From Dioscorea cayenensis subsp. rotundata (taxonomy: Eukaryota; Streptophyta; Magnoliopsida; Dioscoreales; Dioscoreaceae), in assembly GCF_009730915.1 (NCBI RefSeq), contig NC_052477.1:558001-622000 (forward strand): a stretch of DNA of 64,000 nt, in the 5' to 3' direction. The position numbers were made by a program, and so were the translations under genes. Shown here one piece after another: positions 1 to 64,000 of the stretch. The notes below the pieces were generated by a model. That model searched no databases. It was given only the letters and a program-made list of their open reading frames with translations, and was not told the origin of the DNA. Positions within the stretch are counted from its first letter, which is position 1; every line of letters starts with the position of its first letter.

Positions 1-1154
1 TGTAGAACGCCATGGAGTCTTTCAGAAGGGTCCATCCTTTAGAGCCGTCGGATTTGAGGAGCATTAATCCTGGGCCGTCCGTTAAATTGCCGTTGATGGC
101 GATGAGGTCACCGTCGGGAGAGAATGCTGGGAAGGTGGCGGAGAGGCGGAGCATTTTAAGAGATTTCACCGGGGACGTGACTGGTTGGAGATGGGGCGTG
201 ACTGAGTCACCTGAGCGCTGACTCGCCTCGGAATCGGTGGTAGCCGAGCCGAGTCGAATCGTGAGAGAAGAACGGGTTGTAATGGTGGAGCTTCGGGTTT
301 ATAAGCTCGGTGACTTGGAGAAAGGTCTCCGATTCGAGATCGAAGATCTCGATTTGTGGAGTCCCTCCCTTGCGCCGCGTGGCGACGGCGAGCATTTTGC
401 CGTCGTGGGTGGCCGCCGGCGTGAAGGCGTGCAGTCCTGGCGGTGTGATCCGACGTTCTTTGCCGGCGATGTCGAGATCCGCGGTCAGTTCCACACGGAA
501 TACGCTCCACCAGCCATCATCGGCGACGCGGTGGAAGAACAGCGTCGAGTCGCCGGCCCACGCAGGCCATCCGGCTCGCCGGGTGATCACCGTCCGGGTG
601 GATGGATCGGAGGCTCTGAACACCACGATCTCCGTCTCCAGCTCGCGAAAATCGCCCGGCCATGGCTTGGACCCATACGAAGCCACGGCGATCAGATCGC
701 CGGATCGGGACAAGGCGGGGCTTAGATCGGCAGAATCCGGCGGAGTGAGCCGGACGGTATCGCCGGTGTCAAGCCGGGTTGAGTAGACGGCGGCCCAGCT
801 CTTGAACCAAGACGAAGGCTTCTCATGGGCGGAGACGAAGTACAGACGATCACCTCGTATCGTTGGCCGATCCTGGAAGAGGCTCTCAGAGATCGCCGGC
901 AGCGATTCAGTTTTCCCGTCCGGCGAACCTGTCCGGAAAAGCCGAGACGAGCCCGTTCGCTCGGAGACGAAGACGACGGCCTCGCCGCCATCATCGACGA
1001 ACTCGCCGTTGTAATTGACGGAGACGCCGTCAGTGTGTCGGAATTCCTCTAGAACTGAATCGGACCGGCAGTTAACGGTGACGGAGAAGACATCAAAGCC
1101 GTAGATTGGCAATCCAAGCGTGGAGAACGCGATGATCCCTTGCGGTTCTTCCAT
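1..1154 (-). CDS. DPP6 N-terminal / TolB-like beta-propeller protein, partial, frameshifted
   Basis: The start codon at 1152-1154 (MEEPQGIIAF) opens a 315-codon frame ending in TGA at 207-209. Its repeated blades (VVFVSERTGSSRLF, LSPALSRSGDLIAVASYGSK, PAATHDGKMLAVATRRKG, YNPFFSHDSTRLGYHRFRGE) match the plant proteins annotated as DPP6 N-terminal domain-like or TolB-related (Arabidopsis At1g21670/At1g21680 type). Those are about 700 aa long and of unclear function. Beyond the stop, a frame offset by one base continues the family sequence to the window edge (LKMLRLSATFPAFSPDGDLI, LLKSDGSKGWTLLKDSMAFY). The two frames therefore belong to one gene broken by a 1-base insertion or an equivalent indel near 200-212. 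A 30-nt GT..AG stretch here is too short to be an intron and would not restore the frame. The 3' part lies outside the window. Family call fairly sure; biochemical role unknown. Confidence 0.8.
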
Positions 1155-1190
1155 TTGGAGTGAGGTGTGTGTGTGGAGCTTGTGAGAGTG

Positions 1191-1197
1191 TTTTATA
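1191..1197 (-). promoter_or_regulatory. Putative TATA box of the DPP6-like gene
   Basis: The minus strand reads CTATAAAAC about 40 bases upstream of the ATG at 1154, giving a short inferred 5' UTR. Motif and position only. Confidence 0.5.
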
Positions 1198-1199
1198 GC

Positions 1200-2043
1200 C
1201 GCACATCTCGGGAGAGGTTTGATCTTATCTTGATCACAAACACGTTAGCTTATTCGCCGTCTTCATTCGTTTTCAGGTCACCTGCTCACCTTACTTTCTT
1301 GTTTCTTTAATTGGTTTATAATAATTATATAATTAATCTGTGTTTTCTTGCTTGATAGAGTACAAAAGCTGAGTTGGAGGAATCTCGTCATGGTTCAATG
1401 AGTTCACATTTGTTAGTCAAAATTAGATTTATTAAAATGCTAAAAACGTGACTTCCTCGTTACTTGGTTCGTTCTTAATCTTATCATTGTCGTCTAATTA
1501 TGCTTACAATTTATGTAGTTTTAATCCACATATTATTTTTTTTTTCTTCACTATTTGGTACAGTTTATGTTTAACCTTGCTAAGTAATCACCATAGTCGT
1601 GCACAGATTAAGAATTAATCATCAATGCAGAATTTGGATTTGAATTTAATATCTTTTTATTGTTTTTTTTGTTTTTAATAATAAAACCAACTACTGATAG
1701 TAGGCTACCGGTCTTTTAATGTAATTGTGATTTGTTATTGGATTAGTTCTATCAATATCAGTAATGCAAAATGCTGACTGACATGCCACTATTTTGTGAC
1801 TGATGGGTAGATAAAATTTCATTTATTAAGGTATTCATGAAAAGAATGACAAAGCTCACAAATTACACTTATTATATATTTCAGGGAAGAGCACCATGCA
1901 TGGGAGTTCATTCACCAATGCAGAGCACTGCCTTCCTGCAAACAACTTCAACAAAACCAAAAAGTATTGTAAGATAGACACTCATATTTATACTTGCATA
2001 CAATTACTGAACATATATTGATGTCCTGTTTCTCTGAAACTAA
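1200..2043. other. Intergenic, AT-rich
   Basis: Upstream of the DPP6-like gene and downstream of the peroxidase stop. I see no coding exon or RNA gene. The part next to 2043 should hold the peroxidase 3' UTR. Confidence 0.6.
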
Positions 2044-3098
2044 TTAGTTGACAACCCTGCATTTCTTTCTGATCTCACCCTGATTTCCAGTGAGCACCTC
2101 AATGGATCCCATGCGCACCATTGCTGCAGCAAACTTAGCAGACCAAGCTCGGTAATTCTTCGCATTCATCGTCACCGTGTTCGCCGTCTCTGGACTACCC
2201 TCCAAAGTCTGATCAGAGGTAAGCAACCCTCTCTTATACTTCAAGTTCTTATAGTACTGATTATCCAATCTAGTAGGTGTCACATTGTCTAGAAAAACAT
2301 TAGGATCATTGCTGCTACCTTGTGGGCATTTGGTTTTCAAAAAAGCAGCAAATTGAGGGTCAATTGATGGATCTTGAGGATGAGTTGAATTGAAAGCATA
2401 GAGCCTGGGTGAGAAAGAAGAGCAATGGGATACACCAATAGAATGAGCACCAGAGAGAGTGACCATTTCATCAGCTGACAAACCTTTGTTAGCAAAGTTA
2501 CCAATGAGTTGTTTAGCATTGAAGTTAGGAGCAGGGAGGTTTTGAATGACCTCTGAATCAATAGATATTCTTCCATCTCGCCTTCCGGCGGGGACATTGT
2601 AGTTAATACCACCAACATAGTAGGAAGCATCACGAGCCGCAAAGGCGAGGATATCGGCGCAGGAGACTGTGTTCGGGCAGTAAGCTTCGAGCTTCGCCTT
2701 TATTTGATCAATTACTTCAAACCCCTTTAGACTAGGATTGTTTGGAGGAGCATCTTTCTCTGCTTTGTTGCTGGCAGTAGAGTCTATCAATACCGAACCA
2801 TCACAACCCTGTCCATTGGATTACATAGCATTAATATATATATATATATATATGCGAGTATTTGAATGTGTTTATAGATAGATACCCTGACAAAGCAGTC
2901 ATGGAAATGCATCCTGATGATGCTAGGAGCAACAGTAGGATTGTAACGGATGAAGTTGGCCATTGTTTGTCTGATGATCTTCTCAGCTCCCTTGCACTCG
3001 TATTTATAGTAGCCTAGTTTCAGTGAAGCTGATGAAGAACCTGGAATTATAGCCTGCATGGCCATCAAAGCTAGCAAGAAAACTAAACCTGTCCTCAT
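2044..3098 (-). CDS. Class III (secretory) peroxidase, two exons, 325 aa
   Basis: Exon 1 is 3098-2886 and exon 2 is 2808-2044. The 77-bp GT-AG intron contains a TA run. Start [15 protein letters not shown] is chosen over an in-frame upstream Met because it begins a typical signal peptide. Mature features in order: the N-terminal [11 protein letters not shown], distal-haem HFHDCF motif spanning the splice (..[15 protein letters not shown]), [18 protein letters not shown], proximal-haem [17 protein letters not shown], and a final Cys (KKCRVVN). These are the Arg/His catalytic, haem-ligand and disulfide residues of plant peroxidases, which act in the apoplast or vacuole on phenolics, lignin precursors and H2O2. 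Length is normal. Odd points: only the first of the three classical introns is present, and the usual C-P-x-A-E is C-K-G-A-E. The isoform cannot be named. Confidence 0.95.
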
Positions 3099-3177
3099 TA
3101 TCTTTTCTCTCTTATCTTTAGACACTGAGATCAAGAAGAAGTAGAAGTGATGAATGAAAGAAGATGATTTGCATTGG

Positions 3178-3186
3178 AATTTATAG
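3178..3186 (-). promoter_or_regulatory. Putative TATA box of the peroxidase
   Basis: The minus strand reads CTATAAATT about 80 bases upstream of the inferred start codon at 3098. Position and motif fit a plant TATA box. Confidence 0.5.
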
Positions 3187-3189
3187 CAG

Positions 3190-5466
3190 TTGATAATTGG
3201 TATTTAAACTACAACGTGATGAGCATAGTTCAAAAGCTTGACCCCTTCCTCCCCCTTGCTTTATGGCTTGTTTGATTAAATTTGTACAACTAGTGCAAGC
3301 AAGCAAGCAAACCGTGTTTTTGTTAGCATGTTAAAATATATGTAAATATTGATTAATTCTCCATTTGGCAAGAAGCGTGGTGGAATAAGGAAAACTACAA
3401 ACAAACAGAAGGGAGGAAAGAGGAATTTGGAGAATTTTAAATGGAATTCTAGGTGGTATTTATATTTCCATGATAGATCTGTTTGATTTTTTTTTTAATA
3501 TATATATGTATATATTGTATTTTAAAGAAGAAAATATGGGTGTGTTAGAGTTGACATGGAGAGTTTAATTTTTTTTATATAAAAAAAAAAAGAAATTGAT
3601 AGTTTGGTCATTGGTGAATTAAGTTAGCGAGTGTCTCAGTCTGCTTGGAAAGGATCAACTTTGTACGTGCATACGGCTGTTATGCACTATGTCATAGAAA
3701 AATAATTTACTTTTCTTGCACATAATGGTTAGCTCATTCTCTTGCTCATAGTTGAGTCGGTGAAAATCTTAGAAATATGAAGAAAAAAAAACAACTAAAG
3801 GAATGACCTTATATTTTCATGATCTTCCGAAGTTATGTAAAATATAAAAATATCTTGTATCTTTGATCTTTATATATATTTTATCATGTATCTATCTATC
3901 CGGGTGCAGGCTACTTCTTTGATATCTCTTGTATCCTTGAAGTCGTTTAATGCTTTCTTTTCTTTTGGTTGGGGTAGTTGTATACTTGTATGTCATCCCA
4001 CTCCTGATGGATGTTTTTGCTTTTCATGTACTGGTTTATCCATTTTTTTAAATATGTATATTACAAGTAGTAAAATTTTTAATATTGTTATGGTAAAGGT
4101 TACTTTAATAAGTGTAATTTATCAAAAGGTTAATTATGATTGTTATATATGTAAAATGTTGTTGTTGTTATTTTTTTTTTCTAAATATATAGACTAAGTA
4201 GTGATTTGATTTTATATTTGAATCATTAATGCTGGTATAATATAATAAGAACATAGTTTTTTTAAGATGAAAAAAAGAGGGTTGGTTGTGTTAAGAATTA
4301 TTATTACCAGAACCGAGTTGGTAGGTATGCTAAGTCAATTTTGAGGTTCAATCTCATAATGTGTAAATTGTATTAAAAATACTAGAGTTGGTATAATCTT
4401 TTTCAATGTCAAACGTTATGCTACTTATGAAAATGAAATAACAAAAGTATATAAAGTATATTGATTATTTGGAAATATATAAATAAAAATAAATATTTAG
4501 ACGAAATGTTAATTAATTGTTTTTAGTAAATAAAAAATAACATATTTAGATGTCCAAAAGTAGTTTTTAATTAATTTAATATTTTGTTTGGTCCATTATC
4601 AAGGCATTCAAAAAAATTGGCTCGAAGTAGTCTAATCAGGTTGATTGGGTCACAATTTATTTATTTTTTTGTCTCAAGAAAAAATTGTAATTAATTTGTT
4701 TCCTGCTTCCCTATAATCAAAGATTCATTATACCACTACAACTACCGTTACACTAATATCTTTTATGGTGGAGTTAATATAACAAATAACAATTTGAGTA
4801 TGAATTTATTTAATTTGCTTTTTTTTAATATTTTGAATAGATAGTGATTTTTGTGATAACATGTATATATCAACTTTCAAAATAATTATTAATATTTTTT
4901 CATTGAATGGGCAACTTTACAATTTTTTTCTTAAGAATTATTAACGGAAAAAGATTTAAAAATACAAACTACTTTATTAGAGTGGTTTTTATAATTAAAA
5001 AAAAAAAATTGTCTGTATTCACATAATGCAAACAAATAAATTTATATAATAAATAAAAAATATATAAAAATATATAGATTGTTAAAAAAAATTCAACAGA
5101 ACAATTTTTATTCCAAATGCCAGCATTTTTTATTAAAAAATAACACATTTTTTTCCATTGAAGCTGGTGCTGGTGCTACCAAAAATCTAATTAAATATAA
5201 TTCTTTTTTATCAAAATAAAAAAATTATATAATTTATATATATATATATATATATTTATTTATAAACTATATATCCATCAAAGGCTCAATTATTATTAAA
5301 CGACCATTTCTTCACTCACTTCAAATTTGAATTCGAGCGCAGTCACTGACCACTCTTTCTCTCTCCCTCTCTACACCAACAATGGCGGAATCTCGCCGTC
5401 TCTCCTCTCCAATGCCTTCGGTTTTCTAGGGTTCCATCTCGATTCTTGATCGGAGTCATCTCCACC
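3190..5466. other. AT-rich divergent intergenic region
   Basis: About 2.3 kb separates the divergent peroxidase (-) and kinesin (+) genes and must carry both promoters. It holds long A/T runs and a TA tract near 5230-5255. A few ORFs in it (for example 3886-4197) are low-complexity and look non-coding. The bases just before 5467 (CT-rich, GC-richer) are the likely kinesin 5' UTR. Confidence 0.6.
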
Positions 5467-8400
5467 ATGATGTTCTCCACTTCCAAGCGAACCAGCTCCA
5501 GACCAAAGCCCATTGAAAGCATCGAGAATGATGGCAAGAACACTAGAGACTCCCTTCCTCTCCCACCTTTCAGATCCCCTCTAATCTCCATCCAGGACCC
5601 CTTCCAGACCTCTCTGACACCCAGATCTGCGCCGGCCACTCCGGCGAAGTCGTTTTCCAGGGCTCATGTTGGGAATTTGAGCTCGGGAACTAGTAATGGC
5701 GGGCATTCTCATCAGGGAGTGGCGGCAAGGGATAAGGGTAGCTTGTCCCGGACTCCGAGGGGGATAATCGATTCCAAAGCTTTAATGCCGGTTCACGTCC
5801 CGCATTTTGAGCTCAGTGAAGACCCCTCCTTCTGGAACGATCACAACGTGCAGGTTTGTGCTTTCTTTCCCTTCCTGCTGAGTTATGACTCCATGCGTTC
5901 TGCTGAGAAAGTTGAGATTTTTATTAGGATTTCATTCAATTAACTAATGCTCTCTTGCAAAAAAGGAACCTTTTTGGCTGTATGTCAATGCAGTGTGTTA
6001 CAATAATTGCTAGTGAACTCTCGAAAAAAAATGGTTCCTTTTTTGAGGATTATGGTTGTACTTCAGTGCAATTTAAGTACGCTACATGAGTTAATGCTTT
6101 CATTTATCATATAATGGATTATTGCTGCAGATTTTGATAAGAGTTCGGCCAATTAACAGTGCTGAGTCGGGCTCCCAAGGTAACACCAGATGCTTGGTGC
6201 AGGAGAGCTTGCAGACAGTGGCATGGACAGGGCATCCCGATACCAGATTTACATTTGATCATGTAGCATGCGAGACCATTTCTCAGGTGCTGAACTATGG
6301 GTGCTATATTGTTGTGATGGACGATTCTCTTCAAACTTATAGCCTGACCAAATGGATATGTGTTGCTATGTGTTAAACAGGAGAAGCTCTTCAGAGTTGC
6401 TGGACTGCCAATGGTTGAGAATTGCATGTCAGGATATAATAGCTGTATGTTTGCATATGGTCAGGTAGGTCCATCCATGGCTCCTTTTTCTATTTCTAGG
6501 ATGGTATGTAGCAGTTCCATTATGACTGTTAAATGTTTTCTGCAGACTGGCAGCGGAAAGACATATACTATGATGGGGGATTTTCATGAGATGGACAATA
6601 CGCTCAGTGAGGATTGTGGGATGACTCCTCGAATCTTCGAGTATCTATTCATGAGAATAAAGCAGGTGGGTTCTATTGATGATGCTACACCTGAAACATA
6701 AGCTTCTTCCAGTTAGTTTTGAAGTCTTTATTTGCAATACAGGAAGAGGGGGCTAGAAATGATGAGCAGCTGGAGTATAGTTGTAAGTGTTCCTTCCTCG
6801 AGATCTACAATGAGCAGATAACAGATCTCCTTGAACCATCATCTACCAATCTGCAGGTTAATTGATTACCATGGCCTATCCATTCTTTAGTTCATGAATT
6901 CATCTATTTTTTTTTTTTTTAAATGTTCGCTTCCATGCCATAGCTGAGAGAAGACATGAAGAAAGGTGTTTATGTTGAAAATCTCAAGGAATGCGAAGTA
7001 TCTTCTGTCAAGGATGTCCTTGAACTTCTTCTAAAGGTTTTCTTTACTTCTCCTCAAGTAACATTGCCTATTCTGCTACTACTATTATGAAGAGTGACTT
7101 GATACTTAATATTTCTTTAACTTGCCAGGGAGCTGCAAATAGAAAAATTGCGGCAACCCGCATGAATAGTGAGAGCAGTCGCTCCCACTGTGTTTTCACC
7201 TGCATCATTGAGAGCCGATGGGAGAAAGACTCATTGCTACACCTTCGATATGGACAGCTGAATTTAGTGGACCTTGCTGGTTCAGAGAGGTTGCTTCTGC
7301 AATTCTAATATTCTTATATTCAAGATCTCTGCTTGTAGTATACTTAACAAATTAACCTTGATTAGGCAGAAAAGCTCTGGTGCAGAAGGAGAGCGTTTGA
7401 AGGAAGCTGCAAATATCAATAGATCCTTATCAACTCTTGGGTAAAATTTCTGAGTACCAGGAAGTATCATAATAGACCATATGCTCAAACATCTCTCTGC
7501 ATTGTTAAATGGTTTCACTTTTACTTGTGGACATGAGGTTGTAAGGTTTTATCAGGAATCTTTGCTGACCAGTATCATGAGAAAGTGACACAAACAAGCA
7601 ATTTGTCATCATTTAAAACTGAATTTATTAAATTTAAACTGATTCATTTGTCCTGTTATTTCCCAGACTAGTAATAATGACGCTGGTCGATGTAGCAAAT
7701 GGGAAAAATCGTCATGTTCCTTACAGGGATTCTAAGCTCACTTTTCTTCTTCAGGTTGGAACCAGCCGTGACATGTTTATTGACACTACACAATCATGTT
7801 TCACTCTGTAACTTTTGTCATTTACGAAGACTAAAGTGATGCTTTGCATCTTATCTCAGGATTCCCTCGGTGGAAATTCCAAAACAACAATTATAGCAAC
7901 TGTCAGCCCATCAATCTGGTCTTTTTCTCTCTTTAACTCTCAGTGTACTTCTCCAAATTACTATTCTTCCAGTTTTAAACTGTATTTGATATTATGTTGC
8001 TAATCAACGAAATTATTTAATCATGCAGCTCGGCGGGTGAAACACTGAGCACTTTAAAGTTTGCCCAACGTGCCAAGCTAATACAGAACAATGTAAACTG
8101 AGTGGTGCACCTTTCCAAGATATTTTCTTAGTACTTATCAAGCAGATAAGCAACCTGTTACATCTCTTTAGTAGAGTTTTTGATTTGCATATCTTATCTC
8201 ATCCAGGCTAAAGTGAATGAAGATGCTTCAGGAGATGTAATGGCTTTACAGCAACAAATACAAAAACTGAAGGTTTAAAAACATATCCAGAAGTCTTTCT
8301 GGTTTTGCACTAGTTTTCATTGAGATGAACAAGCTTGTTTTTCTACTTCAAACAGGATCAGGTGGTCTTTCTCATCAAGCATCAGAATATCCAGAGGTTC

Positions 8401-11400
8401 CCGGGTCATTTATCTACGAGTCTTGAGCAAGTCAATTTGCACGATTGTCATGATGATCATGTTTCTTCTCAAAATGGTAATCCTGGTGCTCTCAAAGATC
8501 CCAGCCTCCTAAATGAAAAGGTGTCCTCTAATTTCTTTCAATGAATTTTTGGTGGGCATGCAATCTTTTTACTCAAGAAATTCCTAACTGTTAATCCTTC
8601 AAAGACAGATTGAATTCCTGGAAGCTGCTTTAATTGGCTCTTTACGAAGAGAGAAAATGGTAGAGGCTACAGTGAGGAGATTAGAAGCTGAAATTGAGCA
8701 CATGAACAGATTGGTATTTACTGCTTTTCATTGACTTCTTACTTTTTATTTCATGTACAAGTAATTTCAGTGGATTTGGAAAGGACTATCAATGTGTAGA
8801 AATTGTGGTATCTTACAAAACTCTAATTCCACTGTGTTTCGTATCCCGTGAATGATCTTTAGCTTCTATAATGCTTGTAGATCCACCAAAGGGAAGATGA
8901 TGCCCAGCATATCAAAGCCATGTTGAGATTCCGAGAGGAGAAAATTAAAAGACTGGAAATGCTTGCTGATGACTTGTTATCTTCTGATGGATATCTCATG
9001 GAGGAAAAAATTTCCCTTTCTGAAGAGAATAAGTTATTGCGAGAAAGAATAGATAGGAACCCAGAGTTAACTCAATTTGCCCTGGAAAATAAAAGACTGT
9101 TGGAGCAACTTAGAGTGTAAGTGGCATGCATTATTTTGACAGTATGATTATAAATTCTTTTATAGGTTGTCCTTATGCTTACAGTCATGTACATGGATTA
9201 TTTTTTTTTAATGGATTCCTTCTGGGATTAGGTTTCAAGAATTCAATCAAGAAGGAGAACGTGACATGCTATTAACTGAAGTCTCTCATTTGCGCAATCA
9301 GGTAGGCAGGACAATGCCCTGTTTAACTTGTATCTCCATTTCTGGTTTCATGTTTAATTGAATCATATCTGACATTTGATATTGTATTTTTCTAGCTTTA
9401 CAATGTCCTTGAAGGAAAGCTTGCTCAGGTTAGTAGCTTGAGTTGAAACAATTGAATCATTTGGTCTTTTTGATTAGCAGAGTATTTCATCATTTGTCGT
9501 TTCAGATTTCTCATTAAAAAAAAAACTAAAGAATTTGTACGCATATGCAGGTCACTCCTGTTTGACATTTAACATTTATTACTAAAATACTGACAACTTC
9601 TTGATTTTTATAGGATGATGAGATTGTGAAAGAGTTGGAGAGATGCCAGGAGCAATTGAATGATTGCCTAGAAAAGAATGTTATGCTCACTAGGTAGGGA
9701 ACTGCTCCATATGATTAAATTTTCTGTTCATATGTGAAATTTTCTTCCGGTGTTTGTCCTGATGAATGAATTTCATAGAATTGGGTTATTATTTTTCATG
9801 TTTTATTTCAACAGAGAAATTGACTATTTAAGGAACCAACTTACACTTAACATGGAACTTGAGGAGTCCTCAGTAGAAAAGGTAAGAGGCACTCAGCTTT
9901 GCTAAGTTCTCCTAGTAAGCTACGCTATTTATGGGTGGAAAAATAATCTTTCCTGAGTAAATATTTGCTAAAATACGTTTCACTAAATATAAACATAGTG
10001 ATCTGGGAATATTTCATTTATGCAGTTGAAAATTGTGAAGGAGTTGAGCAGTGGAGAATTTTTAGTTGATGCTTCACAATCTCAGCATTCACACTTGACT
10101 GTGAAGCTAGATAACCCCAAGGGTGGAAGTTACTTCTCACAGAAACTATTAGGAGGAGATGAACATAAAATTATGGAGCTTATGGAAGACGAGCTTGACA
10201 CACTAATGCTAGAAGTTGATGTAAGGGACACAAATGAGAATGATCAACTTCACAAAAAATTATGCTATCTTTTACAAGAAAATATTAGACTCTCTGATCT
10301 TGTTGCTGCCAAAGATGCTGAAATCAGTGCAGTTTCTGAGGAGTGGGAGAGGGCAATTATTGATTTAACAAGCTTACTTGTAGATGGCTATCAGTCACTA
10401 GAAGATGCACATGATCACATTGGGAGTGTTATAGAGTCATTTCCTCAAAGGCACGCCTGGATCAACGGACGTGTGGAGAGGGCAATAAAAGCCCTTATTG
10501 AGAAAGAAAGGTTGATTTCTGACCTTCAAAAGAAGCTTGAAGATGCACAGCAAATGGGGCTGGAAATGAGATCAAAATTGGACTCGTTAAGAGGAGCAAC
10601 ACTGGCTATAACAGAAGTTCAACAACTTGAGAATGATGCGCATTATAAAGAACTTATACATATGAGAAGGTTGCTGAATGAGAAGATGCCTTCTCTTCAT
10701 AAATTAGAAAACAGTTCTACATGCATGGGAGAACACAATAGGAAGGAGAACAGTTCAAATACTGTATTTTCAGAAATGAGAAATTATCTTCATACAAATG
10801 CAGGAATTGATGAATTTAATAGTGATGAACTTGCCAATGGATCACCTCAATTCAAGGAAACAGATCATGTTGGGGGCTGTGATCTGGCTGGGCAATCCAG
10901 TGAAATAACTCCCATGGATATGGAGGACAGAACTGAAGAAGCTGATATCTCAAAGGTAGATTTCTCAGTTGAACGTGAGCATAATAGTGGTAGATGCCTA
11001 GGAAATTCTAAAGAAAATGCATGTGAAAGCATTCAGGCAGACTTGCTTTTTAGATTCGAAGAAGTTCAAGGAATTATGGAAGAGGCTGAGTTTATGCTAA
11101 ATGCTTTGCTGAAAGCAAATGAAGATTCAAAACAAGAAACAAATATGTGGAGACGAGCAAGTGAGCAGTTGTTGGCAGAACAAAACACACTGGTTGAAGA
11201 AGTTCAACGGTTGGAGGCATCTATTTCTTCTCAGGATACACAAGCAGGACTGCTAGTCGACCAAATTCATGCAAGCTTAAAAGAAGTTGTCGCATCATCA
11301 ACATCACTGGAAGAATCCATTCAAGAAATCCAAAGAATCACAAGAGAAAAACTTGAGTTGGTTCGCACTGATATTTTATCTGTCAGACTACAAATTTTGC

Positions 11401-14400
11401 AGTGCATTAGCTCTTCAAGATCATGGATGGAAGAGATGTTATCAGAGATAATGAAGCGAGATTTTGAATTATTTGTTGTCTCGACCTGTCATATAAGAGC
11501 GTTTCTTCAGCAAAGTATGATTCTGAATACAGAGCAAACTGTTCACAACCATCCCGAGCAGACACTATCACGGTGGAGAGATAGTAGCATGTCAGTGAAT
11601 GTTTCTCAAGCAGTCTCCAAGGTTCATGCTGGATCTGTTTCCACAATTCAATGTGACGAAAATATTTTGCTCAAAGAAGCATCCCAAGATGTATTCAGTT
11701 CCAAAGAGGTGAAGTATTTCCTTTCAGAAAGAAGTGCTGAAGATGCAAATAATGTAGTAAGGAATACTTCAATGAATGAGGAGTTGGCTCGGAAACATGA
11801 TCTGGTGGAAGGGCTCCTCTTTGATATTAGATTATTACAAGAGTCTGCTACCAATGTAAAGGGCATGAAAGACGAAACTGATAAAATTGCCTTATCTCTG
11901 GAAGTGATTAGGGCTAAACTTGTTATTAAGACTGCTCAGGTTGATGACCTTTTGGTTCAGCAACAAGGTCTGGAAGCTCGGCTGATTGAAAGTGAGACTG
12001 CACTTTCCAGTACAAGATCTGAATTGGAACAATCCCAGGAAACCTTAGCTACACTATCGTATGAAAACTCAAGATTGAGAATGTTGTTGGAAGATGCATA
12101 TTTCCAGAAGTCACAAACTGATGAGTTGTTGAAAGATGAGAAGAAGGTTATTGAAGGTTTAGAGAAGGAAATTCTTTCAATGAATACTTCTATTGAGGCA
12201 AAGGATCTCTCATCTGTTGAGGAAGTTATGGATGAATTAAGAATGTTAAGTAATGAAAGGGATCACTTGCGGGCAGAGATTGTTGCTTTGAATGATAAGC
12301 TTGAGATGGCAAGTGCTTTAGCTGATGAAAATGAAGCCATTGCTGTGGAGGCCCGTCAGGTGTGGTTTTCTATATAAACCAAACTGCTCTTGTTTGTCCT
12401 TGGCTTGATGTCTCCCTCTAAAGTTGACACAACATTTTATCTTTCAGGTTGCTGAAGCAAGTAAAATTTATGCCGAAGAGAAGGAAGAGGAGGTTAAGGT
12501 TCTCGAGCGTTCTATTAATGAACTAGAGAGCACTGTAGAAATCCTAGAGAAGAAGGTAGTCTTAAGATTCTTTGTTCTTCTAGAAATTCTTTGGTCTCTT
12601 TTTTAGTATTAAGAGATCTTCATTGTCTTACAACAAAAACAATTCTCTATTTTCATCGAGTGTGTTCAAGCCATGAGTGCTCTCAACTTCTAATGTCAAG
12701 ATTTTCATTGACTGTTATCAGGTGAATGAACTCCAAGAGGAAGCAGAAAGTCACAAGTTGGTAAGAAGAGATTCAGAACTAAAAGTTCAAGCTCTCTCAC
12801 AGAGAATGCTCACAGTAGAAGGCATCGCTGGAAATTTAATGGCAGAGGATTTTCAGTTGTCAAGGTAAAGTAGTTTCTTCACATTGCAGTATCTTTAATG
12901 ATAAAACAGCAGGAAAATTCTTAAATATCTCACAAAATACAGAATTATAATGCAGGCATTCAGATGGCGAGGTTGCTGAACTTTTTGAAGCAAGAAAGTG
13001 TATTGAGGAGCTTGAAACAGAAATAGCTTATAAAGAAGAAGAGGTTTAACTCTAACCTGATCATACTGTAGTTTTCTTCTTCTAACATTTAGCCATCGGT
13101 TATTTGTATTAACATTTCTGTTCCTTCTGTTTATAAAGAACAAACAGTATAGAGATCACATCACTGAACTGCTTCTACATTCTGAAGCCCAATCATCATT
13201 ATACCAAGAGAAGGTATGAATTATTATTGCACGCTAACTCACTTTAAATGAACTCTACAAGTTCTAAACTGTTGTTCTTATTGAGTGACAGTTCAAGGCA
13301 TTGGAGGATATGATTTCTGAGTTTAAAGCGGATCCTCCACCTTCCAAAACTACTGCCTCAGTTACCAGTAGAGGAGAGAAAACACCATTGAGAACAAGAC
13401 GTTCTGGGTCACCATTCAGATGTATATCAAATTTGGTTCAACAGATGAGTTGTGAGAATGACCAGGAATTATCTATTGCTAGAACTCGCATACAAGAACT
13501 AGAATCACTTGCTGCCAACAGGCAAAAAGAGGTACTATACTATGTTCTTTTCCTAGCTTCTTATGAATCTTATGCATTAATGTCTCAGGAAAACCAGTTA
13601 CACTCGTCACTTTCCTACCTCCTACCCTTCCTATCATCTCAATTGTGGTCTACCTAATTTTATTTGTGATGATTATGCAGATATGCATGTTAAGCGCAAG
13701 ATTGGCGGCAGTTGATAGCATGACACATGACGTAATTCGAGACTTGCTTGGAGTCAAACTGGACATGACTAATTTTGCTGTAAGTTATTTAAACAACTGA
13801 TTAAATTTTCATAGTGCCCGAGAATTTTAACCAATTTCTTTTTTATATTAAGAATTTGATAGATGAAGAACAGCTAGAAAACCTGGTAGAGAAAGCTCAG
13901 CAGCAAGCTGGAGAAACAGAAGAGAAGGTGCTATATGCTTAAGAACAGTTTGTCACTGTTGCCATTAAACGGCCATAATTAATCTAGTGCTTTGCTGTGT
14001 TAGGAGAACGAGATTTTGAATCTGAAGGATCAAATTGATGATCTCCTCTTGGAAAGGAACAGGTGAGGTTTCATTCAAACTTCAAATTTCAAATATGAAT
14101 GACTAAATCAAGAACTGGGCTCTACAAACATAAAGAATATATTTGGCATGGAATTGATAATTATTCGACTAATTTAGCTAATGAAACAATGACTAATATT
14201 GCTTACCAGTTGGCTGGAAGAAATTAATCAAAGGAAAGTTGAAATGCTCACTTGTCAAGTGAAAGTTGAGAGGCTTCAACAGCGCGATCAACTCCTCACA
14301 GCGCAAAATGAGATGCTGAAGGTACTCTTGATTTGTTTTCAGTCTTTTAGTTGTTTGTTCGAGCAAGCTCTTTAATTGCATTGTCACTCTACAGTTAGAC

Positions 14401-14695
14401 AAAAAGAACCTGCATCGGAAGATTGCACAATTGGATGAAACAATAAAGAAACTGGCCGGGCCTCAAAGTATAATCCGAGATCAAATACAGCAACCTATAA
14501 ACACAAGAAGGGTAATAATTTATTTTTATTATGCAAGTCTTGTTCATCTATGTTCATGTTTCATTTACTGTTAGAATGATCAGAAAACTGTTACAACAGG
14601 CATCTGGTTTTATGAGAGTTGACAGTGATGAGTTGCAGCGGAGGAGTGCAACACCTTGTCGATCAAATGTTCGACCCCAATTTGATCAACATTGA
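5467..14695 (+). CDS. KIN-12 family kinesin (phragmoplast orienting kinesin type), 1922 aa, 31 exons
   Basis: Exons: 5467-5853, 6131-6286, 6381-6464, 6546-6665, 6743-6856, 6944-7036, 7129-7289, 7366-7440, 7667-7754, 7860-7918, 8029-8092, 8207-8272, 8356-8520, 8609-8713, 8881-9116, 9232-9301, 9396-9428, 9614-9693, 9815-9881, 10026-12359, 12448-12555, 12722-12864, 12956-13043, 13139-13213, 13292-13531, 13681-13779, 13853-13927, 14004-14062, 14210-14321, 14395-14511, 14600-14695. All join in frame at GT-AG sites. A Ser/Pro-rich N-terminus (1-125) precedes the motor (about 126-467), with P-loop GQTGSGKT (~208-215), switch I NSESSRSH (~331-338) and switch II DLAGSER (~366-372). The remaining ~1450 residues are charged coiled coil. 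The motor start [18 protein letters not shown] and the length fit POK1/POK2 (KIN-12C/D). Those are plus-end microtubule motors at the preprophase band and phragmoplast that orient the division plane. Start ATG 5467 is followed by a second in-frame ATG. Confidence 0.93.
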
Positions 14696-15148
14696 TGTTG
14701 AATGTTGATCTTCATATGGATACACACGATTCCTGTAAAATAGCATAGTTGTAAATGAGTGTTTTTTTTTAATAATTAATGATTAAATTGAATGTATTTC
14801 AATGTGATTATAACTATGCTACGAGCAAGATAATGAGCAATGGTGCATTTCAGCCAGGTTTCAATAGTCCAAGAAATTATTTTTTATTTTTTTAAAATGA
14901 TTTACTGGCATTTATTATCATCATGTTCAATGAATTATATGAAGTAAAAGAGGAAATTATACTAATATGAATAAAAAAAATCATAATGATATTATGATAT
15001 GCACGTTTGTCATGTCACCTTGTTTTTGACACGTGACAATTTTAAAATACAATGAAAAAAATAATTATTATGACAACAATAAATTAAAAATAATTTTAAT
15101 TCTAAAAAGCATGCACATTGTCCAATGCTAATGGAACCTTATATGGCA
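14696..15148. other. Kinesin 3' UTR and AT-rich spacer
   Basis: Follows the kinesin stop (TGA 14693-14695). The first ~100-150 bases are the likely 3' UTR. Nothing else recognised. Confidence 0.5.
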
Positions 15149-15425
15149 TTAACCCAGTAGAATATTCTATTTAGTCCCTCTAATATAGTCTGTCTGTCCT
15201 TTTGATCTCTCTAATATGATTTGTTCCTAATAATTTCTTGTATTTTAATTTTTGAGAAATATAAGTCACTCTTTTTAATATAATTTATCACTAGGAGATC
15301 TTTATGAGAGCTTCCATTTCTCAAAAATTAAAATATAGAGACCTCCTAGGGACAAATCATATTAGAGGACCAAAAAGACAGACTGACTATATTAAAGAGA
15401 CTAAATAATATATTCTACCTATTAA
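15149..15425. mobile_element. Foldback (MITE-like) element with ~110-bp terminal inverted repeats
   Basis: The left arm (TTAACCCAGTAGAATATTC.., TTTAGTCCCTCTAATATAGT, CTAATATGATTTGT.., TTTTAATTTTTGAGAAAT) returns in reverse complement order in the right arm, ending CTACCTATTAA. Total about 277 bp with a short non-paired centre, so it could form a long imperfect hairpin. No coding capacity. Both ends are TTAA, which could be a target site, but I cannot prove the duplication. Confidence 0.7.
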
Positions 15426-16600
15426 CTATGATATTTCTTCCATGACTTCACATCTAAAACCAATACTATTTAAATTAGAAACTAACTCTAATCAAAGGAA
15501 TTTGAAATTTGTATCGATTATTACCTAATGAAGAGAATTTCAAAATCTTTATACAAGTCTAATTATAGCTGTATGATAATCTAAATAAAGTAACTATCAT
15601 GCTTTCATAGACTTTTTTAACTTGAATTTGACACGGTAACCAGAGAACAAGAATACTTAAGACTGGATTAATTGTATTTTGAATTAACATTTGCTTGTAT
15701 TATAAACAGTTAAGAGGATCTGAGGCTTAATCGGAGTTGACTGAGGTTAGCATCTAATGTCACAAAAAATACTCTTACGAGTTATTTTTTGCTAATTTTA
15801 TTTTATTTTATTTTTTTGCTTTGCACATGGTTTAGATTTTAGCTATTATTCGAGCGTTATTAAATGAAATCATCCGTGGGAATGTAGATCAGTTCACTGA
15901 AGTGCAGATTAGATAATTATTTATATTTGAGTTTTTTTTTTTAAATTTTCTCTGTTTGTTGATAAAATTTTTCATATGATATCAGTAATTTTATAATACC
16001 TCAAAATGTGAGAGGGGGCTACGGAAGATTATGGAAATTTTATTTGCAAATAGAGGGTAAATCTGATTTTTATTTGGGTTTTGTTTTTTATAGTTTGGAT
16101 TCTAATGTTTTTACAAATTGCAGGGTCTGACCAATTTTGAAAAGGTATAATATTTTAGTTGGTCCCTTTACTTTTTCTCTCTCTCGGCTTTTATTTAAAC
16201 GCCCTCGATAGTCTTTCATTTGAACGCTGTCTCACTTGGCTAGAGACGTCTTCAGCTCTCTACTTAGAATATACCCACTTAGCTCCCATGCGAGCATATT
16301 TTTAAAAAGTAGAGACCCATGTAGAGATTTTTAACTAAGTGGCACATTTTCAAAAATAGGAGGACTAGTCTGGAGCATTTCCGAGTAGAGTACTCAAAAA
16401 AGGAGAGATAGAAAAGATACTGACTATTTTTCAGCGATTATAACTTTTGAAAAATATTGTCCCCTTTTTAAATCAAGTCTTCCCAGAGATTTTTTTCAGG
16501 CACGACATCCGAGCGAGAGATATTGGATGGTATGTGTTTTTAATACTTTTATTAATTAATGGATTAGAGGAACAATTATTGATATTATTATATTAATCTG
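15426..16600. other. Intergenic, no gene recognised
   Basis: AT-rich. A second, poorer inverted-repeat candidate lies at about 16160-16430 (TAGTTGGTCCCTTTACTT versus the complement of GATAGAAAAGATACTGACTA). No ORF of interest. Confidence 0.4.
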
Positions 16601-17284
16601 ATGTTATTGATGCAGGCTAGCCTGTTAATGGAAGTTTACTTATTGAATTACACAATAATTCGTGGGAAGACACCGCCGCCGGAATTTGTAGAAAACATCA
16701 ATCGTGTTTCCGAAATCATAAATGGTTATTGTAAATCGCCTAGAGACTTCAGAGCACTGTGTGCCGGGTTCACAGAGTGGTTCCCGAGTCACGCAGCAGT
16801 GCCGTCGGGTGATTCCCGAAAGACTAGCACAAGACGCAAGAAAAGTGTCGGTTCACTGTGGTGGTTCCCAAACAGCAGCTGGTGCCCCATCGCCACCTCA
16901 AAATCCGACGGCTCGGGGATAGAATAAGTATTTTTTTTTATTAAAATGAAAAAAATAATCTTATTCTAAATTTCATTTTTTATCATTAAATTTTAGGTGG
17001 AAGGGATTTACCCTACTTGATGATATGCTTAGCCATAATGGCTATTTGTGCACAGATTCTGACTTCTGCCGTGGAGAAGATTTGGACAGTGATCTTTATC
17101 CTGTATGCTTGCATGTATTTGACATTTTGTGTGATTTACTTACATATTATGTCTGCGGTGGAAATTATAGGAAAGGTCCAAAGTACGGCTACTAAGGTGC
17201 CTGCATGCCTTTGTACCACACTTTTGTTTTCCTTAGCATTTGGAAAAAGGAAAAGTGTTACAGTGGATCCCAATTTGTGTTGGG

Positions 17285-17593
17285 TAAGGGTGGACATGGG
17301 CCGGACTGGATCGAGTCCGACTTGACTCGAGCCATGTTTCTGCTAAATTGCTTTGATTCAAACTCCCGACCCATTTGATTATCATTAGCCCTGCGCCCAA
17401 AATTTCAACCCAACCCTAAAAATAACTAATTTTTATGAAATAATTGAAATAACTAAATAAAACTACTACTACAACCCCTAAAAATCAAACATTTAAAAAA
17501 ATACAATACAAATATTATAAATGTCAAATAAATTTATATAAATAAGTAGAATATTATCAACAAAATATTATATATATAATTATATATATTATA

Positions 17594-17653
<60 letters not shown>

Positions 17654-17832
17654 TTATTCGTCGAGACGGGTCGGGTCGGGTCAAAATTCATCCCGACCCA
17701 AACCCACTGCAAATTCAATCAGCAAAAACATTTGAGTTCAACCCGCTGGGACTAACTTTCTAAACCCGAGCTCGTATTTTTTGGGCTGGGTTCAGGCCAA
17801 CCCATGGGTCGCCCGGCCCATGTCCACCCCTA
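17285..17832. mobile_element. hAT-type non-autonomous DNA transposon, 548 bp
   Basis: The left end TAAGGGTGGACATGGGCCGG and the right end (reverse complement TAGGGGTGGACATGGGCCGG) form 20-bp terminal inverted repeats with one mismatch. An 8-bp direct repeat GTGTTGGG flanks it at 17277-17284 and 17833-17840. An 8-bp duplication is the hAT superfamily signature. The middle is AT-rich and includes a long (AT)n run (about 17597-17650); there is no transposase. The good duplication suggests a fairly recent insertion. Confidence 0.88.
17597..17650. repeat. (AT)n microsatellite inside the hAT element
   Basis: Uninterrupted TA dinucleotides over about 50 bases; likely length-polymorphic. Confidence 0.9.
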
Positions 17833-17890
17833 GTGTTGGGGTGGGTATTGGAGTCACTGTTTACTGTTGCACATGTGGCACAGGAGAGTG

Positions 17891-18103
17891 GTAAGTAATT
17901 TTTATTTTGTAATTTTTTTATTTATGTAATTTATATATTAATGTATTTTTTTGTTATGATTGCAGGTTGAGAAGCAGGGGAGATGATACTGTCATTCATT
18001 TGTATCTTTCTCATAGATGACATGACTCGGTAAGTTATTTTTGTTCTTAATTTTTTTTATTTATATTATTTATATATTAATGTATATTTTGTTATGATTG
18101 CAG
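17891..18103 (+). repeat. Tandem duplication of an intron-like segment
   Basis: Two copies (about 17891-17965 and 18030-18103) each begin GTAAGT(T)A, run through TTATATATTAATGTAT and end GTTATGATTGCAG, followed by G/TTTGAGAAGC. Both ends look like splice sites, as if an intron plus part of its downstream exon had been duplicated. Confidence 0.65.
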
Positions 18104-18153
18104 TTTGAGAAGCCGAGTTGCTGATTCACATTTTGTATTTTTGACACATATAT

Positions 18154-20910
18154 TGTCACACCCACCCCTTCTACCGAGGTAGAATGTGGCACCCATCGCT
18201 TAAAAATTTCTTTTTAACCTGAAACCCCGACACCTCTCTCAAAACCAAATCAGACTTACAAATTACAATTTACAACTTTACACCAACCGCAGTGGATTCA
18301 AATACATAAATACAACAAAATATATTAACTCAAATTTAGAGTACAACCGCTACAAGATCACGATACCAACAAATATAAAAGAAAAGTATGGGACCCACTC
18401 GGCAGTCTTGGACTTAACCCCCGATCTAGCTCTAAACTTGAACTGTGCAATCTAGGGTCTTGCTCCTGCAGCTACATGACATTACTGGGCCATTAGAGCG
18501 GCTTAATAATTTCAAATACTCAAATACGATATATAAAAAGTATATAAATACCAACTTTTTCAAATAATTTTCCAACTTTTCCAAAAATACCGTAATTCTA
18601 GCAAAAATACATTTTTAAAGAACTTTTGAAACATAAATTCATCACAAATCAATATCAAATCAATTTTCTAGGAAAATCCAAATTGCAGGAGAGACTCGTC
18701 TCCTAAGAGCGATAAATCGGCTCTCGCCTCATCACAACTCAAAATAATCAAAGTAATATAAAACCATTCTCAATTCCACTACTGAAAACTCCTCCCCCAC
18801 TTAGCCGCTCAGCGACTAGGGAGTGAGCCGCCAAGGTCTCATAACCTCGACGCTGGGCCCACCGGCCCTGAAGCTGACTCGGATCCTCGACGATCATCCA
18901 ATCGTGGCCCCTACGCCCCACCGACCGACAAATCAACACTCAGTCCACCACGCCACTCTCTAAAGGTCGGCCCGTGGGGACCCACTATCGCAGTGAGTCG
19001 TGCCTAGCCCGCCACCATCCAAAACCAATATGTAAACGTAGCAATAATACAACTCAGATAAATACATCACATGGTCCTTATCCGGTAGACAAGCATTCAC
19101 ATCACGTAAAAATAAACATCATTTCCACAAAGCCCAACGTCAAAAGTATAACAACGATAAAAACCAAGAAAATCCAGATCCACGATACCATTCCTATTCC
19201 GTGAATGAAAACCAATTCCCACAAATATTGTTGGTAAAAACATTTTAAAATGCTTTCTGAGCATGATTTCACAAATCATTCCAAATCAAAGCATATATAA
19301 CCATAGAAATAAATACAATTTAATTCGAATAATTAAATCACATATACATGTATTTTCACTATCTCACAAACACGATAATTATACTGTAAACTCGGCTGTA
19401 TCAACACGATTGTCGTGAACATCAACAAGCAAAGTAAATAATGTGATACCCCAACATTATACGCCAATTAAACACTGATAAAAAGAAATACTTAAACAAT
19501 TAGTTTTCAAAATACTAGCCATTAAATAATTATTTCAAAAATAATAATAATTAATCAATTATTTAAAATAATAGCCACTACCAACTCACCCTGTCCCTTG
19601 GCTCCTTCCTAGACCAAACTCCTCCCATGATCTAATAACACCTAATGAATAATATAATAAAAATAAATAAACATATTTAAACTCAAAGAAAATACAAAAA
19701 TAATAATAGACTCTTTTATCGACCCACTACTCCAATCGGTTAAAAATCCGACTTGCATAATCCAACCCGAGCTTTCAATTGTATTTAAACAAACTCGCTA
19801 GGCTAAACATCAATCAATCAAACCAATCTTAATCAGACCGAACCAAACTTAATTTCACCGAACCAACTCGAACCAACTCAATTCTTATTCAAAAATCCAT
19901 CGAACCAACTTGGTTCAGCCCCAAAACCCTTAGCCCAAACTCAACTGAACCCAAACCTAAACTATCTCAACTTCCGATTTGACTGCCCAACTTAACCAAA
20001 ATCAATTCAACTCAACCAACTCATTTCAACTTGGTTTGGATCCAACCAAATCAAATTTGGTTAAACCCCAACAAATCATCCAACCATCTTTCATTAACAC
20101 CTTAATCATCATCATCATCAACTTAATTAATCAAACTAAACCCTAATCTCAGCGCTACAAGAATCCATATGAATCTGTATAACCTCATCTCCATTTCATC
20201 TGATTAACTCGAATACGCTTTTCTCAAAACAATTTCTACACTCATCATCATATTAATTAAAACATGCTTTTTCAACCCAAATAAATCATTTTTCTTCATC
20301 AAATCCACCAAATACACACACACATACATTCAAGATACCAATAAATAAATCATCACAATACTTACCAAACAATACTTCATCCTATTCTCCTCCATCAAGC
20401 ACACAAAGCTCCATCACTCCCATCTTTCTTTTGCTTTTAACTCACTGCCATCGTAGCAGGAAAGAACGGTAGCGAGATGGAAAGGTTATGAACACTCAAG
20501 AGTCTAGATTTTTCTCCCACTCAAGCTTTTCACCAAAATTTACATTTAGTCCTCTCAAAACTTAACTTCTACAAGTCAGTCCTGCAAACTCACAAATGGT
20601 CCCTGAATTATGAAAATAGTATTCTCAAAAGGTCCTTGAAACTATCAAATGGTCCTTGAAGTATAACATACAATATTTCAAAAAGGTCCCTACCGTCTTA
20701 CCTTTTTCAGTCCTTGGTTTCAGAAATATTTTATATCAATCCTTTTCTATTACCTTTAACCCAAAATCTTTTAAAAACTTTACACTTAAGTCCTGTTCTC
20801 ATCCACTTGGGGTTTTCAACAAGATTACTCTCGAGAAAATTCTTACCGAGAACTGTAGAAATACCTCAATATATTTTTCCAACGATATGTAAAGGTTCAG
20901 TGGTATTACT
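18154..20910 (-). repeat. 3' LTR (in element orientation)
   Basis: Parallel to 22514-25312 throughout, for example CACCCACCCCTTCTACCGAG at the left end and AGGTCCCTACCG near the right end. Differences are mostly scattered 1-5 base indels. The terminal base pair at 20909-20910 is altered (AG instead of TG on the minus strand). ORFs in it are not coding. Confidence 0.82.
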
Positions 20911-22513
20911 AATCCTTCCTTAAGAAAATTTCGTCCTCGAAATTTCTTAGGGACGATAAACATGATATCACCGAGTTCACTTGTTCCAAACTGCTCTCTT
21001 TGTTCCAAACTGCTCAACAAAGAATAACAACACCGCCATTGCGGATGTCCAAGTATCACGATGATCAAAGTGAAGTCGATTCCTCTCAGACGGTGTTATA
21101 CACCAGATACAACACTCTTCCCGATGTGTTACTCGCTTCCTCACTTCCAAAACTCATACAATAAAACAATCTTGTATTTTTCCACAATCCAAGAGAAAAG
21201 CAACTTTCATGCCCCAAGTAGGAAATACATCATAATCGAGATACAGCAGTATATACAAACATCTCAAGCACACAAAGCTGATAATAAAACAGATGCTATT
21301 CCCACTATTCACAAGTCCTCATACGCCCATACGAACCTCATCCTCGTCTCACTTGCTTCATGGCTCAACCTTTCCTGCCCATCGCTTTCAATCACGCGAC
21401 CATAGTTAAGGACTCGCACGGGCATCATCATAGCACGCAACCCCCGTGAACTCCACACCTCCTTCCTCAATTCTCGCATACGACTCGCCCAGTGAAAACG
21501 CTCTCATGCAGATATCTCACCAAGCCAACTCATAGAGCTAAAAATCTCTCGGTATCTCACGGGTCGACCACATAACGAGCCTGCAGGGACGTAAACATCG
21601 ATCACTGTCATTTCTGTGTAGCTGATCAATAGTAACTCAGAAGATGCCGAGGCAACAAGAGCGAGCTAGAGACATGAGCAAAGAATATGGGTTTCCATCT
21701 CTTCTTCCCCTCATCTCGCTCCTCCTCTCCCTTCTCCTGCTCCTTCCCACTTCTCTCTCCTCGCTCTTCCTTCCTCTCGTCGCTTTCCTTCCAGAAATAT
21801 CTCTACTCTTTCTCTATTATACCCTGGAGGAGGGTCCCCGCCCTCAGTCGCCCCAAACGCCTCTGGTTCCATTACTCAAAAATCCTTAAGACACTCAAAA
21901 TTCCAATCACTGAAAACGCAAAGTCCGATCTCTCCTCTATTTAAACACAATTAAACCACACTTAGAGTGAGCCCTGCTTATAATTCATCCAAAGTCCGAC
22001 TAAATCAAACGCTCGAATCAATGTGCACATCGTGACACACCTTTTAAGAATCAATGTAAAGCGATAAAGTAAGATCCGGTTACTCTACCATAGCACTCTC
22101 CATATTCTTAAGCACTGTATGCCCAAAGTATCTTTCAAATCATAAACTGCAGAAATCATCGTAGCGCCAACTAAAGAGAATGCCAAATACCCTTCTTCAG
22201 CAACTTTAAGTTAACTTATTTTCGATAAAACCAATTCCAATAACATCTCAAACCCGCGATCGTGGATCATGCACAGATCGCTCACCGCCTCAAATATCAA
22301 AACCTACGACCGACCTCATTCCCAATACGTGCAACTTAGGGTGTTTAACCGACTGAGACTCTTAATACTTCTACCGGGCCCTTAACTTTCCGTCTAATCC
22401 CTACTAAACCTCTAAGTCTAGTATACGACTTCTAAACTTTAGGCTCGCATCACAACCCGCGATCTCTACTCAACCACTGTGGATATCTCAACCTCACACT
22501 GATACCAAAAGAC
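20911..22513 (-). other. Internal region of the LTR element, no intact pol
   Basis: The minus strand carries a purine-rich tract and a short FRGRNF-type tail near 20911-20950, then about 1.5 kb without a recognisable gag-pol domain. The longest plus ORFs (21061-21405, 21644-21889) are low-complexity Ser/Leu/Pro frames. Confidence 0.6.
22496..22507 (-). other. Primer-binding site candidate
   Basis: The minus strand reads TGGTATCAGTGT, six bases inside the 5' LTR. Its first nine bases match the common plant PBS complementary to initiator Met tRNA (TGGTATCAGAGC). Confidence 0.6.
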
Positions 22514-25312
22514 GCTCACACCCACCCCTTCTACCGAGCGTAGAATGCAGCACCCATCGCTAAAAATGACTCGAAACCCTCGACACCTCTCGTAAACCAA
22601 ATCGACTTACAATTACAATTTACAACTTTACACCAAACCGCAGGATTCAAACACGTAAATACAACAAATATATTAACTCAATTCAGCAGTATAACTCGCT
22701 TACAAGATCACGATACCAACAAATATAAAGAGAAAAGTATTGGACCCATCATAGCCTTTGACTTAACTCGACTCAGCTCTAAACTTGAACAGTGAATCTA
22801 GTCTCACTCGCAGCTATACAAAGACATTCACTGGCTTTCAGAGCTGCTTAATAATTTTCAAACACTCAAATACATAAAGATATATAAAGTATATAAATAC
22901 CAACTTTTTCAAATAATTTTCCAACTTTTCCAAAATACCGTAATTCTAGCAAAACACATTTTAAAGTTAACTTTTCGAAACATAAACTCATCACAAATCA
23001 ATATCAAATCAATTTTCTAAGGAAATCCAAATTGCATGCGAGAGACCGCCTCCTAAGAGCGGACACTGGGCTCGCCCTCATCACAACCCAAAATAACAAG
23101 TAATATAAAAATCCATTCTCAATTCCACAGCCTGAAAACTCTCCACTTAGCCGCCGTCATGACTAGGGGTTGTGAGCCGCCAAGGTCTTCATAACTTGAC
23201 GTGGCCCACTGGTCCTGTCGCAGGCGACTGCGGATCGATGTATCATCCAATCGTGGCCCTACGCTCCCACCCGATCGACAAATCAACACTCAGTCCACCC
23301 ACGCCACCCTCTAAAGGGCCGGGGTCTGCGGGGACCCACTATCACAGCAGAGAGTGCCTTAGCCCCACTGGCCACCATCCAAACCAACATGTAAACGTAG
23401 TAATAATACAACTCCTAGAGCAATCACATCATACTGGTCCTTATCCGGATAAGCATTCACATCACGAAAAATAAACATCATTTCCACAAAGCCAATGTCA
23501 AAAAGTATAACAACGATAAAACCAAGAAAAATCCAGATCCATGATACCATTCCTATTCCAGGAATGAAAACCAATTCCACAAATATTCGTCGTAAAACAT
23601 TTTTAAACGCTCACATGATTTCCTGACAAATCATTCCAAATCAAAGCATATATAACCATCAAAAATAAATACATGAATTGAATAATTAAATCACGTATAC
23701 ATGTATTTTCACTATTCACAAATACGTATAATTATACTAAACCGATGTATCAATACGATTAGTCGAACATCAACAGCAAGTAAATATACATATATTTTAA
23801 CCTTATACATGCAAAATTAAACATGATAAAAATGAAATACTTAAATAATTATTTCCAAAATACTAGTTATTAAACAATTATTTCAAAAATAATAATAATT
23901 AATCAATTAAATAATAGCCACTACCAACTCACCTGGTGTCCTTGGGTTCCTTCCTAGACCTGGAACTCCTTCCCAAGACTGAACAACACCTAACAAGAAT
24001 AATAATATAAAAATAAATAACACATTTAAACCCAAAATAAAATACAATAAACAACAATGACTCTATCTGGGCCCACTCACCCAATCGCTAAAAACCCGAC
24101 TGCGATTATCCAACCTTTCAATCGCACTTAAACCAACTCAGATTTAGCTAAAACTACGCTTAAACCAATCGAACCAATCTCAATTCCGTATCGAATCAGT
24201 CTCAATCAGATCGAACCAAGTCTTAATCATGATCGAACTAAACTCAATCAATCGAACCACGAACCAACTCAATTTTATTCAAAAATCCATCGAACTAACC
24301 TCTGCTTCAGACCCTAAAACCCCAAATCTCAAATCAACTGAACCCAAAACCCAAACTATCTCAACTGATTTGATCGAGCCCAACTTAACCAAATCAATTC
24401 AACTCAACCAAATCAATCTTCAACTTGGTTTGATCCAACTAAATCAATTTGGTTAAACCCAACAAATCAATTCAACCATCTTCATTAACACCTTAATCAT
24501 CATCATCATCAACTTAATTAATCAAACCAAACTCCTAATCTCGTAGCATCAAGATAATACTAGTAATTCCGCAACCCTCATCTCCATTTTCAGCGATTTT
24601 CAACTCGAATCTGAGGTTTTTCTCAAAACAATTTCATACACTCATCATCTACTAATAATTAAACATGTCAACCCAAATAAATCATTTTTCTTCATCAAAT
24701 CCACCAAATACATCACACACATACATTCAAGTATACTCAATAAATAAATCATCACAATACTTTACCAAACAATCACTTTCATCCTATTCTCCTCCATCAG
24801 CACACAAGCTCCATCACTCCCATTTCTTTTCTTTTAACTCACTAGCATCATGGAGAAAAGAACGAGAAGGAGATGAAGAAGATGAACACTCAAGAGTCTA
24901 GATTTTTCTCCAACGAAGTTTTTCAGCCAAAAATTTACATTTTGAGTCCCTCAAAACTTAACTTCTTACAAGTCAGTCCCTGCAAAAACTCACAAAATGG
25001 TCCCTGAATTATGAAATAGTATTCTCAAAAGGTCCTTGAAACTATCAAATGGTCCCTGAAGTATAACACAATATTTCAAAAGGTCCCTACCGCCTTACCT
25101 TTCAGTCCTTGGTTTCAGAAATATTTTTATATCAATCCTTTTTTCTATTACTCTTTAACCCAAAAATCTTTTAAAAACTTTTTACACTTAAGTCCTTGTT
25201 CGTCCACTTGGGGTTTCTCAACAAGATTACTACTGTAGAAAATTCTTACTGCAACTGTAGTAATACCCTGAATATATTTTCCAACAGATATGTAAAGGTT
25301 CAGGGTATTACA
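22514..25312 (-). repeat. 5' LTR (in element orientation)
   Basis: Second long copy; see the element entry. The plus-strand right end GGGTATTACA marks the outer TG of the LTR. The plus-strand left end is GCTCACACCC, where the outer copy has TGTCACACCC. Confidence 0.82.
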
Positions 25313-25540
25313 GGAAACATTTATAGTTAAGTGGAAAATATTGAAACTTAAGTGCAAACATTAAAACTTATGCGGAAACATATAAGTTTAACTGAAAAGT
25401 TTTAAAGTTAAGAGGAAACATTAACACTTATGTGTAAAAAGGTAAGTTTAATTGGAATAACTAAAACGTAAGCTTAAAGCATTAAAATTAAGTGTAAACA
25501 TTAAAACTTAAGTGACAACTGTAAAAGTAAAAAATAGGAT
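25313..25540. repeat. Degenerate short-period repeat (AAACTTAAGTG..AAACATT)
   Basis: A loosely repeated ~25-30 base theme (ACTTAAGTGNAAACATTAAA) occurs about eight times here. A related theme recurs at about 26930-27200, flanking the plant-mobile-domain relic on both sides. The two blocks may be parts of one element. Confidence 0.6.
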
Positions 25541-25969
25541 GCTTACATGTCCATCAGACAGTTTAGAAAGTGGCTGATTGTTAGTTGTTCGACTTTATTT
25601 AATCTCATAAATCCGGCAGGACGTTTGTTCCGTGGTACCCTAAAAGTCTGAGTAACTTGTTTAGTCGGTACCACTACCTGTTCATCAATTGATGCCGTCT
25701 CCGGTATTGGATTTGAGATGACAAGCGGACGTCATCGATGAGTGTTAGTTGATGGTTTCGCACCTGTCAACGGAGACGGTTTTGTATTCGGGGAGTCAGT
25801 GTGGATGTCCTCACGCTCGGTACTTCATGATGAGTTGGTGGGTCGATGTGGATGTCCTCCACGCGTTTCCCTAACTTCTCATTTTTGAAGAAGGGGCGAG
25901 ATCATTTCTCAAGGATGTTAGTGATTCGATTATAGAGACCACGTCGACATTTTTTGCCGACATCGACTA

Positions 25970-27980
25970 GTGGTTCAGCGGGTGGAGATAGCTTCTCCTG
26001 TTCGGAGAAGGAAGGAAATGGACAAGATGGCGCCGGTCCGGAGTGGGAAGGGACGGGGGAAGGTGGCGCTTGATCCGGAGGGAGGGATTGGCGAACATGG
26101 TGCGGGTCGGGAGGCGAAGGGAGTTAGAATGACGGATCGGGTGCGGAGGGAAGGGGGTGGGGATAGTGGCTTGGTTGCGGAGGAGGGAGGTAGTGGGGAT
26201 GAGACGGGTCCGGAGACAGAAACGGGTGGGGATGGCGCGGCAGGTGCAGAGAGGGAAGGGCGTGGGGATGGTGCTGTGGGTCCGTCAGACGAAGTCGGTG
26301 AAGAGGGAATTGAGTTTGTCTTGACTTTGCCCTTTGGGGTAATTTTTGGAGGCCGTTTTTCTGGTCGGCAATCGGCTTACAAAATTGCAGACCTTGTAGA
26401 TCGCCTTGTAACTGGCTTGAGAGGAGCATCATCTGGATCGTTAGATGCCGAAAGAGGCAATGGTTGTCTTCGCCTAATGACAACCTTCTTTACTCGAGTT
26501 CTCTTGGTGGCCGCTTGTTACGGCGGCAAATCCTTGGTGTCGTCATATCGGTGCGACATTGGAAGGAGCCACGACCCTCGATTACTTCGACTACGGTTTG
26601 AAGTCCACCATGCATTCGGAACAACTTCTCAAAATCTTTCAGTAAACGTAACCCAATGTCTTCATCAATTACCCCCCTCGGTGGATTAACAGAAATAGAA
26701 CCACGTCGACCCCGACGTGGTGGGCTCCTGGTGAGTGAGGGAGACCGTCCACGTTTCCCCAGTGGTTTCTCCGTAGATTTTTGCGCCAAGGCGTATTGTG
26801 CTAACCACTTGTTCTCCACGGTGGCTTGTCTCTAGCGAAAGTTTCTTCTTCGAGTAGTCGGGCGAGGAGCGGAAAAGCGCAATGTGGAAAATGACATACG
26901 GGTTAAGGTAAGCAATGATACTCAAACGAAAAACTTAAAACAACAATAAAAAATTAATTATTAAGCGGAACCTTAAAATATTAAGTCTAAACTACATATT
27001 TTAATTGTAAACACTAAATATTTAAGTGAAAAAGTATAACTTTTTAAGTGTAAAAACCTAAAAGTTAACGGAAAACATTTTTGCAAGTAAAAAAGGAAAA
27101 TTAGCGAAAACTAAATATTTTAAGTGTAAAAAATAAAAAAATTTAAACCATAAACGAATATTATTAGCGGACACTAAATAAGTTAAAAGTGTAAACTAAA
27201 TACCTTTTTCCCTCGATCGATGATAGCAATGAACCGATGGATGCTTGCTTCTTGAAACTGTTCACCCCGTAACACAGGATCCGGGGAGTCTTACCAAATC
27301 GCACCTTCTTACCGGTGCCAGTTACTTCGTAGAACCAAATATTTAGTGCGACGACGACATCCTCGCATAAGTAGCCGCGCTTGTCTTCTCACGGAGCATC
27401 TTGCTTGAACTCGGCTGGCCGTTTGCGGGGACGTCATCCATAAACCACTTATGTGTGGCTTGCGCCCATGCATAGCGCCGCATTGCGGGAAGATCGTCTA
27501 CATAGTCTACAAGCCAATTGGGAACAGAACATGATGAGTTTGGGAACAACATGGTCCCCATGATGAATACCAACAATATCTTCACAAAGTTTTCTTCTTC
27601 TCCCCTCTTCCGGACTAGTGTGCTAAGAGTTTTTTTTATAGCTTCCCTATGTCTTTCATAGCTTTTCGAGAAATATTTTTCTTCAAAATCTGAATGTGGC
27701 TTTCTCTTTTTGAAAACCACTGCGTCCCCATCGCATCTGAGACCAAGAATAATGGATACATCTTCTGGCCTAAACGTCAACAAGCTCTCACCAATTTTAA
27801 ATTTTTGGGAGCGCTCATCATATCTCTGCAACAGAGCATCGAGCAATCCCCTCTCTTATAGTACAGGTTCAATTTCCATTAGGTTCGCTGATTCAAGAGT
27901 ATGGAGATGGTGTCAACGAAACAACAATGAAGATCCGGGAAAGCTCTAGCAAACTTCTTCTCAATACCTTCAGTTGAACA
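25970..27980 (-). pseudogene. Plant mobile domain (PMD/DUF1985-like) transposon-derived protein relic
   Basis: Minus strand. The most gene-like part is 27846-27343: GLLDALLQRYDERSQKFKIG, FRPEDVSIILGLRCDGDAVV, LFPNSSCSVPNWLVDYVDDL, YAWAQATHKWFMDD. It resembles the N-terminal PMD/DUF1985-type domain of proteins carried by plant transposons (MULE-like, often with a Ulp1 peptidase). Upstream, in another frame, FARAFPDLHCCFVDTISILL (about 27950-27890) appears to continue it, so there is a frameshift or intron near 27850. Downstream, 26819-26490 (RSPPRRGRRGS) and a Pro/Ser/His-rich region to ~25970 could be the C-terminal tail. No start codon, conserved splice sites or intact catalytic domain; probably a relic. 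The GC-rich 720-bp plus ORF at 25970-26689 is judged a shadow. Confidence 0.45.
26930..27205. repeat. Second block of the AAGTGTAAAC..TTAA short-period repeat
   Basis: TTTAAGTGTAAA / TAAACACTAAATATTTAAGTG motifs recur six or more times in AT-rich DNA. Related to 25313-25540. Confidence 0.5.
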
Positions 27981-29400
27981 CAGGGCTTCAATGTGTGTAA
28001 GTCTTAGCATCTGAAGGGGCAAGTCTCAGAATGTGTTGTCTGCAACTGAGAGAAGGCGCACATAGGAACCAATACTCCCCTCTCGGGATTCATGGCCACC
28101 TAACCCGCCACTTCCCAACGTGGAGAGAGAACGCAACATTGATGTAACTGGCCTGGCATTTCGGTCTTTTCTCCTCAAAAATCACGGTGTTAACAACCGG
28201 AAGGACCAAATAATCATATGTACGGAAAAAGAGGGATGAACTGTGAATATTCAAACAAGAAGGGTGTTTCTGTGAATACCTGAACTTTGTAGGGATGTTT
28301 GTTCATTTCCAGAAGAGAATTTCGTAAGACAAATAGAAAAGGGGCATTTGTTTATATATAAAATAAAATAACGCATGTCCTAATAAAATTCAATGTCCTA
28401 ATGGAAATCAAATCCCAATTTAATTTAAATTCTAATATATCCTAATCATATATATTTAGAATTAAAATGTCATAATCTTAATCTTAATTGATTATTTGGT
28501 TATCTTGGACTAAAATGCAAATCCCAAGGCAAATTCAAAATGCAAACTACAAAATTGCCCAGAGATCATATCTCGTGGCAAAATGCAAATTACAAGATTA
28601 CCCTTGAGAAAACATATCTCGAGCCAATATCAAATCTAAGGATAGCCAAACACATATCCCGAGGCAATCCTAAATTTCATATAGCTTAAGAACTGATCTC
28701 GAGGCAACTTAAGGAATGCAAATCCAGAGGAACCCACAACACACATCCCGAGGCAAATTTGGTTAATTGATTTTTTTTTAATAAAAAATAAAAAATAAAA
28801 ATAAAATTTATAAATTAATCAAAAAAAAATTTCAAAATTTGAAAATTTACAAAAAATAATAAAATAATAATAATAAGAATAAAATTTAAAAATTTTTATA
28901 AAATTAATTAAATTAAAAAAATAATAATAAATAAAAATAAAATTTTAAATTAAATTTTAAATTAAAAAAAATTTAAATTTAAAAAATTAAAAAAAAATTC
29001 AAAATTTGAAATTAAAACAAAAAAATATGATTGGGATGATAAAAAAAATAGGATGAGGCTCAAATTTAAATTAAACCAAAATTTGGGCCTGATTAGAAAT
29101 TAAACCAAAATCAGTCTTTGCTCCCTGATTAGAAATTTAAATTAAAAAAAAATTAATTAAATTGAAAAAAATTCAAAATTTGACATTTAAAACAAAAAAT
29201 TGATTTGATTTGATTCAATCCGTATGATTCTACGGGGGATTCGATGTTGAAGATAAGAACGGGCGGAGCTTTTAAAAAGAAGGAGATTTGAAGACAAAAA
29301 AAAGGAGGAGAGCCAAAAAAAGTCTCTGAAAGGAAAAGCTATAAGGTTTTTATCTCTTCCCCTATGTTACCATATATATATAAATATATATATATAAAAT
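27981..29400. other. Intergenic; includes phased CATATCTCGAGGCAA motifs and an extreme AT stretch
   Basis: 28560-28760 has five variants of (AT)ATCYCGAGGCAA spaced about 40-60 bases. 28760-29200 is nearly pure A/T with poly-A and AATAAT runs. No gene recognised. Confidence 0.5.
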
Positions 29401-29431
29401 ATATACAAAAAAAGATAAGAATTCCCAACGC

Positions 29432-29720
29432 TGATGCCGTCGCCGCTGCTGCATGTCAAGGAGGTCGCGGACATGTTTGAATCAGGTGAAAATAATGCGA
29501 CCAACCATGTACGGTACTCATTGCCCCTCTTGCTGCTGCTCGATGCTCGCCGCCGCTTGAGCGCGTTACACGCTGCAGTACTTTGCTCGCCGCTGCTGCC
29601 TGTCAAGGAGGTCGCAGACATGGTTCAATGGCTGAAATAATGTCGCCAACCATATCCGGTACCCGCTGCTTCTATTGCTTGTCGTCTGATGCTCGGCTTG
29701 CCCTTAACATCAATGATTCT
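29432..29720 (+). repeat. GC-rich tandem duplication, period ~150 bp
   Basis: Two copies starting about 29437 and 29588 share GCCGCTGCTGC.TGTCAAGGAGGTCGC.GACATG and, further on, GCGACCAACCAT / GTCGCCAACCAT. A 68-codon frame (29434-29640) spans the junction and repeats SPLL(H/P)VKEVADM. No known domain; probably a fragment of a gene or transposon. Confidence 0.65.
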
Positions 29721-29810
29721 CATCGTGGACTGCCTATGGATGCCTTGTTTGGCAGAACAAGTGTTTCGATGACTTATCGTCACCGATCGATGACCATTAA
29801 GCTAAGGTAA

Positions 29811-30510
29811 ACATGCACGTTTTTCTTAGAGTATCAACATTTATTTTGTTTGCTGTCTTCATGAACTATGAGAAAATCATTGCGCCATAGTTGATGGTTC
29901 AAAGCAATTATTTCGGGAGTAAGTAAAGACTTCTTCCGGGCCGAGCAAAAAGAACTTTCCCAAGAAATTAGAAATACATGAGCAAATATGGAAGGAGAGG
30001 TCCAAATTGACGCTGAGAATCGGTTACCACTTCTTCAAAGTACACAACAGTGATCAATTACGGGTGCATCAATCAAAGAAGCCTTTCTTTATGTCCACCA
30101 TCTGAGAAGAACTCCATTTTGTCTAGTCTTACATTCCTAGAATAAGATGATTTTTAAATAATGTGCTACGAGTTGGTTTTTATAACAACCCCATTACTTC
30201 ATTGTCATTTGCGATGTACAAGGGAAGTGAGTGATCATCTACTTGATAAGAAGTGAATTTGCAAGCACATACTACGGCAATACCAAGAAATAAAAAAATA
30301 ATAAAAAAACAAACTCAATGTGAGCACCATGGTGGCCTCTAATGTCTCATAAAAAAATACGAACTTTTTGTCACCATTTAGCATTCTTTGAATTTTTTAG
30401 GTGCTACTTTACATATGAAAATTGTGAATGTTGAACGTTTGAATGAGAACCTGATGTGTTCTTATTTAAGTACCAATAAACAAATTCGAACTAAACAGAA
30501 TGGAGGTCAT
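29811..30510. other. Intergenic, nothing recognised
   Basis: AT-rich unique-looking sequence. No convincing exon, RNA gene or repeat boundary. Confidence 0.5.
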
Positions 30511-30514
30511 TATA

Positions 30515-30905
30515 TGCATGCACATATGCAAAAATGCATAAAAAAATAAAAATAAAAAGGGGATTCATCACATGCATGAATACATGCATAATTTAAAGAA
30601 AATTCATGCATGAGATAAAAATTTAAGAAGCATGCTATGGTGTCATGAAAGGGCTTGGGCCCATTAAATACATTGAATACGTGCATAAAAAAATAAATAA
30701 ATATATTAAAAAAATAAGTAAAAAAAGGATGCACATGGGCCCACTATAAAAAAAAACCCACATGCGATTGAATGAGAAGCATGCATATTCACATGCATGT
30801 TTAAAAACAAAAAAAAAGTAATAATAAAAAAAAGTGCCCACTGTGAGGAAATATGCATGGGAAGATATATAAAAAAAGAGATTATTATTATATGCATGCA
30901 CATGT
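30515..30905. repeat. Dense cluster of CATGCA/TGCATG (RY-type) motifs
   Basis: At least eight CATGCATG or TGCATGCA sites occur in about 390 bp of otherwise A-rich sequence, with TATAAA-like and GGGCCCA motifs. CATGCA is the RY element bound by plant B3 factors (ABI3/FUS3/LEC2). No adjacent gene is visible because the scaffold gap follows. Confidence 0.5.
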
Positions 30906-31020
30906 CTATGGCAATGTATATATATATAATGAGGAAAAATGATGATGATCTTGTGATCATCTGCGATGATGATAAGTAATATGATTCACTTCTTTGCTAT
31001 CACGAACTTGGATAAAAATT

Positions 31021-31320
31021 GTGGCGCCCTAATCTCCTACGGTGTGGATGAGAGGGCCCAGGTAACCATATCGTTCGAGCTTAAGTCTCGGTCCACACAA
31101 AAGATTAGCTCAGATCCATTAAACCCAATAAATGGCGGCTAAGCTGAAAGGTATTTTGCAAAAGGGGCTAATAAATTCAAAAGCATGATGATAAAAGAAT
31201 AAATAAATAATTAATACCAAAAAATAAAAATAAAACTAAAAAAAAAATAACAAATAAAAGGATGGGAAATGATACCGTGCATCTTAGAGTGTCCCGAGTC
31301 ATTAGAATAAAAATGAGGTT
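31021..31320. other. Possible LTR-type fragment up to the gap
   Basis: TGTGGCGCCCTAATCTCC and GGTCCACACAAAAGATTAGC look like the start of a plant LTR, but only ~300 bp is present before the gap, so it cannot be confirmed. Confidence 0.25.
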
Positions 31321-32320
31321 NNNNNNNNNNNNNNNNNNNNNNNNNNNNNNNNNNNNNNNNNNNNNNNNNNNNNNNNNNNNNNNNNNNNNNNNNNNNNNNN
31401 NNNNNNNNNNNNNNNNNNNNNNNNNNNNNNNNNNNNNNNNNNNNNNNNNNNNNNNNNNNNNNNNNNNNNNNNNNNNNNNNNNNNNNNNNNNNNNNNNNNN
31501 NNNNNNNNNNNNNNNNNNNNNNNNNNNNNNNNNNNNNNNNNNNNNNNNNNNNNNNNNNNNNNNNNNNNNNNNNNNNNNNNNNNNNNNNNNNNNNNNNNNN
31601 NNNNNNNNNNNNNNNNNNNNNNNNNNNNNNNNNNNNNNNNNNNNNNNNNNNNNNNNNNNNNNNNNNNNNNNNNNNNNNNNNNNNNNNNNNNNNNNNNNNN
31701 NNNNNNNNNNNNNNNNNNNNNNNNNNNNNNNNNNNNNNNNNNNNNNNNNNNNNNNNNNNNNNNNNNNNNNNNNNNNNNNNNNNNNNNNNNNNNNNNNNNN
31801 NNNNNNNNNNNNNNNNNNNNNNNNNNNNNNNNNNNNNNNNNNNNNNNNNNNNNNNNNNNNNNNNNNNNNNNNNNNNNNNNNNNNNNNNNNNNNNNNNNNN
31901 NNNNNNNNNNNNNNNNNNNNNNNNNNNNNNNNNNNNNNNNNNNNNNNNNNNNNNNNNNNNNNNNNNNNNNNNNNNNNNNNNNNNNNNNNNNNNNNNNNNN
32001 NNNNNNNNNNNNNNNNNNNNNNNNNNNNNNNNNNNNNNNNNNNNNNNNNNNNNNNNNNNNNNNNNNNNNNNNNNNNNNNNNNNNNNNNNNNNNNNNNNNN
32101 NNNNNNNNNNNNNNNNNNNNNNNNNNNNNNNNNNNNNNNNNNNNNNNNNNNNNNNNNNNNNNNNNNNNNNNNNNNNNNNNNNNNNNNNNNNNNNNNNNNN
32201 NNNNNNNNNNNNNNNNNNNNNNNNNNNNNNNNNNNNNNNNNNNNNNNNNNNNNNNNNNNNNNNNNNNNNNNNNNNNNNNNNNNNNNNNNNNNNNNNNNNN
32301 NNNNNNNNNNNNNNNNNNNN
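31321..32320. other. Assembly gap, exactly 1000 N
   Basis: Run of 1000 N; a default scaffold-gap size, so the true length is unknown. The long X-filled frames crossing it are meaningless. Confidence 1.
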
Positions 32321-32399
32321 ACATCGTTCAATTATTACCATTTTTCTTCCATCTCAAATTATTTCCGAGCTTTAACGCTGTTGTTAATAGTTGCTTTTA

Positions 32400-33260
32400 G
32401 CTATTTTATATATTATTGCCCACGTGATGCCTGGAGCGGCCCCGTGATCTTCTGCGGTCATTCACGACACGTGGGCCCGGCGAATGTCCGCATTGGCCTG
32501 CAGCAGCCCAGGAAAGCGTGAGCTGCAGCGCCATGATCGTTGCTTGAACATTGTGTTTTCATTGCGCCGGACCCCATCATTCGCTTCGTCTCCTTCCGCT
32601 TGATCATCCAGCCAGGCACCCCTCTGTTGTTGGGACTTCGATCATTCTCATCATCTCATGCCTTTCGCATGCCGGTCTCAATGCAACATACATTTTAATT
32701 GTTTTGCCTGAAACAGTAACACCACGAACTTGGAGACAGCGGTAATGGCGCGACAGCAGCAGTCAAAACGCGTTGCGGGGAAGACGTCCGAGCAGCCCGC
32801 CTGTTTAGTTTATAACGCTATCAACGCGCTGGCAGCGTAGCACCACTTCGCCCGTGGTCAATCGATCAATTTCTGATGACAGCCTCGCCCGCGACGACTG
32901 CTGGCGACGCACGATCACGGATTAAACAGCGAACAATATTGGTGAGATCGTACGCAGCCGATATGCATATAACGCATGTTCATAATGCTCGGCTGCCTGA
33001 CTTCAACCATGACTACCGCTGCGAACCAGCACCAGCCAGCATCATTCGGCATATTGCGGTCGATGCGCACCGGTCACCGCCTTCTTCCTTCGCGGCGTCA
33101 ATCCGGTCTGGCGAGCAGCCACCCTCACCACAATATTGAGCTTTATCGTTCACTTTACTCATTTCAGCGACATAACACGCGGTCACCATATCCTCACGAC
33201 GCATGCGTCACAGCCTCACTTTTTGGCACATTTTTTGATCATCGTCATTTTACGATAATT
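32400..33260. other. Compositionally foreign island next to the gap
   Basis: Visibly GC- and CpG-richer than everything around it (for example CCCGCGACGACTGCTGGCGACG). Composition returns abruptly to AT-rich plant DNA near 33250. All frames are short (up to 98 codons) and none is recognised. Candidates: contaminating bacterial sequence, poor-quality read consensus at a contig end, or an inserted organellar or foreign fragment. Confidence 0.5.
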
Positions 33261-34139
33261 TGTGAAATTTAAAATAATTATTAGATCCCACCTACTCCCC
33301 GAGGTTGAACTACGAGCCAGCCATCAGCCGGCACCTTGGCAATTCCTCTGTCATCTATAAAATACAAAAACAAGGATTAATCAGGCCTTATAAATCTTAT
33401 TTAAAATATAGAATGTTTAATATAATTGAAATCATAATTAGATTTAATATATATAATAATTCACATCTGGCTTGAACAGTAGAGGATCAGAGAAAATTAT
33501 ATCCAAAGTGGATATCACAATATATATATATATAATAAGCATATATATTAACCTTGAGAAATGAATGGCCCAGCCACAAAACTTGAAAGCTCAAATTGAA
33601 CTCATTAACCTGCTGGCGCCATGGTTTCAGGGTGCAAGGCGAATGCCTGTCTCTGCATCTCATATACTGTAATGGTGTTACTATTTAGATATAAAATAAT
33701 TAAAGTAAAGTAAATAAGAGATGATGATATGAGTTTGCATTGAAGTTGAATGAATGGCATGCAGAGAAGAGAGAGCATAAGTTGACAAGGTGATCAGAGG
33801 TCCCATGTGTAGAGGGTACAACAAGATCACCTTTTGATCAATCAAAGAGCAGGAAGGGGGGTAAGTAGCTAAGCAGATGATGAATGATAGGGTCCAAAAC
33901 AATGAATGAAAACACAATGAATAAAGAGCTACACAACAAGGCATATTCCAAATAACAATCATAGCAAACACAACTCACACTCACACTCACAAATATACTT
34001 CACAAATAATGCAGACATTTATACGTTGCAGTAGTAGTACATCTATGAATGACCACCAAAAGAGAATAATTTCTTTTCTTTCCTTTCCTTTCCTTTTTTA
34101 CAGTCCACTCAAACATCACCACATTAAAAATAATAATAT
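33261..34139. other. Downstream flank of TAS3, no gene recognised
   Basis: AT-rich with (TA)n and a (TCCTT)n run. The 3' end of the TAS3 precursor probably lies in the right part. A short inverted repeat (AAGGTGATC..GATCACCTT, about 33789-33833) is present, but I cannot support a miRNA there. Confidence 0.4.
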
Positions 34140-34183
34140 ATAAAATTTTTAATAACAAAATAATAATAATTATAATAGAATTA

Positions 34184-34204
34184 AAGCTCAAGAGGGATAG
34201 ACAG
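34184..34204 (-). promoter_or_regulatory. 3' miR390 target site, cleavable
   Basis: The plus strand reads AAGCTCAAGAGGGATAG then ACAG. It matches miR390 positions 1-17 except position 8, which becomes a G:U pair in the transcript. Positions 9-11 pair fully, so slicing between 34194 and 34193 is expected. The last four positions do not pair. Confidence 0.88.
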
Positions 34205-34257
34205 GGATGGAGGAGGAGAAGGCAAGAGATTGTGAATGAAGATGATGAGTGAAAGGT

Positions 34258-34278
34258 GGGGTCTTACAAGGTCAAGAA
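34258..34278 (-). ncRNA. tasiR-ARF, downstream copy
   Basis: The minus strand begins TTCTTGACCTTGTAAGAC and ends CCC, identical to the canonical tasiR-ARF of land plants as I know it. Directly abuts the other copy. Confidence 0.92.
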
Positions 34279-34299
34279 AAGGTCTTACAAGGTCAAGAA
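34279..34299 (-). ncRNA. tasiR-ARF, upstream copy
   Basis: Same first 19 bases as the downstream copy, ending CTT rather than CCC. The 21-nt spacing keeps both in one phase. Confidence 0.92.
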
Positions 34300-34354
34300 G
34301 ACCTTTTCTTGTGGGAAAGAAGATAGAAAGGATGATGGAAGGGTAAAGATCATA

Positions 34355-34375
34355 AAGCTCAGTTAGGATAGCACC
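34355..34375 (-). promoter_or_regulatory. 5' miR390 target site, central mismatches (non-cleaved)
   Basis: The plus strand AAGCTCAG then TTA then GGATAGCACC matches miR390 except at positions 9-11 (GAG to TTA) and 19. A centrally mismatched upstream site that is bound but not cut is a hallmark of TAS3. Confidence 0.85.
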
Positions 34376-34865
34376 ATCATTTCTCTACTTTGATCTCCCA
34401 TAAACATTCCCTTTAATCTCATCCTTTTCACCTTCTTCTTTGCTGTTTTCCCCTACCATTCTCTGCAAACAGACAACATTAATTAAAACTCACACACACA
34501 CACAAATATAAAGAAGAAAAAGAAGAAGAAGTATACCAGTTGGTGAGTGGAAGGTGGTGAAAGATAAATAGGTTGCATGGTTTAAGAGGAGGAGCTGCAA
34601 AGAGAGAAGAAGAAGAAGAAGAGAGAGTTGGTGAAAAGGAGAAGAGAAAGCATGGATCTCAATGTCATGCATGTAAATATCCTGCAGTGTGTTGTGAGCT
34701 TTGTATGTAAACAAAAAAAGTTATTAATTAAGGATAACTATCTATTTTTCGCAAGAAAAAGAAAAAGAACTTAAAAACAAATTGGAATACCTGACCAAGT
34801 TGAAGATAGAGACTTTAGGTTGAGCTTTAGAGAAGAGAGCATAGGAGAAAGCAAAGAGAAGGTGA

Positions 34866-34876
34866 GATATATATAG
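34866..34876 (-). promoter_or_regulatory. TAS3 TATA box, with telobox-like repeats upstream
   Basis: The minus strand has CTATATATATC here. Just upstream (34890-34907) it has three AACCCTAA-type units. AAACCCTAA teloboxes are common in plant core promoters; the transcription start would be about 34840. Confidence 0.55.
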
Positions 34877-34909
34877 TGGGGTGGTGAGATTAGGGTTAGG
34901 GTTAGGGAA

Positions 34910-35684
34910 TGTTATTTATAAAATGATGATATAATAAAAAAGATAATAAAGAGAAACAGTTGTATATGTGGAAGGAATATTAATATGCTATCAGTTTGAC
35001 TGAAGTGTTTGGCATCATTTGTTTATTTGAATCATGACTTAGGGTTTTTATTTAGTGCCATTATTATGTACATCACTTTGGTAAGTATGATAGATTCCAT
35101 GGCTAAAAGACTTCCAACCAAGCTCCAAACAAAACAATGCACAGTAGATGTTGATGTCTGCCATTTACTCCATCCTCCTCAAACATTATCTTCAAAATAA
35201 TATATATATATATATAGTAGTAATGCATATATAATATTTATTATGGAGGAGTACTTGATGAACAAATTAATTAATTAACTAATTAAATGAAGTTGATGTT
35301 TATAGTGATTAAGTTTAATTTGTTTTGTTTAGTTAATTAACCAAGGTAATTAATTTAAGTGTATGTAGACTAGGTAGCACAGGGTGAGGAGAAGTTCTCA
35401 ATGAGTTTGAGATGCTTGAAGTTTGTCATTTGGGAGAAGATATGAATAGAAAAGTTGAAAATTAACTAAGGTGATTAATTAATTGGGAAAATATTTTGTA
35501 TCTTTATATTTTAATATAAGTAATGTTTAATAAGTGGAAGGTAACAAGCACAAGAAGTGATGAATGGTGTGCACAATGATAAAATAATGAGAGACAATTA
35601 GGCACACAACATGGGATGAGTTGATAACGCAAACATATGTACATGGGGAAAGGGAGCTTGTGGGCACGCTTGTGAGGACCTCAC
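34910..35684. other. Intergenic, TAS3 upstream side
   Basis: AT-rich, with TA microsatellite near 35200 and repeated TTAATTAA strings. No coding exon recognised. Confidence 0.5.
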
Positions 35685-36240
35685 AGTCTTCTAGGGTTAG
35701 GGTTAGGGTTAGGGTTAGGGTTAGAGATATACAGGTTGTTGTAGTACATTGAATTTAGCCATTCTCACCAACTTGGTAATTAGTATATAATTAATTAATC
35801 TCATTAATTAAGAGAAAGAGAGCTTGTACACAGTATCATTCTTGTCACCTTGGTTATTAATTAGTTTAATTAGGGTTAGGCTTAGTTTTAGGGTTTACAT
35901 ATAGAGTCTTGTATGACTACCCTAACCCTAACCATTCTTGTCAACTTGGTAATTAATATATTATAATTAATCTAATGAAGAAAGAGAGCTTGAACACTAA
36001 TATCATTCTCATCATCTTGGTTATTTTTTTTTAGAGTTAGGGTTAGGGTTAGGGTTATGCATGTATAGGGTCCTGTCATGGTGCCCTAACCCTAATTGTT
36101 AATTTTAACTTGAAATTAATTCATATAAATTAAATAAGCTTAATCAAGAGAAAGAGAGTTGTAATCTAATATCATTCTCATCATCTCTTCTATTAATTAA
36201 TTTAATTAATATTTTATATATATATATATGGAGCGAATTT
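35685..36240. repeat. Tandem repeat, period ~170 bp, with TTAGGG runs and their inverse
   Basis: Landmarks such as CCATTCTYRYCAACTTGGTAATTA occur near 35760, 35931 and (diverged) 36098, about 170 bp apart. GAGAAAGAGAGCTTG and TATCATTCTYRTCAYCTTGG blocks repeat alongside. Each unit has (TTAGGG)n (five in a row at 35692-35724) and, in the second and third, CCCTAACCCTAA about 50 bases later, so a hairpin could form. The hexamer is TTAGGG, not the usual plant TTTAGGG. Confidence 0.75.
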
Positions 36241-36637
36241 TTTTTAAAAGAATACAATTCTTATTATCTTGATGATTAACTGAATTAATCTAATTAAGGT
36301 TTAGACAGACTCTTAAAGCTCATCATCTTGGTAGTAAACTAATTAAGAATCAAATTTCTAGTAACGATTTAGGGCGAGGAAAAAAAATATTTGCTTCCAT
36401 ATTAATCAATAAGAATTAAATTTGGTAGAGAAGTTTAAATTTGTGTTCTTAATTTATTATCTAGGCTTAATATCTTAGTTAATTGATTTCGAGGCTATAA
36501 ATATTTCAAAAAAATTTAACTATTACTAAATTTCGAAGTAAAACTATAAGCTTAAAACATTATGGAAACACAAGTCAAAAATCAGTCATTGTTTTTTTTT
36601 CATGTTCCATTTACAAGATGTAACTGCATTAAAGTTT

Positions 36638-36675
<38 letters not shown>

Positions 36676-37274
36676 CTAACTCTTGCTGTATATTGCCAAT
36701 CTTAAACCGAATAAGAAATTAAAGAGGAAGATTGCCATGTTAGGCAACTCACATAACACATATATAGTGATCAAACATTTATCACAAGACGGTTAACATG
36801 AATCTTGACCAAATTAATATTTCAAATCAATAAATTAACACATGGTAATAAATAAATAAATAAATAATTAAGAAGGGGGGACACATGAAGGAGGAGGAGG
36901 AGCAATTAAAGAGTTTGGTCTGAATGGAATTGTGAAGTCCCTATCAAAGAGAGGACCATACATGAATAGTTTTGGATTTGGGGAATATATATGAATTTCA
37001 CGTGTGGGAAAAATCCAAAAATATATGATTTCATATCATATTAAGGCCAAGATTGAAGGATAGAAGCATCTTTTACCCACATGCAATTGCAATGCAAAAA
37101 CAATCATAAATCATGAATTTTTATCTTTTTTATTTTCTTCTCTCTTTAATTTATTTATTTGTTTGTTTGTTTTTCATTTGGCACTCATTCATTCAATTGA
37201 AATTTTATCAACTCTCATGAATATTTCAGACATGAATAATGTTTGTTGTATCATTGCAATGACAAACAAAGTGG

Positions 37275-37326
37275 GAGCATGCATGTGAAGGTAGCTGTTC
37301 TTTTTAACTTATTCCATGCATGCAAG
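37275..37326. repeat. 52-bp direct repeat, copy 1
   Basis: GAGCATGCATGTGAAGGTAG .. CCATGCATGCAAG. Repeated at 38148-38199 with about three or four mismatches. The ends GCATGCATG and CATGCATGC are mutually complementary. Confidence 0.85.
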
Positions 37327-38147
37327 CATATATATGAAGGTGGGATTTTTTACTTGTATACCTATAAAAATTCGACTAATATTTATGTGCACATCTCTTA
37401 AGAAAATTACATATTATGTGTATCTATTAAATTATAATTTTTTTTTTATTTTTATATGTACTCCTCTATCATATATATATATAGCATTAAAATATATTAT
37501 AAATTATATGAATATTATTTTTTTTACAATCTTAAAAATAAATTTTTATTTGATTCCTTAAACTACCCTTAACAGTGTTAATATATGTTTGTGGGCGTGT
37601 ATATATATATATATATATATGTGCACAAGTTATTTTTGGTCATTTAATATTTAATAATGTATTTTAGTGGTCACAAAAAAACATATATGCAAAAATAAAA
37701 TAATAAAAAATAATAATCAAATCAAATTTCAAGGGGTATACATAATATTTGATTTTCATAAAAAAATATACACGATTAGTTGAATAAAAATTAATATTTA
37801 AGTAAAAAAATTAGTTGACTAATAAAAACAAATATGAAAAATATAAAAATTTATTTTAACTCAAAATTAAAACGTTAATTTGTTTACTTTTAGGTGTCAA
37901 TTAAGACTATGAAAACATATACATATAAATATAAATATCAAACAATAACTTAGATTAAAAAAAAAAAATTACTTGCATGCATCTTTATATAAATACGAGA
38001 TAAATGAAAACTAAAAACATGTCTAACTGTTCAAAATTTAAATATGTAAATATGAAGAAATATATACATATATATAGATAAATATAAATATAATAGTTAG
38101 CACTGAATTTGAATATTTAAAATGATATCAGAATGCAATGATTCAGT

Positions 38148-38199
38148 GAGCATGCATGTGAAGGTAGCTGTTGTTCTTAACTTATGCCATGCATGCAAG
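38148..38199. repeat. 52-bp direct repeat, copy 2
   Basis: Same as copy 1. The upstream ~25 bases (TATCA..TGCAATGA) also resemble each other, so the duplicated unit may be longer. Confidence 0.85.
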
Positions 38200-39343
38200 T
38201 TAGCAGAACCAAAATACTCTTCATTCACTTTCACCTTTCACTCTCCTTCACATGTCACAGGTTGACTCATTGAATTATATATATATATATAATAAATAAT
38301 TTAATTTTTTATCATTTAACTGATTTTTTTTATAAAATAAATTTATTTTGATATTTACCTTATATAATTGTTAAGATAAAGATTTATATTTTTATTTTCA
38401 TTAGATTGGTGTGCATTGATTATTTAGAAGTCGCATACTTTAAACTAATTCAAAGTATACAAATCTCTCCCTAGACAAGTAACCCAAATATTTACACATG
38501 GACTAACTCAATTGGTACTTGTATTTTTTTATAATTATTATATTTAAATTATTTTTATCTAGAAAGATTTATTAGTATAGAATTTAGAAACTTTTGCATA
38601 AATCTGGCATACTGAAACATTCACACTTTTTATTATATTTTATCATTCTTTAATTTTTGCTTTATTTTCTTTTTTACTTTATTTGTAAAACACTAAATAA
38701 ACTTATTAAATATTCATATTTATTGGTTGAGATGATTAATTTTTCTTTTTATAAAAAAATAATAAATAATACTTTAAAATTATATATAGAGAGAGAGGGT
38801 GTATCATGTGAAAATTTAGGAACTCCCACATTAGAGCCATTGCTTATTTATCTACAGTATCAAACACTATCTAATATATAATACCCTTTAATAGTATTGA
38901 ATCACAATACTTAACAGTAACTCTATATACCCCTACAAATAGCAGTTATTAGATCATACCATCAAATAATCTTATATTTTAAAAAGATAAGAAATTCCGT
39001 AGAAAATTTATACTAACACACACAAATATTTGAGGATAAGTAATCTAGATTTAAAATCTAAGGACGTCCACAGTACTCGTCGAATGATAATTTGATGACT
39101 ACAATTATTATGAACAGTATTAAAATGTGTTTTACATATTCGTGAACAACAAAAGGTGTTCAGTATTTATATAAAGTTATAAACAGACACAAACAACTAT
39201 TAAATTATAATCTAACGGTTATGATTAAATGTTATTAAAAAAGTAATCGAAAGACATAACTCGACTATTTTTTCTCCAAATATATATATATATATATATA
39301 AAAGAGAAAGATGAGCGGTAGAGATATTTACCATTGAATCAAA

Positions 39344-41236
39344 ATGAAGTTGAAAATGACAAATTTGCCACCGCAATGCCACATGTTTTACCATATTACC
39401 AAGAAGGTCCCATTTAGGAAATTCCATTATGATGCCAATTTTTCAAAAGTCTCAACGGTAACAAACACGAAGCTCATCACAGACTACTTTTATCAAGGCT
39501 TTCCCGCCAAAGCCCGCCAAGTGTTCGATGAAATGCCACACAGAGACCTTGTCACTTGGACTTCAATGATCTCAGGCTACACATCCAATGCTTACCACTC
39601 TGATGCATTGGCTCTGTTCCGAGACATGCTTGCTGCCGGAGTGACCCCCAATGCCTTCACTTTGTCCAGTGTCATCAAAGCATGCAAAGGAATGGACTTG
39701 CAAACTAGTGGGGAAATGCTACATGCCCAAGCAGTGAAACATGGTGTTGATCGACAAGAGTACGTCGAGAACTCATTGCTCGATATGTATGCAATGTGCG
39801 GTCGTAGTATGTCGGAGGCCCGTGCCGTGTTTGATTGTTTGATGGAGAAAAGTGTGGTTTCTTGGACGACGATGATTGCTGCATACACTCACCATGGTGA
39901 TGGACACGCAGGAATTCATTTGTTTCGGCAAATGATTCAGGTATATAAGACTTTTGTTTCTGCATATGAATCAGTTTATATGGAGTTGAATTCTAATGTT
40001 TGGATTTTTATTGAAATTTAGGAAGGAGTTGAATTGAATCAATTCGTTTGTTCTATCGTTATCCGGGCTTGTGCTTCGATTAAGAATCGAATACTGGGGA
40101 AGCAAATGCATGCTGCAACGGTGAAGTCCGGGCACGATAAGGTTCTCCCGGTCGGGAATTCTATTGTTGATATGTATTGTAGGTGCATGAGCCTTTTAGA
40201 AGCAGAGCAATACTTCAATGAGATGCATGAAAAGGACTTGATCACTTGGAATACCATGATTTCCGGGTTCGAGCAAGCTATCCCTCAAGTAGCATTAAGT
40301 TTACTGATCAAGATGGGATCGAACGATGTTACTCCAAATTGCTTTACTTATACCAGCATTGCATCTGCCTGTGCAAACATGGCTGTTCTAAATTGTGGAC
40401 GACAAGTTCATGGAACTATAATTCGAAGAGGATTTGTAGGAAACCTTCAAATGGGCAATGCATTAGTAGATATGTATGCAAAGTGCGGAAGCATTGGTGA
40501 CTCGCAGAAAGTCTTCAATGAGATGTCTCGGAAAGACTTGATATCGTGGACATCTCTAATCAACGGATATGGTATTCATGGATATGGTAAGGAGGCGGTA
40601 GAATTGTTCGACGAGATGATTATTTCAGGTATTGAACCAGATTCAGTAGCTTTCATGGGTGTTGTGAGTGCTTGTAGTCATGCAGGGTTAATAGAGGAAG
40701 GTTTGAAGTACTTTAACTTAATGAAGACCGAATATAATGTTCTCGCCGATAGAGAGGTTTATGGTTGTGTCGTAGATCTTCTTGGGCGTGCCGGGAAGCT
40801 TACAGAGGCTTATGAGTTGATACAGAGAATGCCATTCAAACCTGATGAATCGATTTGGGGTGCTCTTCTTGGAGCTTGTAAGATGCATAAAAACGCGAAA
40901 TTAGGGAAAATAGCTGCCGAGGAGATCTTAAATTTAAAGCCGAAAGGAGCTAAGACATACGTTATACTCTCAGACATATATGGATCTTGCAAGCAATGGG
41001 ATGAGTTTGCAGAGACAAAGAAACTAATAAAAGAGACAGGAAGTAAGAAAGAGGCGGGAATGAGTTGGATTGAGCTGAGGGACGAGGTTTGCAGTTTCGT
41101 CGTTGGTGATACTATCAGTCCATACACCGTATCAATTTATAAAACTCTCCGAGTTTTGTCCAAGCACATGAATGATTCCGGTGTCGTATCTGATTTCAAT
41201 GCTCTACAACATAATTTCGAACCAGTGACTCGATAA
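39344..41236 (+). CDS. PLS-class pentatricopeptide repeat protein, PGN/At1g56570-like, 603 aa
   Basis: Exon 1 39344-39940 and exon 2 40022-41236, joined in frame by an 81-bp GT-AG intron. Tandem PPR motifs run through almost the whole protein, such as KARQVFDEMPHRDLVTWTSM, GNALVDMYAKCGSIGDSQKV and KEAVELFDEMIISGIEPDSV. They are followed by E/E+ motifs (EAGMSWIELRDEVCSFVVGD) and no DYW domain. Order and wording (GLKYFN, VVDLLGRAGK, MPFKPDES, KKEAGMSWI) match Arabidopsis PGN (At1g56570, ~611 aa), a mitochondrial protein linked to germination under salt and to disease resistance. Such proteins bind organellar RNA, and E-type members usually take part in C-to-U editing with a DYW partner. The N-terminus is basic, and a second ATG lies 12 bases downstream. 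Most PLS PPR genes are intronless, so the intron is mildly unusual. Confidence 0.9.
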
Positions 41237-41586
41237 TTTCCAAAAAAATTATTGATCTTGATCAATCAAGGTGAGAATTCATAGATATAAAGATGATTCT
41301 TCTATTAGAATTGAAATTATTTATTTGTTACTGATTCTTTGAAATCCTTGCCGTTAGTTATGCATGTTAATAGTTCAGTATAACTCAGTCGACTCGAGAT
41401 TATAGTAATAGATATTTTATTAGCACACAGCTACAGGAATTAACCAGAAGGCTAACTCCCTGCCATACAGGACACACAGATATTAGTTACTTTAACACGA
41501 GCCATGAGCGCACACACACACTGATGATATTACTTGACATCACACATGCAAACCATTACATGCTTGTTATTAGATATTTGATTATT

Positions 41587-41901
41587 TCACTTGCCACAGG
41601 TGCAGTCTGTGCAGGTGCAGGTTGCGCCGCACTTGCACTTCCCGTCGTTCTCAGCAGCGGCGGGGAGGACTTCGACAACCTCCTCGACGTAAGTCTTCTC
41701 GGTCTCGATCACCATTCCATAGCTGTTTCCCTTCTTCCTGCAATACACAATAAGCGGATATATATATATATATATATATATATGTTACTTGCATGTCTAG
41801 ATCATGTTACCAATAACAATTGATCATCTTGAATATTAGGACTAATACACTTACACACACTGGCTCTTGTCAGCACAATCACAGTTGCCACAGGTCGACA
41901 T
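41587..41901 (-). CDS. Type 3 metallothionein, 65 aa, two exons
   Basis: Exon 1 41901-41855 encodes MSTCGNCDCADKSQCV. Exon 2 41737-41587 encodes KKGNSYGMVIETEKTYVEEV through CKCGATCTCTDCTCGK and stop. The 117-bp GT-AG intron contains a TA microsatellite (visible at about 41759-41782). The four N-terminal Cys (CxxCxC..C) and six C-terminal Cys (CxCxxxCxCxxCxC), separated by a Cys-free spacer, define plant type 3 metallothioneins. These bind Cu/Zn/Cd in the cytosol and are often strongly expressed in fruit, leaves and storage organs. Length is normal and all ten Cys are present. Confidence 0.96.
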
Positions 41902-42000
41902 GATGAGGTTGTTTGAAGGACTTTAAGAGCTCAGAAACGCGATCGATTGAACTTGGAATGGGTGTTTGTTATGAGAATGGAGTTGCGAAGTGTGCCGGGA

Positions 42001-42007
42001 ATTTATA
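42001..42007 (-). promoter_or_regulatory. TATA box of the metallothionein gene
   Basis: The minus strand CTATAAATTCC lies about 100 bases upstream of the ATG at 41901, consistent with a ~70-base 5' UTR. Confidence 0.6.
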
Positions 42008-43372
42008 GGCATAGATGAAAGAATGAATTAATGGTTAATTTGGCTAATTGATGTTAATTGAGGGCACACGCATCTTTCTTTTGGTGTTGTTTTCTGGATG
42101 GCACTCAACTCAAGGACCCATTAAATGGGAATCTTCAGAAATGGTGGATGGATGGATGGATGGATGGATGGATGGGGGGCTTCTTGTTTACCTCTCATGT
42201 CCAAATCTTGCACCTTTTGAAGCTGATCACAAACATCTATGGTCTTAAAAAATTGCAATTCAATTTAAATTACTACATGGCTTTATCTCAAAGACATGCA
42301 TTACAGATGAATGTTTTCTATTGATGGGTTTTCCTTCTGAAATGAGCAATGGTTGAATTTGGATATAGCATAATTTGATGGGAATATATACTTTGCATAA
42401 AATTTTCTGAATAAAGTTGGTTGATATTTTTGCACTTCCGTCCAAAACAAAATAAGATGATATTTTTCACATAAAAAAAACCACAAGCCTTATAATATAT
42501 ATTTATATGTGTATATAAATCATCTTCACATAAAGTTTTTTTTGGGGTGTTGCTTGTCAATGTTGCTAACCTCTATATATCTCTGTCAAAGAACCAGAAC
42601 CTTACAATGCTGGCTGGCCTCTTTTCTATCCATTTCCGGGGCCCAGCAACTGGAATCTCTCTGACTTGTAGCCTTTCAGCTTGTTTTTACACTCCAGTCT
42701 CCTCCCAAAAGGATTTGATTCTCAAGTCCCTTTGTTTTCCTTGTTAGATAAAGAAAGTACGGCACAAGGATTGAATTGTAAAAAACTTCAATTCAATAAT
42801 GGGCATAAATTTCAGTAAAACAATTATAGGTGTGCAATATAATTGGTGTAGGTTATATAGCAAGGAAAGATTAAAAAAAAGAAAAGATTTAAAAAAAAAA
42901 CATATCAAGTAGCAAGTGTCAGAGAGGTAAAGCAAAAGGTGAACAACAGGAGTAACAGAATCAAAAAGGAGTTTCAAACAAGATCATGATGAGAAAGAAT
43001 CTTTCCTGGTACAGTGTAGTCTCAATACCAGGAACAAGACACCTGCAGAACCAGAGATCTGTCACCCTGAAATCATGATGGATGTAAAACGCTATTGGCA
43101 TCAAAATCGAAGTTCATATTCATCACATATATAATACTACAACTCATAAACATACATAAAAAGACTTCAAATGGGTAAAATTAATGCAGAAAAAACAGTG
43201 ACCTGGCAAATCAACCAAATACTCAGTTTGTTGTTGTGGTTTAGTTGAATCTTATAACTTACATGAAAACTTTATAATGAATACTTCATGGTTGCTCATC
43301 AGCAAAAATAACAGCAAGTAAAAAGGGTAACTTAGAGACTGGTAAAAATTGCCTCAGCTATGGAAAATTTAA
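42008..43372. other. Metallothionein promoter and NSF 3' flank
   Basis: A (GGAT)n microsatellite lies at about 42142-42176. The right part (to 43372) contains the NSF 3' UTR. ORFs here have no family resemblance. Confidence 0.55.
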
Positions 43373-52096
<8,724 letters not shown>

Positions 52097-52300
52097 TGGA
52101 GATCGAGAGAGATCGAGAGAGAGAGAGAACCAGAGAAACCTTGGCTTCTAAGAAATGGAAGACAATATAAATATGGTAGGAAGCGAGGATCAGTTACGTT
52201 TCCATTGAATAATTTTGAAGAGAAAAAAATGAAATTACTTATTAATCCCTGCCAAAATTTTCATTTGAATATTTTAAAAAAAACTTACTTTTATTCTTAA
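52097..52300 (-). promoter_or_regulatory. NSF 5' UTR and proximal promoter
   Basis: Includes a GAGA-rich leader (52102-52130) directly upstream of the ATG and a TATA-like ATATTTATATT (about 52164-52174 on the minus strand). Confidence 0.4.
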
Positions 52301-52319
52301 ATATTAATAAAAATTCTCA

Positions 52320-52900
52320 GTTGGTGATAATGTTTTAAAAACCGGATATGACTTTATTAAAAAACCGGATCAGACAGGCCCTATTCAACCGGTTCAATCA
52401 GAAACCGGCCGATAAATCGGTCTAGTTAGTCACACCAAACAAGAAGTCACCGAACCGGATTGTTGGTTTATTTTATTTTATATATCATTTATGTTATTGT
52501 GTATACTTATATTTTATTTTGTTTTGTTGTATAGTATATACTTGTATTTTATTTTAATCCTCATTTTTTTATTGTTGTTTTTGTTGTTGTTGTTGCATAT
52601 TTATATTTTATTTTTTATTTTTGAATATTTGTTGTATGGTTGTATCCTTATATATTTGTACTTTAAAAAATTTTAATTTTATGTAAAGTTGACACCTTCT
52701 GACCTTGTAAAGGTAATATAATTTTGAAATATGTAATTTTGTATTTTTTTAAAAAAAAATCCTTATTTTTATTTTTTTTACTTATTTTTAATTTTTAAAT
52801 TTTAAAAATTTTATTTATTTTGAAAAATATTAAATCCGGTTGCACTGGTCAATCCAACCGGGGTCCAACCGGTTAGACCGCCCGGTGGTACCTCATGAAT
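52320..52900. mobile_element. Possible non-autonomous DNA element, CCGGTT-rich ends
   Basis: CCGGTT/AACCGG words are concentrated at 52338-52460 and again, mostly inverted, at 52835-52885, around an AT-rich core. The ends are not a clean inverted repeat and no target duplication is evident. Confidence 0.3.
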
Positions 52901-53279
52901 ATTCTTCAACAACAATGGCTACCCAATTCTAATTATGACTAAGTCTTAAACATAAACGAGTGAAACAATATAAGGTATTACCTAGTGGATATAGGGTACA
53001 TAGAGAGAGAGAGGCAGTTAGAGGAAGTGGGAGAGAGGGGGCTGGGGGGTATGGTGCATGGGATAGATAAAAAGCATATAGATTAGAGTAGTTTTTGTTG
53101 TAAGAGATAAGAATATTTCAAAAGGATTTAGTTAAATATTGGCTTAGTTCCTCCATTATTTATGTAATCCTATTATCACTCTAACAGATTTGAGAACATG
53201 GGTTTTAAGATTTCAAACTACTAACGGAGAGATTTTATATAAGAGATCTCAAAATAAGAGATAAGATAAGAAAAGCTCT

Positions 53280-53530
53280 CTCTCCTTTTTTACCTTTTCA
53301 CCCTTTCTTCTTATGCTGGGTTAATCTTCTCTCTTTATCTGTTGTTCCTGATCCTATTTTTTATATAGAAGAGCTTGTTGAATCCTGGAGGATACGTCGT
53401 ATTAATTTTTGGTTGGTGTCGGCGAATTATCCTTGAGGACAGTGCTATCACGCCTCAAGTTATATTAGTTTTCACCTATTTCACGCATCAATATTTCTAA
53501 CAGTTTTTTGGACAACGAGGACTCGTTTTG
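53280..53530 (+). mobile_element. Possible Ty1/copia LTR-leader remnant
   Basis: Phrases such as TCCTGGAGGATACGTCGT and GACAGTGCTATCACGCCTC resemble plant copia leader or LTR sequence. No second LTR or polyprotein was seen, so this is tentative. Confidence 0.25.
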
Positions 53531-53900
53531 TTTGCCCTTCAGTGAGATGCGAAGATCAATGATTTTTCTTCGTCCCCGAGCGGCGCGTCCAGCTCTCTGT
53601 GTAATAATGAAGAAGGATGAAATGCGGGTTCAAGGGTGGTTCTCTTTCCCCGGCCGCCTCACATGAAGAGTTCAACTCATCATACCGGCTTTATTCTGCA
53701 AGGCTTTGAAGATGGATGCCAGTTCAGCCATCCTCACCGCGCATGCAAGCGCTGAGGCGGAGCAGAACTTGGGTCACATATCTCCAGCAATACTACTGAG
53801 AGGTGTCTCGAATGGAGGTTCACAAGGGGGTACCTTATATTGTCGTCTCCTAGAAGCTCTAACTGTAATAAGTATCAAGGTTGCTAGGTAAATTCAACTA
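53530..53900. other. GC-richer segment, unrecognised
   Basis: Contains a 61-codon plus frame (53706-53891, MKMDASSAILTAHASAEAEQ). No known domain; could be a fragment of a captured gene. Confidence 0.3.
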
Positions 53901-53919
53901 TACTAGATATAAAGTTATA

Positions 53920-54560
53920 TTTGTTTTTGTATAAAGTAGTCAGTCTTTACAAACTAATTTAATAAAATAGCTACTTACTGTCGACTTCTCCTGATTGTAT
54001 GCTAATAGAAGACAATACCTTCTTTTTTTGGCTTGCATCAATTTTCTTTTGTAGTTCACCTTTACAACATTTTCATGCTAAACATTTCAACATCCCTTAA
54101 ATAGCTTTTTCATATGTTATGGTGTGCAAAAATACAACACATGACACAATGATCTTAGCTTTAGTTTTAAAGGAAAAATCACCATAGTTAATTGTTGATT
54201 TTGAATAAAGTAGTCAATCTTCATGAACTAATTTGATCACAGTCTCCCAAAATTTATCTAGTAAGAGAAAACGTACTCATGGTTTATCATTATATTTTAG
54301 GAGTATTCAATTACCAGGATGGTCAATGAAATGCATAAAACAGTCAGTCTCTTAACAATGCTATTAAAATGACTAGAAACATTATCACACGATCAATAGG
54401 ACCATCTCCAACATCTTCTTTATCATCTATTTGTTTAGGGCTTTTATTCAAGATGCACCCCCATAAAAGCAACAATCATGTTGTCAAATGCCAAAAAGTT
54501 GACATACAACATTGCAATCCAAAAAAAGTCAATAACATAACTCTTTGTTCGGATATATTA
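53920..54560. repeat. Diverged repeat units (left group)
   Basis: TATAAAGTAGTCAGTCTTTACAAACTAATTTAAT (53930) recurs diverged at about 54204. AACAATGCTATTAAAATGAC and CAATCATGTTGTCAAATGC blocks recur to the right of the LINE-type relic at 56660-57060. Confidence 0.6.
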
Positions 54561-54659
54561 AAATCAAATGTATGAAACAAACGGTCTAATTATTATTATT
54601 TTTTGGTTAAAAGAATTGTTAAGTTGATTTTATCAAAGAAAACATAGGAAAAAAGTACA

Positions 54660-56650
54660 ATGAACAGAGAAATAACTACTAGGTAGGATACAAACAAAAA
54701 CAAACAACTGTATTTTGATAAATAGCTGTGTTGGCATTAATCGCAATCTGCCGGTCGAAATAATGTTCAAGATTCATCACGGCTTTATGGGAAGCTTCTA
54801 ATGCTTGAAGAAATTTGCGGACCAATGATTCACGCTTTTGCAATTGTTGGAATTGGTCTAGCGTCATAGAATCATTTGGCTCATCTACTTCAAACATTTC
54901 ATCATCATTTTTATTATCATTCGGATCATATGTGCTACTCATATCATGATCATCCTCCTCAGAATTTTGGCGAGGAGCATGGAGGGCTATAGAGACCTTC
55001 TCAACTATTATTGCATGGGCATTATGAGAGCCAGCATTAGTCGGGTTCATAGTGGTCGAGTTGGAAGTCAATAAGATAGGGGAAGGAGATTTTGAATGGC
55101 TACTTTCCCTTATCTTTTGCTTTGTAAGGGGCGCAAGGAACGAGATTTCAAAAGGATAAGAAACCCTAGTATTAGGGTTATTTGGAGACTTGGGGTTGAC
55201 ACTACCAAGAGATCCATTAAAGGAATTTTTGGTTCATTGGATTAGAAGGAGAGACAAAAGGTTTAGACAAAAGGTTTAGAGTCGTTGGATTAGTGGGGTA
55301 TATAGGATTAGATTTCTCAATAGGCAAATATTGGGGAATAATGGAAGGGGTCTTTTCAATTGTTTCCATAATAGAGTGTTAGGGCATGGTAAACGAAGCG
55401 ACTTTCACTCCCTCATCCCCTCTTTTCTCCATGTGTTATATTATTAGCTGCATTGGGGGTCATGTTTTCTTTAAAGATCTCATCCGGCTGCCCACCTGCG
55501 CTCACGAGCAAAGCATGTGAGGGTGGCCCTCCAATTCCTTCGTGACCACGATCTCAGACTCACCGGCAACATCCACGACCCGCATTTGATTTTAGAGAGG
55601 TCCATCATTATATCCATCGCCCCCTGTGAGTTCGAGATCGAACCATCCTCTGCAACCTTGTTGGACCCAAATGACTCATGAGAAACCCTAGCCTCCAACA
55701 TGCGCTGACCACCGAGGTTAGCCTGCAGAGTGGAGGGGGATCCCGTGTGAACATCCGGTTGATGATGGTTATATGAGTTTGTTCCATATCCAACAAGCCC
55801 ACACAAAAGTAACAGAAAATTATGAGCTTCTTATAAAGAAAAACAACAAAGATGTGATGATTTTCATCTCTAACCCATAATCCCCTTTTGAAGGTTTGAC
55901 CAAATCTATTTCATCACACACACGACCAAATTTTGAGCGAGCTAAGGAAGTAGTGTAATCATCCATCTTAAGCAATCATCCAGAATGAACAGTGATGGTT
56001 TCAAGGAATTTCCCATCCCATAAATCCACCGAGAGGTTGTGAAGTTTGATCCAAATGGCCTTTGTGGAAAACTTTGTAAAAGCTAGTTCAAAGAAAGGGT
56101 GCCATGGGGTTAACTACTAAATGATTCCGTTAGTGCCCAAGGACCATCGAACAATATCTTTTCCATGACTTTATAGGTATTACAATAAATTATGAGAAAG
56201 CTAATTGGAAGGTCGGGAATATAAACGACACCAAAATCGCTCCATTTGTCTTGAAGAATCATCTTTACTTGGTCAAAAGGGGGGATTTCCCGAAAAAATT
56301 TACCATACAAAGAATTTTGGAAGTCCATCTTAGCTCAAGAATTGGCATCAACATCCGTAAAACAGCATTTGTGGTGTTTTCCTTAAGCTTTGATGGAACA
56401 TGACCATCAAGAAAGAGGGATGGATTTACCCATCAATGAACCACTGAGGCTATCTCTGCCCAGGAAGAGAAAGGGATCGGTTCCCCACTTACCATAGCAA
56501 GCAAAGGAGAAGGAGAACAAATGACAAGAGAAAAAGAGCAAGCGAGAACGAATGACAAGAGAAGAACTCCAATATTTTAAGTAACAATCTTGCAAGCTAC
56601 CAAACTTTGGATGTGTTTCTCCTTTAGTACCTAGTCTACATCCAATCATG
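54660..56650 (-). pseudogene. Decayed LINE-type ORF1 (DUF4283 / zinc-knuckle) relic
   Basis: Minus strand. 56328-56110 reads GKFFREIPPFDQVKMILQDK, WSDFGVVYIPDLPISFLIIY and ILFDGPWAL, the DUF4283 core common in plant LINE ORF1 proteins. After a stop it continues in other frames: LTPWHPFFELAFTKFSTKAI (near 56100-56040), SLARSKFGRV (near 55930), and FCYFCGLVGYGTNSY (near 55800), which corresponds to the zinc-knuckle segment. 55806-55480 and the acidic 55071-54679 frame (HAPRQNSEEDDHDMSSTYDP) may be the variable C-terminal part. At least two stops or frameshifts break it, and no endonuclease or reverse transcriptase follows. It is an inactive copy. Confidence 0.7.
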
Positions 56651-56659
56651 GTTAGTTAG

Positions 56660-57110
56660 TTTGTTAATAATACTTTTAAAATGACTAGAAACATTATCAC
56701 CCCCTTTAATGCATATCTCTTATATCTTTTTTACCTTTCCCTTGATGTTTGAAATCTAATATTGGAACTTGGGTTTTTTTCTTCAAGATACACCTTCACA
56801 AAGTAGCAATCATGTTGTCAAATGCTAACAAGATGATAAACAACCTGTAAGTTAAAAAAAATACGACTCTTTACTCAAGTATATTAATATAAAATATATA
56901 AGCAACATAACTCATGATTTATGATTACATCTTAGGAGTATAGATTTATCAAGATGGTTAATGAAATGTATAAAGCAGTTAGTTTGCTAACAATGCTATT
57001 AAAATGGCTGAAAATATTATGACCATAATCAATGGCATCACCTTTAGCATCTTCTTTACCATCCCTTGGCCTTTAGTACCCAATCTTGCAACATGAGCTA
57101 TTTTTTTTTA
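56660..57110. repeat. Diverged repeat units (right group)
   Basis: Two further copies of the 54260-54560 theme: about 56660-56900 (ACTAGAAACATTATCACC, AGCAATCATGTTGTCAAATGCT) and about 56905-57065 (CATCTTAGGAGTATAG, AACAATGCTATTAAAATGG, GCATCTTCTTTACCATC). Confidence 0.6.
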
Positions 57111-58020
57111 AAAATACTCTCATAAAATACCGATGAGATGATAAAGTCTTTTTTCTTTATTGTGTTTGTTGTTTGTCTTCCCACTCCTCGTGGTTATTTT
57201 TATTGAGCTTCGGCTCTTGTTATTTTTATGAAATTTTTTTATACTTATTTTTTTTATAATAAATATGATTTATATATATTTTTTAAAAGTCTGCAATTAA
57301 AAAAAAAATCAACAGCATAAGTGTTTTGCTTTGTTTTTTTTATTTTGTTAGGTTCTGATTTTTAAGTTGTCATAATATATTAAAAAAATCATAAATTATC
57401 TTGATTAATTCACAATTTTTTTTTCTAAATTGGATCACTTACTTTAAAAAAAATTATTTTTATTATTTAAAAAATACAGAATTATATCAGTTAATGCTTG
57501 CCAAATTTCATACTTACATTTGTTTTGGCATTTTACAAAAATAATTGTTTTAGCTCGACAAAAGCATTGGTTAAGTATTGAAATCTGGTTATTTTTTATA
57601 AAATAAATCATTAAAAATAACATAATACTATTAATTTGTGTATTAAATTGGTTCAAATTCAAACACTGTTAAAAATATAAGTTACTCTTTGAAAACCCAA
57701 ATTAAAATAAGAAATGAATAAGGTTGCAAGTGAGGACTCTGATTTGAAAAACAACTATATATGATTTTTTTAAAAAAAGTGAATAAATTTTTAAGTTGTT
57801 TGGTTGGAACACCTTGGAAATTACACTTTAAGATATTTACTTATATAAACAAAACATATTATCAAAATTTTAAAGAATAACAATACTAAAAATTATTATT
57901 TTATAAATTAAAAAAAAAATAATTTTAAGATTAATTTTGAAGAATTTTTATGAAAATAAACTCTGTTGTCGTGATCCACCATCAATCAATGCACGAATCG
58001 TAAAGCATTACGTGTCGCGT
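57111..58020. other. AT-rich intergenic
   Basis: Poly-A/T rich with no recognised gene. Composition changes to GC-rich at about 57960-58170, the likely promoter and 5' UTR of the Agenet gene. Confidence 0.5.
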
Positions 58021-58170
58021 ATCGGAAGGGCAAGCGAGACTTTTAATGCAAACCTAACAAACACTCCCCTCCACTGCGACCTCTGAACACCACTTCCCAT
58101 CATTTCCCGCCAAAAAAGGAAACCCTCGTCCTCACCAAACCCTAGCTCGTCGGAGACGAGGTCTCCGGCG

Positions 58171-61100
58171 ATGGCGGTGCCGGCGCAGACGCCGTTCAAA
58201 ACGGGAGATGAGGTGGAAGTCAGCAGCGACGAGGATGGCTTCCGTGGCGCGTGGTATGAGGCCTGCGTCGCTCGTTTCATGCCTAAGCTCTCTCGCTACA
58301 CCATCGACTACAGTACTATCGTCGTCGACGCTCAGGACTGCCGTCCCCTCCGCGAGACCGTGCCTGCTTCCCACGTTCGGCCCAGGCCACCACGCCTCCG
58401 GTCCCCGCGAGGCCAGCGGTTGGCGATCCACCAGCCCGTCGATGCATACCACAACGATGGCTGGTGGACTGGTGTTCTCTCTGATATACAAGGGGACAAG
58501 TACACTGTCTGCTTTCCGATCACTCGAGAGACAATCGTGTTCCGTGCGCCGGAGGTCAGGGCTCATCTCGAGTGGATTAATGGCCGATGGGTCGTCCCAG
58601 ATCCGAAGGTATTACTCTTTTTTTGGACTGATTTTCTTCACGATGAATTGGATTGGTACTTTTTGTTTGGATTATTTAATGGTTGAAACTTCTTGTTGAG
58701 ATTTTTCTTTTTAGTGTGATTTAGTCTGAGATTATGCCCCCCTTTTAAGTTTATATATACGTGTCGTTGATGATCTTCATTTGCCTTGTTAGTAGAAGTA
58801 CATTGCCCCGAGGTTTTTTATTTTTTAACTTGGTTGATATCTCCATAGGTTTTGACTATGTTTATTGGTAACTTTGCTGTGTTTCCTGTGCTGAATTCTG
58901 ATTTATTTTTGTGATTCCATTTTGATATGGAATTTTGTCAGACATATGGAGCTTTGGTGTGAATTTGATAAACTGCCTGATGTTTCTTGATGGAACTTTC
59001 TTTTCTTCTCTAAAATTTTCGTTTTGGTTGGGGTTACATTGATTATAATGAGTTTAATTAGCTGTATTTGTGCTTCCCGTTCTATCTTTTACATTTATCT
59101 GTTTGCATCGGATCCTAGTTTTTAACATATGCCTGAGTTTGAAGTAAATTCTATTCATATGGATTTTAAGATTCAGTGTAATTTTTTTCCCAATTGCTTT
59201 ACGCCTTTTGTCTCTATTTTGTTTAATGATTTAGGAATCATTTACCTGTTAGTACAGGTTTTGTATGGACTTCCACTGATATCTTGGTTGTCATTATGTT
59301 GCTTCTAAATTTGATTTGTTTTTTTATGAGCTTTTATTCCATGTCATGCTTTATTTTCAAATTTTACTGTTTTGGGTTTAGACAAATGATTTACCAGACT
59401 ATTGATTTTGTTGAGATGTCCAAAAACTGAAGGTCTACTTGGTTTTTTATGCCTCAAATATATAGTTGGCTTGCGCTTCTTGCATATGCCATTGATCATG
59501 TGTTAATTTTGCATTGCCCTTTTTTCCTCTCCAGGGAACAACTGAAGCCATGTTTCCGGTTGGAACTCAAGTAGAAGTTGCTCGAATTGAACAAAATATA
59601 CCTGTGGCTTGGTTCCCTGCGATCATTGTCAAGACAATCTGGAATAGTTATTTTCAGCTAGAATATTATGCTAAAGAACTGCAGAGAGAGATTGTTGGTT
59701 CTCAGCACATCAGGCCTCCACCTCCCCAAACATTGGACATTAAAGATTTTTGCAAATTTGATGAGGTTGAAGCTTTTTATTGCAATGGCTGGTGGTCAGG
59801 GGTGATATCTCTGATTGGTGATGGACCTGTTTATCATGTCAAGTCCAAGCACTGGGTAGAGGATATAAAATTTAGTCGTACAGAATTGAGGCTTCGCTAT
59901 GATTGGGTTGATGGGCGATGGTTACGACTGACAAGGGTAAGAAATCCCTCAATCACATGAAATCTTATAGTTTCATTGTAGCCTTCTCATCTTTTTTAAA
60001 TGCTCATGGCTTGGCTTTGTAATTAAAGATCTCTGTTTTTCTTTTTTTGGTGCAGTCATATGCGACTGCAGCCTTTTGAGAGTCACAAGGACTTGTTATT
60101 TTTATGTAAATTTTGTTACTATTTTTTGCTTTGGTATCAAATATTCCGCCTGAAGATTTTGTGCCTGCCACTTTTGGATCATTTAGGATGATGTCGGTTA
60201 GATGTTAAAGACTCGCAAAAGCAATGAAGTAATTGTAAAATATTGAATCATTATTTCTTATTTCTATAATTCTTTATGTTTCTCAGGGGAGTTTACAATT
60301 ATATTTGGAAGTTTATCCTTGCATTATCAGCCCCTTTTAATTGATAATGAGCTTATCATTATGTGAATGTTCATAACTTAGTAAAATCCCCAGTGGTCTA
60401 GCAGCCACGTGTCCTTCGTGGACTGATATAATATGGTACTTCAAATGTTGTCATCCATAATTGATTACTTGATTAGTTTCTTTTTTTTTCTTTATCTTGG
60501 TATGCACTCGAGAATATTAACTTGGGATTAAACCTATGAATGCTGCGCAATTTACTAGATATATGTGGGAATCAAGATAAAGCCCATTTGGTAGTTTCCT
60601 AGAAAAAGCATCAGGGTGATGCTTCTAATTTCTGCAGTACATTGTAAAGGACATAATGTAATTTCCTACCAGGCTCTTCTAGAAGAAACCAATATGTAAG
60701 CTTTGGAGTTCATTGAGTTTTCTGAGGCTACCACATTTGTCCGTTCATGGACTCTACAATATCTATGGCTACACTGATTGATCCACAACTTAATGTGGAT
60801 GGCTTTATGTTATAACTCTTTGGCTTTTCTTATTATTTCCCTCTGTTACCCTCTATTACAGAGAATGAAAACCACGGAGCTTAGAGAAGGAATGTTGGCG
60901 GAGGTCAGCAGTGATGATGAAGGTTTCCGTGGGGCGTGGTTTACTGCAACTATACTCGAATTGATAGGCAGGAACAAGTTCCTTGTGGAGTATAAAGACT
61001 TGAAAACAGATGACGAAACTGAGTTTTTGAAGGAAATTGTGGAATCTCTGCACATTAGACCCACTCCTCCAGAAACCCCGGTGCCTGAGAAGTTCAACTT

Positions 61101-61281
61101 GCTTGAAGAAGTTGATGCCTTCCATAATGATGGGTGGTGGGTAGGAGTTATTTCGAAGGTTCTTGGAGGTTCAAAGTACATGGTTTACTTCAGACCTTTT
61201 AAGGAGGAGCTGGAATTTGAGCAAAAGGAGCTGAGGCTTCACTATGACTGGATAGATGGAAGATGGCTAAGAGCTTCACAG
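58171..61281 (+). CDS. Agenet (plant Tudor-like) protein, three exons each with an Agenet pair
   Basis: Exons 58171-58608 (146 aa), 59535-59936 (134 aa) and 60862-61281 (140 aa), all phase 0. Each encodes the same module: an Agenet repeat with (F/L)..G..VEVSSDEDGFRGAWYEA, a HIRP/HVRP-x-PP linker, then a second Agenet with VDA(F/Y)HNDGWW(T/V)GV, ending L(R/E)..(Y/E)W(I/V)(D/N)GRW. That makes six Agenet domains. Agenet is a Tudor-family fold that in plants binds modified histone tails or partner proteins, as in DUF724 and EMSY-like proteins. Exons 1 and 3 are the more alike (SSDEDGFRGAW versus SSDDEGFRGAW). The 3' end is uncertain. The reading continues after the CAG|GT donor at 61282; a small final exon at 62518 (ALGL then stop) is possible, giving ~424 aa. 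Confidence 0.88.
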
Positions 61282-62517
61282 GTATAGACTACTGCTAGCT
61301 GGTTGTCTTAGGCAGTTATTTTCATTTCATACTTTTGTATTACCTTTTAGTATTTGATGCCCTGAATAGGTAGTAGCGTGTATAAAGATTATCTCCTTTC
61401 TTTGCTTTATGGCAGTTGCTTGGTTGTATATATTTAATTACTTGAACATGAGCCTTCAATTGTTGGTATTCATTCGCTATTTCCTGTCTATGAAAGTTTC
61501 CAGAAAGAGAATGTCAGCTGAGACTGCTAGGAAAAAGGACTTAGTCAATGTCTACCACTGTCTGCCTTTCTAACTAATCAGTGCTTGGCTCTTGTCTATT
61601 GTCAACAACCAACATTTATCTTGCTACAGTAGTATCGTTCACACAATTATCAATGTTATGAGATCACAAACATGGTAGATCAACATAGTAATGGTACACC
61701 AAAGTCCATTGCAGAATCTGTATGTGTACAAAATAAAAATAGATTCACCAGGCTTAGCTTTATCTGCTTCACTATTTGCTTTAAGGATTTTCACCTTTCC
61801 TCTCCTGTGTTCGGGCTCTTGGCCTAAGATTGATCTCTTGATTGTGAAGGCTAAGTTTTGATCTTGGAGTTGGTTAGATAATATGTATTTGTCCCTCATT
61901 CTAGTGCTTCCTTGATTAGGTGATATATTGTATAGCTACCAGAGGCAATCCAAATGTGGCAATTGTCTCTTGAGTGTCACTTAAGACCCCTACCTAAAAA
62001 AGTGTGCTTAATGCTCCAAGTAAAGAATCTACTTGTTCTTATATTTTCCTTTCAATATGAATTTCTTATTGGGTTCTTAAATCAGTTGTAATTTCTATCT
62101 CATTTCTTTTTACCTGCTGTCAAAAGAAGCAACTTTTTACAGTTCTTTGCATCGTGGCAGTTTCAGAAGTTCTCTTATTAATTGCTCAAGCCGACTGATT
62201 ATTGTCCAACTACACCATTTGTTTTTTGTACATGTTCTCTTAATATTCATATCACTACTTTGATACACATGGAAGCAAAAATTTAATGACATTTTTCCTG
62301 ATGATTCCATTATTAATTAGCTGGATCTTGTTTGTTTTTTGCACAATTCTGTTTTCATTCTATGTTGTGATATTGTTGAGAAATGTTCTCATGCTGGCCA
62401 TCAGACCATTGGGATAATTATGCAAAATTAACAATCTTGACAATATATTTTCCATTTGCCTAGCTTTTGCAAGTATGGTTGCACATTTCTTGTTGTTAAT
62501 GAATTTCCATTTTGCCA
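61282..62517 (+). other. Likely last intron or 3' region of the Agenet gene
   Basis: T-rich on the plus strand like the other introns of this gene. No other gene recognised; the minus ORFs here look like shadows. Confidence 0.4.
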
Positions 62518-62532
62518 GGCACTTGGATTGTA
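62518..62532 (+). CDS. Candidate terminal mini-exon of the Agenet gene
   Basis: TTTCCATTTTGCCAG|GCACTTGGATTGTAG gives four residues and a stop in the required phase 0. The intron would be 1236 bp. An alternative acceptor near 61414 would give LLGCIYLIT and a stop. RNA evidence is needed to choose. Confidence 0.3.
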
Positions 62533-63042
62533 GATGTGGGACTTGCATGTGTTTGTGTTTGTGTATCTGGTCACAACAGGAGTTGTTTGGTCAATCGCAG
62601 TGATATTCACCAACCAAAGGGATGATAAAATGTAACAAGTTTCAACAGTGTGAGATCTGTAAACATTTTCCATCCGTTTTTGTATAACGGACCAGTGCAT
62701 GACCATAAATGAACATGTTTGGTTGTAATTAATGATTAGAATTTCATCCAGTAGATCATACTAGCACCCTATTTTAATCCTTTGACTTTTAACCAAATTG
62801 AGATATATCTCTGGCTAATGGTTTCAAACTGATACACTAGTGTCATAGATCTTAACTTCCCAGGATGCAGGTTTTGAAAGCCAAAGACAGTGGAGAAACC
62901 AACAAAGTTCAACTTAGGAAAGCATGACATGTAACAAAGTATGAGATGAAATTCTACTGCTAATAGTACCGGAAGAACAAGTAATCAACCATGACGCCGA
63001 CCAGATAGCAATGGCTTCATCATCTATTTTATGTCTAACCAT
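62533..63042. other. Convergent intergenic region
   Basis: Between the Agenet (+) and DUF538 (-) genes. Both 3' UTRs should lie here; nothing else seen. Confidence 0.5.
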
Positions 63043-63483
63043 TCAATTTTGCTCCTTCTTCAGGTCCTCCTCGAGCTCAAAGGCCACCCTCGGGAAAGTC
63101 CTAAACAGGCCAGCCGGGGTCTTGAATGTCATCTTTGGTGAGTCGTCGCCAGTGATCTCACTAATAGTGATCCAAATCAAGAGTTCCTTAGCCTTAACTC
63201 CAGTAAGGTTCTTGATCTTATTTTTCTCTACATAGGCAGTGATCTCAGTTGCATAAGATACCAGTTTTCCTATCTTTTCATAGTAGTGTTCTATCTTCTT
63301 CTTTTGTTTGAGCCACACAAAGCCAGTCTCTTCAACATAACCACACTCTATGATGTCCTTCAATGGCAGGAGCCCTCTTGGCAGGCCTACTTCTTGAAGC
63401 AGGAACTTGGACTTTACCTGGCATATCTCATCTCCTAGGTAAACCTCTGCCTTGGCTTTCAGCTCTTCTGTGATAATTGTCAT
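63043..63483 (-). CDS. DUF538 domain protein, 146 aa, intronless
   Basis: The ATG at 63481-63483 opens a complete frame to TGA at 63043-63045. The DUF538 core is clear: LLQEVGLPRGLLPLKDIIEC, GYVEETGFVWLKQKKKIEHY, VSYATEITAYVEKNKIKNLT, GVKAKELLIWITISEITGDD, followed by a short acidic/basic tail (FELEEDLKKEQN). DUF538 proteins occur only in land plants and have no settled biochemical function; a structural likeness to bactericidal/permeability-increasing proteins and stress induction have been suggested. There is no signal peptide, so it belongs to the cytosolic subgroup. Length is typical. Confidence 0.93.
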   Translation of the reverse strand: MTIITEELKAKAEVYLGDEICQVKSKFLLQEVGLPRGLLPLKDIIECGYVEETGFVWLKQKKKIEHYYEKIGKLVSYATEITAYVEKNKIKNLTGVKAKELLIWITISEITGDDSPKMTFKTPAGLFRTFPRVAFELEEDLKKEQN

Positions 63484-63560
63484 ATTTTTCTCTCTATCTA
63501 TGTTTCTCTCACTAAAACAGAAGTCTTTAGATTTGCAAATGAGAGCATGCCAATGTGAAC

Positions 63561-63567
63561 ATTTATA
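63561..63567 (-). promoter_or_regulatory. TATA box of the DUF538 gene
   Basis: The minus strand TCCTATAAATGTTC lies about 80 bases upstream of the ATG, a typical plant distance. Confidence 0.6.
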
Positions 63568-63569
63568 GG

Positions 63570-64000
63570 AAGGGAGTTATTTCTTTGCCCCTTGGCTTAG
63601 ATAGATTTGCTAGTATGCCCCTTAAATTGGAGAGGACAAAGGGTAGTTAGCTAGTCATGTGACTCTGCTGCCAATTAAAGCTTTAATTTAATGCTCATGT
63701 TCTGAAAGAAGTATCGAAAGGTGGAAATAAATAAACTTTATTAGATATTGGTAGTGTGTGGCACTCAGGAATAATCAAAGTTTTATAATGATCCCGATCA
63801 AAGTTTTACTCTCACCGTTTTTTTCTTGTCACATTTTGATTTTTTTTTAATTTCTTTTTATTCATTCATAAAGAAATTTTGTGTAACATTAAATAATATT
63901 TTTTCAAATTTATCTTTTAATTTGATATAATTGTATAATTTTCAATAAATCACAATCAATTAAGCATTAAACCATATACTCCACTTAGTGGAGTTTTAAA
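63570..64000. other. Upstream region of the DUF538 gene
   Basis: AT-rich promoter-side sequence to the window edge; no further gene recognised. Confidence 0.4.

Follow-up and report, generated by a model that had tools for sequence, protein, structure and literature searches.

In the window, the 64,000-nt stretch of yam (Dioscorea cayenensis subsp. rotundata) DNA analyzed here, two miR390-complementary sites, two adjoining tasiR-ARF sequences, two predicted introns, a short open reading frame (ORF), and a perfect inverted repeat were found on the minus strand (Table 1). The minus strand of positions 33600-35400 was inspected by reading, and each of the TAS3 elements claimed in a preliminary description of this DNA was present where it had been placed, all on that strand. 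Papers given below by PMC number are cited from the available portions of their text.

Table 1. Features of the candidate TAS3 locus, in the order of minus-strand transcription
Feature	Positions	Strand	Basis	Remarks
TATA-box-like TATAAATA	34913..34920	-	sequence reading	
Second TATA-box-like TATATATAT	34867..34875	-	sequence reading	
Predicted intron 1	34595..34790	-	GT/AG ends and pyrimidine tract	196 nt; CAG/GTATTC ... TTTGCAG/CTC
Short ORF, first exon part	34537..34578	-	spliced translation	
Predicted intron 2	34463..34536	-	GT/AG ends and pyrimidine tract	74 nt; CTG/GTATAC ... TTTGCAG/AGA
Short ORF, second exon part	34385..34462	-	spliced translation	stop codon 34387-34385
5' miR390 site GGTGCTATCCTAACTGAGCTT	34355..34375	-	pairing score	
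Perfect 14-bp inverted repeat	34273..34311	-	inverted-repeat scan and RNA folding	11-nt loop
tasiR-ARF 1 TTCTTGACCTTGTAAGACCTT	34279..34299	-	2 mismatches to canonical	place D5(+), off by 1 nt
tasiR-ARF 2 TTCTTGACCTTGTAAGACCCC	34258..34278	-	identical to canonical	place D4(+), off by 1 nt
3' miR390 site CTGTCTATCCCTCTTGAGCTT	34184..34204	-	pairing score	predicted cut 34193/34194

miR390 sites, tasiR-ARFs, and their register

Pairing with miR390 was scored for each 21-mer on both strands by a plant-type score, in which the penalty was doubled at positions 2-13. The top two 21-mers of the window were 34204-34184 (score of 5.0) and 34375-34355 (5.5), followed by a third with 8.5; the top two are on the same strand with a spacing of 150 nt. 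The two sites differ in their central pairing. In the 5' site, the central mismatch described previously falls on miR390 nt 9-10, with G:U pairs at nt 11 and 19 and the remainder paired. In contrast, the 3' site is paired at nt 1-17, including nt 10-11, with a single G:U at nt 8 and nt 18-21 unpaired, and this pairing is in agreement with its earlier designation as the predicted cleavable site. From these patterns, the 5' site is expected to be bound but uncut.

A null of 5.12 Mb was generated as first-order Markov sequence with the composition of the window. Only one of its positions scored 5.5 or lower (4.5, better than either yam site), and 25 scored 8.0 or lower. About 0.025 sites this good would be expected per 128 kb, i.e., both strands of the window, which is a rough figure because it is based on one null hit. 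Two such sites were found on one strand 150 nt apart, and the pair is therefore not a product of chance.

The 21-mers of the window were compared with the canonical tasiR-ARF as a reference. The differences of the first copy (34299-34279) from this reference are its last two bases, and the next-closest 21-mer in the window had six mismatches. The two copies abut between the miR390 sites at a spacing of exactly 21 nt and share 19 identical bases, and thus the claim of two abutting 21-nt tasiR-ARFs flanked by miR390 sites held. The letters of the reference are termed ta-siARF in the available text of PMC12274081.

With the cut predicted in the 3' site, the 5' fragment would end at position 34194, and the siRNA 3' ends at 34258 and 34279 lie at distances of 64 and 85 nt from this base, respectively (3x21+1 and 4x21+1). 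The offset of at most 1 nt from the register of the 3' cut was hence as previously stated, but the support it lends to that cut is weak. A miss of 1 nt or less has a chance of about 3/21. Moreover, the near-register does not discriminate between the two sites, since the first tasiR-ARF is 65 nt (3x21+2) from where the 5' site would hypothetically be cut, a fit that is off by 2 nt. The phasing of the tasiR-ARFs is weak evidence, and TAS3 genes have been described to vary in phasing register and tasiARF layout (PMC5907777). Given this nearly equal fit, the register could also be set by the 5' site rather than the 3' site, or both sites could be cut. However, the mismatches at nt 9-10 and the G:U at nt 11 resemble the uncuttable 5' site of Arabidopsis (PMC12127299, as far as its text was available), and a role of the 5' site in setting the register, or cleavage of both sites, is considered very unlikely.

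Leader, short ORF, and hairpin

Transcription would start near 34890 if the TATA-like TATAAATA is used, or near 34845 if TATATATAT is used instead. Between the two boxes, three telomere-like repeats (CCCTAACCCTAACCCTAA) were observed at 34890-34907 of the minus strand, and a similar TTAGGGTTAGGG inverted pair was observed at 36043-36095. The two small introns proposed for the precursor are plausible by their GT/AG ends (34790-34595 and 34536-34463); both were chosen by eye from these ends and a pyrimidine tract, and the positions of the ends were computed.

Removal of the predicted introns yields a 39-aa ORF that opens with an ATG at 34578 and has its stop 9 nt ahead of the 5' miR390 site. The earlier statement that the locus encodes no protein is therefore too simple and needs to be qualified, as a short ORF that ends next to the 5' site may well be translated from this locus. 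When the leader was shuffled 5,000 times with its dinucleotides preserved, 1.0% of the shuffles had an ORF of 39 aa or longer that ended within 12 nt of the site, and 2.9% had one of 24 aa or longer; these values are suggestive but not proof, since the limits of length and distance were chosen after the ORF was seen. Additional ORFs were also present in the leader. An upstream ATG at 34842 begins a 36-aa ORF in a different frame, which terminates 86 nt short of the 5' site. That frame also contains a 19-aa ORF, which overlaps the 5' site by 13 nt. The ATG at 34842 would precede the 39-aa ORF if the start derives from the TATAAATA box (34920-34913), and would fall about at the start if the TATA-like stretch at 34875-34867 is used.

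In Arabidopsis TAS RNAs, ribosome-protected regions coincide with short ORFs and extend up to the miRNA site (PMC5207768), and AGO7 was reported to halt ribosomes (Hou et al., 2016, as cited in PMC5207768). In N. benthamiana, the level of TAS3a RNA fell when the TAS3a ORF was altered (Bazin et al., 2017, cited in PMC12127299). Similarly, Arabidopsis TAS3a/b/c without the ribosome-bound regions showed a lowered level of TAS3 RNA, while the efficiency of miR390 cutting was described as unaffected (PMC12127299). For siRNA from the same deletions, the available text of PMC12127299 gives a decrease in its introduction and results, whereas its discussion gives no effect. Because these deletions lowered the RNA and not the cutting, the TAS3 short ORF may matter mainly for stability, and the ribosomes on TAS3 may only stabilize the RNA.

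The first tasiR-ARF lies within the span of the 14-bp inverted repeat, which also covers 6 nt of the second. With the loop limited to 3-30 nt and the arm to at least 3 G or C, no perfect inverted repeat of the window is longer, and repeats of at least 11 bp were found in four places under the same limits. Longer inverted repeats exist in the window, and the best 40 listed were AT runs. Upon RNA folding, a 61-nt piece reached -19.5 kcal/mol (z of -3.7, with 2 of 200 shuffles equally good), and the hairpin gave a z of -3.9 in a 101-nt piece (none of 200 shuffles) and -2.3 in a 147-nt piece (5 of 200). No structure was found on folding of 34150-34299 (z of +0.73), which lacks the upstream arm of the hairpin.

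One arm of the hairpin is composed of tasiR-ARF bases (eight from the first copy and six from the second), while the other consists of 12 bases of the upstream flank and two tasiR-ARF bases. The hairpin is thus created by the upstream flank, and it may either have been selected or be a by-product of template switching. It is considered very unlikely that the hairpin acts in yams as a structural element of the precursor, in which the first tasiR-ARF is folded into stem and loop, and that it slows RDR6 or DCL4 or hides this tasiR-ARF before cleavage, and thereby tunes the ratio or the exact ends of the two tasiR-ARFs, both 1 nt out of register. In a TAS3 of N. benthamiana, as given in the available text of PMC12274081, TC precedes the upstream tasiARF, and one small RNA has GTC. 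The same is seen in yam, a likeness too short to decide.

Surrounding sequence

A PPR gene was identified at 40022-41236, for which the best 120 of 6,005 matches included D. alata (95%), D. sansibarensis (90%), and D. zingiberensis (81%), followed by Phoenix dactylifera (63%) as the next named plant; one further match (P0003) was at 100%. A Pfam scan of 10 of the 42 ORFs listed for the window returned matches for eight, including peroxidase, kinesin, PPR, Agenet, DUF538, and plant mobile domain. The PPR gene thus marks the window as yam DNA, and the other genes mark it as DNA of a plant. Several ORFs at 25925-27855, one of which matched plant mobile domain / DUF1985 (27343-27855), are perhaps a transposon remnant. 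A stretch at 32375-33250, near a 1000-N gap (31321-32320), has a G+C content of about 50-58%, compared to 35% in the window. At blastn sensitivity, no match to 32330-33310 was found in plasmid or E. coli records, and the G+C-rich stretch may be an artefact of assembly or contamination, or a remnant of a mobile element.

A separate hairpin with a 9-bp perfect core (AAGGTGATC/GATCACCTT) was observed at 33783-33841 of the minus strand, some 340 nt downstream from the 3' miR390 site. Its z was -2.9 on the minus strand (1 of 200 shuffles as stable) and -0.74 on the plus strand. No Rfam match was found at the gathering score across the window, this hairpin included. Searches below the threshold returned three matches in one case and six, at E up to 1, in another. 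Among these, snoR125 scored 20.8 bits against a curated threshold of 100, and mir-26 scored 19.6 bits against 57; both were rejected along with mir-5681 and Plastid-psbA-2, as the residue-level alignments reflected purine-rich composition and a local hairpin. A scan for bacterial promoters and terminators gave eight promoter-like sites (6.7 in shuffles) and two terminator-like sites (0.9 in shuffles), and was set aside because it is inapplicable to a plant gene. The 40-nt tandem tasiR-ARF core had no match in viral contigs, as expected of a plant feature.

The yam locus as a TAS3 gene

TAS3 is ancient and widespread in land plants, where its RNA gives rise to small RNAs that keep auxin-response genes in check. 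TAS3 evolution has been surveyed chiefly by Xia et al. (2017). For the elements described here, the best-fitting interpretation is a TAS3 whose tandem tasiR-ARFs are accompanied by two miR390 sites, the 5' one non-cleavable and the 3' one cleavable, and the sequence supports this interpretation. Very probably, the locus is a functional two-tasiARF TAS3 gene whose transcript is encoded on the minus strand.

If the yam gene follows the known pathway, ribosomes would translate the short ORF and stop at AGO7-miR390 on the uncut 5' site, while AGO7-miR390 would cleave the 3' site at 34193/34194. The 5' fragment would be copied by SGS3 and RDR6, followed by DCL4 dicing in 21-nt steps starting at the cut. 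The products D4(+) and D5(+), with a drift of 1 nt, would then be the tasiR-ARFs, and these would silence ARF2/3/4-type mRNAs and thereby act on leaf polarity and phase change.

Alternatively, the locus could be a silent or decaying copy, unexpressed or uncut, with other TAS3 genes present in yams. A register that is off by 1 nt would fit such a copy, as would the 1000-N gap and the odd G+C-rich stretch about 0.9-2.9 kb downstream. Decay would, however, be expected to have eroded some of the inspected elements, whereas the exact tasiR-ARF, the paired cut site, the splice signals, and the ORF beside the 5' site are all intact, and a silent copy is judged highly improbable. Chance resemblance to TAS3, although a single equally good site could arise at random, as in the Markov sequence, is refuted with near certainty by the joint occurrence of the paired miR390 sites and the tandem tasiR-ARFs that they flank.

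The functional TAS3 gene that we favor has counterparts in Arabidopsis, apple, olive, and maize, from which the two-tasiARF type is known (PMC5907777, PMC3446319, PMC3225373, PMC4263373). Arabidopsis TAS3a (AT3G17185) contains, as in yam, two near-identical adjacent tasiARFs (PMC5907777, PMC5207768, PMC12127299). Its 5' site, mismatched at positions 9-11, is uncut and its 3' site is cut (PMC12127299), where the cut in yam is predicted. It also has a ribosome-bound short ORF upstream (PMC5207768, PMC12127299), the yam counterpart of which is predicted from sequence. In contrast, the tasiR-ARF pair is placed at D7(+)/D8(+) in Arabidopsis and olive (PMC3225373) and at D4/D5 with a 1-nt shift in yam. 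The apple MdTAS3-1 family likewise has two tasiARFs between miR390 sites, and the mismatch in its 5' site is at position 10 (PMC3446319). The stretch from the tasiARFs to the 3' site is described as constant in length in apple (PMC3446319) and has 64 nt to the predicted cut in yam. In maize, a monocot like yam, tas3a, tas3b, and tas3c each have two tasiR-ARFs and a 3' site that is cut (PMC4263373).

Overall, the yam TAS3 looks intact and ordinary, as an additional TAS3 of a well-known type, and any novelty would reside in where the tasiR-ARFs are placed (D4/D5), in the hairpin, and in the short ORF in a monocot. A literature search, which most subscription papers fell outside of, found no paper combining Dioscorea, TAS3, and miR390, and among the papers matching Dioscorea and tasiRNA, covered by their titles and the starts of their abstracts, no title was on yam tasiRNAs. 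An apparently intact two-tasiARF TAS3 is hereby documented in a monocot crop genus other than the grasses, and the rest of the locus confirms what was expected. The proximity of the ORF stop to the 5' site, at 9 nt, suggests that the arrangement of a ribosome next to AGO7, as in Arabidopsis, may extend to monocots.
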